Shown: one piece after another, positions 1-64,000 of the stretch | Layout: every line of letters starts with the position of its first letter | How positions within the stretch are numbered: the stretch's first letter is position 1 | Origin: Actinomycetota bacterium | GTDB lineage: Bacteria; Actinomycetota; Acidimicrobiia; IMCC26256; PALSA-555 | Assembly: GCA_003140175.1 (NCBI GenBank) | Contig: PLJD01000026.1 | Span: forward strand, 1 to 64,000 | Direction of reading: 5' to 3' | Length of the DNA: 64,000 nt | The notes under the pieces: model-generated | Seen by the model: the letters and a program-made list of their open reading frames with translations, nothing else | What the model was told of the DNA's origin: nothing | The model's database searches: none | Made by a program: the position numbers and the translations under genes

Positions 1-48
1 GGCCGCGGCGGCGCGCGCCACGGGATCGTCGACTGGCTTCGTGGTCAC
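1..48 (-). CDS. 5' fragment of a gene running off the left edge
   Basis: A GTG codon at 48-46 on the minus strand opens a frame that stays open for 15 further codons to the window edge. A G-rich stretch with GGGGGA lies a few bases upstream and could act as a ribosome binding site. The visible residues are few and low in information, so no function can be assigned. In mycobacteria the neighbour of the PDZ-Lon protease gene is a zinc-dependent metalloprotease, so that family is a possible but unproven identity. Confidence 0.3.
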   Translation of the reverse strand, partial: MTTKPVDDPVARAAAA

Positions 49-95
49 GTCAGTCCCCCGAGCGTCGGTGGACGAACCGCGCGCGACAGCCAGTG

Positions 96-422
96 TCAGC
101 TCGTCGGGATCAGCGACACGAGCACTTCGATGGCGAACGCGGTGAGGAAGGCAGCCCCGAGGCCAACCACCACGATGAGCACGATCCAGCGCACGATCGC
201 CGAGCTGGTCCGAAAGAGTCGGATCTCGCTCAGCTTGCGCCCGATCGCGACCGCTCCCGCGATCAGGTCGGGGCCCGGGGGGGCCGGCCCGCCCGCGCGG
301 GGCGGGTGGGGGCCTGGGGCCGGCCGGCTCTCGCGGGGCGGGTTGGGACGCGGCGGTTGCCTGCGCTCGCCCGGGCGTTGGATGGCAGGCTGGGGCTGGT
401 CCACGTCACCAGTATCGACCAC
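96..422 (-). CDS. Small proline-rich membrane-anchored protein
   Basis: Predicted protein of 108 residues from a GTG start at 422; the frame is open further upstream, but an earlier start would run into the divergent protease gene. The first ~50 residues are rich in Pro, Arg and Gly and look disordered. A conserved-looking amphipathic segment (about 50-70) precedes one strong transmembrane helix (about 75-100), and the protein ends shortly after. Only 20 bases separate this start from the divergent PDZ-Lon gene, so promoters must overlap. No family is recognised. The membrane helix and its position support a real gene, but the opposite strand is also open here, so confidence is moderate. Confidence 0.5.
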   Translation of the reverse strand: MVDTGDVDQPQPAIQRPGERRQPPRPNPPRESRPAPGPHPPRAGGPAPPGPDLIAGAVAIGRKLSEIRLFRTSSAIVRWIVLIVVVGLGAAFLTAFAIEVLVSLIPTS

Positions 423-442
423 GCGAGAGGAGCGGGGAAGCC

Positions 443-1543
443 GTGGTGAACCCGCAACCCTCGCCGCCTGGCCCGCCTGGCCCGCCCAGGTCCCGGCACC
501 GCCGACGCCGGATCCTGTCCGTGGCGGCATCGCTCCTCGGGGGGCTCCTCGTCGTCGCCGCGGTCGCCGCGGCGGTCATCCACGTGCCGTACGTCATCAT
601 CTCGCCCGGCTCCGCCACCCCGCTCAGCTCCCAGGTCGTCACCGTGTCGGGAGCGCCGACCTACCGCCACTCGGGCCGGCTGCTGTTCCTCACCGTCGAA
701 GTCACCACCCAAGACCCCAACCTCTACTCCTACGCGTTCGCCAGCCTCGACGCCAACGACAGCGTCCAGAAGAAGCAGGACGTGATCGGATGCGCCTCGT
801 ACGCGGCCGACGCTCGGTTGAACACCCTCCTGATGACCGACTCCCAGAACACGGCCAAGGAACTCGCGCTGAGCCGCGTCGGGTACCAGGTCGCGCACCT
901 CAGCGATCGCGTCGTCGTCGCCGACCTCGAGTGCGGCGGTCCGTCGGATCATCACCTCCAAGAGGGCGACATCATCACCGCCGTCGACGGACACCCGGTG
1001 AGCACGGCGACCGGCGTCCGCCCGCTCGTCCTCGTTCACAAGCCCGGCGACCTCATCCACCTCAGCGTGCAGCGAGGGGGCCAGGCCGTGCCGGTGACCG
1101 TGCGGGCCGGGCACAACGGCCCCAACGCGTTCCTCGGCATCGTCACCCAAACGCTCAGCACCTGGCGGTTCCCGATCAACGTCACGATCAACACCCAAGG
1201 GGTCAGTGGCCCCTCCGCCGGCCTGGCGTTCACGCTCGCCCTGATCGGCGACCTGAACCCCGGCGACCTCACCGGCGGCCACCGCGTCGCGGTGACCGGA
1301 ACGATCGCGTCCGACGGCAGCGTCGGGCAGGTCGGCGGCGTCGCGCAGAAGGCCATCGCCGCGCAGCGCAGCGGCGCGGTGGCGATGCTCGTCCCCGCCG
1401 GCGAGGCAAGCGACGCCCGGTCGCACGCCCACGGACTGCGAATCATCACCGTGCAGACCGTCGACGACGCGTTACGGGCCCTCCGGAGCCTGGGCGGCGC
1501 CCCGATCGCGGCGCCGCCGTCGACCGCCGCGAGTCCCCAATAG
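443..1543 (+). CDS. YlbL-type PDZ and Lon-like (S16) membrane protease
   Basis: 366 residues. An N-terminal Pro-rich tail is followed by one transmembrane helix (about 27-50), an extracytoplasmic region, a PDZ domain (about 150-215, with the usual GD-I-x-x-V-D-G core) and a Lon-type protease domain (about 235-350). The catalytic dyad is visible: Ser258 in the G-P-S-A-G motif and Lys303, 45 residues later. No AAA domain is present, as expected for the YlbL/Rv3194c family. GTG start chosen because AGAGGAG lies about 11 bases upstream; a second GTG follows immediately. In actinobacteria this family is commonly beside UPF0182 genes, which is also the case here (with one gene in between). The likely role is proteolysis at the outer face of the membrane; substrates are unknown. 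Confidence 0.93.
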   Translation: MVNPQPSPPGPPGPPRSRHRRRRILSVAASLLGGLLVVAAVAAAVIHVPYVIISPGSATPLSSQVVTVSGAPTYRHSGRLLFLTVEVTTQDPNLYSYAFASLDANDSVQKKQDVIGCASYAADARLNTLLMTDSQNTAKELALSRVGYQVAHLSDRVVVADLECGGPSDHHLQEGDIITAVDGHPVSTATGVRPLVLVHKPGDLIHLSVQRGGQAVPVTVRAGHNGPNAFLGIVTQTLSTWRFPINVTINTQGVSGPSAGLAFTLALIGDLNPGDLTGGHRVAVTGTIASDGSVGQVGGVAQKAIAAQRSGAVAMLVPAGEASDARSHAHGLRIITVQTVDDALRALRSLGGAPIAAPPSTAASPQ

Positions 1544-1552
1544 CATCAGTGG

Positions 1553-2872
1553 ATGGCCGACGATCCGGGACCCGCCGAGTCGAGCGAGCCGGACCCTCCC
1601 GAGACCACCGCGCCCGTCGCCGCGACCCGCCGCCCGCCCGGTGACGACGAGCGAGCCGCGCAGCTGCTGCGCGACGCCGAAGGCGCGGCGGCTCAGCGCG
1701 GCCGCGAGATGGTCAACCAGGCCCGCGTCGTGCGCAAGCGGATGCTCGACGATGTCGACCGTCGCCGCCGGATCCTGCTCGACGAGCTCGACCGGGTCCG
1801 CGACCTCCTCGACGAGCTCGCCGGCGGCCTCGACGAGCCGGTCCGACCCGACGAAACGAGCCCGCCGGCCGCGAGTCCCGACCACACCCGCGACGAGCCC
1901 GCCGCCCGCGACCTCTTCGCCCGCCTGCGCGAGGAGCACGAGCGGGGCGACCGGGCAGACGCCAGCCCGGCGCCCGTCCCCGCGCCGGCCACCCGTGAGA
2001 CCTCCGACGAGTCGGCGCCCGCCCCCGACACCCCCGACCCGCCCGACGCCGTGGACTCGACGACCGACGAGGCGCCCGACCAGACGGCGCCCGGTTCAGA
2101 GCCCGAGGCGCCGAGCGCGCCCCCGCCCGCGCCGAGCCCCGACGACGCGACCCGACGACGCCGCGACGAGGTCCTCGCGCCGCTGACCGTGCCGCTCCTC
2201 CGAGCGTCGAAGCGTCTGCTCCAAGACGAGAGCAACGACATCCTCGACGCGATCCGGCGCAGCCGCGGCCGCGTGGAAGCGTCCCGGCTGCTGCCCGACA
2301 TGGAGAACCAGCACGCGGCCTGGTCGGCTGTCCTCGCCCCGACGATCGACGAGGCATACACGGTCGGTCGAGCGCTCACCGGTCGGGGTCGTCGGCCCAC
2401 CAGCGTTCCCCGCCGGCTCGTCGCCGAGCTGGCCGCCGGGCTCATCACCCCCCTCCGCGAGCGGTTGACCGCCGGCATCGACGCGGTTCTCGCCGAGGGA
2501 CCCCACGAATCGGTGAGTGAGCTGCACGCGGCGCTGGGACCCGCGATCAGCGCCCGGTACCGAGAGTGGCGCGCCCACGATCTCGAGAACCTGCTCGGCG
2601 ACCTTCTCGCCGTGGCCTACGCCCGGGGCGCCTACGACGCGACACCGTCCGGCGCGACGTTGCGGTGGGTGCCGGCCGAGGTGGGGCGCTGCCCCGACGC
2701 CGACGACAACGCGCTCGAGCCCACCGTCAAGGGTCAGCGCTTCCCCACCGGCCAGGCCTACCCGCCAGCGCATCCGGGCTGCCGGTGCCTCGTGGTTCCC
2801 ACCGACCGGGACCCGGCGCCCGACCCCACCGAACCCCCCGGCCGAACGGCCCCCATGACCGGCGCCCATTAG
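1553..2872 (+). CDS. Coiled-coil protein with a C-terminal phage gpF-like motif
   Basis: 439 residues, starting 9 bases after the protease gene. Residues about 25-100 form a charged, heptad-like helical segment reminiscent of DivIVA-type or ATP-synthase-b-type coiled coils. A long acidic, Pro-rich linker follows (about 100-200). Residues 205-412 are a helical domain that ends in a pattern known from phage Mu gpF-like head-morphogenesis proteins: Cys380 in C-P-D-A-D-D-N, then F-P-T-G, then H407-P-G-C410-R-C412. The Cys/His set could bind a metal ion or form disulfides. No other phage gene is nearby, and the codon use and GC match the neighbours, so this looks like a resident chromosomal gene that carries a phage-type module. 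Function unknown. The downstream UPF0182 gene begins 11 bases later, suggesting one transcript. Confidence 0.75.
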   Translation: MADDPGPAESSEPDPPETTAPVAATRRPPGDDERAAQLLRDAEGAAAQRGREMVNQARVVRKRMLDDVDRRRRILLDELDRVRDLLDELAGGLDEPVRPDETSPPAASPDHTRDEPAARDLFARLREEHERGDRADASPAPVPAPATRETSDESAPAPDTPDPPDAVDSTTDEAPDQTAPGSEPEAPSAPPPAPSPDDATRRRRDEVLAPLTVPLLRASKRLLQDESNDILDAIRRSRGRVEASRLLPDMENQHAAWSAVLAPTIDEAYTVGRALTGRGRRPTSVPRRLVAELAAGLITPLRERLTAGIDAVLAEGPHESVSELHAALGPAISARYREWRAHDLENLLGDLLAVAYARGAYDATPSGATLRWVPAEVGRCPDADDNALEPTVKGQRFPTGQAYPPAHPGCRCLVVPTDRDPAPDPTEPPGRTAPMTGAH

Positions 2873-2883
2873 GCTGCGCCCCG

Positions 2884-5763
2884 ATGCGGGTCCCGACTCA
2901 GGAACGGCGCTCGTTCCGGCTGCGCGCCTGGATCATCGGCTTCGTCGCGATCCTGATCGTCTTGCTGCTCAGCCTGCGGGGACTGGCCGGCTTCTACACC
3001 GACTTCTTGTGGTTCGACTCGCTCGGTCAAGGCGCCACCTGGCGGGAGCTCCTGGCGGCCAAAGTCGTGCCCGCGGTGGTGTTCACCGCCGTGTTCTTCG
3101 TCATCATGGCGGTGAACCTCTTCATCGCCGAGCGGCTCGCACCGAAGGTGCGGCCGGTGGGCCCGGTCAGCCCCGAAGAGGAGCTCGTCAACCGCTACCA
3201 GCAGGCCACCGCCCGCTTCCAGGGCCGGATCCGGGTCGTGGTGGCGGCGTTCTTCGCCCTCATCGCCGGGATCGGGGTCTCGTCGCAGTGGCGCAACTGG
3301 GTCCTCTTCACCCATCGGGTCAACTTCGGGATCAAGGATCCCCAGTTTCACAAGGACATCGGCTTCTACGTCTTCCAGCTGCCGTTCATCCGGTTCATTC
3401 TCGACTGGCTGTTCGCCGGGCTGGTCATCGTGCTCCTCGTCACCGCGGTGGCGCACTACCTCAACGGCGGCATCCGGTTCCAAACCTCGCTGCAGCGGGT
3501 CACGCCCCAGGTCAAAGCCCATCTCTCGGTGATCGTGGCGGTCATGGCTCTCGTGAAGACCGCCGAGTACTACTTCTCACGCTTCGGGCTCACGGCCTCG
3601 ACTCGGGGGGTCGTCGACGGCGCGACGTACACCGACGTCAAGGCGCAACTCCCCGCGTACAACCTGCTGATCTTCATCTCGATCGTCGCCGCGGGCCTGT
3701 TCCTCTGGAACATCTTCCGGCGGGGCTGGGTCCTGCCGGTCATCGCGGTGGGCCTGTGGGGCTTCGTCTCCATCGCGGTGGGGACCATCTACCCGGCCTT
3801 CATCCAGAACTTCAAGGTCAAGCCCAACGAGCTCGCCGACGAGCGGCCCTACATCGCGCGCAACATCAACGCGACGCGAGCCGCGTTCGCGGTCAACGGG
3901 GTCCAGGTCCAGAACTTCAACTACACCCAGAGCCTCAACACGTCGGTCGTGAACGCCAACCGGCCCACGATCGACAACGCCCGGCTCTGGGATCCCGACG
4001 TGATCCAGTCGACCTACCAGACCCTCCAGGGCCTCCAGCCCTACTACCGGGTCAACAACGTCGACATCGACCGCTACGACATCAACGGTCAAGCGACCCA
4101 GGTCCTCATCGGCGCCCGGGACCTCAACAGCTCGAGCCTGCCGAGCCAGTCGTGGGTCAACGAGCACCTCGTCTACACGCACGGCTACGGGGCGATCATC
4201 TCGCCCACCAACCAAGCGTCGTCGAGCGGCGACCCGCTCTTCAACCTCTCGAACATCCCGCCGACCAGCAGCGGCGTCGCGCTCACCGACCAGGGCGCCC
4301 AGCTCTACTTCGGCGAGAACCTGAGCGGCTACACCATCGTGGACGCCAAGCAGGCTGAGTTCAACTACGCGCGCTCGAACAACACCAACGCCATGACCCG
4401 CTACCGCGGCAAGGACGGGGTGAAACTCTCGAACCTCCTGCGCCGGGCCGCGTTCGCGCTGCGCTTCGGTGACATCAACCCCCTGATCTCGGGCCAGGTC
4501 ACGTCGAGCTCGAAGATCCTCTTGATCCGAGACATCATGAGCCGGGTCCAGACGCTCGCCCCGTTCCTGCAGTTCGACTCGGACCCGTACCCCGTCGTCG
4601 TGAACGGCCGCATCACCTGGATCCTCGACGGGTACACGACCAGCAACCAGTACCCGTACTCCGAGAGCGAAAGCGGCGAGGGCGGCCTGTCGAACAGCGT
4701 CAACTACGTCCGCAACTCCATCAAGGCCACCGTCGACGGGTACAACGGCACCGTCCATTTCTACGTGGTGGACAACAAGGACCCGATCGTGGCGGCCTAC
4801 CGCAAGGCGTTCCCGAGTCTCTTCACCGACGGCTCGAAGATGCCCGCCGTCATCCGCGCACATCTGCGCTATCCGGAGAACCTCTTCCAGCTGCAGTCCA
4901 ACGTCTTCTCGAAGTACCACGTGACGAACACGTCCTCCTTCTACGCCGGGACCGAGCGCTGGCTGCTCTCACCCGATCCGAACGCGGTGCTCGGCCAGAC
5001 CGTGACGCCGACCACCGCGCGCGGCTCGTCGCGGGCGGTGCAGATCACGGCCACCACACCCCGCCAGGAGCCGTACTACCTCTACATCCGGCTGCCCGGA
5101 GACACCCACGAGAACTTCTTGATCCTCCAGCCCTTCGTGCCGGTCTCCCAGGACAACCAGCAGACCCGGCTGGTGTCGTTCATGACCGCCAAGTCCGACC
5201 CCGGCAGCTACGGCCAGCTCCAAGCGTTCGTCATGCCCCAGGGGGCGAACGTCACCGGGCCGGTCCAGGTCGCCAACAACATCCAGAGCAACCCGGCGCT
5301 CTCCTCACAGTTCACCCTGCTCAGCCAGGGTGGCTCCGACGTCATCAAGGGCAACATCCAGCTGATCCCGGTCGGCAACTCGCTGGTGTACGTGCAGCCG
5401 ATCTTCGTGCAGAGCTCGTCGAACGGCTATCCGCAGTTCAAGTTCGTCGTCGTCTTCACCCAGGGCAAGACCCCGGTCTTTGACTCGACGGTCAACACCG
5501 CGCTCACCGACCTCTTCAACGGCGGAAGCAGCTCCGCCGGGACGACGCCCTCCACGACCCCGACGAGCCCCACGACCCCCACGACGACTCCCTCCGCCGG
5601 CTCCTCCACGACCACGCAGAGCCTCCTGACCCAGGCGTCGCAGCAGTTCGTCGCGGCCAACACCGCGCTGCGCAACGGCGATCTCGCGACCTACCAGGCG
5701 GACATCGCCCTCGCGCAGCAAGACGTCCAAGCCGCCCAGCAGGCCAGCGCCGCCGGCCACTGA
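2884..5763 (+). CDS. UPF0182 family large membrane protein
   Basis: 959 residues from ATG 2884, 11 bases after the previous stop. About seven transmembrane helices lie in the first ~300 residues, followed by a large predicted extracytoplasmic region. Conserved family landmarks include the W-F-D-S-L-G segment after the first helix, the N-x-E-R-P-Y-I-like segment at the start of the soluble region, and the tyrosine-rich E-G-L-x-N-S-V-N-Y-V-R-N-S-x-K-like block near residue 605. A Thr/Pro/Ser-rich linker (about 885-910) leads to a short C-terminal helix rich in Ala and Gln. Length is close to the family norm. The family is widespread in actinobacteria, but its biochemical role is not established. 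Grouping with the PDZ-Lon protease is typical. Confidence 0.95.
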   Translation: MRVPTQERRSFRLRAWIIGFVAILIVLLLSLRGLAGFYTDFLWFDSLGQGATWRELLAAKVVPAVVFTAVFFVIMAVNLFIAERLAPKVRPVGPVSPEEELVNRYQQATARFQGRIRVVVAAFFALIAGIGVSSQWRNWVLFTHRVNFGIKDPQFHKDIGFYVFQLPFIRFILDWLFAGLVIVLLVTAVAHYLNGGIRFQTSLQRVTPQVKAHLSVIVAVMALVKTAEYYFSRFGLTASTRGVVDGATYTDVKAQLPAYNLLIFISIVAAGLFLWNIFRRGWVLPVIAVGLWGFVSIAVGTIYPAFIQNFKVKPNELADERPYIARNINATRAAFAVNGVQVQNFNYTQSLNTSVVNANRPTIDNARLWDPDVIQSTYQTLQGLQPYYRVNNVDIDRYDINGQATQVLIGARDLNSSSLPSQSWVNEHLVYTHGYGAIISPTNQASSSGDPLFNLSNIPPTSSGVALTDQGAQLYFGENLSGYTIVDAKQAEFNYARSNNTNAMTRYRGKDGVKLSNLLRRAAFALRFGDINPLISGQVTSSSKILLIRDIMSRVQTLAPFLQFDSDPYPVVVNGRITWILDGYTTSNQYPYSESESGEGGLSNSVNYVRNSIKATVDGYNGTVHFYVVDNKDPIVAAYRKAFPSLFTDGSKMPAVIRAHLRYPENLFQLQSNVFSKYHVTNTSSFYAGTERWLLSPDPNAVLGQTVTPTTARGSSRAVQITATTPRQEPYYLYIRLPGDTHENFLILQPFVPVSQDNQQTRLVSFMTAKSDPGSYGQLQAFVMPQGANVTGPVQVANNIQSNPALSSQFTLLSQGGSDVIKGNIQLIPVGNSLVYVQPIFVQSSSNGYPQFKFVVVFTQGKTPVFDSTVNTALTDLFNGGSSSAGTTPSTTPTSPTTPTTTPSAGSSTTTQSLLTQASQQFVAANTALRNGDLATYQADIALAQQDVQAAQQASAAGH

Positions 5764-6093
5764 GTTACCTTCGGCCAGCCGCCTCGACACGCGGTCGGCG
5801 CAATCGCGCGTCAGGGCGCCGTTCGGTACGTCATCGGACGACCACTCGGCTCGCAATGGCCAAAACGTGAATCGCCGTTCAGAGAGCGCGGCTTAGCGCG
5901 AATGGGGTGTGGGCGGAGACCCCTGCGCTTCCGCACCTGAGACGCCCGATGATGGAGCGCTCAGGAGACGGGCCACGTTCGACTCGTCCGCGAGCTTCAG
6001 CAAACCAAACAAAATATATCCAAACGTCAAAGGTATAAGGCGATCAGCTATAAAGCGCGCAGATGGGTATAAACCCCGGGGCGGGCTACCCCC
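5764..6093 (+). other. Non-coding stretch with an AT-rich core
   Basis: About 330 bases after the UPF0182 stop in which no convincing gene is seen. Positions 6001-6075 are strikingly AT-rich compared with the surrounding DNA and hold three spaced TATAA-like strings. On the minus strand the same segment could encode a short hydrophobic stretch, possibly a gene remnant. The composition break and the decayed gene that follows suggest old insertion or deletion. Confidence 0.5.
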
Positions 6094-6391
6094 GTGGCGG
6101 TCGAAGAGCTTGACGGCGGGTTCTTCCGGGTCCGTACGGGTCGTCTCACCGACCAGCAGCGCGCGTACCTGCGGGCCAGGGCCGAAATTGGCGCGGGCCC
6201 GATGCGTTCGGCGGACGTCGCCGGAATGCTGAACCGGACGACGACCGGCACTCGGCCCCGTGTGAGACCAGCTCCTCACGAAGGCGCTGTGCTACTCCCC
6301 CCGCTGGGGAGAGCTTGATTTCACCGTCCCAACGTTCGACGCGTTTATGCGTCGTTGGATCCCAGTGTTCGAGCCCAGACCCAATCGGTAG
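6094..6391 (+). pseudogene. Decayed C-terminus of an AAA-type ATPase
   Basis: Two pieces of one former reading frame are visible. Frame 1 (6094-6250) gives a segment with F-F-R-V-R-T-G-R-L-T and R-A-Y-L-R, then M-L-N-R-T-T. Frame 2 (6266-6391) gives D-Q-L-L-T-K, Y-S-P-R-W-G-E-L-D-F-T-V-P and F-M-R-R. Together these match the winged-helix C-terminal end of actinobacterial AAA-family ATP-binding proteins as I remember them. Joining them needs two single-base deletions (near 6251 and 6260) and reversal of one nonsense change at TGA 6263. The ATPase core and the natural N-terminus are absent. The frame ends at TAG 6389-6391, a plausible native stop. This is inference from motif recall, not from an alignment. 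Confidence 0.65.
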
Positions 6392-6529
6392 TACTCGCAG
6401 GACGGCGCTTCGTTGGGTGTGGGGTATCCGGGGTGCAGCCCAGCCCAGAACCCGACGGACTGGCCTCTTGTTCGCCGGGTGCCGCCACGAGCCGAACGCC
6501 GCGTGGGGCGATCCGGGAGGGCCCGACTC

Positions 6530-6685
6530 ATGATCTCGGCCGACGTGACCGACCTGATCCCCTCGGGCCAGGTCGCTCCCATCATCGAGGTCGAATGCCA
6601 CGCCAGCGAGCCGGCCCCAGACGTCGGCGACCGGCTGCGCCTCGGGGATTGTCGGACCCCCCGGGGATTGTTACTATCTGCGTAG
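6530..6685 (+). CDS. Possible 51-residue ORF upstream of sufB
   Basis: An ATG preceded by GGGAGG about 10 bases upstream opens a 51-codon frame that ends inside the sufB promoter region. The first ~30 residues look like a normal beta-rich protein segment with one Cys; the remainder is Arg/Leu-rich. No family is recognised. It could be a real small gene, a remnant related to the pseudogene upstream, or chance. Confidence 0.25.
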   Translation: MISADVTDLIPSGQVAPIIEVECHASEPAPDVGDRLRLGDCRTPRGLLLSA

Positions 6686-6692
6686 TGGAAAT
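6643..6692 (+). promoter_or_regulatory. sufB promoter with CTA-N6-TAG operator-like motif
   Basis: A -35-like TTGTCG (6649-6654) and a -10-like TACTAT (6672-6677) are separated by 17 bases, placing transcription start near 6684 and leaving a leader of about 70 bases before sufB. The perfect inverted repeat ACTA-N6-TAGT (6673-6686) overlaps the -10 box, a place where a repressor would block RNA polymerase. A direct repeat of CGGGGATTGT occurs at 6643-6652 and 6662-6671. The string CTATC-N2-CGTAGTG-N-AAA from this site recurs at the second SUF promoter (18140-18156). Regulator unknown; an Rrf2/IscR- or SufR-like iron-sulfur sensor is an inference. Confidence 0.55.
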
Positions 6693-6752
6693 TCTCGGCG
6701 TCGGGCCCCCCCACCGGCGCCGAGCCACCTAACGCGAACAGGAGCCCATCGC

Positions 6753-8156
6753 ATGGCGGTACGCGGCATTGACCTCGGCAAGTACCAGCTCGGCTGGGCC
6801 GACAGCACCGACGACTACGTCTATGCCCCCAAGAAGGGCCTCAACGAGGAGATCGTCCGCGACATCTCCGGGCACAAGAGCGAGCCGGAGTGGATGACGA
6901 CCTTCCGCCTCAACGCGCTGAAGCGCTTCGAGCGCAAGCCGATGCTCAGCTGGTTCGCCAAGAACATGCCCGACATCGACTTCGACGACATCTACTACTA
7001 CCTCAAGCCCACCGAGGCCCAGGTGTCCGAGTGGGACCAGCTCCCCGACGAGATGCAGGCCACCTACGAGAAGCTGGGCATCCCCGAAGCGGAGCGCAAG
7101 TTCCTCGCCGGCGTCACCGCCCAGTACGAGAGCGAAGTCGTCTACCACAAGAACCGCGACGACCTCGCCGAGCAGGGTGTCATCTTCACCGACATGGACA
7201 CCGCGGTGCGCGAGTACCCCGAGATCGTCCGGCAGTACTTCGCCAAGGTGATCCCACCGGGTGACAACAAGTTCGCCGCGCTGAACTCGGCCGTGTGGAG
7301 CGGCGGCAGCTTCGTGTACGTCCCGGCGGGTGTACACGTCGAGATGCCGCTCCAGGCCTACTTTCGGATCAACTCCGAGAACGCCGGCCAGTTCGAACGG
7401 ACGCTGATCATCGCCGAGGAAGGCGCGTCGGTGCACTACGTCGAGGGCTGCTCCGCCCCGGTGTACTCCGGCGACTCGCTGCACTCCGCCGTCGTCGAGC
7501 TCATCGCCCGGCCCGGCTCCCGGATCCGCTACACCACGATCCAGAACTGGTCCCCGAACGTCTACAACCTCGTCACCAAGCGGGCCCGGGCCGAGACCGA
7601 GTCCACCGTCGAGTGGATCGACGGGAACCTCGGCTCGAAGCTCACCATGAAGTACCCGGCCGTCGTCATGGTCGGCCCGAAAGCGCACGGCGAGGTCCTC
7701 TCCGTCGCCTACGCGGGACCCGGCCAGCACCAAGACGCCGGCGCGAAGATGACCCACGCTGCCCCCGAGACGACGTCGATCATCGACTCGAAGTCGATCT
7801 CCAAGGACGGCGGACGCACCACCTACCGAGGCCTGGTGAAGGTCGAGGAGGGTGCGTACAAGGTCAAGAGCCACGTGCGCTGCGACGCGCTCATCCTCGA
7901 CGAGGACAGCCGCTCCGACACCTACCCGACGATGGAGATCGACGAGAAGGACGCCCGGATCGGCCACGAGGCGACCGTGTCGAAGGTCGGCGACGACCAG
8001 CTCTTCTACCTGATGAGCCGCGGGCTCACCGAGCAGCAGGCGACCGCGATGATCGTGAACGGCTTCATCGAGCCGATCACCAAGACGCTCCCGATGGAGT
8101 ACGCCGTCGAGCTGACCCGCCTGATCGAGCTCAACATGGAAGGCGCCGTCGGGTAG
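6753..8156 (+). CDS. sufB: SufB, Fe-S scaffold subunit
   Basis: 467 residues, full length for SufB. ATG 6753 is preceded by AGGAG at a good distance. With SufC and SufD it forms the SufBCD complex, the scaffold on which Fe-S clusters are built. Family landmarks are clear: a conserved N-terminal region, the right-handed beta-helix core (about 170-390, including the N-A-V-W-S-G-G-S-F-V segment) and the C-terminal helical domain that binds SufC. First gene of sufB-sufD-Rieske-sufC1; all junctions downstream overlap, so expression should be coupled. The 5' leader carries a candidate operator. Confidence 0.97.
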   Translation: MAVRGIDLGKYQLGWADSTDDYVYAPKKGLNEEIVRDISGHKSEPEWMTTFRLNALKRFERKPMLSWFAKNMPDIDFDDIYYYLKPTEAQVSEWDQLPDEMQATYEKLGIPEAERKFLAGVTAQYESEVVYHKNRDDLAEQGVIFTDMDTAVREYPEIVRQYFAKVIPPGDNKFAALNSAVWSGGSFVYVPAGVHVEMPLQAYFRINSENAGQFERTLIIAEEGASVHYVEGCSAPVYSGDSLHSAVVELIARPGSRIRYTTIQNWSPNVYNLVTKRARAETESTVEWIDGNLGSKLTMKYPAVVMVGPKAHGEVLSVAYAGPGQHQDAGAKMTHAAPETTSIIDSKSISKDGGRTTYRGLVKVEEGAYKVKSHVRCDALILDEDSRSDTYPTMEIDEKDARIGHEATVSKVGDDQLFYLMSRGLTEQQATAMIVNGFIEPITKTLPMEYAVELTRLIELNMEGAVG

Positions 8157-9355
8157 TGCCTGGCTTCACGCCTGACACTGCCCAGACACTCGGCGGTCAC
8201 GACTGGCTGGTGGCGCGCCGCGTCGCCGCCGCGGAACGACTCGCGGCCGTCACCTGGCCGTCGACCAGCGAGGAGATCTGGCGCTACTCGCGCATCGACG
8301 ACCTCGACCTCGAGCGCTACCAGCCCCGCCCCGCCGACCAGCGCTCCCTCGCCGTGCCGGTCCTCGACCCCGGCCTGGTCGCCAAAGGCGTCGTGGTCGG
8401 CGATCTCGCCGACCTCGACGACCCCGACACGGTCGACTGGTTCGGCACCTGCTCCGACGCGTCCCCCGACGCGTTCACGCTGCTCCACGACGCCTTCGTC
8501 GCCGGCGGCGCCTACGTGCGCGTCCCCCCCGGCGTGGTGGTCGACGAGCCGCTCTTCTTCGAGCACCGCGTCGGCGGCGACGGCCTGGCCAGCTTCCCCC
8601 ACACCCTCCTGGTCGTCGGTGAAGGCGCCGAGGTGTCCGTCGTGGACCGCTTCGCGGCTCACGGGGCCCCGCATCTCTGCGACATCGTCATCGAGCTCCT
8701 CGTCGGCGACGGCGCCCGGGTCCGCTACGTCTCGGTCCAAGAGCACGGCCCCGAGACCTGGCAGGTGGGCCTCCAGCGAGCCCACGTCGGTCGGGACGCC
8801 TCGCTGCACTCCTCCGCGGTGGCGCTGGGCGGCGACTACGCCCGGATGCGCACCGAGTCGTTCCTCGAGGGCCAAGGCGGCGAGAGCGACCTGCTCGCCG
8901 TCTACTTCGGCGACAGCGACCAGGTGCTGGACTTTCGGACCCTCCAAGACCACGTCGCTCCCCACACCCGCAGCGATCTGCTGTTCAAGGGCGCGGTCGA
9001 GGATCAGGCCCGCTCGGTGTACTCGGGCCTGGTCCATCTGCGCGAATCGGCCCAGCACGCCCGCGCGTCGCAGACCAACCGCAACCTCGTGCTCACCGAA
9101 GGCGCCAGCGCCGAGTCGATCCCCAACCTCGAGATCGAAGCCAACGACGTGCACTGCTCCCACGCCAGTGCGGTCGGTCCCATCGACGACGACCAGCGCT
9201 ACTACCTCGAGACGCGCGGCATCGCGCCCGACGAGGCGGAGCGGCTCATCGTCTTGGGCTTCTTCGACGACGTCTTGAACCGCCTGCCCGTGCCCGCGCT
9301 CGCCGGGGCGCTGCGCCGCACCATCGAGCACAAAGTGAGCCGACTCCGTGGCTGA
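8156..9355 (+). CDS. sufD: SufD, Fe-S assembly subunit
   Basis: 399 residues. The GTG start at 8156 overlaps the last base of the sufB stop codon, and the sequence from there reads as a normal SufD N-terminus. The protein shows an N-terminal helical region, a beta-helix core and a C-terminal segment similar to SufB (with the N-x-E-I-E-A-N-D-V-x-C-S-H-A-like block near residue 325 that precedes the SufC-binding domain). SufD pairs with SufB in the SufBC2D complex and is needed for iron acquisition in the scaffold. The order B-D-Rieske-C is typical of actinobacterial SUF operons. Confidence 0.95.
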   Translation: MPGFTPDTAQTLGGHDWLVARRVAAAERLAAVTWPSTSEEIWRYSRIDDLDLERYQPRPADQRSLAVPVLDPGLVAKGVVVGDLADLDDPDTVDWFGTCSDASPDAFTLLHDAFVAGGAYVRVPPGVVVDEPLFFEHRVGGDGLASFPHTLLVVGEGAEVSVVDRFAAHGAPHLCDIVIELLVGDGARVRYVSVQEHGPETWQVGLQRAHVGRDASLHSSAVALGGDYARMRTESFLEGQGGESDLLAVYFGDSDQVLDFRTLQDHVAPHTRSDLLFKGAVEDQARSVYSGLVHLRESAQHARASQTNRNLVLTEGASAESIPNLEIEANDVHCSHASAVGPIDDDQRYYLETRGIAPDEAERLIVLGFFDDVLNRLPVPALAGALRRTIEHKVSRLRG

Positions 9356-9683
9356 GGTCCGGGTCTGCTCGGTCGATGACGTCAAGCCCGGCTCGGCCCG
9401 TCGGGTCGATGTCGATGGGTTGCGTCTTGCCGTGGTGCGCCTCGCCGCTCGCGACGGGGAGGCGGACGACGACTGGTACGTGGTCGGGGACCGCTGCTCG
9501 CACGCCGACTACTCGCTCTCCGAGGGTGAGGTGTGGGCCGATGAGCGCGAGATCGAGTGCCCCAAGCACGGCTCGACGTTCTCGCTCGAAACCGGGGAAC
9601 CCCAAACGCTGCCCGCCACGAAATCAGTCCCCGTCTTCGCGGTGCGGGTCGACGGCGACGACGTCTACGTGGAGGTGTCGTGA
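9348..9683 (+). CDS. Rieske [2Fe-2S] ferredoxin of the SUF operon
   Basis: 111 residues, GTG start overlapping the end of sufD by 8 bases. The two Rieske ligand motifs are intact: C-S-H (about residues 48-50) and C-P-K-H (about residues 67-70), so it should hold a [2Fe-2S] cluster with two Cys and two His ligands. It is a stand-alone non-heme ferredoxin related to the small ferredoxin subunits of dioxygenases. Such genes are regularly found between sufD and sufC in actinobacteria, which suggests electron supply to cluster assembly, although this role is not proven. Confidence 0.93.
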   Translation: MAEVRVCSVDDVKPGSARRVDVDGLRLAVVRLAARDGEADDDWYVVGDRCSHADYSLSEGEVWADEREIECPKHGSTFSLETGEPQTLPATKSVPVFAVRVDGDDVYVEVS

Positions 9684-10480
9684 CGACCCGGCTCGTCATC
9701 GAGGGTCTCCACGCCTCCGTGAGCGGCGTCGAGGTGCTGCGCGGCGTCGACCTCGAAGTCGCCTCCGGCGAGGTCCACGCCCTCATGGGCCCCAACGGCT
9801 CCGGCAAGTCGACCCTCTCCCACGTCGTCATGGGCCGAGACGACTACGAGGTCACGGCCGGGTCCGTGACCCTCGACGGCACCGAGCTGCTCGGGCTACC
9901 GACCTGGCGGCGCGCCGAGCTCGGCCTGTTCATCGCCATGCAGTACCCGGTCGCGGTCCCGGGCGTCCCCGTCGGGGTGCTGCTCGGCGCGGCGGTCGCG
10001 GGCCGCGGCGGCGACCCCGGCGGCGTCGACGCCGCCGTGCAGCGCGAAGCCGCACGCCTCGAAGTCCCCGCCGAGTTCCTCACCCGAGGCGTCAACGACG
10101 AGTTCTCCGGCGGGGAGCAGAAACGCATGGAGACCCTGCAGCTCGCGGTGCTCGAGCCGCGGATCGCCCTCCTCGACGAGCTTGACTCCGGCCTCGACGT
10201 CGACGCCTTGCGCGACCTCGCCCAGCGAGTCGTCGCGTTGACCCGCGACTCGCAGCTCGGCGTCCTCGCCATCACCCACTACGCACGCCTGCTCAGCGAG
10301 CTGCGCCCCGACCGGGTCCATGTGCTGATGTCGGGGCGGATCGTGACCAGCGGCGGGCCCGAGCTCGCCCAGCAGCTCGAGCAGACCGGCTACGAGGGCC
10401 TCGCCGCCGAATTCGGCGTCGAGGAGCTCACCGTGCGCCCCCCCGAGCCGGCCGACCCCTTCGCCGACCCCGGCTTCTGA
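9680..10480 (+). CDS. sufC: SufC1, SUF ATPase (diverged copy)
   Basis: 266 residues. GTG 9680 overlaps the Rieske stop as GTGA. Walker A (G-P-N-G-S-G-K-S-T, about residues 36-44), the ABC signature (F-S-G-G-E-Q-K-R) and Walker B with the SufC-specific D-E-L-D-S-G-L-D are all present. It would power the SufBCD scaffold. It has a Pro- and Gly-rich stretch after the Q-loop and an extended acidic, Pro-rich C-terminal tail, both less typical than in SufC2 (17336-18121). A second SufC in the same neighbourhood is unusual; this one is linked to its expected partners SufB and SufD. Confidence 0.93.
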   Translation: MTTRLVIEGLHASVSGVEVLRGVDLEVASGEVHALMGPNGSGKSTLSHVVMGRDDYEVTAGSVTLDGTELLGLPTWRRAELGLFIAMQYPVAVPGVPVGVLLGAAVAGRGGDPGGVDAAVQREAARLEVPAEFLTRGVNDEFSGGEQKRMETLQLAVLEPRIALLDELDSGLDVDALRDLAQRVVALTRDSQLGVLAITHYARLLSELRPDRVHVLMSGRIVTSGGPELAQQLEQTGYEGLAAEFGVEELTVRPPEPADPFADPGF

Positions 10481-10486
10481 TCCTCT

Positions 10487-10510
10487 CGCCCGGCTGATGG
10501 TCAGCGGGCG
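10487..10510. terminator. Hairpin between convergent sufC1 and SMP-30 genes
   Basis: CGCCC-G-GCTGA, loop TGG, TCAGC-GGGCG forms a 10-bp stem with one bulged G in the 20-base gap between facing genes. It includes the SMP-30 stop codon. No U-tract follows, as is common in GC-rich actinobacteria. Likely serves both strands. Confidence 0.55.
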
Positions 10511-11343
10511 GGGACCGCGACCCGGACCGCCTCGAGCTTCGCGCCCCGCTCGGCGCGGGAGCGCTCGGGCTGGCCGTGGGTGGACGACGTGCACACGAAC
10601 AAGGTGCGCTCGTCGTGGCCGCCGATCGCGCACGCGATGGCGTGGCGCCCCGGGAAGTCGAGCACGTCGGTCACCTCGCCGCCCTCCAGGACCCGCACGC
10701 AGCGGTCCCCGACCGGAGACGCGATCCAGATCCCGTCCTCGCCGTCGATGCAGATGCCGTCGGGGTACTCCGGCAGCTCAGCCCACACCCGCTGGTTCGA
10801 GAGCGTGCCGTCCGCCGCCAGATCGAAGGCCACCAGGTCCTGGCCGGCGCTCTCGGCGACCACGAGGGTCGACCCGTCCCGCGTGACGACCAACCCGTTC
10901 GCCATCCGCAGCCCCGCCGTCGCCTCGTGGACCGACCCGTCCGGGTCGACCCGCAGCAGCGGGGCGCGGCGGAACTTCGCGCCGCCGTGGAAGTCGAAGC
11001 CGAACTGGCTGATGAACGCGTGGCCGCGCCCGTCCACGACCAGGTCGTTGATCTCGTACGGGGCGACACCCGAACAGTCCGCCACGACCTCGAGCGGCGA
11101 GGACCCCTCGAGGCGCAGCAGGCGGCGGTCGCGCATCGACACGATCAGCAGCGCCCCGTCGGGCAGGAACCCAAGCCCCGACGGGTCACCCTCCACGCGG
11201 GCCACGACCTGCGCCGGGCCGCCGCGCGTGACCCGCAGCACCTCCTGGGCGTGCATGTCGGACACCCACACCGCCCCGTCGTGCCACCGCGGTCCCTCGA
11301 GGAACGCCCGTCCCTCCACCAGCGTCGTCGCCGCCGCGTTCAT
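10501..11343 (-). CDS. SMP-30/gluconolactonase-like beta-propeller protein
   Basis: 280 residues from ATG 11343. The SMP-30 pattern is clear: E-G-P-R-W near the N-terminus (metal-ligand Glu about residue 16), the S-D-M-H-A strand, the N-D-L-V-V-D-G-x-G segment (ligand Asn about residue 100) and Y-P-D-G-I-C-I-D (ligand Asp about residue 195). The family hydrolyses lactones using a single divalent metal bound at the centre of a six-bladed propeller; the substrate here is unknown. The start codon overlaps the stop of the small membrane-protein gene upstream (ATGA), suggesting co-translation. Confidence 0.88.
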   Translation of the reverse strand: MNAAATTLVEGRAFLEGPRWHDGAVWVSDMHAQEVLRVTRGGPAQVVARVEGDPSGLGFLPDGALLIVSMRDRRLLRLEGSSPLEVVADCSGVAPYEINDLVVDGRGHAFISQFGFDFHGGAKFRRAPLLRVDPDGSVHEATAGLRMANGLVVTRDGSTLVVAESAGQDLVAFDLAADGTLSNQRVWAELPEYPDGICIDGEDGIWIASPVGDRCVRVLEGGEVTDVLDFPGRHAIACAIGGHDERTLFVCTSSTHGQPERSRAERGAKLEAVRVAVPAR

Positions 11344-11516
11344 CGCCCGACCGGGACCCGCGGGGCCAAGGTCACCGTCGACGCGGGGGCACGCGGCGCT
11401 CGGGTGGGCGGGTCGTGATGGCGGAGCAGCGCGCCGGCGAGGACGATGGCGCCGACGAGCGCGAACGAGATGCCGAGGCTGACCACGACTCGTCGAGGCA
11501 GGACCTGGCGCAGCAC
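11340..11516 (-). CDS. Small single-helix membrane protein
   Basis: A 58-residue frame from GTG 11516 to TGA 11340, too short to stand out among GC-rich noise. Support comes from structure: a short basic N-terminus, one convincing transmembrane helix (about residues 10-30, small and aliphatic residues), then a Pro/Ala/Arg-rich tail. Its stop overlaps the SMP-30 start by the classical ATGA arrangement. The frame is the same as that of the preceding gene, whose stop lies at 11607, so a stop-separated extension of that protein is an alternative reading. Function unknown. Confidence 0.45.
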   Translation of the reverse strand: MLRQVLPRRVVVSLGISFALVGAIVLAGALLRHHDPPTRAPRAPASTVTLAPRVPVGR

Positions 11517-11606
11517 GGAGCCGGGATGGTACCGGGGGAACCCTGGTTTCGCACGGGTCGGTCGCAGCGCAGCGGGTGCCGGGACGTGCCGGCCGCGCCG
11601 GCGGAA

Positions 11607-12077
11607 TCAGCTCGGAAGGAGGCCGGAGCCGCGCACGGTCCACTGCCACTCGCCGGTGTTCGCGCGGCCGCCCAACGCGCCGAGCGCCGCCACCGAGAAC
11701 TCGACGAGGCTTGCCGACGACGTGCCCGGCGAGAACAGGCAGTCGAGCGCACCCGGACCCGCGACCATCGTGGGGGCGTGCACGTCGGCGGCCGCGAGCT
11801 GGGGCTCGGCGTCGCTCGGCGTCACGCCGCGCGGCGGCAGGATCGAGACGATCGGGCCCTCCTGGGCGTTGAGCGGACGTCGGAGCACCGCGCGCCACAG
11901 GGTCGGAATGTCGATGCGGGTCCCCGCCTTCATCCGCCTCAGCCCCGGACGCAGGCCCAGGTTGGGTCCGGCGGAGACGATCTCGAGCCCGTCGGGCCCG
12001 GGAATCGACGGGTCGGCGAGGATCTGCTGCTCGTATGCCGCACCGGGCTCGGTCGGGTCCGTCGTGAACCAACCCAT
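11607..12077 (-). CDS. Hypothetical protein, 156 residues
   Basis: ATG 12077 to TGA 11607. The sequence looks like a folded soluble or peripheral protein: Trp/Phe near the N-terminus, a beta-type pattern around V-A-G-P-G-A-L-D-C-L-F-S-P-G, and an S-S-A-S-L-V-E-F-S-V segment. No signal peptide or membrane helix is visible. No family recognised. It is the first gene of a minus-strand set with a small membrane protein and SMP-30, and it is divergent from the LLM gene with about 165 bases between start codons. Confidence 0.6.
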   Translation of the reverse strand: MGWFTTDPTEPGAAYEQQILADPSIPGPDGLEIVSAGPNLGLRPGLRRMKAGTRIDIPTLWRAVLRRPLNAQEGPIVSILPPRGVTPSDAEPQLAAADVHAPTMVAGPGALDCLFSPGTSSASLVEFSVAALGALGGRANTGEWQWTVRGSGLLPS

Positions 12078-12241
12078 GTCCTCGATGGGGGGACCCTAAC
12101 GGCGGCGCCTCGACGACCGCAATAACCGGAGCTACGACGCGCGGGTCGAGGGTGGGCGCACGCGGCCGTCCGGCGCGACCGAGGCGAGCCGAAGCGAAAC
12201 GTGTGGCCATTAAGGTCAGCGCCGACCAGGAGGTGCACGCC

Positions 12242-13411
12242 GTGCGGTTCTTCTCGTTCCACCTGATGCCCTACATCGGCCTGGACCCCTCCTACACGGG
12301 CCCGGCGTGGGTGACGTGCCCGAACTCGCTGTTCGATCCCGAGCAGGGCGGCGCGCTGTACAACCGCTATCTCGACGAGCTCGTCTACGCCGAGGAGCTC
12401 GGCTTCGACGGTGTGTGCGTGAACGAGCACCATCAGAACGCGTACGGGCTCATGCCGTCCCCGAACCTGATGGCGTCGATCGTGGCGCGGCTCACGAGCC
12501 GCATGAAGGTGGCGGTGGTCGGCAACGCGCTCCCGCTGTACGACCCGCCGACCCGGGTCGCTGAGGAGTTCGCCCTCATCGACTGTCTCAGCGGCGGGCG
12601 GCTCATCGCCGGGATGGTCGTCGGCGGCGGCCCCGAGTACTACTCGTTCTCGGTCAACCCGGCCTATGCACGCGAACGGTTCCAGGAGGCCCACGATCTC
12701 ATCTTGAAGGCGTGGACGACGCCGGGCCCGTTCGAGTGGATCGGGAAGCACTACCGGATCCGGTACGTCAACCCGTGGCCCCGCCCGGTGCAGCAACCGC
12801 ATCCTGAGATCTGGATCCCGGGGGCGGGCTCGGTCGAGACGATGGAGTTCGTGGCGCGCCAGCGGTACGCGTATATGGGAATCCCGTATTTCCATCTCGA
12901 CGTGTTCAAGCGCACGTTCCAGATGTTCCGCGACGCGTGCGAAGCGGAGGGCTATCAGGCCGATCCGCTGCAGGCCGGCTGGTTGGTCCCGATCTACGTC
13001 GCGGAGACCGACGCGCAGGCCCGCCGCGAGTACGAGGAGCATCTCTGGTACTTCGTGAAGCGGCTCCTGCCCGGGATCACCATTCAGCCGCCCGGCTACA
13101 CGTCGGCTCGCTCGCTCGCCAACATCTTGAAGGGCGCGGGGACGTTCCTGTTGAACGTGACCGAGTGGGACGAGATCGTCGCGGGGCGCTACGCGATCGT
13201 CGGGTCGCCCGAGACGGTCACCGAGCAGCTCGTCGACGCGCTCGGCCAGCTGGGGACCGGCAACCTGCTCGGGCTGTTCCAGCTCGGCAGCCTCCCCGCC
13301 GACCTCACCCGCCGCAACCTCGAGCTGTTCGCCCGCGAGGTCAAGCCGCGCCTCGAGCGCGAGTTCCCGCCCGGCGCGCCCGTGCACCGTCCCGCGGCGG
13401 CGGTGGCCTGA
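12242..13411 (+). CDS. LLM-class (luciferase-like) flavin oxidoreductase
   Basis: 389 residues. GTG 12242 is chosen because AGGAGG sits 8 bases upstream and the sequence from here matches a family N-terminus. It is a bacterial luciferase-like TIM barrel: the N-E-H-H segment (about residues 60-63) that shapes the flavin pocket, the V-V-G-N-A-L-P strand and the G-x-R-L-I-A-G segment are present. Such enzymes use FMNH2 or coenzyme F420; cofactor and substrate cannot be told from sequence. The stop codon overlaps the start of an alpha/beta hydrolase gene, suggesting the two act on one pathway, for instance oxidation followed by hydrolysis. Confidence 0.9.
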   Translation: MRFFSFHLMPYIGLDPSYTGPAWVTCPNSLFDPEQGGALYNRYLDELVYAEELGFDGVCVNEHHQNAYGLMPSPNLMASIVARLTSRMKVAVVGNALPLYDPPTRVAEEFALIDCLSGGRLIAGMVVGGGPEYYSFSVNPAYARERFQEAHDLILKAWTTPGPFEWIGKHYRIRYVNPWPRPVQQPHPEIWIPGAGSVETMEFVARQRYAYMGIPYFHLDVFKRTFQMFRDACEAEGYQADPLQAGWLVPIYVAETDAQARREYEEHLWYFVKRLLPGITIQPPGYTSARSLANILKGAGTFLLNVTEWDEIVAGRYAIVGSPETVTEQLVDALGQLGTGNLLGLFQLGSLPADLTRRNLELFAREVKPRLEREFPPGAPVHRPAAAVA

Positions 13412-14232
13412 TGGGAACGCTCCACGAGGAGTTCGTCGCCGCGCCGCTCGGCAAGATCCAAGTCCTCCGCGGCGGCACGGGGGCGCCGCTGGTGTACCTG
13501 CACTCCGCGGGCGGCGAAGCCGCAGGCGTCGAAGCGCTCGAGCAGCTCGCCGAGCGGTTCGAGGTCATCGCGCCGATCTTCCCGGGCTTCGGCGAGTCCG
13601 AAGGGATCGAGCAGATCGACGGGATGGACGACGCCGTGTTCCATCTCCTCGATCTCTGGGCGCTGCTCGGTCTCGACGCGCCGAACCTGCTCGGCTGCTC
13701 GCTCGGCGGGTGGATGGCGGTCGAGCTCGCCACCCGCTACCCCGAGCGGGTCGAGCGCATGGTGCTCGTGAACCCGGTCGGCCTCTACCTCGCGGCGGCG
13801 CCCATCGCCGAGATGTTCGGTCGCTCCCCCGGTGAGCTGGCCGAGATGCTCTTCGTCGACCAGACCCATCCCCTCGCCGCCGCGATGCACGCCATGGACG
13901 AGTTCAGCGGCGACGTCGGCAAGCAGATCGACATTCCGATCGAGCTGGTGCTGCCGATGTGGAAGGCGCTCGGCGCGACCGCCCGGATCGGCTGGGATCC
14001 CTACCTGCACGACCCGAAGCTCCGCGGCCGGTTGCGGCGCGTCACCGCGCCGACCCTGGTGGTCGCCGGCGCCCAGGATGGTCTCGTGCCCCTCGCCCAC
14101 GCGCAGACCTACGCGGCCGAGATCTCCGACGCGCGCGTCGCGGTCGTCGAGGACGCCGCGCACTGGCTGATCTTCGAGCAGCCCGGGGAGCTCGTGGCCC
14201 TCACCGAGGCGTTCCTCGCCGAGCCCCGCTGA
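13411..14232 (+). CDS. Alpha/beta hydrolase
   Basis: 273 residues; start overlaps the LLM stop (TGATG). The catalytic triad is readable: nucleophile Ser in G-C-S-L-G-G (about residue 96), Asp in G-A-Q-D-G-L-V-P (about 224) and His in D-A-A-H-W (about 251). The oxyanion-hole region is H-S-A-G-G near residue 32. A cap of about 80 residues lies between strands 6 and 7. The family includes meta-cleavage-product hydrolases, haloperoxidase-like enzymes and esterases; specificity is open. Paired with the LLM oxidoreductase. Confidence 0.9.
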   Translation: MGTLHEEFVAAPLGKIQVLRGGTGAPLVYLHSAGGEAAGVEALEQLAERFEVIAPIFPGFGESEGIEQIDGMDDAVFHLLDLWALLGLDAPNLLGCSLGGWMAVELATRYPERVERMVLVNPVGLYLAAAPIAEMFGRSPGELAEMLFVDQTHPLAAAMHAMDEFSGDVGKQIDIPIELVLPMWKALGATARIGWDPYLHDPKLRGRLRRVTAPTLVVAGAQDGLVPLAHAQTYAAEISDARVAVVEDAAHWLIFEQPGELVALTEAFLAEPR

Positions 14233-14237
14233 GCGGG
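14225..14237. terminator. Short hairpin between convergent genes
   Basis: CCCGC-TGA-GCGGG spans the hydrolase stop codon, and the L,D-transpeptidase gene ends 16 bases further on from the other side. The stem is only 5 GC pairs and has no U-tract, so its role as a terminator is tentative. Confidence 0.35.
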
Positions 14238-14253
14238 ACGGGTCGGCTCGGCG

Positions 14254-15270
14254 CTACGCGTCGATCTGGACGGGAGTGCCGAGCGGCGCGACCGCCGCGA
14301 TCTGGAGAATGTCGGGGTTCGGGATCCGAACGCAGCCGTTCGAGATGGACTGGCCGACCTGGGTCGCGTTGTCGGTGCCGTGCACCGCGACCTGGCCGGG
14401 GCCGCCGTCGAAGCTGGTGAGAACGTTCGAGTAGGCCGACAGGCCGAGCGCGAACACCCCGTAGGCGGTGTTGGGATTGGATCGCAGGTCGAGGGGGTCG
14501 GTGATGTAGAAGAGGCCGGTCGGGGTGGGCGTGGCGGCGGTGCCGATCACGACCGGGGTGTCGAGGACCGCCTTGCCGGCGTTCGTCAGCCACAGATGAT
14601 GGGTGCTCAACTGGACCGTGATCTTGTAGGTCGTCGACGACGTCGTGACGTCGGCCTGTTGGATCCAGCCCTGGGTGTCGTTGGGGCGCTGCGGGAGCAG
14701 CACCTCGTCCCAGCCTGGCTTCTCCGCGGTGACGAGCATCGTGCGGGCCAGCCCGTAGCTGGTCTTGGGCGAGAACATCCCGAGGACCTTGGCGGTCGTC
14801 ACCGGCTGGGCGTACGCCACCAGCACGAGCACCTTGGTCGTCGCGATCGTGGCCGGGGCCGGCGTCGCCGCCGCGGTGGTCGGCGGAACCTTCAATCGGA
14901 CCCGCTCTGCGGTGGGGGTGCTGCCACCACCCGAGGTGACGACGATGCCGGCGACCAGCGCCAGCACGGCGACGAGTGCGACGCCTGCGGCGATGATGCG
15001 GCGACGGTCGCGGCGCCGCTTGCGGCTTTGGGCTCGAGGCGCCGAGGAACCGTCGGAACCGTTTGGCACGGCGAACCCGGCGACGGTGGCGTCGGGCTCG
15101 CCCGGGGTTTCGTCGAACCCGGCGGTCGGCTGGTCGACGCCGGTCGGCTGCTCGGCGCGGCGGGCCGGGCGGCGCTGGGAGGGGCGGATCCAACCCGGGT
15201 CGGCCCCGCGGGGCTCCTCGGCGGGCGGGATGGGCCCGTCGCCGTCGCCGGGGTCTCGCGGTGCAGCCAT
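14254..15270 (-). CDS. L,D-transpeptidase (YkuD)
   Basis: 338 residues. Residues 1-85 are a Pro/Asp/Arg-rich cytoplasmic tail ending in a basic cluster, then one membrane helix (about 88-110) and a Thr/Ala-rich stalk. Residues ~150-205 resemble an SH3-like or targeting domain. The C-terminal catalytic YkuD domain (about 215-337) carries the motif H-G-T (near 298) and S-x-G-C-V-R-I (catalytic Cys near 315). It cross-links peptidoglycan stem peptides outside the membrane through 3-3 bonds, or anchors proteins. The long cytoplasmic tail is more typical of actinobacterial type II membrane forms than of lipoprotein forms. Confidence 0.92.
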   Translation of the reverse strand: MAAPRDPGDGDGPIPPAEEPRGADPGWIRPSQRRPARRAEQPTGVDQPTAGFDETPGEPDATVAGFAVPNGSDGSSAPRAQSRKRRRDRRRIIAAGVALVAVLALVAGIVVTSGGGSTPTAERVRLKVPPTTAAATPAPATIATTKVLVLVAYAQPVTTAKVLGMFSPKTSYGLARTMLVTAEKPGWDEVLLPQRPNDTQGWIQQADVTTSSTTYKITVQLSTHHLWLTNAGKAVLDTPVVIGTAATPTPTGLFYITDPLDLRSNPNTAYGVFALGLSAYSNVLTSFDGGPGQVAVHGTDNATQVGQSISNGCVRIPNPDILQIAAVAPLGTPVQIDA

Positions 15271-15319
15271 GCGGCGCTGAGCCTACCGAGCCGTTCTGCG
15301 AGGTCGCAGCCGGGCGGGC

Positions 15320-15490
15320 CTAGCTGGTGGTGGGGGTCGGGGCCGCCTCGTCCGCGGCGAGGAGCAGCAGACGCAGGTCGAGGAGCAGGTCGGTGACCTC
15401 GGAGCCAGCCACCAGGTCCCGAGCCCGGTAGCTGTCTAGGGCCTCGTCGATGAGACGCGTGAGCTGGGCGGTGAGCTCTGGGTCGTGCAT
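15320..15490 (-). CDS. Small helical protein, 56 residues
   Basis: ATG 15490 is preceded by an unusually strong ribosome binding region (AAGGAG and GGGAGG within 20 bases). The 56 residues are acidic and helical: an N-terminal segment M-H-D-P-E-L, a leucine-rich amphipathic helix and a Thr/Pro tail ending in T-T-S. It lies between sufU and the L,D-transpeptidase gene on the same strand. No family recognised. The strong translation signal and clean composition support a real gene. Confidence 0.65.
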   Translation of the reverse strand: MHDPELTAQLTRLIDEALDSYRARDLVAGSEVTDLLLDLRLLLLAADEAAPTPTTS

Positions 15491-15597
15491 CTGGCCTCCC
15501 TCTCCTTGTAGAAGAGCAACCTACCAACGCCTCGTTTCATGCCCGTGACACCCCGGTAAACGCTGATGAGCCGCTGCGATCGGTGTCCCGGGCGGGT

Positions 15598-16083
15598 TCA
15601 GGCGGGCTGGGGCTGGCCGGCCTCGTCGAGGCCCTGTTCGAGGGTGTTCCAGGCCAGCGTGGCGCACTTGATCCGCACCGGGAACTTCACGACTCCTTGC
15701 AGGGCCTCGAGGTCCCCGAGGCGGACGCCGTCGAGCGTCGCGCCGTCCTCCCCGTCGGTCTCGCCTTCGAGCTTGGATTCGTGGATCGACATGAGGGCCT
15801 TGAACGTCCGGATCAGCTGGCGGGCCTCCTCGATGCGCAGCCCTTTCACCGCCGCGCTCATCATCGACGTCGACGCCTGGCTGATCGAGCAGCCCTGCCC
15901 CCCGGTGCGGACGTCGCGCACGACGCCGTCGTCGATGTCGAGGTACAAGACGATCTCGTCGCCGCACAGCGGGTTGTAGCCCTCGACTTGATGCGCGGGG
16001 GGCACGGGGAGCTCGCCCCGGTTCCGAGGCGCGCGGTAGTGGTCGAGGATGATCTCTCGGTACAGGTCCTCGAGTCCGGCCAT
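15598..16083 (-). CDS. sufU: SufU, zinc-dependent sulfur acceptor for SufS
   Basis: 161 residues from ATG 16083, 11 bases after sufS. The Zn ligands of SufU are visible: Cys40 (N-P-L-C-G-D), Asp42, Cys65 (G-G-Q-G-C-S) and Cys140 (K-C-A-T-L). The insertion of about 20 residues between the second and third Cys, which separates SufU from IscU, is present. SufU accepts persulfide sulfur from SufS and passes it to SufBCD. End of the operon sufC2-sufS-sufU. Confidence 0.96.
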   Translation of the reverse strand: MAGLEDLYREIILDHYRAPRNRGELPVPPAHQVEGYNPLCGDEIVLYLDIDDGVVRDVRTGGQGCSISQASTSMMSAAVKGLRIEEARQLIRTFKALMSIHESKLEGETDGEDGATLDGVRLGDLEALQGVVKFPVRIKCATLAWNTLEQGLDEAGQPQPA

Positions 16084-16094
16084 CTGCGGGGCTC

Positions 16095-17336
16095 CTAGAT
16101 CGCGAAGAAGCGTTCGGCGGCGGCGAGGGCCTCGACGAGCGCGTCGACGTCGGACTCGTCGTTGTAGACGTAGAACGAGGCTCGGGTGGTCGCGGGCACC
16201 CCGAGCACCCGCATCAGCGGCTTGGCGCAGTGGTGGCCGGCTCGGACACAGACGCCGTGCTCGTCGACCACCTGGGAGATGTCGTGGGCGTGGATTCCCT
16301 CGAAGAGGAACGAGATGGTCGCGCCGCGACGTTCGGTGGTCCGGGGCCCGTAGATGGCGAGGCGGTCGCCGAACCGGTCCTCGAGTGCCCGCAGCGCGTA
16401 CGCGGTGAGGTCGGTTTCGTGCGTGGCGACCGCGTCCATGCCGAGCGCCTCGAGGTAGTCGACGGCCGCGCCGAGCCCGACCGCCTCGGCGATCGGCATG
16501 GTGCCCGCCTCGAACTTCCAGGGGACCTCGTTGGGGGTGAACCCGTCCCGGCTGACGTCGCGGATCATCTCGCCCCCGCCGAGGAACGGCGGCATGGTGT
16601 CGAGGAGCTCGGGGCGGGCCCACAGCGCGCCGATGGCGGTCGGGCCGAGCATCTTGTGGCCGGTGACGCCCACGAAGTCGGCGCCCCACTCCGTCACGTC
16701 GAGGCGCCGGTGGGGGGCGAACTGGGCGGCGTCGACGAGCGCGAGCGCACCGGCCGCGTGGGCCGCGTCGGCCAGGAGCGCCACGTCGTTGAGGGTGCCG
16801 AGCACGTTCGACGCGGCGGAGAAGGCGAAGAGCTTGGCGCCGTCGAGGAGCGCGTCGAGGTGCGACACGTCGAGGCGGTAGTCCTCGGTGAGTGGCACCC
16901 AGCGCAGCTCGATGCCGCGCTCGGCGGCGAGGATGTGCCAGGGGACGATGTTGGCGTGGTGCTCGAGGTCGGTGAGGACCACGACGTCGCCCTCGTGGAG
17001 GTTCGCGTGGCCCCACGACTGGGCGACCAGGTTGATTGCCTCGGTCACGTTGCGGGTGAACACCAGCTCCGAGGGTGACGGGACGCCGAGGAAGGACGCG
17101 ACCCGCGCCCGTGCCCCCTCGTACGCCGCGGTGGCTTCCTCGGCGATCGCGTACACACCTCGGTGCACGTTGGCGTACGACTCGCGGTAGAGATGATCCA
17201 TCGCCTCGAGCACCGCGGTCGGCTTCTGGGACGACGAGGCCGAGTCGAGGTACACGAGTCGCTGGCCGTGCACCTGGCGCTTCAAGATCGGGAAGTCGGC
17301 CTGCACGCGGGCCACGTCGAGGGGCGCGGCGCTCAT
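16095..17336 (-). CDS. sufS: SufS cysteine desulfurase
   Basis: 413 residues from ATG 17336, overlapping the sufC2 stop (TGATG); a GTG one codon upstream is also possible. It is a group II PLP-dependent desulfurase. Seen: the D-x-A-S-S-S-Q-K-P segment, the H-H-A-N cofactor region, the PLP lysine in T-G-H-K (about residue 230) and the catalytic Cys370 in G-H-H-C-A, followed by R-A-S-F-Y-V-Y-N. It removes sulfur from cysteine and hands it to SufU. Coupling to sufC2 and sufU, away from sufB and sufD, is the odd feature of this locus. Confidence 0.97.
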   Translation of the reverse strand: MSAAPLDVARVQADFPILKRQVHGQRLVYLDSASSSQKPTAVLEAMDHLYRESYANVHRGVYAIAEEATAAYEGARARVASFLGVPSPSELVFTRNVTEAINLVAQSWGHANLHEGDVVVLTDLEHHANIVPWHILAAERGIELRWVPLTEDYRLDVSHLDALLDGAKLFAFSAASNVLGTLNDVALLADAAHAAGALALVDAAQFAPHRRLDVTEWGADFVGVTGHKMLGPTAIGALWARPELLDTMPPFLGGGEMIRDVSRDGFTPNEVPWKFEAGTMPIAEAVGLGAAVDYLEALGMDAVATHETDLTAYALRALEDRFGDRLAIYGPRTTERRGATISFLFEGIHAHDISQVVDEHGVCVRAGHHCAKPLMRVLGVPATTRASFYVYNDESDVDALVEALAAAERFFAI

Positions 17337-18121
17337 CACGCGGCTGCTTCGACTTCGCGACGGATCCCGTCGAAGCCCTCCCGCTCGACCCGGTCGGCGA
17401 GCTCGGGTCCGCCCGAGGCCACGATCCGGCCTTTGAGGAGGATGTGCACCCGGTCGGGAGTGAGATGCTGGAGGATCCGGCGGTAGTGGGTGATCAGGAG
17501 GACGCCGAGCGCGGGGCGCGCCGCGCGCACCTCGGTGATGCCGTGCGCGACGACCTGCAACGCGTCGATGTCGAGCCCCGAGTCGGTCTCGTCGAGGACC
17601 GCGACGTCGGGCTCGAGGAGCGCCATCTGGAGGATCTCGTTGCGCTTCTTCTCCCCGCCGGAGAAGCCCTCGTTGAGGTAGCGCAGCACGAACTGGTCGT
17701 CGGTGCCGAGGCGTCCAGCCCAGTCGAGCAGCGCCATGCGCACCTCGAGGACCGAGAGGTCGGCGATGCCTTGGCGGGCGGCCATGGCCTGGCGCAAGAA
17801 GTTCAAGACGCTGACCCCCGAGATCTCCTCGGGGTGCTGGAACCCGAGGAACAGGCCCCGGGCGGCTCGCTCGTCGGTGGGTAGGGCGGTGACGTCTTCG
17901 CCCTGGAGCACGATTCGGCCCCCGGTGACGACGTAGCCGGGGTCGGCGAGCAGGGTCTTGGCGAGGGTCGACTTGCCCGAGCCGTTGGGTCCCATCAGGG
18001 CGTGCAGCTCGCCGGCTCCCACCTGGAGGGAGACGCCGCGCAGGATCGGGTTGCCGTCGACGGCCACGCGCAGGTCATCGACCTGCAGGGCGGGCGGGAC
18101 GGGCGCAGGGGGCGCGCTCAC
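17336..18121 (-). CDS. sufC: SufC2, SUF ATPase (canonical copy)
   Basis: 261 residues from GTG 18121. Walker A (G-P-N-G-S-G-K-S-T), the SufC-type signature (F-S-G-G-E-K-K-R-N-E) and Walker B with D-E-T-D-S-G-L-D are all intact. It is closer to the usual SufC pattern than the copy beside sufB-sufD, for example in the H-P-E-E-I-S-G-V segment after the Q-loop. It heads the operon with sufS and sufU. The start lies 6 bases after a good -10 box, so the transcript may be leaderless. It may serve SufBD, replace SufC1 under some condition, or form a mixed complex with it. Confidence 0.95.
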   Translation of the reverse strand: MSAPPAPVPPALQVDDLRVAVDGNPILRGVSLQVGAGELHALMGPNGSGKSTLAKTLLADPGYVVTGGRIVLQGEDVTALPTDERAARGLFLGFQHPEEISGVSVLNFLRQAMAARQGIADLSVLEVRMALLDWAGRLGTDDQFVLRYLNEGFSGGEKKRNEILQMALLEPDVAVLDETDSGLDIDALQVVAHGITEVRAARPALGVLLITHYRRILQHLTPDRVHILLKGRIVASGGPELADRVEREGFDGIRREVEAAA

Positions 18122-18158
18122 GGCCCCATTGTATTCTCCCTATCCCCGTAGTGAAAAC
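18122..18158 (-). promoter_or_regulatory. sufC2-sufS-sufU promoter with CTA-N6-TAG motif
   Basis: Read on the minus strand, TTTCAC (18156-18151), a 17-base spacer and TACAAT (18133-18128) form a plausible promoter. The expected transcription start coincides with GTG 18121, indicating a leaderless message. The spacer contains CTA-N6-TAG (18140-18151), and a longer string, CTATC-N2-CGTAGTG-N-AAA on the plus strand, is shared with the sufB promoter. The motif overlaps the stop codon of egtE, the gene transcribed towards it. Confidence 0.55.
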
Positions 18159-19276
18159 TCCAGGCGGTCGACGTCGTCGGCGTCGCAGTAGGCGTGGAGC
18201 GACACTCGCAGGACGCTCCGGGTGAGGTCGGCGGGGGCGCGCGCGGCGGGGATCGCCGTCGTCGCGATCCCCGCGCCGAGCAGGTCGGCCGCCACGACGA
18301 GCGGGTCGAGGTCGGGGTGCGCCAGGGTCACCAGGCCGGAGGGCTCGTCGAGGGGCTCCTGGACCCGCCAGCCGGCCACGCCGTCGAGCCGGTGGCGGGT
18401 CAGGGCGCCCAGGGCGGCGATCCGGGCGCTCACCGCGGCGGGATCGGCCGTGGTGAGCTCGTCGAGGGCGACCGTGAGGCCCACCCGGGCCGCGATGGAT
18501 GCCTCGCCCAGCGCGAGTCGGGCCACGCCGGGGCTGCCCGCGCTGATCAGGCTCGGGTACTCGGGAACGAGGTCCGCCGCGAGGCCCGGCGCCACGGCCA
18601 GCCAGCCGCTGCCGCGGGGGCCGCGCAGCCACTTGCGGGCCGTGCCGACCCAGGCGTCGGCCCCGACGTCGCCGAGGGCCACGTGGCCGGCGGCCTGGGC
18701 CACGTCGAGGAGGACCGGCACGCCCGCCTGGTGGGCGAGCGTGACCGCCGCCCGGGCGGGCTGGACGACGCCGCGCTGGCTGGCCACGACCGGGAAGGTG
18801 ACGAGCTCGACCCCGGCGCGGAGCTGCTCCCCGAACGCGTCGACGCGCAGCCGCCCCGCCGGGTCCACGGGAAGGTCGACGAGCTCCCAGCCCCGCCGGC
18901 TCGCCAGCGCCACCAGCGCGAGCCGGTTGCTCTCATACTCGCTGGACAGCACCCCGACCCGCGCGCCGGACCCGAGCGGCCACGCGCCGAGCAGGCAGGT
19001 GAACGCGGTCGTGGCGTTGGCGGTCAGCGCGACCGCGTCGGCCGGGAGGCCGACCAGCGCGCCGAGCTGCGCACGACCACGCTCGAGGGTCGCCGCGGCC
19101 TCCGCTTCGGCCGCGTACCCGCCGACGTGGGCTTCGCGGCGGAGGTGGGCGATCGTGGCCTCCAGCACGCCTCGCGACGGGCAGGCGCTGCCGGCCGCGT
19201 CGAGGTGCACCACGCGCGGGTCGGCGAGCGCGTCTCGCCATCGGCGCGCCAGGTCGGCGCCGGGCAGGTCGGTCAC
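18140..19276 (-). CDS. egtE: EgtE-like PLP-dependent enzyme of ergothioneine synthesis
   Basis: 378 residues from GTG 19276, overlapping the egtD stop (GTGA). It is an aminotransferase class V-fold protein: H-L-D-A-A-G near the N-terminus, the PLP-binding D-V-A-Q-A-A-G segment and the Schiff-base lysine in A-R-K-W-L-R-G-P (about residue 213). In the pathway, EgtE cleaves the C-S bond of hercynylcysteine sulfoxide to give ergothioneine. The assignment rests on fold plus position as the last gene of egtA-B-C-D-E. Confidence 0.9.
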
Positions 19277-20256
19277 GTCCGGGTCGCCAGGGAGAGCCCG
19301 AAGTCGCCGGCCGGGTCGGTGAAGAAGCGGCGCAGCGTGAAGCCGGCCCGGTCGAGCTCACCCTCGACTCGCTCCGCGGTGAACTTGGCGCTGATCTCGG
19401 TGCGGACGTCTTCGCCCTCGGCGAAGTCGACGGTGAGCCCGATGCGGGCCACCCGCACCTGGTGGGCTTCCCGGGCCCGCAGCCGCATCTCGATCCAGGC
19501 CGCGTCGGGGTCCCAGCGGGCGACGTGACGGAACCGGTCAGGGACGAAGTCGGCGTCGAGCGCCCGGTTGATGACCGACAGCACGTTGCGGTTGAACTCG
19601 GCGGTGACGCCCGCCGAATCGTCGTACGCCGCCTCGAGGCGCCGCGGGTCCTTCACCAGGTCGGTGCCGAGCAGCAGGCTGTCGCCGGTCTGGAGCGCGT
19701 CGGCCAGCCCGGCGAGGAAGCCAGACCGGACGGCGGGGGTCAGGTTGCCGATCGTGCCGCCGAGGAAGGCGACGAGTCGGGTCCCGCCCTCGGGGAGCTG
19801 ATCGAGGTGCGCCTCGAAGTCGCCGACGACGGCGTGCACCGCGATCCCGTATTCGTCGGAGACGGCGGCTGCCGCGGCCCGCAGCGTGGCTTCGCTGACG
19901 TCGAACGGTGTGAACGTCCGCAACGTCCCCTCCTCGGTGAGCGCGTCGAGGAGTAGGCGCGTCTTCTCCGAGGTTCCCGAGCCGAGCTCGACGAGCGTGT
20001 CCGGTCTCGTCGCGGCGGCGATCTCCGGCGCGTGCGCGGCCAGGATCGCCCGTTCGGCGCGGGTCGGGTAGTACTCGGGCAGGCGGGTGATGGCGTCGAA
20101 GAGCTCCGAGCCGCGGTCGTCATAGAACCATTTCGGTGGCAGCTCCTTCGGGGTCGCGGTGAGACCGGCCCGCACGTCGGCCTCGAGCGACGCGGCGAGT
20201 GCGGCCGGCGAGAGATGGACGTCGACTCGAACCCCGGACGCCTCGGTGCTCACCAT
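19273..20256 (-). CDS. egtD: EgtD, histidine Nalpha-methyltransferase
   Basis: 327 residues from ATG 20256. Motifs of the DUF2260/EgtD family: [24 protein letters not shown] (SAM site), F-L-G-G-T-I-G-N-L and the N-R-N-V-L segment. It uses three SAM molecules to convert histidine to hercynine, the first step of ergothioneine synthesis. The C-terminal K-F-T-A-E-R substrate segment is also present. Seven bases after egtC; overlaps egtE. Confidence 0.96.
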
Positions 20257-20263
20257 CGGGAGC

Positions 20264-20998
20264 TCACAGCGGGACGCAGCGCGACGAGGCGGCGTCGGCG
20301 GTCACGAGCGTGCGGTCGGGAACGCGAGTCCATCCCTCGGCGTCGTCGGTCGGCTCCGACGCGACGACGATCGAGCCGTCGTGGCCGCGGAGGAACAGCG
20401 AGTTGCCCCAGGCCGTTGCCGCGATCGACTCGCCGTCGGTCAGCAGGAAGTTCAGTCGCCCGCCGGTGCGGGCGGTGACCAGCGCGACGACCTCGGCCAG
20501 CGCCTCGGACGGCGAGACGCCGGCGTCGAGGCGGTCCAACCCGAGCGCGAAGAGGGTCTCGCCGTCGGAGACACCTTCGATGCCAGCCGCCCGGCCCGGC
20601 GAGACCAGGGACGCCAGCTCGGCGCCGACCCCGTCGTGCCAGCCTTCGACGATCCCGTTCAACGACCAGGCGAACCGGTCGGCGACGAAGGGGGCGTTGC
20701 CCGACTGCTCGACGGGAGAGCCGGGCGACGCGAGCCGTGCCGCGCCGAGCGCGACCGGCGTTCGGACCGCGCCGAGGACCCCGACCTCGGGGTCCTGCCA
20801 GATGGCCGTCGCGCTGCGGTACCGCTGGGGGCTCGGGTCGTCCGGTTCGTACCAGGCGACACCCCACCCGTCGGGGTTCGACCGGCCGCTGGTCTGGAAG
20901 CGGGGGTGGCGGGCTTGGTCGACGAGGCCGTGCGGCGCGTCGACGAGGAGGGCGCCGAGGCCCGTCGGCGGTCCGAGGTAGGCGAGATGGCGGCACAT
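20264..20998 (-). CDS. egtC: EgtC, gamma-glutamyl hydrolase (class II amidotransferase fold)
   Basis: 244 residues. The ATG at 20998 puts the catalytic N-terminal nucleophile Cys at position 2 (M-C-R-H-L-A-Y-L-G), as required for Ntn amidotransferases and therefore decisive for the start. Other landmarks: N-P-D-G-W-G, the R-T-P-V segment and the N-G-I-V-E-G-W motif. It removes glutamate from gamma-glutamyl-hercynylcysteine sulfoxide. Two bases separate it from egtB. Confidence 0.95.
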
Positions 20999-21000
20999 GC

Positions 21001-22299
21001 TCAGTCGTCGCGCGCGCAGCGGAACCCGGCGAAGATCTGGCGGCGGATCGGGTAGTCCCAGTTCCGAAACGTGGCACGGCAGGCGCTGGGGTCCGTGGCC
21101 CACGAGCCGCCGCGCAGCACCCGGTACTCGGTGCCGAAGAACACCTCGGAGTACTCGCGGTACGGGAACGACCGGAACCCCGGGTAGCCCGTGAACGTGG
21201 TCGCGGTCCACTCCCAGACGTCGCCGATCAGGCCCTGGACCCCGGCGGGGCTCGCCCCCGCCGGGTGGGCGCCGACCGGGACCGGGCCGAGGCGGCTGCC
21301 ACCCAGGTTCGCGAGGGACGGCGTCGGGTCGTCGTCGCCCCACGGGAAGCGGCGCGTGGCGTCGTCGGGGGCCCACGAGGCGGCGAACTCCCACTCGGCC
21401 TCGGTGGGGAGCCGCTTGCCCGCCCAGCGGGCGAACGCGTCGGCCTCGTGCCAGCACACGTGCTGCACCGCCTCGTCCGGGGCGAGGTCGAGGCGGTGAC
21501 CGAAGCGCAGCACACTCCACGCTCCGTCCCCCTCGCGCCGCCAGCCCTGCGGGTGTTCGAGGCCCGCCTCGGTGCGCCACGCCCACCCCGACGCGGACCA
21601 CAGCCGCTCGTCGTCGTAGCCGCCCGCCTCGACGAACGCCCGGTAGTCGGCGTTGGTGACCGGCGTGACGTCGACATGGAACGGCGCCAGCTCGACCCGG
21701 TGCGCCGGGCGCTCGTTGTCGTACGCCCACGGCTCGAGGTCGGTGCCGAGCACCACGGACCCACCCGGGAGGCGGACCTCGCCGTCGCGTCGCGCGCCAC
21801 CCGAGATGGGGACGGCAGCGGGCGGGGGGACCGACCCGCCGGGGTAGGGGCGGTCCATGAGCCCGATGGTGGCGAGCATCGTCTCGCGGTGCTGGTGCTC
21901 GTGCTGGATGACCATCCCGTAGACGAAGGCGTCGCGCAGCAGCGGGCGGTCGTCGAGCGGGATTCGGTCGAGGACGTCGAGGACTCGGCCGCGCACCTCG
22001 GACGCGAAGTGGCGCGCCGCGCACGGAGTCAGGATGTCGAGCGCGGCGCGTTCGCGACGCGGGTGGCGGAACGCGTCGTACAGATCGTCGAAGCGGGGAT
22101 CCGTCGGTGGGGAATCGACCAGCGACCGCAGCAGCCACAGCTCCTCGTAGTGCGCGATGTGGGCGAGGTCCCAGCCCAGCGGCGACATGAGCGGCGAGAC
22201 CTGACCCTCGAGCTCGCGGTCGTCGAGCGGGCTGAGGACAGACAGCGTCTGGTCGCGAGCGCGCTCCAGCTGCACGCGCGCGCGGGTTCTTAGGTCCAC
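21001..22299 (-). CDS. egtB: EgtB, non-heme iron sulfoxide synthase
   Basis: 432 residues from GTG 22299, overlapping the end of egtA by 10 bases; GTG 22275 is an alternative. The N-terminal DinB-like domain has the iron ligands: a His in the A-H-I-A-H-Y-E segment and the H-x3-H-x-E motif (in Q-H-E-H-Q-H-R-E). The C-terminal FGE/formylglycine-like domain ends with R-G-G-S-W and G-F-R-C-A-R. EgtB joins gamma-glutamylcysteine to hercynine with oxygen. With EgtA and EgtC present, this is the gamma-glutamylcysteine-using pathway of actinobacteria. Confidence 0.95.
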   Translation of the reverse strand: MDLRTRARVQLERARDQTLSVLSPLDDRELEGQVSPLMSPLGWDLAHIAHYEELWLLRSLVDSPPTDPRFDDLYDAFRHPRRERAALDILTPCAARHFASEVRGRVLDVLDRIPLDDRPLLRDAFVYGMVIQHEHQHRETMLATIGLMDRPYPGGSVPPPAAVPISGGARRDGEVRLPGGSVVLGTDLEPWAYDNERPAHRVELAPFHVDVTPVTNADYRAFVEAGGYDDERLWSASGWAWRTEAGLEHPQGWRREGDGAWSVLRFGHRLDLAPDEAVQHVCWHEADAFARWAGKRLPTEAEWEFAASWAPDDATRRFPWGDDDPTPSLANLGGSRLGPVPVGAHPAGASPAGVQGLIGDVWEWTATTFTGYPGFRSFPYREYSEVFFGTEYRVLRGGSWATDPSACRATFRNWDYPIRRQIFAGFRCARDD

Positions 22300-23549
22300 G
22301 CGTGCACGACGCCTTCCGCAGCTGGCACGAGGACCCCGCCCCGGTAGTACGACTCGAGGCGGTCGTCGGCTGGGCAGCGGCCCCGGGCGACGTAGCAATC
22401 CACGAAGGATGCGAGGTCGTCGAGGGTCGCCGCGTCGGTGCCGTTCGCGAGCAGCGCGTCGGACGCGGCGGCGAAACAACGGCGCGCGGCGCGGGCCAGC
22501 TCGGGGTCAGCGAGGCCGCAGCGTGCCGCGACGGTCCAGGCGTCCCGCACCGGCGCCGCGGCCGCCGCCACCTCATCCGCGATGCCCGGCTCGCTGATCA
22601 GCGCTGCGCTCACCGCGGCGGCGACCCGCCACCACGGGTCGGGGAGCGCGTCGATCATGCGCAACTCGAGCCAACCCCGAGGCCGGACCGGCGGGAACAG
22701 CGTCGTGAGGTGGTAGTCGAGGTCATCGACCGTCGGCCAGCCCAGCGGATGTCCCCGCCGGACCCAGTCGCCGAACGACACGCCGTCGGTCAGCGCCACG
22801 TGGTCGGTGTCGGAGCACCGCACGAGCATGACCCGGGCCGCCAGCGCGTAGTCGGCCCAGGCGTCGCGGCCCGGGCCGCGCCGAACTGGGGCGCTGCGTC
22901 CGGGGTCGAGGTCCGACCACACCGCCAGCCGCGTGGAGCACCAGCCGCTCGGTCGGCCGTGCGCCAACGGCGAGTTGGCGAACGCGGCGGCCAGCACCGG
23001 CGCCACATCGTGGGCCAGGTTCCAGCGACGCTCGAGCTCGTCGGGTCCCCCGTGGTCGACGTTGACCTGGAACGCCGCCGTGCTGCGCATCATGGTCCGG
23101 CCGGCCGCGCCGTCACAGTCGAAGAAGGCCTCCATCGCGTCATAGCGCGGGTTGGAGATGACGCGCTCGCGTGGCGTGCCCGGTTCCAGACCGACCGCCA
23201 TCAGGGCCACGCCCGCCGCGGCGAGGGCCGGGGCCAGGACCGCGACGTCGCGGCGGAGGGCATCGCAGGCGCCGAGACCGGGCAGCGCCGGGGAGCTCAG
23301 CTCGATCTGACCGCCCGGCTCGTAGGTGATCCGGCTCCCGCCGGGCAGAGGACCCAAGGCCGCCGCGGCGTCGCGGACGGCGTCGGAATCCGCGGGGCAG
23401 TTCGGGTCGTCGGTCCTTACGGTGAGCCACTCCAGCTCCACGCCGACCTGGCACACCCCGGACGGGCCCATCCCGGGCCCACCAAAGCCGCGCTCGCCGA
23501 TGAGGCGTCGAGCTTCCGTCTCGCTGAGGACCCGCTTCGGAGCCGGCAC
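22290..23549 (-). CDS. egtA: EgtA, glutamate-cysteine ligase
   Basis: 419 residues from GTG 23549. The GCS2-type ATP-dependent ligase pattern is clear: G-V-E-L-E-W near residue 37, the Y-E-P-G-G-Q-I-E-L-S segment, the M-M-R-S-T-A-A-F-Q-V-N-V-D block and the L-E-L-R-M-I-D-A segment. It makes gamma-glutamylcysteine, the sulfur donor for EgtB. The start is 3 bases after the stop of a 27-codon ORF, so its translation may be coupled to that ORF. Confidence 0.94.
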   Translation of the reverse strand: MPAPKRVLSETEARRLIGERGFGGPGMGPSGVCQVGVELEWLTVRTDDPNCPADSDAVRDAAAALGPLPGGSRITYEPGGQIELSSPALPGLGACDALRRDVAVLAPALAAAGVALMAVGLEPGTPRERVISNPRYDAMEAFFDCDGAAGRTMMRSTAAFQVNVDHGGPDELERRWNLAHDVAPVLAAAFANSPLAHGRPSGWCSTRLAVWSDLDPGRSAPVRRGPGRDAWADYALAARVMLVRCSDTDHVALTDGVSFGDWVRRGHPLGWPTVDDLDYHLTTLFPPVRPRGWLELRMIDALPDPWWRVAAAVSAALISEPGIADEVAAAAAPVRDAWTVAARCGLADPELARAARRCFAAASDALLANGTDAATLDDLASFVDCYVARGRCPADDRLESYYRGGVLVPAAEGVVHAWT

Positions 23550-23552
23550 GAT

Positions 23553-23636
23553 CTACCGGTGTCCGAAATGTGCGGTCAGCCAGTCCATGTCGCGGACCGA
23601 GCCGAGCTGCAGGTGGCGGGTGAGTGGCGTCTGCAT
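23553..23636 (-). CDS. 27-residue ORF (candidate leader peptide) before egtA
   Basis: ATG 23636 has GGGAGG 6 bases upstream, one of the better ribosome binding sites in the window. The 27-residue peptide begins M-Q-T-P-L-T-R-H and ends H-F-G-H-R, with three His and no Cys. Its stop TAG is followed after 3 bases by the egtA GTG, which itself has no good ribosome binding site except within this ORF. It may act as a translational leader or be a functional micropeptide. A longer in-frame reading from ATG 23825 (90 residues, with GGAGG upstream) is the alternative. Confidence 0.55.
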   Translation of the reverse strand: MQTPLTRHLQLGSVRDMDWLTAHFGHR

Positions 23637-23855
23637 GGCGGTCCTCCCTTCGTCTTGGTGTTCTCTACGGCACGAGACCGGGGTTTGGATGAGGCGCGCG
23701 GTCGCCGGGCGGTCCCCGGTAGCAACCCGGCCGGGCGCGGCACCGTTCCCAGCAACGACCACGGCTGCGACCGGTCCTCCGGGCGGGCAAGAAGAAAGAC
23801 TGTGATCGGAGTCGAGCCAGGCCATGGCGGGAGCCTCCGGGCCGGTACCGCCACC
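23637..23855 (-). promoter_or_regulatory. Structured leader region of the ergothioneine operon
   Basis: About 220 bases between the glycosyltransferase stop and the leader ORF. A perfect 6-bp inverted repeat GGTCGC/GCGACC (23700-23705 and 23767-23772) encloses about 60 bases with an internal CCGG-N7-CCGG hairpin (23716-23730). The region could fold as a multi-stem RNA. I cannot assign a riboswitch class; an attenuation or leader function is an inference. Confidence 0.35.
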
Positions 23856-25004
23856 CTAGCGCTCGGTCCCTCGCGTCTTGGTTCTCGCCGCGGCCACGAC
23901 GGCGCGAAAGATGGCGGCGAAGCGCTCCGGCTCGGGATCGCGGCGCGGCGAACGCGCCGCGCGCCGCGCCGGACTGGTGCCGGGCAGCTCGTCGAGCTCG
24001 GCCACGATGGCGTCGGCCAACGCGGCTGGGTCGCGGATCGGCACCAGCCGTCCACTCCCCGGCGCGGCCGCGTCGAGGATCTCGCGGGGACCGCCGGCGT
24101 CGGTGGCGACCACCACCGCGCCGCTCATCAGGGCCTCGACGAGCACGAGCCCGTACGGCTCGGGCTCGGTGGACGGCAGCACGAAGAGGTCGAGGTCAGC
24201 GAGCAGGTCCGCGACGTCGTCGCGGCCGCCCAGCCAGTGCGCGCCGGGGGTCGCTCCGGCCACGCCCGCCAGGTGCTCGAAGACCTGCTCCTTTCCCCGC
24301 ACCGGGCCGCCGGCGACGACGAGTTGCACGTCCTGGCGGGCGGCCCGAACCCGCCCGAACGCCTCGAGCAGCACGTCGAAGCCCTTCCAGGTGTCGACCC
24401 GTCCGGCCGTCCCGATCAGCGGGAGGTCATCGGCGATCCCGACCCGGGCCCGGAACCGACCGGCCCGGCTGGGATGAAACTCGGCCGGGTCCGGCGTCTC
24501 GTACACCACGGTGACCTCCACGCCGTCGAGCTGATCGGCGATGGCGTGCGACATGGACAGCACCCGAGCCGAGAAGTGCGGGATGAGGAAGCGCTCCAGC
24601 GCCAACGCCGCCCCCGACTGGACCACGATCTCCCGCCCGTGCCACACATGAGGCCGGCGGACCAGCACCGCCGCGGCCCAGGCGTACCACGAGTGAAACG
24701 AATTCGTGTGGACGACGTCGACGTCGAGGCGGTGCAGCAGCGCCGCGAGTCGAACGACCGTCACCGGCCATGCGAGGGCGTACTCGATCCACTCGCGAGC
24801 GCGGTGACTGCGTGAGATGCGCCGCATGGGCACGACGTGGACTCGGACGCCGGCGGCCTCGAACTCGGGGCGGAGGGGCGGGTCCGCGGGGACGATGACG
24901 TGACACTCGAACTCCGGCCGTGGCAGGCTGCGCAGCATCCGCAGGAGCGCCTGATCCGAGCCGCCGCGCTCGGCAACCGGTTGGATCGAGCACAGCCTGA
25001 TCAT
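23856..25004 (-). CDS. Glycosyltransferase family 4
   Basis: 382 residues from ATG 25004. GT-B fold with a family 4 profile: G-G-S-D near the N-terminus, the H-T-N-S-F-H strand, the G-T-A-G-R-V-D-x-x-K-G segment in the C-terminal domain (about residue 200), and the nucleotide-sugar site E-P-x-x-Y-G-L-V-L-V-E-A near residue 290. The C-terminus is Arg-rich. Its start codon overlaps that of the divergent glycosyltransferase at 25003. Donor and acceptor unknown. Confidence 0.88.
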   Translation of the reverse strand: MIRLCSIQPVAERGGSDQALLRMLRSLPRPEFECHVIVPADPPLRPEFEAAGVRVHVVPMRRISRSHRAREWIEYALAWPVTVVRLAALLHRLDVDVVHTNSFHSWYAWAAAVLVRRPHVWHGREIVVQSGAALALERFLIPHFSARVLSMSHAIADQLDGVEVTVVYETPDPAEFHPSRAGRFRARVGIADDLPLIGTAGRVDTWKGFDVLLEAFGRVRAARQDVQLVVAGGPVRGKEQVFEHLAGVAGATPGAHWLGGRDDVADLLADLDLFVLPSTEPEPYGLVLVEALMSGAVVVATDAGGPREILDAAAPGSGRLVPIRDPAALADAIVAELDELPGTSPARRAARSPRRDPEPERFAAIFRAVVAAARTKTRGTER

Positions 25005-26169
25005 GCGCGTCGCCCTCAACCTCGAGCAGCTACTCAGTCGCCCGCCGGGTGGGATCGGCCGCTACACGTCGGAGCTGGCCCGGCTGCTACCCGGCCCCGA
25101 TCCTGATGGCGGCGAGCGTATCGAGGTCGTCCCGTTCGTGGCGTGCCACCGCCAGTCGCGAATCGGCGCCGCGCTCGGAAGCTTCGGCCTCGCCGACCTA
25201 GAACCCGTCCGACTCTGGCTGCCCCGGCCCGTCCTCTACGACACCTGGAACCTCTTCGGGTCTCCGCGGCTCGACCGGCTGCACCGCGAACTGCGCGGGG
25301 TGGACATCGTCCACGCTCCGTCACTGGCCGTGCCACCCCGCGCCGGCGGCGCGGCGTTGGTCGTCACCGCGCACGATGCCGCGACGCTCGTGTTTCCCGA
25401 GGCGTACCCACCGCGGGGGCGGTTCTTCCACCGGCGCGGGCTCGAGGCCACCGCCCGGCGCGCCGACCTTGTCATCACGCCGACCCAGGCCGCCGCGGAC
25501 GAGATCACCAGCCGGACCAGGATCCGCGCCGACCGAATCCGGATCGTTCCCCATGGCGTGGCCCAACGGCGAGTCAGCGAGGGCTTGATCGCCGCGGCCC
25601 GCTCAACCCTGGGGCTCGGTGACACCCCCTACGTGCTGTGGGTCGGAACGCTCGAGCCGCGAAAGAACCTGCCGTTGCTCCTCGCGGCGTTCGAGAGCGT
25701 CGTGCGGGCGGGTCTCCCCGAACGACTCGTCATCGTGGGACCGCCCGGCTGGCGCGGCGGACCGGCCGCCGTCCACACCGCGGCCGCGGCGCTCGGCGAC
25801 CGAGTCCTCTTCGCGGGACCTCTGCGCGCGGACCGCCTCGTCGCGCTCTACTCCGGCGCGACCCTCTTCGCCTTCCCGAGCCTCCACGAAGGATTCGGCC
25901 TCCCCGTCCTCGAAGCCATGGTGCAGCAGGCGCCCGTCCTGTGCTCCGACATCCCCGTCCTGCGTGAAATCGCCGGCTCGGCGGCGCGCTTCGCTCCGCC
26001 CAGCGACGCACGAGCTTGGGGTGACGCGCTCGTCGAGATGCTCCGAGACGAGCGGGAGCGAACCGCGCTGGGCCTCGCGGGGCGCGAACACGCCAGCCGG
26101 TTCACGTGGGAGCGCTGCGTGCGTCACACCCGCGCCGTCTACCGAGAGGTGCTCGGCCGCTCCGAGTAG
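25003..26169 (+). CDS. Glycosyltransferase family 4
   Basis: 388 residues from ATG 25003. N-terminus of the mannosyl/rhamnosyltransferase type (R-P-P-G-G-I-G-R-Y-T), A-H-D segment near residue 124, G-T-L-E-P-R-K-N-L-P at about 215-224 and the donor site P-S-L-H-E-G-F-G-L-P-V-L-E-A-M at about 292-306, all typical of GT4 enzymes that use GDP- or dTDP-sugars. It is head to head with another GT4 gene and probably belongs to the surface-glycan genes of the window. Confidence 0.9.
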   Translation: MRVALNLEQLLSRPPGGIGRYTSELARLLPGPDPDGGERIEVVPFVACHRQSRIGAALGSFGLADLEPVRLWLPRPVLYDTWNLFGSPRLDRLHRELRGVDIVHAPSLAVPPRAGGAALVVTAHDAATLVFPEAYPPRGRFFHRRGLEATARRADLVITPTQAAADEITSRTRIRADRIRIVPHGVAQRRVSEGLIAAARSTLGLGDTPYVLWVGTLEPRKNLPLLLAAFESVVRAGLPERLVIVGPPGWRGGPAAVHTAAAALGDRVLFAGPLRADRLVALYSGATLFAFPSLHEGFGLPVLEAMVQQAPVLCSDIPVLREIAGSAARFAPPSDARAWGDALVEMLRDERERTALGLAGREHASRFTWERCVRHTRAVYREVLGRSE

Positions 26170-26203
26170 CGGCGGGGTCGATTACCGGGCCGTGACCGGG
26201 CGC

Positions 26204-26815
26204 CTACCAGCCCCGCTCGGCCCATTCGTCGAGGTGGGGCCGCTCGTCGCCGATAGTCGTGTCCAAGCCGTGGCCGGGCAACACCAACAGGTCCGGGTCG
26301 AGCGTGAAGAGCCGACGGTCGATCGAGTCGAGGATCGTCTCGAAGCTGGCCCCGGGAGTCGCGGTGTTCCCCGCGCCGCCCGGGAACAGGGTGTCGCCCG
26401 TGAAGAGGATCGGTGTCCCCTCCAGTCGAAATGAGGTCGACCCCGCGGTGTGACCCGGGGTGTGGACCGACCGCAGCCGTAGGTCCCCGACGCGGTACAC
26501 CTCGTCGTCGGGGATGACGAAGTCGTAGGCGGGGAGCATGGCCGCGTCTTGAGCCGCGATTCCGACGTCGATGCCCGCGTCGCGGACCGCGGTGACCGCC
26601 TGGATGTGATCCCAGTGGCCGTGGGTCGTCAGGACGCGACGCACACCGGTTCTGCGACAGACGTCCACGAGCAGCTCATGCTCGTTCGCGGCGTCGATCA
26701 GGACCGCGTCGCCGCTCTGCTTGCAGCGGACCACGAAGACGTTGTTCTCGAACGGCCCCACGACGAGCTTGTCGACCCGGGCGGTCGCGTCTTCGTAGTG
26801 TGCGGGTTGAGCCAC
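26204..26815 (-). CDS. Metallo-beta-lactamase-fold hydrolase (glyoxalase II-like)
   Basis: 203 residues if GTG 26815 is the start, the choice that gives a normal family N-terminus; the frame is open further upstream. Metal motifs: T-H-G-H-W-D-H (about residues 55-61), the H-T-P-G-H-T strand, F-T-G-D-T-L-F (Asp ligand) and L-P-G-H-G near the C-terminus. The compact size and motif spacing fit the glyoxalase II/persulfide dioxygenase branch. Substrate not determinable. Convergent with the glycosyltransferase gene. Confidence 0.85.
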   Translation of the reverse strand: MAQPAHYEDATARVDKLVVGPFENNVFVVRCKQSGDAVLIDAANEHELLVDVCRRTGVRRVLTTHGHWDHIQAVTAVRDAGIDVGIAAQDAAMLPAYDFVIPDDEVYRVGDLRLRSVHTPGHTAGSTSFRLEGTPILFTGDTLFPGGAGNTATPGASFETILDSIDRRLFTLDPDLLVLPGHGLDTTIGDERPHLDEWAERGW

Positions 26816-27047
26816 GAGCCCAGGGTAGGTCCGCACAGCGTGCGGTGACCGTCGTTCCGCCCGCGCCGCTGTGCCGCACGACCCGAGCGCGAGCGAGGTC
26901 CCTCGCCCGCGGCCCAGATGGGGACTGGAGCTTCTGGCTAATGGGTTGAGATGTCCGATCGACCAGTTGCAGGGGTGGCAGGGAACCCCGTGGGTTATAT
27001 CGAGGAGGCCGGGAAGCCCACTGCCATGAACCCCGGAGGGATCGTGT
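26816..27047. other. Intergenic stretch, no gene seen
   Basis: Contains the probable promoter region of the metallo-hydrolase and then drifts into the mobile-element scar. No RNA gene or convincing ORF seen. Confidence 0.4.
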
Positions 27048-27180
27048 ACCACGCCCTTGCGTGGTGTCTTGGATGTTCTAGTCAAGACGGACGTCGCGAA
27101 GACGTGTCGAACGCTTGGGGTGTCTCGCGCAGCCTTCTCTCGCGGGACGAGAGTCGCGGATGCCGAGGGCCGGTGGCGTG
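27048..27180 (+). pseudogene. Fragment with a transposase-like helix-turn-helix
   Basis: One frame reads V-L-D-V-L, then D-V-A-K-T-C-R-T-L-G-V-S-R-A-A-F and A-D-A-E-G, the typical N-terminal HTH of IS481/IS3-type transposases. No start codon, no catalytic domain and no continuing frame are present, so at most this is a remnant. The downstream ~370 bases to the end of the next gene hold no support for further transposase sequence. Assignment rests on motif memory only. Confidence 0.4.
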
Positions 27181-27547
27181 AGTGCCCAAGGGGAGGCGAC
27201 TATCGGCGATGACCAACGGGGCGCCGACCCGGATGGTTCAGGAGCTGCTGACCGCAGCGGTCGTGCGCCCGACGCTCGGGACGGCTGGCGATGCCGACAT
27301 CTCGAGACCGAGGCTCTGTCATCTCGCGCCGTGGGGTCCAGAGGGTCCACGTCCTCGACACCCACCGCTCGCATAACATCAAAACCTGTCAGCTCGACCG
27401 GTGGCCTGGAAAGATCAGACTGCGGCGATGCTGTTCGTCAGCGGACCACGCCCCTGAGACTTCACGTGCGTCCCGGATTCGGCAAGCGAATCGGGAGTGC
27501 CAGCGCCTTCGTCCGGCCAGCCAATGGCGGACTTTGGTCGAGGATCG
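27181..27547. other. Intergenic stretch, no gene seen
   Basis: Mixed composition, lower GC than the flanking gene blocks, several short overlapping frames on both strands but none with coherent protein character. Probably part of the same insertion scar. Confidence 0.4.
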
Positions 27548-28876
27548 TCAGACGCTTTCGAACCAGTGCTGGCTTTGGATGACGAGCGCTGCCATCGTGA
27601 GTATCGACCATACGGCTCCGAAGCCGAGAAGCGCGTATACGGGTGCGCGGAGGCGCGAACTCGGCTCCCATTCGATCAGAGCGATCAGACCGAGAATGCT
27701 GAGAGCAGCGAGGAGTGGCACGAAGTCGGCGAGATACCGCTCAGTCTCGCCGAAGAACGTCAGCGTCAGCCCCGCGGTCACGCCACCGCCGACGATTAGG
27801 GCCCACACGGGCTTGAAACGGCGGACGCGAGCCATCCCCATCGCTGCGAGCAATGTGAGCGCCGGCATGGTGTCCGTGATGCTCGCGGTGGGCTCGATGC
27901 CATCGAACTGCGGGCTCCCGATGATTCGCACCGGGTGGTACGCGGGCATCCGGAACGTAATCCAGGGGAACTTGTTGACGAACTGAAGCGTGTCGGGGCG
28001 CAGGTATTGGAAAAGATTGGTTGGCAGATTCGCTAGGTGGTTTGTACCTCGTCGTACGAGAGCGAGTCTCCGTGGATTGTTGCGGTAACCAACTGCATCT
28101 ATGTACGGGGGGTTTAGGGCCGTGTGATACCTCAGCTCGTTCACAAGTACATAAGAGCCAAAAGCGACGGCAGCGCCGACGGCGAGTAGCACCGCCATCT
28201 TCTGGGAACGCGACCACCAGAGCAGCGCAGCCACGACAAGCGCCGCGCACACACCCGCGCCAATCGTGGGCCGCGAGCCAATCGAGCATGCCGCAAAGGC
28301 AACGGCGAGCAGCGCGTGGTGCGTTCTACCCGTTTCGCTGGCGCGGAGGATTGCCCAGAATGCTGCGAGACCGAACGCGACCCCCCACGCGATCGCTTCT
28401 TCGTACTTATAAGGCCGTGCGGCCACGAACAGGCTTGCCGATCCCAGCACAATCGCAATCCAGCCGGCCTCGGCGAGCGGCGCCCACCAGCGAATAACAG
28501 AAGTTTGTCGGCGAGACCACCGAACAAGTCCGATCGTCGCCGCGGCCTGGACGGCGAACGCGCTGAGGAATGACCAGGGCGCGAGGTAGGGCCAGCGGCT
28601 CGAGAACAAGCCGATGATTGGAAGTCGCAAGATCGCGGGGACAATTCCGAAGTATCCGTACCACCGGCCGTCAACGAGGATCCCTTCCCCGTCTATCTCA
28701 ACGCGGAGAACGTTCAGATGCCCGTGAAGGATCGAACGCGCTTGGCCTTCGTAGAACACCTCTAGACCCACGCGGTGGAACGGATCGAAGGTTCCTCGTG
28801 TGAGCAACCCGAAGAAGAGAAGCGCCACGCCGCCAATTGCTGCGGGGACCGCGAACTGCGTCCAGTCGCGCGACAT
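27548..28876 (-). CDS. Polytopic membrane protein, probable glycosyltransferase-like
   Basis: 442 residues from ATG 28876; the frame extends further upstream with a hydrophilic sequence, so the start is uncertain. About ten hydrophobic helices are separated by short loops, with a longer extracytoplasmic loop after helix 1 (R-V-G-L-E-V-F-Y-E-G-Q-A) and another of about 80 residues in the second half (Y-I-D-A-V-G-Y-R-N-N-P). The layout resembles GT-C type membrane glycosyltransferases, but no diagnostic motif lets me place it. GC is lower than in neighbouring genes and mobile-element remnants lie on both sides, which suggests horizontal acquisition. Confidence 0.7.
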   Translation of the reverse strand: MSRDWTQFAVPAAIGGVALLFFGLLTRGTFDPFHRVGLEVFYEGQARSILHGHLNVLRVEIDGEGILVDGRWYGYFGIVPAILRLPIIGLFSSRWPYLAPWSFLSAFAVQAAATIGLVRWSRRQTSVIRWWAPLAEAGWIAIVLGSASLFVAARPYKYEEAIAWGVAFGLAAFWAILRASETGRTHHALLAVAFAACSIGSRPTIGAGVCAALVVAALLWWSRSQKMAVLLAVGAAVAFGSYVLVNELRYHTALNPPYIDAVGYRNNPRRLALVRRGTNHLANLPTNLFQYLRPDTLQFVNKFPWITFRMPAYHPVRIIGSPQFDGIEPTASITDTMPALTLLAAMGMARVRRFKPVWALIVGGGVTAGLTLTFFGETERYLADFVPLLAALSILGLIALIEWEPSSRLRAPVYALLGFGAVWSILTMAALVIQSQHWFESV

Positions 28877-29098
28877 CCGATTGCCGCGCCCCTCGGTTGG
28901 CGTGCCGGATTCGAGCGTCTCTGCCGAGCTGCTTGACGGCGATCCGCCACGCGTGCTCTTCACAGTCACGGGCGGAGAGAGTAATCGTTGCGCGAACACA
29001 TCGGGGCGGTCAGGGACAGCCAACGGCTGCGACACTGCCAATGGCACGATCGCCCTCGTCGTCGTGCGTATTCTGTGAGAGCGCGGCTGTCCACGTGA
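28877..29098. other. Upstream region of the membrane protein gene
   Basis: The minus frame of the membrane protein remains open here but reads as hydrophilic, low-complexity sequence. It likely holds the promoter. No other feature seen. Confidence 0.35.
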
Positions 29099-29470
29099 CG
29101 AAATGTTCCTGCGACGCCTAGCCCACCATGATGTGTTCGTCGAGAGCGACACCGGTGAGCGGCTCGTCAGCGTGCCGGTGCCGAGGGCATCGAGGGAATG
29201 CGGCGGTTCCATGAGCTGGTCGCGACCCGGGTCGAGGATCCCCGGGGAGGTGCCGATCGGGTTCGAAAGCGACGGCGCGTTAGTTGTCGAAGCGCTGATC
29301 GCGGCGGGCTACCAGGTGTTCGCGGTCAACTCGTTGGCGGTGTCGCGCTGTCGAGACCGCCCACGGTCTCAGGAGGCAAGTCCGATCCGGGAGGCGCCAA
29401 TGTCGCCTTGATCGGCGTGGACGGATCAAGGCCAGACTCTCGTCCAGGGATAGGGGTCGTCCGCGACACC
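29099..29470 (+). pseudogene. Degraded IS110-family transposase fragment
   Basis: Pieces of an IS110 DEDD-type transposase appear in alternating frames: A-H-H-D-V-F-V-x-S-D-T-G-E-R-L (frame 3), M-R-R-F-H-E-L-V-A (frame 2), G-E-V-P-I-G-F-E-S-D-G followed by A-A-G-Y-Q-V-F-A-V-N and L-A-V-S-R-C-R-D-R (frame 3), then G-G-K-S-D-P-G (frame 2). At least three frameshifts are needed to join them. The Asp-Glu-Asp catalytic region is partly present; the C-terminal half of the protein is missing. No terminal repeats are recognised. Confidence 0.75.
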
Positions 29471-29728
29471 CCAAGGGTGCGACACGTCTTCGGGACGTCG
29501 GTCTTGACTTGGAGTCGACCCCGGTGTGCTGGACACCTGGTGGCTACGCAAACGGGTCAATTCCAATCCACCCCGCACAGATCACGGCTGGCGCCTTGAG
29601 CCGTCCAACAACTGAGCCAGAGGAACCCAGCAGCGACCTGATGGACCCGCGTGCAAAGGCCGACGGCCCACCACCGGTTCCGGCTCCCTCACCACCGTCT
29701 GGGGCACGATCTAGCCCGTTAGAGCTCT
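29471..29728. other. Intergenic stretch, no gene seen
   Basis: Follows the IS110 remnant. Short frames only, no recognisable protein or RNA. Confidence 0.35.
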
Positions 29729-29768
29729 GGCCTCGGGTCTTGCCGTCCGGCCTCGGGTCTTGCCGTCC
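29729..29768. repeat. Perfect 20-bp tandem duplication
   Basis: The 20-mer GGCCTCGGGTCTTGCCGTCC occurs twice with no spacer, 64 bases before the acyl-CoA dehydrogenase start. A third partial copy (GCGGCCTCGG) follows. Probably a slippage or insertion scar within the promoter region of the downstream gene. Confidence 0.85.
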
Positions 29769-29831
29769 GACAGCGGCCTCGGCGCCTAGCCTGTCGCACA
29801 GCCGGTCGAATCCCATTAGCGTCGCCGGACC

Positions 29832-31019
29832 ATGGACTTCCGCGATTCTCCAGCCGAGGCTGCGTTTCGGGACGAGATCCGCACCTGGCTGGACGAACAC
29901 CTCACCGGCGAGTTCGCCGCGGTTGGGGGCCAGGGCGGTCCGGCGGACGAGACGTCGTGGGACATCCGGGTCGAATGGGAGAAGCTGCTCGGCAAGGATC
30001 GCTGGCTTGGTCTCGCCTGGCCCACCGAATACGGAGGGCGCGGCGCCAGCTTCGCCGAGCAGGTGATCTTCAACGAGGAGTACGCGACGCGCTCCGCCCC
30101 CGCCCGGATCAGCTTCTTCGGTGAGGGTCTGTTTGCCCCGACGCTGCTCGCCTACGGAACCGAGGACCAAAAGCGGCGGTTCCTTCCCAAGATCCAGTCT
30201 GTCGAAGAGCTGTGGTGCCAGGGCTACTCGGAGCCAGACGCTGGCTCCGACCTCGCCAACGTGCAGACCCGCGGTGTCCTCGATGGAGGGCAGTGGGTGA
30301 TCGACGGGCAGAAGGTTTGGACGACACTCGCGCACCGCGCGCAATGGTGCTTCTGCGTCACCCGCACCGACCCCGCGACGTCGGGTCACGCCGGCCTCTC
30401 CTATCTGCTGATCCCGATGGACCAACCCGGCGTCGAGGTCCGACCCCTCCGACAGATGACCGGGACCGCCGAGTTCAACGAGGTCTTCTTCTCCGACGCA
30501 CGCACCGACGCCTCGAACGTGCTCGGCGACGTCAACGAGGGCTGGCGGGTCGCTATGGCCACCCTGGGTTTCGAACGGGGGACCGCCTTTCTCTCCCAGC
30601 AGCTCGGCTTTCAAAGCGAGCTGGCCGCCGTCATCGAGGCGGCGCGGGCGAGCCGTACCCTCGACGATCCCCTGGTCCGTCAGGAGCTCGCCGACTCCTA
30701 CATCGGCGTCCAGATCATGCGGTTCAACGGGATGCGAATGTTGACGAGCCGGGTGACACGAGGCGTGCTCGGCCCAGAGTCGAGCATCGGCAAGCTCTAC
30801 TGGAGCACCTGGCATCGAACGCTCGGCGAGCGGGCCATGCGCGTCCTTGGCCCCGCCGCGATGCTCGTCGAGGATCACCCGCCCGACGAGTATGTGCTCA
30901 CCGAGCTTGAGCGCATCTTCATGTTCAGTCGTTCCGAGACGATCTACGCCGGATCCAGCGAGATCCAGCGCAACATCATCGGTGAGCGCGTCCTCGGGCT
31001 TCCGCGCGAGCCTCGATAA
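29832..31019 (+). CDS. Acyl-CoA dehydrogenase, subunit with catalytic Glu
   Basis: 395 residues, full ACAD length. FAD-binding segments are clear (C-Q-G-Y-S-E-P-x-A-G-S-D-L-A near residue 135, G-Q-K-V-W-T near 160). The usual catalytic Glu of medium-chain enzymes, in the C-terminal Y-E-G-T region, is replaced: the sequence reads Y-A-G-S-S. A Glu in helix G, Glu248 of G-F-E-R-G, can act as the base, as in isovaleryl-CoA dehydrogenase and FadE29-like proteins. Fifteen bases upstream of a second, divergent ACAD gene, which suggests a two-subunit enzyme of the kind used for steroid side chains or similar acyl-CoAs. Confidence 0.92.
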   Translation: MDFRDSPAEAAFRDEIRTWLDEHLTGEFAAVGGQGGPADETSWDIRVEWEKLLGKDRWLGLAWPTEYGGRGASFAEQVIFNEEYATRSAPARISFFGEGLFAPTLLAYGTEDQKRRFLPKIQSVEELWCQGYSEPDAGSDLANVQTRGVLDGGQWVIDGQKVWTTLAHRAQWCFCVTRTDPATSGHAGLSYLLIPMDQPGVEVRPLRQMTGTAEFNEVFFSDARTDASNVLGDVNEGWRVAMATLGFERGTAFLSQQLGFQSELAAVIEAARASRTLDDPLVRQELADSYIGVQIMRFNGMRMLTSRVTRGVLGPESSIGKLYWSTWHRTLGERAMRVLGPAAMLVEDHPPDEYVLTELERIFMFSRSETIYAGSSEIQRNIIGERVLGLPREPR

Positions 31020-31034
31020 ACGAAAAGAGGAGCA

Positions 31035-32165
31035 GTGAACTTCGCGTTTTCCGACGAACAGGAACAGCTGCGGGAAGCAGTCCGCAGGTTCATGGACACC
31101 AAGAGCCCAGAATCCGAGGTCCGCCGCCTCATGGACACGACCGAGGGCTACGACCCCGCGGTCTGGGCTCAGATGGCCCAGGAGCTCGGGCTCCAAAGCC
31201 TCCACCTCCCCGAGTCCTGCGGCGGTCAAGGGTTCACGTTTGTTGAGCTCGGGATCGTGCTCGAAGAGATGGGACGGGTTCTCCTGTGCGCCCCGTACTT
31301 CTCGACCGTCTGTCTCGCTGCGAACGCGATCATGAACGCGGGGACGTCGGCCCAGCAACAAGCGCTGCTGCCCGGCATCGCGTCGGGTGAGACCATCGCC
31401 GCCCTCGCGTTCACCGAGCCCAACGGACGCTGGGATGCGTCCGGGATCACGATGGAGGCCAAAGGATCCGGCGACGCGTGGACCTTGTCGGGAACCAAGA
31501 TGTTCGTCATCGACGGGCATACCGCCGCGACGATCGTCGTCGCCGCCCGCCAAGCTGGCACCAGTGGCGAGGACGGCATCGGGTTCTTCGTCGTCGACGG
31601 CGACGCGCCCGGCCTGACCCGCGCGCCACTCGCGACCATGGACCAGACCCGCAAGCAGGCCCGTCTCGACTTCGACGGTGTGCAGGCCACCCCGCTCGGT
31701 GAGCCCGGTCAAGGGTGGGCGGCGCTGTCGAAGACACTCGACCAAGCGGCGGTGTGCCTCGCCAACGAGATGGTCGGAGGAGCCCAGCGGGTGCTCGACA
31801 TGTCGGTCGAGTACGCCAAGGTGCGAGTCCAGTTCGGCCGACCCATCGGCTCGTTCCAGGCCATCAAGCACAAATGCGCGGACATGCTGCTCGAGGTCGA
31901 GTCGAGCAAGTCGGCCGCCTACTACGCGGCGTGGGCCGCCGCCGAGGACAACGAGGAGCTGCCGGTCGTGGCCAGCCTCGCCAAGGCGTACTGCTCCGAC
32001 GCGTACTTCCACGCCGCAGCCGAGAACATCCAGATCCACGGCGGAATCGGCTTCACGTGGGAGCACCCCGCCCACCTGTACTTCAAGCGGGCCAAGAGCT
32101 CCGAGATCCTCCTCGGCGACGCCACTTATCACCGCGAGCTCCTCGCGCAGCGCATCGGCATCTAA
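31035..32165 (+). CDS. Acyl-CoA dehydrogenase-like partner subunit
   Basis: 376 residues from GTG 31035, with AGAGGAG a few bases upstream. ACAD fold with the K-x-R-x-Q-F-G-R-P-I-G-S-F-Q-A-I-K-H signature (about residues 263-280) and the I-Q-I-H-G-G-I-G-F-T-W-E-H block (about 334-346). At the place of the C-terminal catalytic Glu the sequence reads L-L-G-D-A, and helix G has T-L-D-Q-A instead of a Glu, so it may lack a catalytic base. This fits known actinobacterial alpha2-beta2 ACADs, where one subunit is catalytic and the partner shapes the FAD and substrate sites. Confidence 0.9.
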   Translation: MNFAFSDEQEQLREAVRRFMDTKSPESEVRRLMDTTEGYDPAVWAQMAQELGLQSLHLPESCGGQGFTFVELGIVLEEMGRVLLCAPYFSTVCLAANAIMNAGTSAQQQALLPGIASGETIAALAFTEPNGRWDASGITMEAKGSGDAWTLSGTKMFVIDGHTAATIVVAARQAGTSGEDGIGFFVVDGDAPGLTRAPLATMDQTRKQARLDFDGVQATPLGEPGQGWAALSKTLDQAAVCLANEMVGGAQRVLDMSVEYAKVRVQFGRPIGSFQAIKHKCADMLLEVESSKSAAYYAAWAAAEDNEELPVVASLAKAYCSDAYFHAAAENIQIHGGIGFTWEHPAHLYFKRAKSSEILLGDATYHRELLAQRIGI

Positions 32166-32357
32166 ACGCCAACCGACCCCGGCGGCGGTCGCCGAGCCAC
32201 GCCAATCGGCTCGGTCCCGCCGCGGGTCCGGCGTCCGCCCCGGCCCCGATCCTGGCCCGACGAGCGGCGGGCTGGGCCGCCCGCGCCGGTCGGCCGCTCC
32301 CCAGCTCGCAGATCGTCCAAGGCGTCGGCGGCGGCCTGAGCCCGCGAGACTGGGGGG

Positions 32358-33122
32358 ATGGCCGTCCTCGTCTTGCTCCTCGGCGTCGTCGTCGCGCTGC
32401 TCGGCGTCTTGGTGGCGGGGCTCCTGCGCAGCCACGCCGAGATCCTCCGGGCCCTCCACGAGCTCGGCGTCGGCCTCGACCCGAACGAGAACGCCCCCCG
32501 GCTGGCGCCGCCCGTGTCGCGCCCATCCACGACCGCTCGGCCGGCCAGCGATCTCTCGGGCGTGACGCCCGCCGGCGACGCGGTCAGCGTCAGCGTCGTC
32601 GACGTCGACCATCCCACGCTCGTCGCCTTCCTCACGAGCGGCTGCACCACCTGCGCCGGCTTCTGGTCCGCGTTCTCCGATCTCCAACGGCTCCGGGTAC
32701 CCGGCGACGCTCGGCTCGTCGTCGCCACCAAGGGACCCGAGGCCGAGAGCCCAGCCCGGCTGGGGAAGTTCACGCCGCCCGACGTGCCCGTGATCATGTC
32801 CAGCGAGGCGTGGACGGACTTCGACGTGCCCGTTGCCCCGTACTTCGCGTACGTCGACGGCCCGAGCGGCACCATCGTCGGGGAGGGGGCCGCGTCGACC
32901 TGGGAGCATCTCCAGAACATCCTCGAGCAAGCGCTCGCCGACGCCGGCATCGCCACCGGCCCGCGCGCTCGACGTCGGCGAGGCCGAACCGACCAGTCGC
33001 GCGAAGCCCAGATCGACGCCGAGCTGATCGGGGCCGGGATCGAGCCGGGCGACCCGAGCCTGTACCCGACCCGCGACGCCGACCTCCAGCGTGGACGGCC
33101 TACCCCGCCCAACGCCTCGTGA
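32358..33122 (+). CDS. MauD-like membrane-anchored thioredoxin-fold protein
   Basis: 254 residues. An N-terminal helix (about 2-22) anchors it; a short stalk follows; the thioredoxin fold (about 60-195) carries the redox pair in S-G-C-T-T-C (about residues 94-97). The extra C-terminal tail is basic and Pro-rich. MauD proteins help form disulfides in the methylamine dehydrogenase light chain; the same role for the Cys-rich protein encoded at 34890-36365 is inferred from the neighbourhood, which also includes a MauE-like gene. First gene of a six-member plus-strand group. Confidence 0.8.
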   Translation: MAVLVLLLGVVVALLGVLVAGLLRSHAEILRALHELGVGLDPNENAPRLAPPVSRPSTTARPASDLSGVTPAGDAVSVSVVDVDHPTLVAFLTSGCTTCAGFWSAFSDLQRLRVPGDARLVVATKGPEAESPARLGKFTPPDVPVIMSSEAWTDFDVPVAPYFAYVDGPSGTIVGEGAASTWEHLQNILEQALADAGIATGPRARRRRGRTDQSREAQIDAELIGAGIEPGDPSLYPTRDADLQRGRPTPPNAS

Positions 33123-33196
33123 GCGCCCTCGACGTCACCATCGCCGGGGTGATTGTCGCCGTCGTCGCCGCGGTGCGTTCCTCGTGGTCGCCGTGA
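33119..33196 (+). CDS. Possible 25-residue membrane micropeptide
   Basis: GTG 33119 overlaps the stop of the MauD-like gene (GTGA). The 25-codon frame gives a short hydrophobic helix flanked by polar ends and stops 9 bases before the next gene. It fills an otherwise unexplained 83-base gap in a tight operon. Very short, so may be chance. Confidence 0.3.
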   Translation: MSALDVTIAGVIVAVVAAVRSSWSP

Positions 33197-33205
33197 GGTG
33201 AGTCG

Positions 33206-33805
33206 ATGCTGGCGAGCATCAACCCGCTCGGGGAGCGGGCCCGCAACACCCGATGGGGTCGCACCGTGTCCTGGTACCTGGCCGGTTCCCTCGCGGGCGG
33301 CGTCGCGGTCGGCGCAGCCGCGGGCGGGCTCGGCGCCGCGCTCCGCCTGGTGGCCGCACCATCCGCGCTCGTGGTCGGCCTCGCCGCGCTCGGAGCCGCC
33401 GCGGTCGGGCTGGCCCTCGACCTCCACCTCGGCGGCCTCCCAGTGCCCACCGTCCGACGTCAGGTCAACGAAGACTGGCTGGCCCGCTACCGGGGCTGGG
33501 TGTACGGCAGCGGCTTCGGATTCCAACTCGGACTCGGCGTCGTCACCATCGTGACCACCTCGACCGTGTACCTCGCATTGGCGCTCGCCGTCCTCGCCGG
33601 GTCCGTACCGGCAGGCATCCTGATCGGAGCGACCTTCGGCCTCGTGCGCGCCGCCCCGATCCTCGCGATGGCCAGAGCTGACAACCCGGCCCGCGTGCGG
33701 GCCGTCCTGCGCCGCGCCCACGACACCGCCCGGCCAGCCAAGGCCCTCGCCCTAGGCTGCCTCGTCATACTCACGGCCGCGAGCCTCGCGGCCGTCCTCC
33801 TCTGA
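33206..33805 (+). CDS. Polytopic membrane protein of the Mau-like operon
   Basis: 199 residues with about five hydrophobic segments (roughly 25-50, 52-72, 98-118, 120-145, 175-198). One loop carries R-Q-V-N-E-D-W-L-x-R-Y-R-G-W-V-Y. No Cys pair is present in the membrane helices, so it is not an obvious CcdA/DsbD electron carrier. Family not recognised. Its place between MauD-like and MauE-like genes suggests a part in maturation or anchoring of the Cys-rich product. Confidence 0.7.
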   Translation: MLASINPLGERARNTRWGRTVSWYLAGSLAGGVAVGAAAGGLGAALRLVAAPSALVVGLAALGAAAVGLALDLHLGGLPVPTVRRQVNEDWLARYRGWVYGSGFGFQLGLGVVTIVTTSTVYLALALAVLAGSVPAGILIGATFGLVRAAPILAMARADNPARVRAVLRRAHDTARPAKALALGCLVILTAASLAAVLL

Positions 33806-33814
33806 GGCCACGCC

Positions 33815-34363
33815 ATGCCGCAGCTCCAAGCCCACGGCCTGACCGTGCAGACACCCAAAGGCTGGGAAGGCCGCATCTTTCGCCGCGCCCAGCAAGGCGA
33901 GCTCGGCGCACAAGCCGAAGTCCCCGGCCCCCCCGCGCCACCCGGCGGGCAGACCTACCCGGTCCTGCACGTCGCCACCATCCCCCTCGCTCCCACCGTC
34001 GCCGACTTCGCCAGCGACGCCGTCGAAGCGCTGGGGCCCACCGACGCCCTCGTCGTCCTGAAGGAGTATGCGCCGACCGAAGCGACCAAGCCCCTGTTCG
34101 CGTCGCCTGGCCTCCCGACCAGCATCGACCCCGACGCCTTCAACCCCTCGGTCCTGAACCGGCTGATCGCAGGCCAAGCCGGGCTCCAGCGGTTCTTGAA
34201 CGCGAACAACCGGGCCTTCTGCCTATACATCGTGCTCGGCGGCTACCAGCGCCGCCACGACGTCGTCCCCGGCGTCAACACCGTGCTCAGCTCGGTCCGC
34301 ATCGATCCGGGGACGGGGCCGACCTCGGTGCCCTCCACCCCGACGACAGCACCGCCGCCATGA
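33815..34363 (+). CDS. Hypothetical soluble protein of the Mau-like operon
   Basis: 182 residues, 9 bases after the membrane protein. The sequence is alpha/beta in character: the N-terminal G-W-E-G-R-I-F-R segment, a V-L-H-V-A-T strand and a R-A-F-C-L-Y-I-V-L-G-G-Y block (one Cys) near the C-terminus, then a Thr/Pro tail. No signal peptide. Its stop overlaps the MauE-like start (ATGA). Function unknown. Confidence 0.7.
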   Translation: MPQLQAHGLTVQTPKGWEGRIFRRAQQGELGAQAEVPGPPAPPGGQTYPVLHVATIPLAPTVADFASDAVEALGPTDALVVLKEYAPTEATKPLFASPGLPTSIDPDAFNPSVLNRLIAGQAGLQRFLNANNRAFCLYIVLGGYQRRHDVVPGVNTVLSSVRIDPGTGPTSVPSTPTTAPPP

Positions 34364-34893
34364 CGATCGCGGCGGGCCCCTTCGCGATCGCCGCGACCCT
34401 CTTGGTGGTCGCGGGCGCGTTCAAGGCGGCCCGGCCCGCCGACACCGCCAACGCCCTCGGCGCCCTCGGCGTCCCCGCCCCCCGGCTCCTGGTCCGCGCC
34501 GGCGCGGTCGTCGAGTGCGCGATCGGACTCGCCGCGCTCATCTCGGGCGACGCCATCAGCGCGACACTCGTCGGGCTCTCCTACGTTGTGTTCCTCGTGT
34601 TCGTGCTCGAGGCGCTTCGCCGTCACGCCCCGATCTCGAGCTGTGGGTGCTTCGGGAAGGTCGACACCCCGCCGAGCTGGCTGCACGTCATCGTCAACCT
34701 GGGCTCGGTCGCCGCCAGCGTCGCTGTGGTGCTCCAGCCCGGTGCGGGCCTCCTCGCCGCCGTGCGCAGCCAGCCGCTGAGCGGCGCGCCCTACCTCCTC
34801 CTCGTGGGAACCGGTGCGGGCCTCGCCCTGCTCGTCCTGTCCGCCCACGTCCGAAACCTGGCGCTCGTGCGCCAACCGCAGGTGGCCCGATGA
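34360..34893 (+). CDS. MauE/DoxX-like redox membrane protein
   Basis: 177 residues with four main hydrophobic helices. The conserved S-S-C-G-C-F-G motif (about residues 92-98) of MauE-type proteins sits in a loop between helices 3 and 4. In methylamine-using bacteria MauE and MauD are needed to build the disulfide-rich light chain; here the gene overlaps both neighbours (ATGA at each end), so it should be made together with the MauA-like protein. An electron or disulfide relay between this protein and the MauD-like thioredoxin is the likely role. Confidence 0.85.
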   Translation: MTIAAGPFAIAATLLVVAGAFKAARPADTANALGALGVPAPRLLVRAGAVVECAIGLAALISGDAISATLVGLSYVVFLVFVLEALRRHAPISSCGCFGKVDTPPSWLHVIVNLGSVAASVAVVLQPGAGLLAAVRSQPLSGAPYLLLVGTGAGLALLVLSAHVRNLALVRQPQVAR

Positions 34894-36365
34894 CCCGGCT
34901 GTCCGGTGGCACCGCGTGGGGAAACTGGCTCGTGTCCAAGACCAGCGGGATGCTCGATGCGAAGCTCAGTCGCCGCAGCTTCATCGCGCGGACCACTCTT
35001 CTCGGCACGGCCGTCGCCGCCACCGGCTGCGCGGTGGTCACCCAGCCCGGCTCCCCCTACACCCGGGTGACCGACTGCTCCGGCGGCCTCTGCACCGACG
35101 GCTACACGGAGTTCTGCTGCGTCATCAACGAGGGCGTCAACGCCTGTCCGCCGAACTCGTTCCCGGGCGGATGGTGGCGCGCCACCGGCTCGATCTACTG
35201 CCTGACCGGCACCCGCTACTACATCGACTGCATGCAGGACTGCTGCGGGCCCAACCAAGGTGACGGGTTCTGCGCCAGCTGCCTCCCGTGCCGCTGCGCG
35301 GTGAACTGCAACACCCGAAAGGTCTACTGCAACTACTTCCGCTACGGACAGTGCATGGAAGAGATCGGAATCACCGGGCCGATCGCCTGCCGGGTGGTGA
35401 CGTGCACTCCCCCATACGACCTGAACATCGGCTGCTCAGCGTCGGACGCCGTTGACAACGCCACCGCCAACCACAACGCCGACTGCGCCGCCTACACCCC
35501 GCCGCCGCCCCCGCCCCCGCCCCCGCCAGCCGTCATGCCCGCGAGCGCGTCGGCCATCGCCGTCGGCGGCCTCCCAGTAGTTGCCTCCCGCGGGTCGGAT
35601 GGGGCAGCGTACGCGAACTCGTTCAACGGCACTGGATGGTCGGGCTGGCTTCCGCTCGGCGGGGACGTGACGTCTCGGGTGGTCCTCGCCGGTCTGGGCT
35701 CGGCCTGGTGGGCAGTCACGCGCGGCGGCGATGATGCGGTCTGGGTCCAGACGGCCACAAGCGGAACGTGGGGAGGCTGGCAGTCGCTGGGAGGTTCCGC
35801 GTCGTCGGATCCGGCCGTGGTCGTCGATTCCGCGGGAACGCTGTGGGTGTTCGTCCGAGGCTTCGACGACGCGCTGTGGGTGCAGTCGGCGACTGGCGGA
35901 ACCTGGGGAGGCTGGCAGTCACTGGGCGGCAACGTGACGTCGGACCCCGCGGCGGCGATCGACGCCTCGGGGAATCTCTGGGTCGCCGTGCGCAGCGGGG
36001 CCAACGCGGTCTACGTGATCTCGCGCAGCGCGGGTGGATCGTGGGGAACGTGGTCCGGGCTCGGCGGGACGGCCACGTCCGACCCGGCGATCGTGGCGAC
36101 GGGCAACGGCACGGTGTGGGTGTTCGCCCGAGGCGTCGACGACGCGTTGTGGCTGCAGTCGTCGAGTGGCGGAACTTGGGGAGGCTGGCAGTCGCTCGGT
36201 GGCTCGCTCGACGACGACCCGGCGGCCGCGTCCGGCACCACGCTGTGGGTCTTCGCGGTGAGCGAGGACCAGGCCATGTACTGCCGGGAGCTGAACGCCG
36301 GAGCCTGGAGCGCCTGGGCGAGCCTGAGCGGGAGCTTCGCGCCAGTCCGGGGCGCCACCTCCTAA
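34890..36365 (+). CDS. MauA-like Cys-rich protein fused to a WxxW-repeat domain
   Basis: 491 residues. A twin-arginine signal (R28-R29-S-F-I) and hydrophobic stretch end at Cys47. Residues 47-200 hold 21 Cys in a pattern like the methylamine dehydrogenase light chain: C86-P-P, C104, D-C118-C119-G and a C147 that follows the position of the second cofactor Trp. That Trp is Tyr146 here; two Trp (95, 96) lie near the first cofactor site. A ten-proline linker (204-213) leads to residues 220-485, which contain six W-x-x-W-x-x-L-x-G repeats about 45-50 residues apart, resembling beta-propeller lectin domains. The protein is likely exported folded by Tat. True methylamine dehydrogenase activity is unlikely without the second Trp and the MauB and MauG partners. 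Function unknown. Confidence 0.82.
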   Translation: MTRLSGGTAWGNWLVSKTSGMLDAKLSRRSFIARTTLLGTAVAATGCAVVTQPGSPYTRVTDCSGGLCTDGYTEFCCVINEGVNACPPNSFPGGWWRATGSIYCLTGTRYYIDCMQDCCGPNQGDGFCASCLPCRCAVNCNTRKVYCNYFRYGQCMEEIGITGPIACRVVTCTPPYDLNIGCSASDAVDNATANHNADCAAYTPPPPPPPPPPAVMPASASAIAVGGLPVVASRGSDGAAYANSFNGTGWSGWLPLGGDVTSRVVLAGLGSAWWAVTRGGDDAVWVQTATSGTWGGWQSLGGSASSDPAVVVDSAGTLWVFVRGFDDALWVQSATGGTWGGWQSLGGNVTSDPAAAIDASGNLWVAVRSGANAVYVISRSAGGSWGTWSGLGGTATSDPAIVATGNGTVWVFARGVDDALWLQSSSGGTWGGWQSLGGSLDDDPAAASGTTLWVFAVSEDQAMYCRELNAGAWSAWASLSGSFAPVRGATS

Positions 36366-36416
36366 ACCTGAGCACGGCTTGGTCAACCCGTCGAGGGTCC
36401 CAGTACCCTCGACGCG

Positions 36417-36863
36417 GTGGAGCTCGTGGCGGGGATGCTCGCGTTTGGTCTCGTCCTGGTGGTCGGAGCGATCCTGGTCGTGCGCGAGGCCGGCCGAGTG
36501 GCCAAGGCACCGCCGCCGGCACTCTTTGACCCCGACGACGCCTACGACTACGTCGTCGAGCGGCTCACCGACGAGGTGGCGGCGACGCTCACCCCCGCCG
36601 ACGTACGCAGGATCTTGGACTTCGAGGTCGAGTTTCTGGAGGGCAAGCGCGTCTCCGGAAACGGATCCGGCACCGATCCCGGCCCGACGGTCTTCGGTGG
36701 GACCGAGACCGTCACGTACATCGTCGAACGATCGGCGGCGACCGGCGAGGTCTACCTCCCCGAGCAGGTCCAAGCGGTCGTCGACACCCAGATCGACTAC
36801 CTCCGAGGGATCGGCGCCATCGGCCCCGCCGAAGACGCCGCTGGGGAATCGCCTCCGACCTGA
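36417..36863 (+). CDS. Membrane-anchored hypothetical protein, 148 residues
   Basis: GTG 36417, 51 bases after the MauA-like gene. One N-terminal transmembrane helix (about 2-22), then a soluble alpha/beta domain with F-D-P-D-D-A-Y-D-Y-V and V-E-F-L-E-G-K segments and Y-I-V-E-R. No family named. Probably conserved in related actinobacteria, judging from its regular folded-protein composition. Confidence 0.65.
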   Translation: MELVAGMLAFGLVLVVGAILVVREAGRVAKAPPPALFDPDDAYDYVVERLTDEVAATLTPADVRRILDFEVEFLEGKRVSGNGSGTDPGPTVFGGTETVTYIVERSAATGEVYLPEQVQAVVDTQIDYLRGIGAIGPAEDAAGESPPT

Positions 36864-36915
36864 GGTCCAGACGTGCTACAAGTTTGGTCACCAGGGAAAG
36901 GAGGTGGTCCCACAC

Positions 36916-36957
36916 ATGCATGATCAACCGGGGACTCTGGAGGTGCGCGGCCGCTAG
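36916..36957 (+). CDS. 13-residue ORF behind a very strong Shine-Dalgarno
   Basis: AAAGGAGGTGG (36897-36907) is close to full complementarity with the 16S rRNA 3' end. ATG 36916 opens 13 codons ending L-E-V-R-G-R before TAG. A second ATG at 36920 in another frame opens a longer frame. Downstream, GGACCTCC (36973-36980) could pair with GGAGGT of the ribosome binding site, and a long hairpin lies at 37067-37101. The layout suggests a translated regulatory leader or a small RNA with a short ORF. I recall a similar arrangement in streptomycetes but cannot name it. Confidence 0.45.
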   Translation: MHDQPGTLEVRGR

Positions 36958-37066
36958 GTCACACCTCGGATGGACCTCCTGCGGAGACCCAACCGCAGCA
37001 CCGGCGTCGACCGGCGGGGATTGGTCCCTCCCGTGCGAACGGATCGACGTGTGCAACAGCCGATTG

Positions 37067-37101
37067 GACGGTGCGGGGCGCTTTGCGCGTCCCGCACCGT
37101 C
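37067..37101 (+). terminator. Long GC-rich hairpin
   Basis: GACGGTGCGGG-GCGC, loop TTT, GCGC-GT-CCCGCACCGTC: a 15-bp stem with a two-base bulge, by far the strongest hairpin noticed in the window. No clear U-tract follows. Probably a terminator for the short-ORF transcript or the stem of a stable RNA. Confidence 0.7.
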
Positions 37102-37173
37102 GCGTCTGGAACCTCGGAGATGCCCCGGGGCCGCCCCTCCCGCGCGCCGTCCGCACCCATTAGCCTCTAGGCC

Positions 37174-37392
37174 GTGGCGCGACCAGCCCGCTTCGAGGAC
37201 TTTCGGTACCTCGGAGACAAGCGCAACCAGGTGGTCTACGACCTCGACGACCCTGCCTCGACCGCGGCAGTGCAGGACGTGCTAGTCGCGGAAACCTTCA
37301 CCACGTTTGGACCCGACACGCTGGCCGAGGCGCGAAACCGCGGCTACCGCACGCACCGCTGGGCACGGATGCGCTCGTCCGACGACGAATAG
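37174..37392 (+). CDS. Small conserved-looking protein, 72 residues
   Basis: GTG 37174. The sequence has the look of a compact, conserved actinobacterial protein: F-E-D-F-R-Y-L-G-D-K-R, V-V-Y-D-L-D and T-F-G-P-D-T-L-A-E-A-R-N-R-G-Y. Function unknown. It faces the DUF1802 gene with two bases between stop codons. Confidence 0.65.
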   Translation: MARPARFEDFRYLGDKRNQVVYDLDDPASTAAVQDVLVAETFTTFGPDTLAEARNRGYRTHRWARMRSSDDE

Positions 37393-37394
37393 CG

Positions 37395-37988
37395 TCAGAC
37401 CTTCGTCGTCTCCAGGGGGCGGCCCAACGTCTGCTCGACCAGGCGGAGGCGGGCCGCGAATGACTCGTCGGTCAGGACCGGTTCCGCCGCCACCGACGTC
37501 GGGTCGTCGGGGAGACCCTCGAGGTCGACCCAGGACGTGCAGCCGCCGTACTCGGCGCGGTACGCGAGGGTGATCGGCTCCTGCAGCCGGTGGGCGCGCA
37601 CGGCGAGGATCCACAGCGGATCGCGGTGCTTCCATTGCAGCCGCGAGGCGGCGTAGTCGAGGGTCCAGATGAACTTTCCATCGAGACCTTCGAGCTCGGC
37701 GGGTTCACTGATCGTCGTCTCGGCCACCAGCTCGGCCCAGCCGTCGATCCGCAAGGTTCCTTCTGGCGGCGCGGCGGCTTGGGTCTCGGCGACCCAGCGC
37801 CGGTAGGCCGGCTTGAGCAACTCCGGACGCTGATGCTCGACCGTCGGGTACAGCCAGCAGCGATCGGACCGCACTGCGAAGTGTCGATTCGCCTCGCGGA
37901 GTCCACCCTTGCGGACGTCGAGGATCTGCTCGCCGGCGAGGAGGGCTCGCACGACGACCGCCCACTCCTTGAACGCCGGCGTCGCCAT
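37395..37988 (-). CDS. DUF1802 family protein
   Basis: 197 residues from ATG 37988. The start A-F-K-E-W-A-V-V-V, the L-x-V-R-K-G-G-L-R-E segment and the Y-P-T-V-E-H-Q-x-P-E-L-L-K-P block are diagnostic of DUF1802. A second half rich in Trp and acidic residues follows. No activity is known for the family. No operon partner in sight. Confidence 0.85.
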   Translation of the reverse strand: MATPAFKEWAVVVRALLAGEQILDVRKGGLREANRHFAVRSDRCWLYPTVEHQRPELLKPAYRRWVAETQAAAPPEGTLRIDGWAELVAETTISEPAELEGLDGKFIWTLDYAASRLQWKHRDPLWILAVRAHRLQEPITLAYRAEYGGCTSWVDLEGLPDDPTSVAAEPVLTDESFAARLRLVEQTLGRPLETTKV

Positions 37989-38059
37989 CGGCGTCGAGCA
38001 TACCGAGCAGCCATCCGGGACCCACCGGCGCTCGAGTGGCCAGGGTCTGCTCGAGGGAG

Positions 38060-39178
38060 CTACCGGCCGGCCAGGTGACGGTATAGGACGACGAGGCTTG
38101 ACACTGCCCGTTCCCAGGTGAAAGCGCCTGCCTGCGCATGACCGCCCTCGATCAGGCGCCCTCGGAGGGGGCCATCGTCCAGCACCCGGGCCAGCGCGCC
38201 CGACAGGCCCTCGTCATCACCGGGGTCGACGAGCACCGCCGCATCGCCGAGCACCTCGGGAAGGGAGCCTGCCGTCGACGCGACGACCGGCACGCCGGCC
38301 TGCATCGCCTCGAGGGGCGGCAGCCCGAACCCTTCGTAGAGGGACGGATACGCGAGCACCGTCGCCCCCGCGACGAGATCGTCTCGAGCCCGGTCGTCGA
38401 GCCAGCCGAGGCGGTGAATCCGCTCGCGGTGACGGGCGCGGTCGAGCGCCGCGCCGAACGCCTGCCCCCCCGGCCCGTCCGGCCCGGCCACCACGAGGAC
38501 GACGGTTCGATCGTGCGCCGCCACGCGGTCGAAGGCACGCACCAGCGCCGGAAGGTTCTTGCGTGGTTCGACCGTCCCGAGGGCCAGCACGTAGCGCGGC
38601 GCGTCGGCCAACCGCTGGCCCTGTGCCGGATCTCCCCGCCGGGGCGGGCCGAGACCAGGGGCGACCGGCACGACCCGGTCGTCGGAGAGCTGGTAGCGCT
38701 CGCGCACCTGCGCCGCGACGAACGCGGTGTACGTGTGCACCGTGGCCCCGCGATCGACCGCGATCTGGACGAGCCTCGGGAATCGCAACACATCCCCGGA
38801 GCAGAGTTCCGGGTACAGCAGGTAGCTGAGATCGGGGATGGTCAACAGCACCGGGCTGCGCGTTGGCGGCGCGACGAAGTTGGTCGCATGCACCACGTCG
38901 ACCCGACCGGTCCATCCCTCGATCCGCGGCCATGCGAGCCGTGGCCAGAGTCCACGAGTCAGCCGAGCCGGGAAGGGGCGAGTCCCCGCCCGCGCCGACG
39001 GGGGCAGCGACTGGCGCAGGCTTCCTCGACCCTTCCAGGTGATCGCGTAGGCGACCAGGTCGACGTCGGCACGCTCGGCGAGGCCCTGCACGAGCCCGGA
39101 CGTCACCTGTCCGATCCCAGTCCGGACGCCGAGGAGCGACGTGGCGTCGATGGCCACCCGCAGGCGGTAGGTCTCCAA
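38060..39178 (-). CDS. Glycosyltransferase family 4
   Basis: 372 residues from a TTG at 39178, only 3 bases after the flippase stop; GTG 39157 is an alternative. GT4 landmarks: D-A-T-S-L-L-G-V-R-T-G-I-G near the N-terminus, the H-A-T-N-F-V-A-P-P strand, G-T-V-E-P-R-K-N-L-P (about 200-209) and the donor site P-S-L-Y-E-G-F-G-L-P-P-L-E-A-M (about 273-287). It would act on the same glycan that the upstream flippase exports. Confidence 0.9.
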   Translation of the reverse strand: METYRLRVAIDATSLLGVRTGIGQVTSGLVQGLAERADVDLVAYAITWKGRGSLRQSLPPSARAGTRPFPARLTRGLWPRLAWPRIEGWTGRVDVVHATNFVAPPTRSPVLLTIPDLSYLLYPELCSGDVLRFPRLVQIAVDRGATVHTYTAFVAAQVRERYQLSDDRVVPVAPGLGPPRRGDPAQGQRLADAPRYVLALGTVEPRKNLPALVRAFDRVAAHDRTVVLVVAGPDGPGGQAFGAALDRARHRERIHRLGWLDDRARDDLVAGATVLAYPSLYEGFGLPPLEAMQAGVPVVASTAGSLPEVLGDAAVLVDPGDDEGLSGALARVLDDGPLRGRLIEGGHAQAGAFTWERAVSSLVVLYRHLAGR

Positions 39179-39181
39179 CGT

Positions 39182-40552
39182 CTAGATCTCGAGCGGCTCG
39201 TGCTCGATCTGATCCACGAGCGAACCGAGGCTCGTGGACTGCACCCCGACGGCCAGCTGGTGGATCAGCAGCGCGCCCATTGTCGCCGCGCTGACGAGAG
39301 TCCCTGCGATGAACCCGACCTCAACCCGCAGGAAGAGGTCGCTGCCTGCCAGCGCCGTCACGATGACGAACGTCACCAGGCCCGACACCCAGCCAGCCAG
39401 GGCGCGCGCGTGACCGAGGAGCGCGATCAACGCTTGCGCGAGCGTGAGGGCCAGGATGAAGAGCGCGCTCCCCGCCGCCAGCAGCGCGAGGTCGCCGCTG
39501 CCAAGGTTGAACTTGCTGCCGAACAGGATCTTGCCCACGAATGGACCGGCGGTTCCGCCGGCGATCACGCCGACCAGCCCGATCGCGACCACGAGGGTGA
39601 TCAGCTCGCGCAGGCCGCGCCGAAATTCTCCGTGCCGCCCGGTTCCGGCCAATGCGGCCAGTTTGGGGAGGAGCGCGGCCTGGACCGCCTGGAACAAGAA
39701 GATCGGGATTCGAGCCAGGAACAATCCGACAATGAAGTCCGCCACCGCCGTGCGCTGAGCGCCGCTGGACAGCAGCTGGGCGCCGAGGAACGGTGCGTAG
39801 CTCAGCGTTTGGGCGCACAACGACCCACCGAGGAGGTAGCCGAGGTTCGTCGAGAGCTCCGACCAGCGAGCTTCCGGTCCGGGGGTGAGCAAGCCGTGTT
39901 GGCCCCGGATGCATACGAGGGTCGCCACGACGGGCGGGATCGCGAGGCACAGCCCGTAATAGAAGGGATTGGAAACCCCCGCTGCGGCCAGCGCCGCGCA
40001 GGGCAGCAGTCGGATGACTCCCTCGACCGCCAGAATCATGCCGTAGCGATCGAATCGCTCACTGCCAGCCAAGGTGCCGCGCGTGAGGTGCTGGACGCAG
40101 TAGGCGAGGAGCCCAAGAACGAGGCAGAGCGCCAGGCCTCGGTTGCCGGCGAAGATCTTGCTCACGAGCGGTGTTCCCGCCGCGACCGCGACCGTGAGCA
40201 CGACGAGGGCGCCGGCGAGGGCCGATCCCGCGAGGGCGGCGCGGCGGATCACCGGCCCGCCCCCCAGGCCCCGTGCCCGCCGATCGGATACGGCGCGCCC
40301 GACTTCCTGCTCGAGTGGCAGGAAGAGGCCGGGGGCGAGCACGAACACGAAGACCCACAAACCGTTGAGCGCCGTGTAATTGACCTTGTCGAGCGCCCGG
40401 AACGACAGGATCAGGAACCCGTACGCGGTGAGACCCGACACGATCAGCCCCGCGCCGACGAGGAACGTCCCTCCCGGAAGTGGCCGACGGAGGGTGTCCA
40501 CGATTCGTTGGGCGCGACGGGGCACGGGGGGAAGCGTAGGTGTCGTGCGCAC
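39182..40552 (-). CDS. Polysaccharide flippase (Wzx/MATE-like)
   Basis: 456 residues from GTG 40552, with ten or more transmembrane helices spread over the protein, in the layout of oligosaccharide-lipid flippases. Seen: the P-L-E-Q-E-V-G-R-A-V-S motif in an early loop and alternating long helices without soluble domains. It likely moves lipid-linked sugar units across the membrane. The downstream glycosyltransferase is 3 bases away. Specific substrate unknown. Confidence 0.85.
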   Translation of the reverse strand: MRTTPTLPPVPRRAQRIVDTLRRPLPGGTFLVGAGLIVSGLTAYGFLILSFRALDKVNYTALNGLWVFVFVLAPGLFLPLEQEVGRAVSDRRARGLGGGPVIRRAALAGSALAGALVVLTVAVAAGTPLVSKIFAGNRGLALCLVLGLLAYCVQHLTRGTLAGSERFDRYGMILAVEGVIRLLPCAALAAAGVSNPFYYGLCLAIPPVVATLVCIRGQHGLLTPGPEARWSELSTNLGYLLGGSLCAQTLSYAPFLGAQLLSSGAQRTAVADFIVGLFLARIPIFLFQAVQAALLPKLAALAGTGRHGEFRRGLRELITLVVAIGLVGVIAGGTAGPFVGKILFGSKFNLGSGDLALLAAGSALFILALTLAQALIALLGHARALAGWVSGLVTFVIVTALAGSDLFLRVEVGFIAGTLVSAATMGALLIHQLAVGVQSTSLGSLVDQIEHEPLEI

Positions 40553-40803
40553 CCAGACCCTCGGCCTCGGGCCCGGCTCGCCGCGGCGCGCCGGCGCGCC
40601 TCGGGGCATCGAAGCCCGGGTTCGCCCGGGCGACCCTCGGGGAGCGACGGCGCCCACGATGGGCTGGCTTCGGTCCGCGAGCCGTGCCCCCGGGCGTCAA
40701 CGAGGCCCCACAGCGCGCCTCGGCACCTCACGGGGCACAGCCCCGCCGCAAGTCTCGAAGGTCCCCGGGGGCCTTCGTTGCGGGCGGCCCCAAACCGCGG
40801 GTG

Positions 40804-40932
40804 GTGAGCGATCCAGCGGAGCGGATCAAGCAAGATGAGGAGGTGAAAACCCGGACGCTCATCCTCCTCGCCGCGCTCTGCGCGGTGGCGATCCTGGCCG
40901 CCTCGGCGGTCCAGGTGCTGCTCGCCCACTGA
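40804..40932 (+). CDS. Small single-helix membrane protein, 42 residues
   Basis: GTG 40804 (or 40801) opens a frame with a charged N-terminus (S-D-P-A-E-R-I-K-Q-D-E-E) and a convincing transmembrane helix of Leu, Ala, Ile and Val to the end. It lies 56 bases before lpdA on the same strand. The charge and helix pattern looks real, but there is no clear ribosome binding site, so confidence is limited. Confidence 0.45.
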   Translation: MSDPAERIKQDEEVKTRTLILLAALCAVAILAASAVQVLLAH

Positions 40933-40988
40933 CGGTTCGGTTGGTTGGGGTCGATGGTGAAGAATGAGTGGCGGCGAGAGGAGCACTG

Positions 40989-42374
40989 GTGCCGGAGCAA
41001 TTCGATGTGGTCGTCCTCGGTGGCGGTCCAGGCGGGTATGCCGCAGCGCTCTACGGCGCCGCCGCCGGTCTTCGGATCGGGCTGATCGAGGAGGAACGAG
41101 TCGGCGGGACGTGTCTCCATCGGGGCTGCATACCGGCCAAGGAGCTACTGCAAACTGCCGAGGTGCTCCGAACGGTCGCGGGCGCCAAGGAGTTTGGCGT
41201 GGATGCCGGGCAACCGTCGCTGGACCTGGCGACCAGTCAGGCCCGCAAGCACCAGGTCATCGACCGGCTCACCCGAGGGCTGGAGACGCTCCTCACGGGC
41301 CGGAAGGTCACGGTGGTCAACGGAACGGGATCCTTGATTGACGGTGCCGCCCGCCACGTGCGGGTCTCCGATGGGACCGAGCTCACCGGCGACGCGCTCA
41401 TCATCGCCACCGGCTCAACGCCACGGTCCCTACCCGGCCTGGACTTCGATGGCCGGCGGATCCTGTCGTCCGATCACGTGCTCGAGCTCGACGAGGTCCC
41501 CAAGCGGGTCGCCATCATCGGCTCGGGCGCCGTCGGCTGCGAGTTCGCTTCGTTGCTTGGCGATCTCGGCTCTGAGGTCACGATGCTCGAAGCCCTGCCT
41601 CGGATCCTGCCCGGCGCCGACGAGCAAGTGTCGGACGCGCTGGCGCGATCGCTCACGAAGCGAGGGATCGCCGCGCACGGCGGCGTACGTGTGACGAGCA
41701 TCGAGGGGACGCGAGAACTGAGCGTCGGATTCGATTCCAACGATGGTGCGAAGACGGTGGTGGTCGACCGGGTCATCGTCAGTATCGGGCGAGCGGCTCG
41801 AACCGAGGGTCTCGGGCTCGAAGGGTCGGGTATCGAGCTTGACGCTCACGGCTGCATCGCGGTCGATGACCACCTGCGGACTGCGGTTGCCGACGTGTAC
41901 GCGGTTGGCGACGTGGTCGCCACGCCTCAGCTCGCCCACGTCGCATTCTCAGAAGCCATCGTGGCGATCAAGAGCATCCTGGGAGAGGATGCGACACCGA
42001 TCGACTACGACAAGGTCCCCTGGGGTATCTACTCGCATCCCGAAGTCGCCTTCGCTGGCTTGACGGAGGATCAGGCTCGTCGCCGAGGACACAACGTGGT
42101 CACCTCGGTACACCGGTTCGCTGGCAACAGCCGCGCGGCGATCATCGGTGAAACCGACGGCCTCGTGAAAATCGTCGCGGACGACACGGGGGTCATGCTC
42201 GGCGTCCACATCGTGGGTCCCTGGGCAACGGAGCTGATCGCCGAGGGCTACCTCGCCGTCAACTGGGAAGCGACAGTGAACGAGGTGGGCGCCTACATTC
42301 ACGCCCATCCGACGCTGAGCGAACTCTTCGGCGAATCCGCGCTTGCACTGACCGGGCGCTCGCTGCACGGCTGA
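40989..42374 (+). CDS. lpdA: Dihydrolipoyl dehydrogenase (E3)
   Basis: 461 residues. GTG 40989 is chosen because GAGAGGAG lies just upstream and the FAD-binding motif follows at once (V-V-L-G-G-G-P-G-G-Y). The redox disulfide G-G-T-C-L-H-R-G-C-I-P is at about residues 40-50, the NAD site G-S-G-A-V-G-C-E-F at about 180, and the active-site H-A-H-P-T-L-S-E near the C-terminus. It reoxidises the lipoyl arm of the adjacent E2 using NAD+. Confidence 0.97.
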   Translation: MPEQFDVVVLGGGPGGYAAALYGAAAGLRIGLIEEERVGGTCLHRGCIPAKELLQTAEVLRTVAGAKEFGVDAGQPSLDLATSQARKHQVIDRLTRGLETLLTGRKVTVVNGTGSLIDGAARHVRVSDGTELTGDALIIATGSTPRSLPGLDFDGRRILSSDHVLELDEVPKRVAIIGSGAVGCEFASLLGDLGSEVTMLEALPRILPGADEQVSDALARSLTKRGIAAHGGVRVTSIEGTRELSVGFDSNDGAKTVVVDRVIVSIGRAARTEGLGLEGSGIELDAHGCIAVDDHLRTAVADVYAVGDVVATPQLAHVAFSEAIVAIKSILGEDATPIDYDKVPWGIYSHPEVAFAGLTEDQARRRGHNVVTSVHRFAGNSRAAIIGETDGLVKIVADDTGVMLGVHIVGPWATELIAEGYLAVNWEATVNEVGAYIHAHPTLSELFGESALALTGRSLHG

Positions 42375-42395
42375 CTCTGCACGAGGGAGAGATTT

Positions 42396-43934
42396 GTGGA
42401 CATCACGATGCCGCAGCTGGGCGAGACGGTCACCGAAGGAACGATCACGCGCTGGCTCAAGCAGGTCGGCGAACGCGTCAACCCCGACGAGCCGCTCTTT
42501 GAGGTTTCCACCGACAAGGTCGACTCGGAGGTGCCCGCGTCGGCCGGCGGATACCTGAACGAGATCCGCGTCACAGAGGGCGAGACCGCCGCGGTCGGGA
42601 CGGTCCTCGCCGTCATCGGCGAGGCGCCCGCCACCAGCGGCCCACCGGCCTCCGAGCCCACCCGGCCGGCCGAGGTCGACATCACGCAGCCGACCCCGGT
42701 CGTGGCCACTGCGCCTCCGCCACCGGTGATCAGCCCCCCGGTCCCTCCGAGCGAGCCGAGTGCACCGCCGCTCGCACCGCCGGTCCCGGCCGCATCACCG
42801 TCACCTGATCCGCGCCCGGTCGCGTCGGCGACGCCGACCGCACGAGGTGCTCCGCTCACCTCTCCGATCGTGCGGCGGCTCCTGACCGAATCCGGGCTCG
42901 ACCCGGCCGAGGTCCACGGCACGGGTGACGGTGGTCGCATCACCCGCAAGGACGTCCAGGACGCGGCCGTTGCCCGTTCGGCTCGCCCAGCGGTCGAGCC
43001 ACTGGCCCCTTCCCCGGCGGTCGCTTCGCCGCCGCCACCCGTGGCACCGGCGCCCTCCCCGGTCGTCGTCGCGCCCCCGTCGCCACCCGCGGCACCGGTT
43101 CCGGTGGCCGCGTCGCCGACGGTCATCACGCCACCGAGCAGCGCACCGTCGAGGCCCCCCGCGCCAACCGTGGCTGTTCCCCCCGGTGAGCCGGTGGTCG
43201 CGGAGCGGCAGGACCAAGCCGCCGACGAAGTCGAGCCGTTCTCGAATATTCGACGCCGTACTGCTGAGCACATGGTGCGCTCGAAAGCGACCAGCGCGCA
43301 CGTGTACACCTCGGTCGAAGTCGATTTCGAGCCCATCGCTCGTCTCCGAGCCCGCCACCAAGACGCTTGGAAGCAGCGCGAAGGTTTCTCGCTGACGTAC
43401 CTGCCGTTCGTCGCCCGGGCGTTCGGGGCCGCCGTCGAGCAGTTTCCGAACGTCAACGCGAGCGTCGGCGACCAAGCCTTGGTCGTGCACCGGCGGGTGA
43501 ACCTCGGTATCGCCGTCGACTTGGACTTCCAGGGGCTGGTCGCGCCCGTCATCCGCGACGCCGACGGGAAGCGTCTCCGTCTCCTCGCCCGCGAGATCCG
43601 CGACCTCGCAACCCGAGCGCGAAGCAAGCAGCTGACGCCCGACGAAGTCATCGGAGCGACCTTCACGATCACAAACCCCGGCCCCTACGGGACCTTCATG
43701 ACCTTGCCCATCATCAGCCAGCCTCAGGTCGCGATTCTGTCGACCGACGGTGTCCGCAAGCAGCCGATGGTGATCACCGGAGTGGACGGCGCCGATGTCA
43801 TCGCAGTCCGACACACCGGAATCCTGGCGCTGACGTGGGACCACCGCGCCTTCGACGGAGCGTACGCAGCGGCATTCCTCCGCGCACTGAAGCACGACCT
43901 CGAGACTCGTGACTGGGAAGTCGAACTCGCTTGA
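42396..43934 (+). CDS. 2-Oxoacid dehydrogenase E2, dihydrolipoyl acyltransferase
   Basis: 512 residues from GTG 42396 with GGGAGAG upstream. One lipoyl domain (1-75) carries the lipoyl-lysine motif T-D-K-V-D-S-E. A Pro/Ala/Val-rich linker follows, then the peripheral subunit-binding domain (about 148-183), a second Pro-rich linker, and the catalytic acyltransferase domain (about 270-512) with H-R-A-F-D-G-A near the end. Whether it belongs to the pyruvate, 2-oxoglutarate or branched-chain complex is open; no E1 gene is in the window. Overlaps the LipB-LipA fusion gene downstream. Confidence 0.95.
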   Translation: MDITMPQLGETVTEGTITRWLKQVGERVNPDEPLFEVSTDKVDSEVPASAGGYLNEIRVTEGETAAVGTVLAVIGEAPATSGPPASEPTRPAEVDITQPTPVVATAPPPPVISPPVPPSEPSAPPLAPPVPAASPSPDPRPVASATPTARGAPLTSPIVRRLLTESGLDPAEVHGTGDGGRITRKDVQDAAVARSARPAVEPLAPSPAVASPPPPVAPAPSPVVVAPPSPPAAPVPVAASPTVITPPSSAPSRPPAPTVAVPPGEPVVAERQDQAADEVEPFSNIRRRTAEHMVRSKATSAHVYTSVEVDFEPIARLRARHQDAWKQREGFSLTYLPFVARAFGAAVEQFPNVNASVGDQALVVHRRVNLGIAVDLDFQGLVAPVIRDADGKRLRLLAREIRDLATRARSKQLTPDEVIGATFTITNPGPYGTFMTLPIISQPQVAILSTDGVRKQPMVITGVDGADVIAVRHTGILALTWDHRAFDGAYAAAFLRALKHDLETRDWEVELA

Positions 43935-45571
43935 GCCAAGACCTGTTGCGAGTCCGATGGCTGGGGCACGTCGGCTATCGAGAAGCAGACATCATCCAGC
44001 GAGCCCTCCACGCTCGCAGTCCCGTCGATCGGTTGCTGCTGCTCGAGCACGACCACGTGTTCACCCTGGGAAGCCGCGCCGACCCCTCGCACGTATTGGT
44101 ACCGCCCGCGTCGGTTGGCGCCCAGCTGGTGCAGACCGACCGGGGCGGTGACGTCACCTATCACGGGCCGGGCCAGCTGGTCGGCTATCCCATCCTCACC
44201 ATCCCCGGATCCGGCACGGGAATCCGCGACGTCGTAGCGTACGTGCGCCACCTCGAGACGGTGATCATCACGGCGCTCGCCGACTGTGGTGTGCGTGCTC
44301 GCCGCATCGACCGCCTGACCGGCGTGTGGGTCGGCGACGAGAAGATCGCCGCGATCGGGGTTCGGGTGGCGCGGAACCGAACCCGCCACGGGTTCGCCCT
44401 CAACGTCGACCCCGATCTGTCGATGTTCAACAACATCGTTCCGTGCGGGATCCGGGACAAAGGCGTCACCTCCATCGCCCGGGTGCTCGGAGAGGGACCC
44501 CGGATGCTCGACGTCGTCGATCGCGTCGTCGCCCAGTTCTCCGCGGAGTTCGGGTACCAGCGGGTGGAACGCCAGGACGTGGCCCCGACGCTGACGGTCC
44601 GATCGCCCGCAGCCGTGGCCGCGACGTCGGCGGGCGTCGATGGGCGGCGACTCATCGCCCGGCTCGAGGCCGCTGGCGTCCAGGTTCCCGAGGGCCCGGC
44701 GGATTTTCGGCGTCCGGAATGGCTCCGGGTGCGCGCCAACCTGGGTCCGACGTATCGAGAGGTCCAACGGCTCATGCGCCTCGAAGGCCTCCACACGGTG
44801 TGTGAGGAGGCTGGGTGCCCGAACATCTACGAATGCTGGGCCGATCGCACGGCGACCTTCATGATTCTCGGAGATCGGTGCACCCGATCGTGCGGCTTCT
44901 GTCTGGTCACCACGGCAAAGCCGGGACCGCCCGACACCGACGAGCCGGACCACGTCGCCGACGCCGTCGCCAGGCTCGGACTTGCGCACGTCGTGATCAC
45001 GAGCGTCGCGCGAGACGATCTGCCAGACGGCGGTGCCGCCGCGTTCGCCGCGACGGTGCGCGCGATCCGTTCCAGAACTCCCACCGCCCGGGTCGAGCTG
45101 TTGATCCCCGACTGCAAAGGTGATCCGGAGGCGCTCGCGGTGATCTTCGCCGCCGCGCCCGACGTCCTGAACCACAACTTGGAAACGGTCGCCCGACTCC
45201 AACGCGCACTCCGGCCGAACGCCAACTATGCGCGATCGCTCGGGGTGCTGGCTCGCGCCAAGGACCGCGGGCTCGTCGCGAAGTCGGGCCTGATCCTCGG
45301 GATGGGCGAGACCGAGGCCGAAACCAGGGGAGCGATCGCCGATCTCCGCGACGTTGGGGTCGACATCCTGACCCTCGGTCAGTACCTGCGCCCCTCGGCA
45401 CGCCACGCGCCGGTTGCTCGTTGGTGGCGCTCCGACGAGTTCGACGACCTTCGCGTCCACGCGGAGCAGCTCGGCTTTGCGCACGTCGAGGCTGGTCCGC
45501 TGGTCCGTTCCAGCTACCACGCCCGCCGAGCGGTCGAGGCGACGGTCGAGCTGGTGGACGCGGCGGTCTGA
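43931..45571 (+). CDS. LipB-LipA fusion: octanoyltransferase and lipoyl synthase in one protein
   Basis: 546 residues in one uninterrupted frame from TTG 43931, overlapping the E2 stop (TTGA). Residues 1-215 are LipB: R-G-G-D-V-T-Y-H-G-P-G-Q, Lys138 in D-E-K-I-A-A-I-G, and the acyl-enzyme Cys172 in V-P-C-G-I. Residues ~235-546 are LipA: auxiliary cluster Cys291, Cys296 and Cys302 (C-x4-C-x5-C), radical-SAM Cys317, Cys321 and Cys324 (C-x3-C-x2-C), and the R-S-S-Y-H-A end that ligates the auxiliary cluster. All catalytic residues of both enzymes are kept, so the protein could transfer octanoate to E2 and insert sulfur at once. Separate genes are the rule elsewhere. Confidence 0.96.
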   Translation: MSQDLLRVRWLGHVGYREADIIQRALHARSPVDRLLLLEHDHVFTLGSRADPSHVLVPPASVGAQLVQTDRGGDVTYHGPGQLVGYPILTIPGSGTGIRDVVAYVRHLETVIITALADCGVRARRIDRLTGVWVGDEKIAAIGVRVARNRTRHGFALNVDPDLSMFNNIVPCGIRDKGVTSIARVLGEGPRMLDVVDRVVAQFSAEFGYQRVERQDVAPTLTVRSPAAVAATSAGVDGRRLIARLEAAGVQVPEGPADFRRPEWLRVRANLGPTYREVQRLMRLEGLHTVCEEAGCPNIYECWADRTATFMILGDRCTRSCGFCLVTTAKPGPPDTDEPDHVADAVARLGLAHVVITSVARDDLPDGGAAAFAATVRAIRSRTPTARVELLIPDCKGDPEALAVIFAAAPDVLNHNLETVARLQRALRPNANYARSLGVLARAKDRGLVAKSGLILGMGETEAETRGAIADLRDVGVDILTLGQYLRPSARHAPVARWWRSDEFDDLRVHAEQLGFAHVEAGPLVRSSYHARRAVEATVELVDAAV

Positions 45572-46119
45572 TGGGCCGCACCTTTGAGGAGATCTCGCCC
45601 GAGGTCGCACAGTTCATCGCCGAGCAGCCGATGTTCTTCGTTGCGACCGCCCCGAGCGACGGCGGACACGTCAACGTGTCCCCGAAGGGGCTCGGGGCCG
45701 TGAAGGTGCTTGCCCCCCGCGAGGTTGCGTACCTCGATCTCACGGGCAGCGGTGTGGAGACGGTTGCGCACCTCCGCCAGAACGCCCGGATCACGCTGAT
45801 GTTCTGCGCGTTTACCGACAAGCCAAACATCGTTCGTGTCTACGGTCACGGTGAGGCGATCCCGGTGGACGACGACCGCGCCGCACCGCTGCTCGGCCAT
45901 TTCCCCTCGATCTCGGGCGCCCGGACAGTTATTCGGGTCGACGTCGACCGGGTGTCGACATCCTGCGGCTACGGCGTGCCGATCCTGCGCTACGAACGCG
46001 ATCGCGACCAGTTGATCACCTGGGCCGAGCGCAAAGGGCCCGACGGGCTGGCCGAATACCGGTCGGTCACCAACGCCGCCAGCATCGACGACCTGCCGGG
46101 GCTCGACGCCAGTTCATGA
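45571..46119 (+). CDS. Pyridoxamine 5'-phosphate oxidase-like flavin/heme-type protein
   Basis: 182 residues; ATG overlaps the preceding stop (TGATG). Split-barrel PNPOx fold: F-F-V-A-T-A, G-H-V-N-V-S-P-K-G-L, V-A-Y-L-D-L-T-G-S-G and V-Y-G-H-G segments are typical of the general-stress or COG3871-like branch. It may bind FMN or F420; substrate unknown. Part of an overlapping plus-strand run that continues into an M24 peptidase. Confidence 0.85.
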   Translation: MGRTFEEISPEVAQFIAEQPMFFVATAPSDGGHVNVSPKGLGAVKVLAPREVAYLDLTGSGVETVAHLRQNARITLMFCAFTDKPNIVRVYGHGEAIPVDDDRAAPLLGHFPSISGARTVIRVDVDRVSTSCGYGVPILRYERDRDQLITWAERKGPDGLAEYRSVTNAASIDDLPGLDASS

Positions 46120-47201
46120 ACTACCGCGAGCGACTCGATCGAACCCGCCAACGCATGGACACGCTGGGCGTCGACGTGCTCCTCGCGTCCTGCGGACCGG
46201 ACCTCACCTATCTCACCGGTTACGAGGCCGTCCCGCTCGAACGGCTGACCGCGCTGATCCTCGCCCGGGGAGACGAATCGACCCTCCTCGTTCCCCGGCT
46301 GGAAGCGGCCCGCGTCGAGGAGCGCCCGGATGTGTTCAACCTGGAGACGTGGGACGAGGACGAGGATCCGGTCGAACGCGTCGCCGCCCACGTACGATCC
46401 GCGCAGATCGTGGCGGTTGCCGACCACGCGTCGGCCCGGCTCCTGCTGGCGCTCCAGGACGCGCTCCCTCGGGCCCGCTTCATCCGCGCCAGCTTGGTCA
46501 CGAGCCCGCTGCGGGCGAGAAAAGACGAGGCCGAGATCAGCCGGTTACAAGCCGCGGCTGATGCGGTTGATGCGATCGCGCATGGCTTGCGGGTTCGTCC
46601 GCTGGGCGGTCGGACGGAGCGAGACATCCAACGGATGCTGATCGAGCTGATGCTGGATGCGGGCCACGACCGTGCGAACTTCGCGATTGTCGGGACGGGA
46701 CCCAACAGCGCGAGTCCGCACCACGAGCCGAGCGACCGTCGAGTGGAGGCCGGCGATGTCGTCCTGTGCGACTTCGGCGGCACCATGCGCGGCTACTGCT
46801 CCGATATCACCCGGATGTTTGTCGTCGGTGAGATCCGGCCCGAAGTCCAGGATGCCTACGACGCACTGTCGGTGGCTCAAGAGACCGCGGTGAGCGCCGC
46901 GACGGTCGGGACGCCCTGCGAGGATGTCGACGCGGTCGCCCGCGGCGTCCTCGCACAGTCGGCGTTCGCCGAGCAGTTCATCCACCGCACGGGTCATGGC
47001 ATCGGGCTGGAAGCCCACGAGGATCCGTATCTCGTGGTGGGCAATGACACCCGGCTGGCTCCCGGTCACTCGTTCAGCATTGAGCCTGGGATCTACTTTC
47101 CGGGACAGTTCGGGCTTCGAATCGAAGACATCGTCGTTGCTGACGCCGCGGGTCCTCGACGCTTGAACTCTGCTGCTCGGGATCTCGCCGTCGTCGAGTG
47201 A
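46116..47201 (+). CDS. M24 family Xaa-Pro aminopeptidase
   Basis: 361 residues; start overlaps the upstream stop (ATGA). Creatinase-like N-terminal domain (1-125), then the pita-bread catalytic domain with all five metal ligands visible: Asp in C-D-F-G-G and in S-D-I-T-R, His in G-H-G-I-G-L-E-A-H, Glu in I-E-P-G-I-Y and Glu in R-I-E-D-I. Expected to remove N-terminal residues next to proline from peptides in the cytoplasm. Confidence 0.94.
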   Translation: MNYRERLDRTRQRMDTLGVDVLLASCGPDLTYLTGYEAVPLERLTALILARGDESTLLVPRLEAARVEERPDVFNLETWDEDEDPVERVAAHVRSAQIVAVADHASARLLLALQDALPRARFIRASLVTSPLRARKDEAEISRLQAAADAVDAIAHGLRVRPLGGRTERDIQRMLIELMLDAGHDRANFAIVGTGPNSASPHHEPSDRRVEAGDVVLCDFGGTMRGYCSDITRMFVVGEIRPEVQDAYDALSVAQETAVSAATVGTPCEDVDAVARGVLAQSAFAEQFIHRTGHGIGLEAHEDPYLVVGNDTRLAPGHSFSIEPGIYFPGQFGLRIEDIVVADAAGPRRLNSAARDLAVVE

Positions 47202-47205
47202 TCTG

Positions 47206-47985
47206 ATGCGTCTCGATGTCGCGACGGTGCTGGTGCAATGGTCCGCGGGTGGCCTCCTCGGCTGCTGGGTGACGACCCGACGTCGACTGGTCGGAGTCGG
47301 CTACGGCTGGCTCTTGCGATCAGTCTTCGTCGTGCTGGCGTTCGGCGGTGCGGCGGCGGGCTTGGCTGAGTCGACGCAGACCGTGGGTGCGGTCGTGCGA
47401 GACGCCGGGGCGTTGGTGATGGCGTGCGGCGCTCTCGGCGCGCTCCTCGTCTCGGTCGTGCGGCGCAGCGCGGGTGTCGCGGGTGAGCGCTCGTTCAATC
47501 CCACGCTCGATCTGCTCGCACCGCTCGCCGGTCTGGTCGCACTCTTCGGTGCTGCCGCGGCGGTCGGGGGCGCGTACCCGCTCAGTGCTGCACGCCTCCT
47601 CGCCGGCGGGCTCCTACTTGGCCTGGTGACCGATGCCATGCTGCTCGGGCACTGGTACCTCGTACAACCAGGCTTACCCCGCGACCCAATTCGCGAGATC
47701 GTGCGTCTGTGCGCTCCCGCCTGGCTGCTCGACGTCTCGCTCCTACTCGTCCCGACGGGGATGCTCAGCGTGCTCAGCGGCTCGATCAATGACGGCTACG
47801 GCGGGTTGCTCGGTGCCATGTGGGTGGTGAGCGCGATCACCACGATCGCGCTGCTCTGGGTCACGTGGCGTGCGCTGGCCGAGCCGTACTACTCGGCCGT
47901 CATGGCAGCCACCGGGCTCCTCTACCTCACGATCTTGATGTCGTTCGGCACCGACGTCCTCGCGCGGGCGCTGTTGGCCCGATGA
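47206..47985 (+). CDS. Polytopic membrane protein of unknown function
   Basis: 259 residues with about seven hydrophobic helices, 4 bases after the M24 gene. A motif G-H-W-Y-L-V-Q-P-G-L lies in the loop after the central helix (about residue 145). The helix content and conserved-looking loop suggest a real, possibly widespread actinobacterial protein. No transport or enzyme motif recognised. Last gene of the lpdA run. Confidence 0.75.
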   Translation: MRLDVATVLVQWSAGGLLGCWVTTRRRLVGVGYGWLLRSVFVVLAFGGAAAGLAESTQTVGAVVRDAGALVMACGALGALLVSVVRRSAGVAGERSFNPTLDLLAPLAGLVALFGAAAAVGGAYPLSAARLLAGGLLLGLVTDAMLLGHWYLVQPGLPRDPIREIVRLCAPAWLLDVSLLLVPTGMLSVLSGSINDGYGGLLGAMWVVSAITTIALLWVTWRALAEPYYSAVMAATGLLYLTILMSFGTDVLARALLAR

Positions 47986-48217
47986 GAGTCAGAGTGCGCG
48001 CAGGCTCGCTCGGTCGTCGCCACGCACCAGCGACGCGAGGTGGTGGATCCTCGGCGGCGAGTTGTCTGAGGGCTCGAGTGCTAGCCTGCCTCGACCCAGC
48101 ACAGCGTGCGTGAAACGCCCTGCCCTCGCACCTGAGAAGACCGCTGGGGACGCTCTGCCGTCCTTCTCGCGTCCGCGGTGAGAAGCGACGCGCATGCGCA
48201 AGGAGTGAGCGAGCCCG

Positions 48218-51200
48218 ATGTCCCGGCCCAGACCTGGCGATGACGGCGCCGACGAATCGCCGGCGCCCGACGAGGCTCCGAAGATCCCCCGCGGCTCGCT
48301 CTCGCGAGCTGGGCTTCGCTCACTTGCGCAACAACTAGCCCCTGAGGGAACGCGGGGCCGCGACCTCCTCCGCTTTGCCAGCTTGTCCAAGCGGGACTCG
48401 CGCCAGTTCACCGAACTGGTCCGCCAACACTGGGCCGCCTGGGGCGTGACGGCCCCGGGGCATTCCTATCAGTGGTGGGCGTATTCGCAGCGGGCCCGGG
48501 CTCGTGACCTCGCCACTCAGCGCCGCGCCGCGGACCGCAACGGTGCCCCCGTGTCGGTGCACGTTGCCGTGCTGGCGGGTCCGGCCTCCGACCCGCGGGC
48601 CCTCGCGGCGACGCTCCGCTCGCTCCAGGATCAGAGTTGGCATCACTGGCGCGCCCTCGTCGCGACGCCAGCCGGCGAGGAAGCCCTCGGCGACCGGCGC
48701 GTCGTCGTCGCCCGACCCGAGCAGCGTGAACTGGCATCTATGGTCTCGAGCATGGTCGCGGCGGCCGCTGACCGAGACCTGGTGGTTGTCCTGGAGGCCG
48801 GGGATCGACTCGCGCCGGACTGCCTGTTCTACGTGGCTGACATGGCTTGGCGCAACGCCCTGATCGATGTCGTCTACTGGGACGACGACCTGCTCAACTC
48901 GGTTGGCCTTGGCCACGACCCGAACTTCCGGCCCGACTGGTCACCGGAGATGCTGTTGAGCAGCAACTACATCGGGCGGTCGTTTGCGATCCGTGCCCGC
49001 ACGCTCACCGCGATTGGACCGCTCCGGAGCGATCGTGACGACGCGGTGTGGTGGGACGTGTTGTTGCGGGCCGGGCTGACTAACGACACCGTTGAGCGGG
49101 TCCCGAGAGTACTGACTCACCTCACGCGCCGTCCCTCCCCGACGCGCGACGCCAGCGTGCGAACAGTCCAGGACAGCCTCGAGCGTCGCGGTGAACGAGC
49201 GACGGTGACGAGCATCCACGACACCGTTCGGGTCGCCTGGGAGCTCGACCGTCACCCCGCGGTCAGCGTGATCATCCCCACCCGACATAACCGAGCGCTC
49301 GTGAAGCGCTGCCTACGGAGCCTTGCCCGCACAGCGTACGAGCCGGTCGACGTGATCGTGATCGACAATGGGGACCACACGTCTGAGAACCAGGCGTGGT
49401 ACGACGACGAATTCCGCGGTCTCGATCTTTCGGTCGAGTGGTGGGACCAGCCCTTCAACTACTCGGCGGTCAACAATCACGCGGCGTCGATCGCGACGGG
49501 TGAAGTCCTCGTCTTTCTCAACGACGACACCGAGATCTCGGATCCAGCATGGCTGGAGGAGCTCGTCTCGTGGGCGACGCGACCGGACATCGGGCTGGTC
49601 GGTCTGCAGCTTCTCGATGGCTCGGGCCTGATACAGCACGGGGGCGTGATCCTCGGCCTGAACGGCTATGCGGACCATCTCTTTGAGGGGATGGAGCCGA
49701 ACAGCGACACGATGTTCGGCTCCACGAACGTGGTGCGCAACGTGCTGGCGGTGACCGCAGCGTGCGCGGCGATACGAGCCGAGCTTTTCCAGAGCCTCGG
49801 TGGGTTCGACGAGCGCTTCATCTTGTGTGGGAGCGACGTCGTACTCGGACTCGACGCGACCATGGCGGGGAAGCGCAATGTGTGCCTGCCGTCGAACGGG
49901 GTTCGCCACCTCGAGGCGGCCACTCGAGGTACCGAGGTGCCCGGTGGCGACTTCTTCGCGAGCTACTGGCGATACCAGCGTTGGATCTTCGGCGGCGATC
50001 CGTACTTCTCCCCCAACCTCTCGCTGGAGAGCCGGCGCCCGGCCCTTCGGGCCCGCTTCGGCGCGAAGCCGCACGCGCTCGTCGCGGGGCCCCTTGGGCG
50101 CCCGATGGGCGTATTCCGCCAGCGCAACGAGACCGCTGAAGCATCCATGCTCGCCGACATGTTCCGGGCCACTGACGCGGACGTCGAACGCCTGCAGATT
50201 GCGCAGTGCGCGGATCTCGGGGCCGAGCCTCCCCGCTCGTTGACCTGGTTCCTGCCCGACATCGACAGTCCGTTCTACGGCGGCGTCAACACGGCGCTCC
50301 GCATCGCGGACTACCTCACGCGCCGGCATGGGGTTGAGAATCGTTTCGCCTTTTGGGCCGATCCGAACGACGGCTTCTTCCGCTCTGCGCTCACTGCCGC
50401 GTTCCCGTCGCTGCATGACTCGAAGATCTTCTTCTACCAAGAAGTCAATGCCGAGACGATGGGCGCCATACCCGACTCCGACGCCGCGATCGCGACCCTC
50501 TGGGCCACCGCATATGCCGTCGCGCATTACCCCGGCGCACGACGACGCTTCTATTTGATCCAGGACTTCGAGCCCTGTTTCTATCCCGCCGGCACCCTGT
50601 ACGCGCTCGCCGAAGAGACGTACCGGCTGGGCCTGTACGGACTGTGCAACACCGAGCACATGCTGGATCTCTACCGCGGGCAGTATGGCGGTCGGGGTGC
50701 TGCGTTCACGCCTGCCGTCGAAGAGAGTGTGTTCCACGCCGCCGGCCGGCGAGAACCCGAGGGTGACGAGCCGGTCACGGTCTTCCTGTACGCCCGCCCG
50801 GGTCACTTTCGCAACTGCTGGGAGATGGCCGCCCCCGCGTTGACCGAACTCAAGCAGCGCCTCGGCGACCGCGTACGAATCGTGACCGCGGGGTCCTGGG
50901 CCTACGCGGAGGAGGACGAGCTCGGGGGAGGAATCGAGCACCTCGGCCTCCTGGATTATCGCGAGACGGGCGATCTCTACCGGCGATGCGATGTGGGTGT
51001 CGCCCTGACGGTCTCCCAGCATCCGTCCTACCTCCCCCTCGAGCTGATGGCGTGCGGCGTTCCGGTCGTGGCGTACGACAATCCCGCGGGCTACTGGCTG
51101 CTCAAGCACGACGAGAACTCGGTCCTCGTCCGCCGCACCGTGGACGCGCTCCGAGACGGAATCGAGCGACTCGTCGTTGACCCCGAGCTTCGGGCCCGAC

Positions 51201-51355
51201 TCCGCGCCAACGGGCTGCGCACGATCGCTACCCACCACGCCAGCTGGGAGACCGCCCTGGCCGGGGTCTACGCCTTCCTCAGCGACCCGGGCGGCGGCTC
51301 ACACGCATCATCGCCGAGGCCGGCGGTCGAGGTGCTTCCGGGCGCCGCCCCCTAA
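48218..51355 (+). CDS. Three-domain glycosyltransferase with WsaF-like C-terminus
   Basis: 1045 residues. After a helical N-terminal region, residues ~105-330 resemble a degenerate GT2 domain; ~345-580 form a clear GT2 domain (V-S-V-I-I-P-T, then N-D-D-T-E as the metal-binding acidic motif); ~690-1035 match the WsaF-type GT4 rhamnosyltransferases (F-Y-G-G-V-N-T-A-L-R-I-A-D, then Q-D-F-E-P, then P-L-E-L-M-A-C-G-V-P-V-V-A). WsaF uses dTDP-L-rhamnose, which the facing rml operon would make. The protein may build a repeating rhamnose-containing glycan with two or three linkages. About 230 non-coding bases precede it. Confidence 0.9.
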   Translation: MSRPRPGDDGADESPAPDEAPKIPRGSLSRAGLRSLAQQLAPEGTRGRDLLRFASLSKRDSRQFTELVRQHWAAWGVTAPGHSYQWWAYSQRARARDLATQRRAADRNGAPVSVHVAVLAGPASDPRALAATLRSLQDQSWHHWRALVATPAGEEALGDRRVVVARPEQRELASMVSSMVAAAADRDLVVVLEAGDRLAPDCLFYVADMAWRNALIDVVYWDDDLLNSVGLGHDPNFRPDWSPEMLLSSNYIGRSFAIRARTLTAIGPLRSDRDDAVWWDVLLRAGLTNDTVERVPRVLTHLTRRPSPTRDASVRTVQDSLERRGERATVTSIHDTVRVAWELDRHPAVSVIIPTRHNRALVKRCLRSLARTAYEPVDVIVIDNGDHTSENQAWYDDEFRGLDLSVEWWDQPFNYSAVNNHAASIATGEVLVFLNDDTEISDPAWLEELVSWATRPDIGLVGLQLLDGSGLIQHGGVILGLNGYADHLFEGMEPNSDTMFGSTNVVRNVLAVTAACAAIRAELFQSLGGFDERFILCGSDVVLGLDATMAGKRNVCLPSNGVRHLEAATRGTEVPGGDFFASYWRYQRWIFGGDPYFSPNLSLESRRPALRARFGAKPHALVAGPLGRPMGVFRQRNETAEASMLADMFRATDADVERLQIAQCADLGAEPPRSLTWFLPDIDSPFYGGVNTALRIADYLTRRHGVENRFAFWADPNDGFFRSALTAAFPSLHDSKIFFYQEVNAETMGAIPDSDAAIATLWATAYAVAHYPGARRRFYLIQDFEPCFYPAGTLYALAEETYRLGLYGLCNTEHMLDLYRGQYGGRGAAFTPAVEESVFHAAGRREPEGDEPVTVFLYARPGHFRNCWEMAAPALTELKQRLGDRVRIVTAGSWAYAEEDELGGGIEHLGLLDYRETGDLYRRCDVGVALTVSQHPSYLPLELMACGVPVVAYDNPAGYWLLKHDENSVLVRRTVDALRDGIERLVVDPELRARLRANGLRTIATHHASWETALAGVYAFLSDPGGGSHASSPRPAVEVLPGAAP

Positions 51356-51516
51356 GTGGTTTCGCGCACAACTCAGTTGCCCACGCGACCGTGGGCTGTC
51401 CCCCGTCCGAGAATCGGGCGGGCGCCCGGAGCAGGTCCGTGGAGGTCTCGAGGTAGGCAGGTCGCGGGGTGCTTCGGTCCGCTGGGGTCCCGTGAGGAGG
51501 CGGCGGGCGTCGCGGC

Positions 51517-52827
51517 TCAGTGGCGCTTCGGAGCGCGCATCGACCTGGGGGCGAGGCCGGCCCGCATGAACAGGAAGTCGCGCAACGCTCGCAGGCGAAG
51601 CGCAGTGACCGTCCACGAGGGGCGTGCTCCGCGGAGGGCTCGGGCGATGACATCGCGCTTGGCGTACGACCCAGTCGCGGCCAGGGCCCGAAGGAAGGCG
51701 CTCGCTACCGTCGATCTCGGCGCGTAGCGCGACAGGACAAGCAGTCGGTTCCGTTCGTTGTAGTAGGTCGTGACCGGGAGACGTGCCGCGCTCGTTGCCA
51801 TGTGGATGTGGCGGACGATCGAGTTGGGGGCGGTCACGTAGTTCCAGCCCTTCGTCTTGCCTCGCCACGCCATATCGATGTCCTCGTAGTACGTGAAGAG
51901 GCGCTCGTCGAGTGTCCCGACCGAACGCAGGTAGGAGCCTCGAAGCAACACGGTGGCTCCGCACCATGCGAACACCGTCTCGGGCCGGTCGTACTGGCCG
52001 CAGTCGCGGTCCAGGTAACCGCGATCTTGTACGTAGCCGTCTGGGCGCAGCTCGGAGCCGACGTTGTTGATCACGTCGAACCCGGCCTCACCGGGCGGCA
52101 GCTCGTACCAACCCGGGGCTGTACCCACGAGAAACTCGGTCTGCGAGCGGGCGTTGCGCAGGACGACCCGGGTTGGGCGCGCCGCCGTCAGCCGGAGCTC
52201 CCGAACGCCCGCGACTGGAGCTGGGAAGAGCAGGCGCGCGTCTGCGGTTGCCCATTCAAACGGGGGCTGGGTCGCGTCCCTCGTGAACTCGGGACCCCAG
52301 AATCCTTGCGCGAACCGAACCCGGCGGCCCACGTCGGAGCCGTCAATCCGCGCCCCGCTCACCTGGACGGTGACCCGTCGTCCATCGGACCACGCCAAGC
52401 GGCGAGCCGGGCCGACGATCTGGATCTCCTCGTAGCGGTCGGCGAGCAGGATCTTCGGGCACGCGGCGCCGATATCGGCGTCCGACTCCGAAGCGGCGAC
52501 GAGCGGGCTCAACCAGCCGGGATCGACCGTCACGTCATTGTTGACGAGGGCCACGTAGTCCGTGTCCGGCGGGAGGTCTCGCAGCCCGAGGTTCATGCCT
52601 CCGGCAAAGCCCAGGTTCTCGTCGCTGCGGATCACCTCGACCTGTGGTAGCTCACGGCGAACCGTCTCGACGACACCATCCGATGAGGCGTTGTCGACGA
52701 GGACGACGTTGAGCGCGTCGGCCGGCCAGTCGGTTTGCACCATCGCGTGCAGACAGCTGGTGGTCATGGCTCCGCCGTTGTAGTTCAACACGATGATCCG
52801 AACGGTCGGTGCGGATGCCGCGGTCAC
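51517..52827 (-). CDS. Glycosyltransferase family 2 with a beta-rich insertion
   Basis: 436 residues from GTG 52827, overlapping the rmlD stop (GTGA). GT2 core: I-I-V-L-N-Y-N-G-G, V-D-N-A-S-S-D, N-L-G-F-A-G-G-M-N and the V-N-N-D-V metal site near residue 97, as in rhamnosyltransferases of the WbbL/RfbN type. Unusually, about 130 residues (roughly 130-260), rich in beta-strand pattern, lie between the nucleotide site and the acceptor region; that region has F-A-W-C-G-A and Y-Y-E-D-I-D-M-A-W-R. Last gene of the rml operon, so dTDP-rhamnose is the likely donor. Confidence 0.9.
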   Translation of the reverse strand: MTAASAPTVRIIVLNYNGGAMTTSCLHAMVQTDWPADALNVVLVDNASSDGVVETVRRELPQVEVIRSDENLGFAGGMNLGLRDLPPDTDYVALVNNDVTVDPGWLSPLVAASESDADIGAACPKILLADRYEEIQIVGPARRLAWSDGRRVTVQVSGARIDGSDVGRRVRFAQGFWGPEFTRDATQPPFEWATADARLLFPAPVAGVRELRLTAARPTRVVLRNARSQTEFLVGTAPGWYELPPGEAGFDVINNVGSELRPDGYVQDRGYLDRDCGQYDRPETVFAWCGATVLLRGSYLRSVGTLDERLFTYYEDIDMAWRGKTKGWNYVTAPNSIVRHIHMATSAARLPVTTYYNERNRLLVLSRYAPRSTVASAFLRALAATGSYAKRDVIARALRGARPSWTVTALRLRALRDFLFMRAGLAPRSMRAPKRH

Positions 52828-53672
52828 GACTGCTGGAGCTCCGTCACCACCTGCTCCAAGGAGGCCTGGTAGTGCGGGAGCAACGGGAGTCCTTCGAGAC
52901 GCAACGCCAGGTTGTCGAGGACCGAGTTCGCCGGGCGGGGAGCCGGCCTCGGGGGGTCAAGTTCGGCGGTCGTGATCGGGTGAACGCGCGACGGGTCGTC
53001 GCCGGCGGCGCGGAGGACCGCCCGAGCGAACTCATACCAGGTGGTGACGCCTTGGTTGGTGACGTGGAAGACGCCGGAGTATCGGCCCGCTGCGAGTTGG
53101 CGGGCGATGGGAGCCACGTCCTGCGCGAACGTCGGATGGCCACGCTGGTCGTCGACGAATGCCAGCTCGCGGTGCTCGCCGGCGAGGCGCAGGACGGTCT
53201 TGACCATGTTGGCGCCGTACCGACCGCAGACCCATGAGAGGCGCACGATCGCCGCATCGGGGTCGCCGGCCAGTTCGTGCTCGCCGGCGAGCTTCGAACG
53301 GCCATAGACCGACCTGGGGTTCGGTACGTCCCATTCATGGTACGGCTCGCGCTTGGTCCCATCGAACACATAGTCGGTGGAGAAATAGATGACGTGGGCG
53401 TTCACACGCCGCGCCGCCTCGGCGACGTGGCGTGTCCCCAGCGCGTTGACGGCAAACGCCCGGTCGGCATCGCTCTCGCACGCGTCGACCGCGGTCCACG
53501 CCCCGGCGTGCAGGATGACGTCGGGATTCGTTGAGGTCACCGCCGCGAGCACGGTGCTCCGGTCAGCGACGTCAAGGGTGGTGTGGTCGGCCGCGGTGAC
53601 GTCATCGCCCGCGAAGGCGTGTACAAGTTCCCGGCCGACTTGGCCGGCTGCGCCGGTGATCAGGACCCGCAT
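52824..53672 (-). CDS. rmlD: dTDP-4-dehydrorhamnose reductase
   Basis: 282 residues from ATG 53672. Extended SDR: G-A-A-G-Q-V-G-R near residue 8, the Y-F-S-T-D-Y-V-F-D-G segment (about 97-106) with the Y-x3-K pair in V-Y-G-R-S-K, and S-W-V-C-G. It makes dTDP-L-rhamnose with NAD(P)H, the last step of the pathway. Gap of 10 bases to rmlB. Confidence 0.95.
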   Translation of the reverse strand: MRVLITGAAGQVGRELVHAFAGDDVTAADHTTLDVADRSTVLAAVTSTNPDVILHAGAWTAVDACESDADRAFAVNALGTRHVAEAARRVNAHVIYFSTDYVFDGTKREPYHEWDVPNPRSVYGRSKLAGEHELAGDPDAAIVRLSWVCGRYGANMVKTVLRLAGEHRELAFVDDQRGHPTFAQDVAPIARQLAAGRYSGVFHVTNQGVTTWYEFARAVLRAAGDDPSRVHPITTAELDPPRPAPRPANSVLDNLALRLEGLPLLPHYQASLEQVVTELQQS

Positions 53673-53682
53673 CTGCCGGGGT

Positions 53683-54645
53683 CTACAAGCTCCGGCTCTT
53701 CAGCGGAGTCCACCACCACTCGTTGGTGCGATACCACGAGATGGTGTCCGCCAGCGCCTCGGCGAAGTTGTGTCGCGGCGCCCAACCGAGTGAACGGACC
53801 TTGGAGGAGTCGATCGAGTAGCGACGATCGTGGCCGGGCCGGTCGTCGACGTAGTCGATCATCGAGTTGTCGAGGCCGAGGTGGTCGAGGATCGTGTCGG
53901 TGAGAGCCCGGTTCGAGACCTCGTTACCGGCTCCGATGTTGTAGATCTCGCCGACTGCCCCCTGCTGGAGGACGAGATGGATGGCTGCGGCGTTGTCCTC
54001 GACGTAGCACCAGTCGCGAACGTTCATGCCGTCGCCGTAGAGGGGCACCTTCTGGCCCTGGAGCAGGTTGGTCACGAACAGCGGGATCACCTTTTCTGGA
54101 AACTGGTACGGCCCGAAGTTGTTCGAGGAGCGCGTCACGACGACCGGCAGGCCGTAGGTGGTGCGGTACGACAGCGCGATCAGATCGGACGCAGCCTTCG
54201 AGGCCGAGTAGGGAGACCGTGGGCCCAGAGGATCGCCTTCCCGGAACGATCCCTCCTCGATGGACCCGTAGACCTCGTCGGTCGAGACGTGCAGGAAGCG
54301 CTCGACGCCGATGTGTCGGGCGACGTCGCAGAGCACGTTCGTCCCATCGCAGTTTGTGTGCACGAACTCGTCGGGGCTGAGGATCGACCGGTCGACGTGA
54401 CTCTCGGCCGCGAAATGCACCACTGCGTCGTGGCCGCTCATGGCGGCGAGTACCGTGTCGCGATCGCAGATGTTGCCCTTCGTGAACGCGAAGCGCGGGT
54501 CGTCGTCGAGGCCCCGGAGATTGTCCAGGTTGCCCGCATAGGTCAGCGCGTCGTACACGGTCACGGAATCGCCGGTCGTGGCGAGCACATGACGCGCATA
54601 GTTCGACCCGATGAATCCCGCACCACCCGTCACGAAGAGCTTCAT
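53683..54645 (-). CDS. rmlB: dTDP-glucose 4,6-dehydratase
   Basis: 320 residues. SDR signature G-G-A-G-F-I-G-S-N-Y-A-R at the N-terminus, H-F-A-A-E-S-H-V-D-R-S, S-T-D-E-V-Y-G-S, and Y-S-A-S-K-A for the catalytic Tyr/Lys. Full length for RmlB. Converts dTDP-glucose to the 4-keto-6-deoxy sugar in rhamnose synthesis. Confidence 0.96.
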   Translation of the reverse strand: MKLFVTGGAGFIGSNYARHVLATTGDSVTVYDALTYAGNLDNLRGLDDDPRFAFTKGNICDRDTVLAAMSGHDAVVHFAAESHVDRSILSPDEFVHTNCDGTNVLCDVARHIGVERFLHVSTDEVYGSIEEGSFREGDPLGPRSPYSASKAASDLIALSYRTTYGLPVVVTRSSNNFGPYQFPEKVIPLFVTNLLQGQKVPLYGDGMNVRDWCYVEDNAAAIHLVLQQGAVGEIYNIGAGNEVSNRALTDTILDHLGLDNSMIDYVDDRPGHDRRYSIDSSKVRSLGWAPRHNFAEALADTISWYRTNEWWWTPLKSRSL

Positions 54646-54657
54646 CAGTCGAGCACC

Positions 54658-55227
54658 CTAGGTCCGCAGACCCAATCGGGGCCGCAGACGGTCCTCGAGG
54701 TCCGAGCGGCGCGGATTCTTCTGGTCGCGCGCTGACAGGGTCGGGTCGGCAACGCCCCAATCGGCACCGATTTCCGGATCGTCCCAGGCCACACCGAGCT
54801 CGTCGGCGGGGTTGTAGTAGCCGTCCACCAGGTAGGTGATCGTCATGGCGGACAGCGCGCTGAATCCATGCGCGACTCCCGGCGGAATGAACACACCCCG
54901 GTGGTCATGCGTGCCGTCCTCGCGCGCGCCGAGGTCGAGGGTGAGGGTCGCACCATCGGTGGGCGACCCCACCCGCAGATCGTGGAGGACCACCCGGGCG
55001 CGGCCGTGCGGGACGTACCAGTAGTCGGCCTGGTGCAGGTGGTAATGCAGTCCCACGATGGAGCCCTGCTGGCGGTCCGCCCGGTTGCCCTGGATCATCT
55101 CTCGGCTGCCCGGCACCCAGTCGCGCCGGTAGGTCTCCACGAAGACGCCCCGCTCGTCGCCATGCAGCGTCGGCTCGACGACGTAAACGCCGGCGATGAG
55201 AGGGCTCTCGGTCACGGCGTCGGCCAT
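54658..55227 (-). CDS. rmlC: dTDP-4-dehydrorhamnose 3,5-epimerase
   Basis: 189 residues from ATG 55227, 9 bases after rmlA. RmlC cupin features: D-E-R-G-V-F-V-E near the N-terminus, G-L-H-Y-H near residue 59 (active-site His), and P-P-G-V-A-H-G-F near 115. The spacing of Q-G-N-R to the G-L-H-Y-H strand differs slightly from the commonest form, so a related 3,5-epimerase is possible, but the operon position supports RmlC. Confidence 0.92.
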   Translation of the reverse strand: MADAVTESPLIAGVYVVEPTLHGDERGVFVETYRRDWVPGSREMIQGNRADRQQGSIVGLHYHLHQADYWYVPHGRARVVLHDLRVGSPTDGATLTLDLGAREDGTHDHRGVFIPPGVAHGFSALSAMTITYLVDGYYNPADELGVAWDDPEIGADWGVADPTLSARDQKNPRRSDLEDRLRPRLGLRT

Positions 55228-55236
55228 GGCCTCTGT

Positions 55237-56322
55237 CTACTCCAGGTCCACGTTCGAGTGGTCACCGAGCATGAGCCGCACGCCGCGGGGGCGGCGGCCC
55301 GATCGGCTGACTTCAACCCACCGGCCGATCAACGAGTCGGCGATCCCCGCGATCCCACAGATCCGGCTCTCGTCGAGCACGACCGAGTGGTCCAGCTCGG
55401 AGTCGCGGATCTCGCACCCCGAGGCGATCGAGGTGAACGGTCCGACGTAGCTGTTCACGACCCTGGTGTTCTCGCCGATGATGACTGGGCCGCGGATGCG
55501 TGAGCTGATGATCTCGGCTCCCGATTCGATGACGACCCGTCCTTCGATCGTCGACAGCTCATCGACCTTGCCGTCGATACGCGCGTCGATCGTCTCGAGG
55601 ATTCGGCGGTTGCTCTCGAGCAGCGGATCTTTCTTGCCGGTGTCCAGCCACCAGCCTCGGAGGACCTCGTGCCGGACACGATGACCGTGGTCGAGCAGCC
55701 ACTGGATGGCGTCGGTGATCTCGAGCTCACCACGAGCAGAGGGCGCGATGGAACGGACGGCTTCGTGGATCGTGGCGTCGAAGAGGTAGACGCCGACCAG
55801 GGCGAGATCGGACGGCGGATCGGCTGGCTTCTCGACCAAACGGACGACTCCGCCGTCGGGTGCCACCTCAGCCACACCGAACTGTCGCGGGTCAGCGACG
55901 TGGGCAAGCAGGATCTGCGCGCTGGGTGGCTGCGGCGAGTCCCCGGCGCGCGCGGCCGCGAATCGCTCCGTGAACTCGGTGAGACCTTGTTGGAGCAGGT
56001 TGTCACCGAGGTACATCACGAAGTCGTCGTTGCCGAGGAACTCTTGCGCGATGAGCACACAGTGCGCGAGACCCAACGGCGCGTCCTGTGGGATGTAGGT
56101 GACGCGGACGCCCCACCGCGAGCCGTCGCCCACCGCGGCCATGATCTCGTCGCGGGTGTCGCCAACGATGATGCCGATGTCGACGATGCCCGCGCTCGCC
56201 ATGTCCTCGAGCCCGTAGAAGAGGATTGGCTTGTTGGCGACGGGCACGAGCTGCTTGGCGCTCGTGTGCGTGATCGGTCGCAGGCGAGTCCCGGCGCCGC
56301 CGGCGAGAATGAGGCCCTTCAT
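55237..56322 (-). CDS. rmlA: Glucose-1-phosphate thymidylyltransferase, long form
   Basis: 361 residues from ATG 56322 (TTG 56337 is also in frame). Nucleotidyltransferase N-terminus L-A-G-G-A-G-T-R-L-R-P-I-T, D-N-L near residue 111 and E-K-P near 168. The C-terminal third shows hexapeptide-like repeats (I-x-G-x-V-V-I-E-S-G-A-E-I) forming a left-handed beta-helix, as in long RmlA-type proteins rather than the ~290-residue form. First gene of the rhamnose operon. The ~175-base region upstream likely holds its promoter. Confidence 0.94.
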   Translation of the reverse strand: MKGLILAGGAGTRLRPITHTSAKQLVPVANKPILFYGLEDMASAGIVDIGIIVGDTRDEIMAAVGDGSRWGVRVTYIPQDAPLGLAHCVLIAQEFLGNDDFVMYLGDNLLQQGLTEFTERFAAARAGDSPQPPSAQILLAHVADPRQFGVAEVAPDGGVVRLVEKPADPPSDLALVGVYLFDATIHEAVRSIAPSARGELEITDAIQWLLDHGHRVRHEVLRGWWLDTGKKDPLLESNRRILETIDARIDGKVDELSTIEGRVVIESGAEIISSRIRGPVIIGENTRVVNSYVGPFTSIASGCEIRDSELDHSVVLDESRICGIAGIADSLIGRWVEVSRSGRRPRGVRLMLGDHSNVDLE

Positions 56323-56498
56323 GTCACTGAGGTCCAAACTTCGTGACCGGCTGCCGCTGAGCTCTCTGACGGGCTTGGCTCAACAGCACGGTAGCACTGG
56401 CCGCTTCGGCTCCAGTTTGCGGCTTGGTCAGCGTGGTCGTCGCGCCGCGGTGGCATGCCGGTCGCAGGCAGGTTGGGCGACCGGTGCACGTCGAGGGG

Positions 56499-59400
56499 TC
56501 AGGCCACGAAGTACTTGGCTTCCGGGTGCGCCACGATGATCGCCGACGTCGACTGCTCTGGGTCGAGCTGGAATTCCTCCGACAGGTGGACGCCGATCCG
56601 GGCCAGGTCGAGCAGCTCGTCGAGCTTGGCTTGATCCTCGAGCTCGGGACACGCGGGGTAGCCCCACGAGTACCGCCCACCTCGGTGCTGCTGACGAAAG
56701 AGTCCCTGCAGGGTCGGTCCGTCCTCGTCCGCGAATCCCCACTCTTCACGGATTCGGCGGTGCCAGTACTCGGCGAGTGCCTCGGTCATCTCGACCGCGA
56801 GTCCGTGGGCGAGGAGGTATTCGCGGTAGCGGTTGGCATCGAACAGCTCGCGTTCTTGCTCGGTCGCTCGTGATCCCATCGTCACGACATGGAATGCGGC
56901 GTAGTCCGCGTCGCCGCTGTCGCTTGAGCGGAAAAAGTCGGCGATGCAGAGATGACGGTCGCCGCGCTGGCGTGGGAAGGTGAACCGCAGTCGCTCGGTG
57001 GTTCGGAGCTCGTCGGTCCAGACGACGAGATCGTTCCCTTCGGAGTTGGCCGGGAAGTAACCCCAGACCGCGGCAGGGACCAGCATCCCGTCGGCGTGTG
57101 CGATCGCCAGCTGCTCGCGGAGGATGGGCTGGAGACGCGCCTTGAACTCGGCGTCGCTCTCGGGCTTGCCGGCGTGCTTCTCGGGGCGGAACTGCCATTG
57201 GTTTCGAAACAGCGCGGTCTCGTTGAGGTACGCGGCGATCGCGTCGAGTTCGATTCCCTTGGCGACCCGACCCCCGAGGAACGGAGGTTGGTACACGGTG
57301 GCGTCAGGGGCGACGTCCGAGCGGGTGGTGGCCGCGAGAGCCGGTTCGTCGGCTCGCTTCCGCGGCGGGAGGTCGCGTCCGCCGAGCGCACGGCCGAAGT
57401 CGGCGTCGAGCGTTCCGGAGCGTTTCGCCGTCATCAGGGCGTCCATCGTTCGGAGCCCTTCGAACGCGTCCTTCCCGTAGAAGAGTCGACCGTTGTAGAC
57501 CGTGCGGAGATCACGCTCGACGTACGTCCGCGTCAGCGCCGCCCCGCCGAGCAGCACCGGCATCTCCTCGAGCCCGAGCACGTTCATCTCCTCGAGGTTC
57601 TCGCGCATGATGATCGTGCTCTTGACCAGCAGCCCGCTCATGCCGATCGCGTCGGCCTCGACCTCTTTGGCCTTGTCGATGAAGGCCTGCAGCGGAGCTT
57701 TGATGCCGATGTTGTGGACGCCGTAGCCGTTGTTGGTGAGGATGATGTCGACGAGGTTCTTCCCGATGTCGTGCACGTCGCCCTTGACCGTGCCGATGAC
57801 GAGGGTGCCCTTGCCGGCGGCGTCGGCGCGCTCCATGTGCGGCTCGAGGTACGCGACGGCTGCCTTCATCGTCTCTGCGCTCTGGAGCACGAACGGCAAC
57901 TGCATCTCGCCCGACGCGAAGAGTTCGCCGACCACTTTCATCCCGTCGAGGAGCACGTCGTTGACGATGGCGAGCGCCGGCATCTCGCTGAGCTGCTGCT
58001 CGAGGTCTGGCTCAAGACCGTCGCGGTCACCGTCAATGATGCGGTGCTTCAGCCGCTTCGGGATCGGCCAGCCGGAGCGATCCTCACGCTGAACTGCCTC
58101 GCTCTTGACGTCGGCGAAAGCATCCATGAGCGCGATCAGCGGGTCGTAGTCGTCGCGTCGCCGGTCGTAGACGAGATCGAGCGCGAGCTCCCGGACGTTC
58201 TCGTCGATCCGGTGCATCGGGACGATTCGCGCCGCGTGCACGATCGCGGCGTCCAGCCCCGCTTCGACGCACTCGTGGAGGAACACGCTGTTCAGCGCGT
58301 GGCGGAGGGCCGGCTTGAGGCCGAAGCTCACGTTCGAAACGCCGAGGATGGTCGAGGCGCCGGGGAGCTCCGCCTTGACGCGTCGAATCGCCTCGATGGT
58401 CTCGATGCCGTCGCGGCGAAGATCCTGTTGTCCTGACCCCAGAGGGAACGTCAGGCAGTCGAAGATGAGGTCCGAGCCGTCGAGCCCATAGTCGCGGGTC
58501 GCCAAGTCGTAGATACGCCGGCAGACGCGTACCTTCCATTCCGCGGTGCGCGCTTGGCCTTCCTCGTCGATGGCGAGACAGATCACCGCCGCGCCGTAGT
58601 CGCGGGCGAGCGTGAGCACCCGGTCGAGCCGAGAGCCGGGCGCTTCACCGTCCTCGAGGTTCGCCGAGTTGAGGATGCACTTCCCGCCCGCGTGCTGGAG
58701 CCCGGCTTCCATCACTTGGGGCTCGGTGGAGTCGAAGACGAGCGGGAGTGGTGCCTGGGTCGCGAAGCGGCTGGCGATCTGGTCCATGTCGGCGACGCCG
58801 TCCCGGCCGACATAGTCGACGCAGACGTCGAGCACGTGGGCTCCGTCCTTGACCTGCTCCCGTGCCACCTGGACGCAGCTATCCCAGTCCTCAGCCAGGA
58901 GCGCCTCCCGGAACTGCTTCGATCCGTTCGCGTTCGTCCGTTCCCCGACCACCAGGAAGGACGTGTCCTGATGGAACGGCACGTGCGAGTAGATCGAGGC
59001 GGCACCCGGCTCGGAGACCGGTTCCCGCTGCAAAGGGGGACGGTCAGATCCGATGCGGTCGACCACCGCTTTGAGGTGCTCGGGCGTGGTACCGCAGCAT
59101 CCGCCCACGATGTTGACGCCGAATTCGGAGACGAACCGCTCGTGAGCCTCGGCGAGCTGGTCGGGGGTCAGGTCGTAGTGCGTGCGACCGTCGACGACGG
59201 AGGGGAGCCCGGCGTTCGGGAGACAGGAAATGAAGGTCCGCGCGTGCTGACCGAGGTACCGGACGTGTTCGGCCATCTCGGCCGGCCCAGTCGCGCAGTT
59301 CAGGCCGATCACGTCGGGACGAAGGGCCTCGAGCGTTGTCAGGGCCGCGCCAATCTCGGAACCGAGCAGCATCCGGCCGGTCGTCTCAACGGTGACCTGG

Positions 59401-59966
59401 ACCATCAGGGGAACGGTCGCGCCGGCGCGCTGCATGGCCGTGCGCGCCGCCGCGATGGCCGCCTTGCCTTGGAGGAGGTCTTGGACGGTTTCGACCAGGA
59501 TCGCGTCCACGCCGCCGTCGAGGAGGCCCTCCATCTGGGGGACGTAGGCGTCGCGGAGCTCGGCGAAGCGAATATGGCCGAGCGAGGGGAGCTTGGTCCC
59601 GGGGCCAACCGAACCGATGACAAATCGCGGGCGGTCCGGCGTGGAGTGCCCTGATGCCACCTCGCGGGCGATCCGGGCTGCGGTCGCGTTGAGCTCCCGG
59701 GTCTGTTCGGGGATCCCGTACTCGGCGAGGACCACGGGGAACGCGCCGAACGTGGCGGTCTCGACGGCGTCGACGCCGACCGAGAGGAACTCATCGTGCA
59801 TCTGGCGGATCACGTCTGGCCGGGAGAGCACCAGCTGCTCGTTGCAGCCCTCGAGGGAGGCCCCGCCGAAGTCGTCTTCGGAGAGCTCTTGGTTCTGCAC
59901 CCAGGTACCAAAGGCACCATCGAAGATGACGACGCGCTCGCGCACCGCGGCAAGGAGATCGGCCAC
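56499..59966 (-). CDS. metH: Cobalamin-dependent methionine synthase
   Basis: 1155 residues. Domains in order: homocysteine-binding barrel (about 1-310, with G-G-C-C-G-T-T zinc ligands near 292-298), pterin-binding barrel (about 330-600, with the T-N-A-N-G-S segment), cobalamin cap and Rossmann domain (about 640-880, with the B12 His in D-V-H-D-I-G), and the SAM-binding reactivation domain (about 920-1155, with R-Y-S-W-G-Y-P-A-C-P). All modules are present. It transfers a methyl group from methyl-tetrahydrofolate to homocysteine. No cobalamin riboswitch is seen in the short upstream gap. Confidence 0.97.
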   Translation of the reverse strand: MADLLAAVRERVVIFDGAFGTWVQNQELSEDDFGGASLEGCNEQLVLSRPDVIRQMHDEFLSVGVDAVETATFGAFPVVLAEYGIPEQTRELNATAARIAREVASGHSTPDRPRFVIGSVGPGTKLPSLGHIRFAELRDAYVPQMEGLLDGGVDAILVETVQDLLQGKAAIAAARTAMQRAGATVPLMVQVTVETTGRMLLGSEIGAALTTLEALRPDVIGLNCATGPAEMAEHVRYLGQHARTFISCLPNAGLPSVVDGRTHYDLTPDQLAEAHERFVSEFGVNIVGGCCGTTPEHLKAVVDRIGSDRPPLQREPVSEPGAASIYSHVPFHQDTSFLVVGERTNANGSKQFREALLAEDWDSCVQVAREQVKDGAHVLDVCVDYVGRDGVADMDQIASRFATQAPLPLVFDSTEPQVMEAGLQHAGGKCILNSANLEDGEAPGSRLDRVLTLARDYGAAVICLAIDEEGQARTAEWKVRVCRRIYDLATRDYGLDGSDLIFDCLTFPLGSGQQDLRRDGIETIEAIRRVKAELPGASTILGVSNVSFGLKPALRHALNSVFLHECVEAGLDAAIVHAARIVPMHRIDENVRELALDLVYDRRRDDYDPLIALMDAFADVKSEAVQREDRSGWPIPKRLKHRIIDGDRDGLEPDLEQQLSEMPALAIVNDVLLDGMKVVGELFASGEMQLPFVLQSAETMKAAVAYLEPHMERADAAGKGTLVIGTVKGDVHDIGKNLVDIILTNNGYGVHNIGIKAPLQAFIDKAKEVEADAIGMSGLLVKSTIIMRENLEEMNVLGLEEMPVLLGGAALTRTYVERDLRTVYNGRLFYGKDAFEGLRTMDALMTAKRSGTLDADFGRALGGRDLPPRKRADEPALAATTRSDVAPDATVYQPPFLGGRVAKGIELDAIAAYLNETALFRNQWQFRPEKHAGKPESDAEFKARLQPILREQLAIAHADGMLVPAAVWGYFPANSEGNDLVVWTDELRTTERLRFTFPRQRGDRHLCIADFFRSSDSGDADYAAFHVVTMGSRATEQERELFDANRYREYLLAHGLAVEMTEALAEYWHRRIREEWGFADEDGPTLQGLFRQQHRGGRYSWGYPACPELEDQAKLDELLDLARIGVHLSEEFQLDPEQSTSAIIVAHPEAKYFVA

Positions 59967-60056
59967 GCGCTCAGGTTACCGGTGCAGGCTCCGTGCGATG
60001 CGAAGCGGTTTCGGCCGCCGCGTGGAGGTTCGGGCCACCCGGCGCGTCCTGGTGGG

Positions 60057-60815
60057 TCAAATCGGGAGCCTGCGGAACACGGGCTTGGGCAGATGGCGGA
60101 GCACGACCATCACCCAGCGCAGGGCGGGTGGGACCCAGATGAGCTCGCGCCCTTCTGCGATCCCGCGCACGATGGCGTCGGCGACGGTGTCGGGGGTCAC
60201 GGCGAGCGCGGCCGCCGCGAGCCCGGCGGTCATCTTCGTGTGCACGAAACCCGGTCGTACCACCAAGACCCGAACGCCGGTCCCGGCAAGCGATTCCCCG
60301 AGCCCCTGGAGGTAGCCGTCGAACCCGGCCTTGGAGGAGCCGTAGATGAAGTTCGACCGGCGCACGCGCTCGCCCGCGACCGATGAGAGGCCCACGATCA
60401 CGCCGTGGCCCTGGGCTCGCAGCCGTTGTGTCACCGCCGAGAGCACCGAGACCGCACCGAGATAGTTCACGCCGGCGATCTCGACGGCCTTGGCCCGGTC
60501 GTGCTCGGCCGCGTGTTGGTCTCCGAGTACGCCGAAGGTCACGAGGATCAGGTCGATGTCTGCGGTCGTGAAGATCCGATCGACGAGGCGTTCGTGACTG
60601 GCGTAGTCGACGGCGTCGAACGGAACGCAGTCGACCTCGGTCGCGCCGGCCTCTCGAAGCTCGTGGGCCAGCTTGTCGAGCCGATCTGGTTCGCGACTCG
60701 CGAGGACGACCGACCGTGTGCGGTCGCGGACCAAGCGATGCAGCGTCGCGGCGGCGATGTCGGAGGCTGCGCCGAGCACGAGGACTCGCTGCACCGAGCC
60801 GAGTCCGTCTTGCAT
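60057..60815 (-). CDS. dprE2: DprE2-like decaprenylphospho-ribose 2-keto reductase
   Basis: 252 residues. SDR fold: L-G-A-A-S-D-I-A near residue 16, catalytic Ser in G-L-S-S-V-A and Tyr/Lys in Y-G-S-S-K-A. A C-terminal hydrophobic helix may contact the membrane. DprE2 works with DprE1 to epimerise decaprenylphosphoryl-ribose to the arabinose form, the donor for arabinan. It is 4 bases after dprE1. Assignment rests on similarity and on this pairing. Confidence 0.9.
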   Translation of the reverse strand: MQDGLGSVQRVLVLGAASDIAAATLHRLVRDRTRSVVLASREPDRLDKLAHELREAGATEVDCVPFDAVDYASHERLVDRIFTTADIDLILVTFGVLGDQHAAEHDRAKAVEIAGVNYLGAVSVLSAVTQRLRAQGHGVIVGLSSVAGERVRRSNFIYGSSKAGFDGYLQGLGESLAGTGVRVLVVRPGFVHTKMTAGLAAAALAVTPDTVADAIVRGIAEGRELIWVPPALRWVMVVLRHLPKPVFRRLPI

Positions 60816-60819
60816 CAGG

Positions 60820-62175
60820 TCACCGAAGCGCGAGTCGGCGGGCGAGATCGGACTGCATCACGTGAGACGGGTCCACGCGCTCGCGCAGCGCGCGCAGCCG
60901 GTCGAGGTCGGGATACATCTGCGGGACGAGCTCCGGGGCGAGCCGGGAGTCTTTCGCGAGATAGACGCGTCCGCCGGCCTCGACGACCAGCTGGTCCAGC
61001 TCGTCGAGGAGCCGACCCAGGCCCGACGTGGCGGCCGGGATGTCGAGGGCCAGGGTCCAGCCGGCGATCGGAAACGACAACGGGCCGGAGTTGCCAGGAC
61101 CGAATCGCTTCAGGATGGCCAGGAAGGACGGGCAGCTCGCGCCGCTGAGGCGCTCGAGGGTCTGGCGGACGGTGGTGGTCGCGGCGTCCGGCACGGCGTA
61201 CTGGTACTGAACAAAGCCGCGACGCCCGTAGAGGCGGTTCCAGTCCCGCACCCCGTCTAGCGGATGGAAGAACGCGGGAATCGACTCGAGGTGGCCGAGC
61301 CGGCGGCGGGGGGCTCGTCGGAACCAGAACTCGTTGAACGCGGCGATCGTGAGGCGGTTCAGGAGACCGTTGGGTACCCAGGTGGGCGCGGCGAGCCGAG
61401 TGGTCGGGGCGAACGCGCAGGGTTCGTTCCGAAGCCCAGCCGGCAACGCGGCGAGGGGCGCGTGATCGCCGCGGGTGAGCACCGACCGTCCGAGCGATCG
61501 GCCCGACGCGAGGCAGTCGATCCACGCTACGGAGTATCGGTACCGCTGGTCGCTCTCGACCATGGTGGTCATCAAGGTGTCGAGGTCGTCGATCCGCTCG
61601 GTATCGACGAGCATGCGGGACGTCTCGATGGGAACCAGCCGGAACGATGCCTCGGTCACGACCCCGGTCAACCCGAGTGCCCCGGCGGTGCCCCAGAACA
61701 GCTCGGCGTCGCTCGCCGGGGTCACCTCGAGTGCACCGGTCGGTGTGCGCAGGGTGAACCGATCGACGTGGTTCGCGAAGCTGCCCTCGAGGTGATGGTT
61801 CTTGCCGTGGATGTCGGCGGCCAGCGCACCGCCCACGGTCACGAAGCGGGTGCCGGGCGTGACGGGCACAAAGAACCCCTCGGGCACCAGGACCCGCAGC
61901 AGCTGGTCCAAGCTGGTCCCGGCCTCGGCCCGGACGGTGGCCGCCGCGTGGTCCAGGGAGCACTGCGCGGCCAGCTGCGTGCAGTCGAGCACGTCGCCCC
62001 CCGCGTTCTGTGCCGCGTCGCCGTAGCTTCGCCCCAGGCCGCGAGCCACGATCCCCCGTGGGCCGACGTCGTCGAAGGCCTGGTCGACCTGGGTCCGCGT
62101 GGTGGGCGTGGTGACCCGGGCGGCACTGGGAGCGGTTCGCCCCCAGCCCGTCAACAGGGTGTTCGGATCAGGCAT
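60820..62175 (-). CDS. dprE1: DprE1-like FAD-dependent oxidase
   Basis: 451 residues from ATG 62175. FAD-binding VAO-type fold: [11 protein letters not shown] near residue 47, [10 protein letters not shown] near 118, and the substrate region [12 protein letters not shown] near 360. At the position of the mycobacterial Cys387 that benzothiazinones modify, this protein has Ala376 (G-W-T-L-A-L-D). Together with DprE2 it makes the arabinose donor for cell-wall arabinan. Divergent from pepA with about 230 bases between starts. Confidence 0.92.
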
Positions 62176-62402
62176 CGTGGGCCGTGGTGTGGGGTGTCGG
62201 GGTCCGCGGCGAACCCCTGGTGGCGGTGCGTGTCGTCCCGCGTGCCGCACCGATCGGGCGGTCGAGCTGCCGCGTCGCCGACCGCGGGTCGGTGAGCGGC
62301 ATTGAGCAAGGGTATCGAAGCGCGGCGCTGGCGCCGCCCACCGCCAACGCGGTGGCCGGGGCGCTATAGCGTCGGGCGAGCGACCGACGAGGAGGGGCCC
62401 GG

Positions 62403-63938
62403 GTGCCGATCAGCTTTGGCGTGACCAGCCAGACCATTGACCGCGCACGCGCCGATCTGCTCGCCGTGCCCGTGTTCGCGGACCGAGTTCTCGGTCCGGG
62501 CGCCGATGTCGTCGACCGCGCGCTCGGGGGACGCCTGGCCGGCTTCATGGAAGACGTGGGTTTCGCCGGTAAGCCGGATGAGACGCTCACCGTGCCGACC
62601 CTCGGCTCGACCGTGGCGCCCGCGGCGGTGCTCGTCGGCCTCGGCGAACCCGCGGCGCTCACGCCCGATGTGCTGCGTCGGGCTGCGGCCAGCGTCGCCC
62701 GCCGAGCGAACCACGCCCGGTCGGTGGTGACCTCGCTGCTGGCCGCGGGCGATTTGGCGCCCGGCGTGGCGGCGCAGGCACTCGCGGAAGGGTTCGTGCT
62801 CGGCGCCTACCGCTTCGTCGAGTACAAGTCGGACCGCGGCGTGTCGAAGCTCGCCCGCGTCACGCTGGCGGGGGGGCGCGGAGCTGAGACGCGTGCCGGC
62901 CTGGACCGGGGGGCGGTCGTGGCCGGCGCCGTCAGCTGGGCTCGCGACATGGTGAATGAGCCCTCGGGTGCCAAATCGCCGGCCGAGTTCGCCGCCGCCG
63001 CCCGCCGCCTCCTGGCCGGCAAAGGCGTGACAGTCACGGTGATGAGCGAGGCCGAGCTGCGGGCCCAGAAGATGGGCGGTGTCCTCGGCGTCGGTCAGGG
63101 CTCGACGCGTCCCCCGCGTTTCGTCAAGGTCGTCTACCAGCCGCGCGGCGCCCGCGGACCGGGCACGTTGGCACTCGTCGGCAAGGGGGTGGTGTTCGAC
63201 TCGGGAGGCCTCTCCCTCAAGACCGCCTCCGGCATGGAGACGATGAAGACCGACATGTCGGGCGCGGCGGCAGTCTTGGCCGCGATGTCGGCGCTGCAGG
63301 CGCTCAAGGTGCGGCATCGCGTCGTGGCGTACGCGCCGATGGTCGAGAACATGCCGAGCGGCAGCGCGATCCGGCCCGGTGACGTGCTGCGGATGCGCAA
63401 CGGGACCACGGTTGAGGTCCTGAACACCGACGCCGAAGGGCGCCTGATCCTCGCCGACGCCTTGGCACTGGCCGTCTCGCAGCGGGCGGATGCCATCGTC
63501 GACGTCGCCACCCTCACCGGTGCGTGCGTGGTCGCGCTCGGCGAGAAAGTGGCCGGGATCATGGGAGATCCCTCGCCCTGGGTCGAGCAGGTCCGCGCCG
63601 CGGCGGACCGGGCCGGTGAGCCCATGTGGCCGCTGCCGTTGCCCGGCGACTACCGCAAGCTCCTCGACTCCGAGGTCGCCGATCTCCGAAACATCAGCAC
63701 CGGCGGCTACGGCGGAGCTCTCACGGCGGGCCTGTTCCTACAGAGCTTCGTCGGCGACGTGCCCTGGGCGCATCTCGACATCGCGGGTCCGGCGCGGGCT
63801 GCTGCCGACGACGGGGAACTCACGCGGGGTGGCACCGGCTTCGCGGTGCGCACCCTCTTGGAGCTTGCGAGCACCTTCGAAGCACCCGTGCGTCCGAACG
63901 GCCGCCCTCGCCCCCGGACGGCCAAGCGTCGATCCTGA
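62403..63938 (+). CDS. pepA: Leucyl aminopeptidase (M17)
   Basis: 511 residues from GTG 62403, with GAGGAG upstream. N-terminal macro-like domain and C-terminal M17 catalytic domain with K in [11 protein letters not shown] (about residues 260-270) and the signature N-T-D-A-E-G-R-L (about 341-348) that holds two metal ligands and the catalytic Arg. Likely a hexameric cytosolic peptidase. Common housekeeping gene in actinobacteria. Confidence 0.95.
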
Positions 63939-64000
63939 ACCCGACGCCGCCGCGTCCGGGGTGACCACCGGTCCGCTCAGTGCGCGGACGCCCCGGCGTC

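What the first reader, a model, noticed from the sequence alone, without database searches (positions are those of the whole stretch)
32358..36365. MauA-like Cys-rich domain fused to a propeller-like repeat domain, in an operon with MauD- and MauE-like genes
Seen: a Tat-exported protein with 21 Cys in a pattern like the methylamine dehydrogenase light chain, joined by a Pro linker to six WxxW repeats. It is co-encoded with a thioredoxin-fold protein (C-T-T-C), a MauE-type protein (C-G-C motif), a polytopic membrane protein and an unknown soluble protein. Known: MauD and MauE mature the disulfide-rich MauA, whose TTQ cofactor needs two Trp, and the heavy chain MauB is a beta-propeller. Here the second cofactor Trp is Tyr146, and MauB and MauG are absent. 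Inference: the operon builds a single-chain, TTQ-free relative in which a propeller-like domain stands where the heavy chain would be. It could be an adhesin, a lectin or a quinone-like enzyme with a different cofactor.
Basis: partly seen in the sequence, partly recalled or inferred. Interest (0 to 1): 0.85.

Follow-up and report, generated by a model that had tools for sequence, protein, structure and literature searches.

The report
Repurposed Mau maturation operon, surface protein
A gene set that normally builds part of a bacterial amine-burning enzyme appears to have been reused across many Actinobacteria to make a disulfide-rich exported protein that lacks the enzyme's known cofactor site and partner proteins, and that carries interchangeable tails resembling sugar-binding or cell-wall-binding domains.

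Summary
32358-36365 encodes five co-directional genes: a MauD-like thioredoxin, a polytopic protein that I identify as MauF-like, a soluble protein of no known family, a MauE, and a Tat-exported protein with a 20-Cys domain, Pro linker and propeller. MauB is absent from this genome and 24 others with the family; MauG is absent here and from 23 of those 24. The interpretation needs revision. The propeller is a PLL-type lectin propeller, unrelated to MauB by sequence, and only one of many interchangeable tails: relatives carry LGFP, ricin-B, SLH, FG-GAP, Ig-like or other repeats, or nothing. The constant parts are the Cys-rich head and its maturation genes. The head occurs in 31 of 396 sampled Actinomycetota genomes; MauD-, soluble- and MauE-like genes accompany it in 84-86 of 96 loci, MauF-like in 68. 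Kinship of the head to MauA is probable, not proven. Most likely: a Mau disulfide-maturation module repurposed to build a TTQ-free surface protein, here tethered or targeted by a lectin propeller. The head's activity is unknown.

The parts
32358..33122 (+). MauD/TlpA-like membrane-anchored thioredoxin (GCTTC motif)
   Evidence: TIGR02661 E 2.7e-5, below cut-off; family profile vs Paracoccus MauD hhalign P 1.6e-8; in 86 of 96 loci
33206..33805 (+). MauF-like polytopic membrane protein (DsbD/CcdA superfamily; no CcdA-type Cys pair)
   Evidence: family profile vs Paracoccus MauF hhalign P 6e-12 over 149 columns, score 79.9 vs max 35.8 in 99 hydropathy-preserving shuffles; DsbD_2 in 14 of 30 relatives; in 68 of 96 loci
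33815..34363 (+). soluble protein of no known family; no signal peptide or TM seen by eye; nearly invariant Cys
   Evidence: no meaningful Pfam or PDB match with 40 relatives; in 86 of 96 loci
34360..34893 (+). MauE (CGC motif)
   Evidence: PF07291 53 bits, cut-off 27; hhalign vs Paracoccus MauE P 9e-8; in 84 of 96 loci
34890..36365 (+). MauA-like head fused to PLL-type propeller (491 aa)
34890..35060 (+). Tat signal region; RR at residues 28-29; ATGC lipobox-like motif ending at Cys47 in this protein and its nearest relative
   Evidence: RR invariant in 16 of 16, motif found in 87 of 96; lipobox-like motif
35061..35498 (+). mature Cys-rich MauA-like head, residues 58-203: 20 Cys, invariant W95 W96, R109 Y110 D113, F150 R151 Y152 G153; Q154
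   Evidence: AlphaFold2 pLDDT 91.1, pTM 0.86
35499..35534 (+). Pro-rich linker
   Evidence: sequence
35535..36362 (+). PLL-type beta-propeller, six WxxW repeats
   Evidence: phmmer vs PDB lectins PLL2, PHL, PLL3, PLL: E 1e-43 to 6e-56; repeats

Best explanation
A MauD/MauE/MauF-type disulfide-maturation module, uncoupled from methylamine dehydrogenase, builds a Tat-exported, heavily disulfide-bonded MauA-like head that lacks the TTQ cofactor. The head is displayed at the cell envelope. A C-terminal module that is exchanged between lineages attaches or targets it; in this genome that module is a PLL-type lectin propeller. Proposed steps: the soluble protein acts on the precursor in the cytoplasm (inferred, weakest step); Tat export (motif shown); MauE, the MauD-like thioredoxin and the MauF-like protein form and sort the disulfides (inferred from gene linkage and from the known role of these proteins in MauA production); the tail binds glycan or cell wall (inferred from tail families). 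The head is likely the conserved working part; its activity is unknown.
For: Head, MauD-like, MauE and soluble genes together in 84-86 of 96 loci, many of the gaps being at contig edges, MauF-like in 68, in several gene orders, and no other gene in more than 13 loci. MauF identity, MauE, MauD. Head vs MauA plus Thermomicrobium profile: 28.5, above all 400 column shuffles (max 24.0) including 200 with Cys columns fixed. The top 14 Foldseek hits among 350,542 chains are all TTQ light chains, though weak. Second TTQ Trp lost in all 120; MauB 0 of 24, MauG 1 of 24 genomes, both absent here. Tails: LGFP 18 of 67, ricin-B 3, SLH 1, FG-GAP 2, PLL here; at least 24 tail-class changes on the head tree. 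Cys pairs lost together, 68/136 and 77/199, as expected of disulfides.
Against: No single test makes the head a MauA beyond doubt: PF02975 does not match; one of an earlier 100 column shuffles reached 26.4 against 28.5; TM-scores to the light chains are only 0.19-0.37; covarying Cys pairs do not simply reproduce the MauA disulfides as I recall them. The commonest tail class (GYWxxx repeats, 25 loci) has no known function. No experiment shows surface location, glycan binding or that the maturation genes act on the head.
Confidence: 0.6

Rival explanations
1. The head is a redox enzyme with another protein-derived cofactor, built on the invariant W95-W96 pair with Y110, Y152 or D113 nearby, and the tail only tethers it.
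For: W95, W96, R109, Y110, D113, F150, R151, Y152, G153 invariant in 120 sequences, more than a scaffold seems to need; dedicated maturation genes; MauA kinship.
Against: Second TTQ Trp lost in all 120; no MauG in 23 of 24 genomes nor here; no other gene (cytochrome, cupredoxin, flavoprotein) recurs in more than 13 of 96 loci.
Confidence: 0.17
2. The Cys-rich head is a structural scaffold or anchor, and the swapped tails are the working parts: a platform for display of lectins and adhesins.
For: Tails are exchanged often and several are lectin or wall-binding families; a PLL propeller in this genome is also fused to a subtilisin-like protease.
Against: About a tenth of relatives have no tail yet keep head and maturation genes; LGFP and SLH modules usually anchor rather than act; invariant head residues other than Cys.
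Confidence: 0.17
3. The head is an unrelated Cys-rich domain that acquired Mau-type oxidoreductases independently; the MauA resemblance is convergence of Cys-rich sequence.
For: No PF02975 match; TM-score at most 0.37.
Against: Three Mau maturation families co-occur; shuffles with Cys columns fixed never reach the real score; best structural matches are all TTQ light chains; Thermomicrobium light chains share the GG-WW and CCGP pattern by eye.
Confidence: 0.06

Closest known systems
Methylamine and aromatic amine dehydrogenase light chains (MauA/AauA, PF02975)
   Same: Tat signal after a long n-region, CPPG motif, Trp at the W57 place, Cys spacing, linked MauD, MauE and MauF relatives
   Different: no PF02975 match, second TTQ Trp is Gln/Asn/Arg, no MauB, no MauG as a rule, extra Cys, fused C-terminal modules, TM-score only 0.19-0.37
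MauD/MauE/MauF maturation proteins of the mau cluster
   Same: all three have profile-supported counterparts beside the head gene
   Different: below NCBIfam cut-off (MauD) or without an NCBIfam match (MauF); an additional unknown soluble protein; the client is not a dehydrogenase subunit
PLL/PHL lectins of Photorhabdus (seven-bladed propellers, PMC6943638, PMC5584973)
   Same: strong sequence match of the tail, E 1e-43 to 6e-56
   Different: six WxxW repeats instead of seven blades, fused behind a Cys-rich head; sugar sites not tested
Candidate RiPP clusters with MauE/MauD and Cys-rich precursors in Streptomyces (PMC7794033)
   Same: MauE (and in one case MauD) next to a gene for a Cys-rich product in an actinobacterium without the rest of mau
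   Different: here the product is a large Tat-exported protein, the MauF-like and soluble genes are conserved, and the set is spread through the phylum
Thermomicrobium roseum MauA-like and propeller array (NC_011961.1)
   Same: MauA-like, MauD-, MauE- and MauF-like genes together, no PF06433 match
   Different: PF02975 matches, both TTQ Trp present in the readable copies, propellers encoded as separate proteins

Membership tests
MauA / Me-amine-dh_L (PF02975) | match to the family model over its cut-off | tested here: not met
   none in the window protein, 16 members, own genome or 396 genomes over the cut-off; control positive
MauA / Me-amine-dh_L (PF02975) | two TTQ-forming Trp (W57, W108) | tested here: not met
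   W95/W96 invariant; W108 place is Q115 N4 R1 in 120; assignment rests on Cys spacing
MauA / Me-amine-dh_L (PF02975) | same fold as solved light chains | tested here: inconclusive
   confident model; best 14 PDB hits are TTQ light chains but E over 1 and TM 0.19-0.37
MauA / Me-amine-dh_L (PF02975) | sequence similarity of the mature domain | tested here: inconclusive
   hhalign 28.5 vs max 24.0 in 400 shuffles; P 4e-4; one of 100 other shuffles 26.4
Methylamine dehydrogenase system | MauB heavy chain | tested here: not met
   0 of 24 genomes and own genome; control positive
Methylamine dehydrogenase system | MauG | tested here: not met
   absent in own genome; 1 of 24 relatives has a marginal match
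Methylamine dehydrogenase system | amine oxidation with TTQ | not testable with these tools
   needs enzyme assay and mass spectrometry
MauE (PF07291) | model match over cut-off, CGC motif | tested here: met
   53 bits vs 27; CGCfG conserved
MauD (TIGR02661) | equivalog cut-off | tested here: not met
   23.7 bits vs 188.6; homology supported, P 1.6e-8
MauF | homology to Paracoccus MauF | tested here: met
   P 6e-12, 149 columns; shuffle control
PLL lectin | sequence homology to solved PLL propellers | tested here: met
   E 6e-56
PLL lectin | seven blades | tested here: inconclusive
   six WxxW repeats; blade number not modelled
PLL lectin | fucose or other sugar binding | not testable with these tools
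   needs glycan array or binding assay

The most novel reading that the evidence does not exclude
A phylum-wide actinobacterial surface enzyme with a protein-derived cofactor other than TTQ, built on the invariant Trp-Trp pair of a MauA-like head and matured by MauD/E/F-type proteins plus an unknown soluble factor, without MauG.
Probability: 0.12. Interest if true: 0.88.

Novelty: new variant of a known kind. Interest (0 to 1): 0.6.

Why it matters
MauD, MauE and MauF have been studied as helpers of one enzyme. Here their relatives serve a different client in hundreds of actinobacterial species, in which the TTQ-making MauG and the heavy chain are missing. That separates disulfide maturation from cofactor synthesis by natural experiment and makes it testable. 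The head has no Pfam or NCBIfam match, and its invariant residues pose a clear functional question.

Tried and rejected
Propeller as MauB substitute: rejected. Tyr146 as second cofactor residue: rejected. A first AlphaFold run with 16 sequences failed (pLDDT 36.9); 120 sequences gave 91.1. phmmer/hmmsearch of the head against the PDB found nothing. hhalign of the head against eight MauA sequences alone was not significant. The downstream gene 36417-36863 is not part of the set (2 of 96 loci). Paper searches found no report of this family; only open-licence PMC papers are held.

Full report
WHAT IS THERE. Five co-directional genes lie at 32358-36365, with 4-base overlaps between the third and fourth and between the fourth and fifth. 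They encode a membrane-anchored thioredoxin with CTTC, a polytopic membrane protein, a soluble protein, a MauE, and a 491-aa exported protein. The last has a twin-arginine signal, a domain with 20 Cys, a Pro linker and six WxxW repeats.

IDENTITIES. MauE is over its Pfam cut-off. The thioredoxin is MauD-like but far below the MauD equivalog cut-off; its family profile matches Paracoccus MauD with P 1.6e-8. The soluble protein has no meaningful match in Pfam or PDB even with 40 relatives. The C-terminal repeats are a PLL-type lectin propeller and do not match MauB.

A FAMILY, AND WHAT IS CONSTANT IN IT. The head occurs in 17 of 58 genomes of the order by protein search, one of them a truncated remnant, and in 31 of 396 genomes drawn across the phylum. 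A scan of one genome per species found 263 relatives, nearly all actinobacterial by record title among the 80 shown, including cultured Kineococcus, Acidiferrimicrobium and Aquihabitans. Of 96 loci examined, the MauD-like and soluble genes are found in 86 each, MauE in 84, and the MauF-like gene in 68; the order of the genes differs between lineages. No other gene recurs in more than 13 loci (that clustering used mechanically called ORFs and merged some overlapping ones, so it is coarse). So the unit is head plus four genes.

WHAT VARIES. Of 67 tails scanned, 18 have LGFP repeats, 3 ricin-B, 2 FG-GAP, 2 a Big_7 Ig domain and 1 SLH; a large class has GYWxxx repeats of unknown function, and about a tenth of relatives have no tail. 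My tail classes rest on simple regular expressions with a large 'other' class (24 of 96). With that caveat, the head tree needs at least 24 changes of class, where 8 would do if each arose once. Starred branches alone force several changes in the GYWxxx and LGFP classes. In the window's own well-supported group of four, two have PLL-like propellers, the same-genus relative has none and one has something else.

IS THE HEAD A MauA? PF02975 does not match it, while the model finds MauA in Paracoccus and five places in Thermomicrobium roseum. Against eight MauA sequences alone, profile comparison of the mature domains is not significant. With four T. roseum light-chain-like sequences added, the score is 28.5 (P 4e-4); none of 400 column shuffles reaches it (maximum 24.0), including 200 in which Cys columns stay in place, but one of an earlier 100 shuffles reached 26.4. 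A structure predicted from 120 relatives is confident (pLDDT 91.1, pTM 0.86). Its best 14 matches among 350,542 PDB chains are all TTQ light chains, but with E above 1 and TM-scores of 0.19-0.37. I therefore call the head MauA-like and probably related, not a member of PF02975. The linked MauD/E/F relatives are the strongest argument, and they are indirect.

COFACTOR. In 120 relatives W95 and W96, near the place of MauA W57, are invariant. The place of W108, assigned from Cys spacing (C155-x11-C167 as C109-x11-C121 in Paracoccus; AADH light chains have two residues fewer), is Q in 115, N in 4, R in 1. MauB is absent in 24 of 24 genomes with the family and here; MauG is absent here and has one marginal match in 24. 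TTQ is therefore very unlikely; another modification is not excluded, since W95, W96, R109, Y110, D113, F150, R151, Y152 and G153 are all invariant.

MECHANISM. Shown: gene linkage, Tat motif, homology of three maturation proteins, exchange of tails. From established knowledge: MauE and MauD are essential for methylamine metabolism in Paracoccus, and MauE is thought to act in disulfide formation of the light chain (van der Palen et al. 1997, as cited in PMC7794033). Inferred: the same chemistry on the new head; cytoplasmic action of the soluble protein; envelope or glycan attachment by the tail. Cys co-loss supports disulfides between 68 and 136 and between 77 and 199, which are lost together in 3 and 8 of 120 sequences (related sequences, so not independent events).

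WHAT IS KNOWN ALREADY. PMC7794033 noted Streptomyces clusters with MauE, one also with MauD, next to Cys-rich small products, and proposed that they modify RiPP precursors. I found no paper on the family described here, in a library limited to open-licence PMC papers. The PLL lectins themselves are well described (PMC6943638, PMC5584973).

Noticed in passing
L120 and L129 (Thermomicrobium roseum NC_011961.1, about 478.7-493.2 kb): Five PF02975 matches (one in a frame that looks broken) interspersed with six propeller-like proteins, one of them fused to MauE, plus MauD- and MauF-like genes; both TTQ Trp are present in the four readable copies. No PF06433 match.
   Followed up: partly
L039 (G040:C15, about 42.0-42.7 kb): A same-family genome keeps MauE and the soluble gene, but its head gene is reduced to 50 codons of signal region with the RR pair broken: apparent decay of the client.
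   Followed up: partly
L038 3-2570 and L037 9061-9522 (own genome, contigs C59 and C119): PLL propeller repeats at two contig ends; one follows a subtilisin-like protease with two fibronectin-like domains. The two ends could be one gene split by assembly.
   Followed up: partly
window 35019-35030 (residues 44-47): ATGC lipobox-like motif in the Tat signal of this protein and of L022; the same-genus L023 has VLGC by eye. This subgroup may be lipoproteins, unlike most of the family.
   Followed up: partly
L089: A family member on a contig titled Acidobacteriota is nearly identical in the head to an actinobacterial one (L098): probably misbinned or mislabelled, or a recent transfer.
   Followed up: no
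window 36417-36863: Small downstream protein with a weak match to the three-helix dimerization domain NF046112 (E 0.0016, below cut-off); follows the head gene in 2 of 96 loci and the decayed head in L039.
   Followed up: partly

Follow-up and report, generated by a model that had tools for sequence, protein, structure and literature searches.

The window, a stretch of 64,000 nucleotides from an actinobacterial genome of the class Acidimicrobiia, carries five successive forward-strand genes in the order lpd, E2, lipB-lipA fusion, PNPOx-like and M24 peptidase (Table 1). The third is a single open frame that encodes both an octanoyltransferase (LipB) and a lipoyl synthase (LipA) domain. Its TTG start lies in a four-base overlap (TTGA) with the end of the E2 gene, stop codon included, and GGGAAG is found about 10 bases 5' of this TTG. 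The first-pass annotation had described the gene as overlapping that of E2, with E3 just upstream, and this arrangement is borne out.

Table 1. Features of the lipB-lipA fusion locus (window positions)
Feature	Position	Strand	Evidence or remark
lpd, dihydrolipoyl dehydrogenase (E3)	40968..42374	+	TIGR01350, 490 bits (cut-off 408.8)
E2 of a 2-oxoacid dehydrogenase complex; one lipoyl domain, E3-binding domain, catalytic domain	42396..43934	+	PF00364, PF02817, PF00198
lipB-lipA fusion gene, 546 aa	43931..45571	+	Single open frame; TTG start at 43931, TGA at 45569-45571
LipB octanoyltransferase domain, residues about 1-215	43931..44575	+	TIGR00214, PRK14345, PF21948, fold match 2qhs
Catalytic Lys138 codon	44342..44344	+	Counterpart of E. 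coli LipB K135; no variation among 43 fused homologues
Catalytic Cys172 codon	44444..44446	+	Counterpart of E. coli LipB C169; no variation among 43 fused homologues
Linker, residues 216-256 (41 residues)	44576..44698	+	Alignment, model, base composition
LipA lipoyl synthase domain (radical SAM), residues 257-540	44699..45550	+	TIGR00510, fold match 5exk
Auxiliary [4Fe-4S] cysteines C291, C296, C302 (CX4CX5C)	44801..44836	+	Sequence, alignments
Radical-SAM CX3CX2C cysteines C317, C321, C324	44879..44902	+	Sequence, alignments
C-terminal RSSY motif, residues 526-529	45506..45517	+	Sequence, alignments
PNPOx-like FMN protein	45571..46119	+	PF01243; ATG overlaps fusion-gene stop by one base
M24 family Xaa-Pro peptidase, next gene downstream of PNPOx-like	46116..47201	+	PF00557

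The two halves and their junction

The first reading of the sequence, that LipB and LipA are fused in one 546-residue protein, holds, as the frame is single and both families score above their curated cut-offs. The N-terminal half matches the NCBIfam LipB equivalogs PRK14345 at 194.8 bits (cut-off 155) and TIGR00214 at 156.1 bits (cut-off 83.55), and the Pfam family PF21948 at 141.6 bits. Its best sequence matches among solved chains are LipB structures, over residues 6-213, and its fold matches that of LipB 2qhs with a TM score of 0.90 by target length. The Lys/Cys dyad of E. coli and M. tuberculosis LipB (K135 and C169 in E. coli; PMC9307952) has its counterparts in Lys138 and Cys172, the two residues that had been picked out from the sequence. 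This half therefore shares fold, dyad and an above-cut-off family score with the LipB of those two species, in which it is a separate protein, whereas here it is joined to LipA.

The C-terminal half matches the NCBIfam LipA equivalog TIGR00510 at 350.5 bits (cut-off 310.25), LipA structures are the best sequence matches among solved chains over residues 233-536, and the fold match to M. tuberculosis LipA (5exk) has a TM score of 0.96 by target length. Both cysteine triads and the R-S-S-Y end that the first-pass annotation had named are present and line up with E. coli LipA; the triads and R526-S527-S528 are invariant in the 43 fused homologues, and only the last residue, Y529, varies. The triads, the RSSY end and the fold are thus common to this half and the LipA of 5exk, 4u0o and 8ugo, but those proteins have no LipB, which the LipA described here carries N-terminally. 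No solved chain that spans both halves was found by sequence or fold searches of structures.

At the junction the frame is open and the base composition is coding-like, with a GC3 of 0.84 in the LipB part, 0.85 in the linker and 0.81 in the LipA part. The linker is the least conserved portion of the protein, the mean share of the commonest residue being 0.35 there versus 0.60 in LipB and 0.69 in LipA, and its length varies from 36 to 82 residues over the counted span (reference residues 200-261). In the alignment, the N-terminal extension of M. tuberculosis LipA is matched by residues 233-258, so little new linker sequence would have been required to join the two enzymes. The stretch RLLGRLAEAGV recurs in the linkers of near relatives and forms a helix (238-247) in the AlphaFold model, and residues 222-234 are predicted to be disordered (pLDDT < 50).

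Distribution and origin of the fusion

We surveyed 150 genomes of the class with a completeness of at least 95%, and the gene was matched in 146. In 136 of these both domains lie in one frame (122 by a single alignment across both, 14 as separate pieces), in nine LipA lies in a frame of 585-815 amino acids (one of 585, the others 599-815) whose length suggests the fusion, and in one, G529, the gene is broken over contigs and has in addition a frame change. Judged from these frames, the fusion is the rule in the class, with 145 of 146 gene-bearing genomes fused, nine of them by frame length. Among the 60 nearest genomes, nearly all in which the gene does not run off a contig have it in the fused form. 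Where the names of fused loci are informative, they mostly point to Acidimicrobiia, Acidimicrobiales, Microthrix or Actinomarina, and on the tree these loci fall together with genomes from the window's class, which is most likely Acidimicrobiia on these grounds. All of the Actinomycetes loci examined are split, and in the other sampled Actinomycetota lipB and lipA are separate except in a single genome outside the class, G433 (L153/L187; another family), where they are fused while a relative of the same genus, G405, has them split. The search across Actinomycetota that the first-pass annotation proposed has thus turned up the fused architecture throughout one class and in G433, and its statement that separate genes are the rule stands for the phylum at large and fails for this class.

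An assembly or sequencing error that deleted a stop codon could in principle create such a frame, and one relative, G057 (L159, G057:C1:765000-773000), does have a frameshift inside the N-terminal region of its LipA part, which is either an error or a pseudogene. The same fusion is, however, present in well over 100 other assemblies, some of them single-contig genomes, and this excludes an artefact; we regard such an error as vanishingly improbable. Related genomes with two separate genes had been named as the finding that would expose an erroneous frame; the relatives within the class are fused almost without exception.

Several individual loci deserve mention. In-frame stops were indicated in four genomes of family f25, and the loci inspected have a single frame that spans both domains. 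G022 has, beside the fusion, a second and separate lipB-lipA pair on a 5-kb contig (L169, G022:C83) that is probably contamination or a transferred pair, and G002 has a LipB alone. The LipB part of G015 (L225; 769 aa frame) aligns in two pieces, which suggests an insertion within the domain. The fused gene is present on CAMBEL010000003.1 (L043), a contig deposited under the name Bifidobacterium breve; this organism label looks wrong. A plasmid search gave eight records with matches to both halves, a count of matches alone and not of reading frames.

In a tree built from 79 rows of LipB joined to LipA (quick search, SH-aLRT support only) the fused/split label requires two changes of state, the simplest reading being that the class and G433 each acquired the fusion once, with the ancestral state taken from the outgroups. 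The two fused sub-clades of the class lack a supported branch of their own joining them; a single origin within the class would be the most economical reading. Several Dietzia, Rhodococcus and Streptomyces loci have lipB and lipA in a common frame, interrupted by just one or two stop codons, cases that came from a search favouring them, so that their frequency carries no meaning. That so few stops separate the genes in several Actinomycetes suggests that fusion is an easy step. These pairs have the same gene order as the locus described here, some of them beside E2, but they make two proteins where the fusion makes one.

Lipoyl acceptors and the proposed function

The E2 encoded next to the fusion gene is likely its lipoylation substrate. 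It is the only recognised lipoyl-type acceptor in the assembly, which is 94.5% complete; two large biotin/lipoyl matches elsewhere in the genome resemble biotin-dependent carboxylases and have the AMKM biotin motif, and this same assembly gave no GcvH match. A relative of the same genus, G001, does have GcvH, and the lack of a match here is either a real loss or an assembly gap. With GcvH in that relative and found in 36 of 41 relatives searched, a tie between the fusion and GcvH loss is ruled out, and in most cases one or more acceptors other than E2 are available to the fused enzyme, which is thus not generally dedicated to E2 alone. The genome has a single LipB/LplA/LipM-type domain, that of the fusion, and a single match to the fusion protein, with no second LipA, so by sequence searches the fusion is the sole lipoate-assembly route found there. 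Among the 30 fused loci with room upstream, lpd is clustered with the fusion in all and E2 in 23, and E2 lies near 12 of 24 split lipB/lipA pairs. We note that in a Microthrix-like group (L056, L058, L061, L067, L073) lpd directly precedes lipB-lipA with no E2 between.

We consider it very probable (about 0.92) that the gene encodes a genuine bifunctional LipB-LipA enzyme, which would have originated a single time, when the class ancestor lost the stop codon of lipB, and been kept since. This reading is favoured because both halves score above curated cut-offs with their catalytic residues conserved, because the genome holds one LplA/B-type domain and one match to the fusion protein, and because class members are fused almost without exception, other Actinomycetota are split and the tree needs two changes. 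The LipB domain would take octanoyl from octanoyl-ACP onto Cys172 and then pass it to the lysine of the lipoyl domain, where the LipA domain would add one sulfur at C6 and one at C8 in a radical-SAM reaction. The stop codon would have been lost in an ancestral E2-lipB-lipA cluster, as is suggested by the E2 genes beside half of the split loci and by the LipA N-terminal extension included in the linker. What each domain catalyses, how the fusion arose and whether it brings a kinetic advantage are all inferred.

Domain packing and known relatives

AlphaFold, run on an alignment of 43 rows, gave a model with a mean pLDDT of 89.7 and a pTM of 0.92 over the 546 residues. By the pTM formula, such a value with domains of about 215 and 285 residues suggests that their relative placement is predicted with confidence. 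A control, read through the stop between the separate Dietzia lipB and lipA genes, folded with a pLDDT of 67.7 and a pTM of 0.45, because its shallower and narrower alignment yielded no model even of the LipA part; it speaks neither for nor against packing. On the model of the fusion, a direct transfer of octanoyl-E2 between the two domains, as the first-pass annotation proposed, is plausible. A stronger version, in which LipB and LipA are docked as a fixed two-site enzyme that hands over the octanoylated lipoyl domain without its leaving, and on which the class relies, would agree with a pTM that is high in spite of the disorder at 222-234, since the formula needs a low predicted error between the domains, and with retention of the fusion across a diverse class. 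We think it unlikely, given that the alignment holds 43 sequences, that packing is read from pTM and not from coordinates or an error matrix, that the linker is so variable in length, and that most relatives have, in GcvH, a second acceptor. Somewhat probable, in our estimate, is that the domains act independently, as if on a string, and that the fusion is neutral or merely secures equal amounts and co-translation: the linker is variable, separate enzymes suffice in relatives, some of which share the gene order, and the same-frame pairs of Actinomycetes and the independent case of G433 indicate that fusion comes easily. The pTM, which points to packing, and the lack of any clear reversal to separate genes among the 146 class genomes tell against independent domains.

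The nearest named architecture is NF053790, LplA_LipA_fuse (bifunctional lipoate--protein ligase/lipoyl synthase), in which a ligase/transferase-type domain is likewise followed by lipoyl synthase in one protein; its N-terminal half is, however, named as lipoate--protein ligase (LplA), where the fusion described here has LipB. Membership in that family is ruled out by a score of 358.1 bits against a cut-off of 800, reached over the LipA part only (residues 257-533). Both halves of the bifunctional protein are known enzymes with known chemistry, and their joining holds generally within one class. In protein databases such entries are named multifunctional fusion proteins. No account of a LipB-LipA fusion came up in text searches, which is weak evidence in view of this generic naming and of a scope with few subscription journals; in a recent paper on lipoate assembly, one that treats gene fusions, the passages matched by term contain no LipB-LipA fusion (PMC10332631).

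The movement of the octanoylated carrier from LipB to LipA is difficult to follow when the two are separate proteins in brief contact. With a natural fusion found throughout a class, the two reactions and a hand-off, if there is one, may be assayed and imaged in a single protein. The fusion also provides a simple gene-architecture marker for the class.
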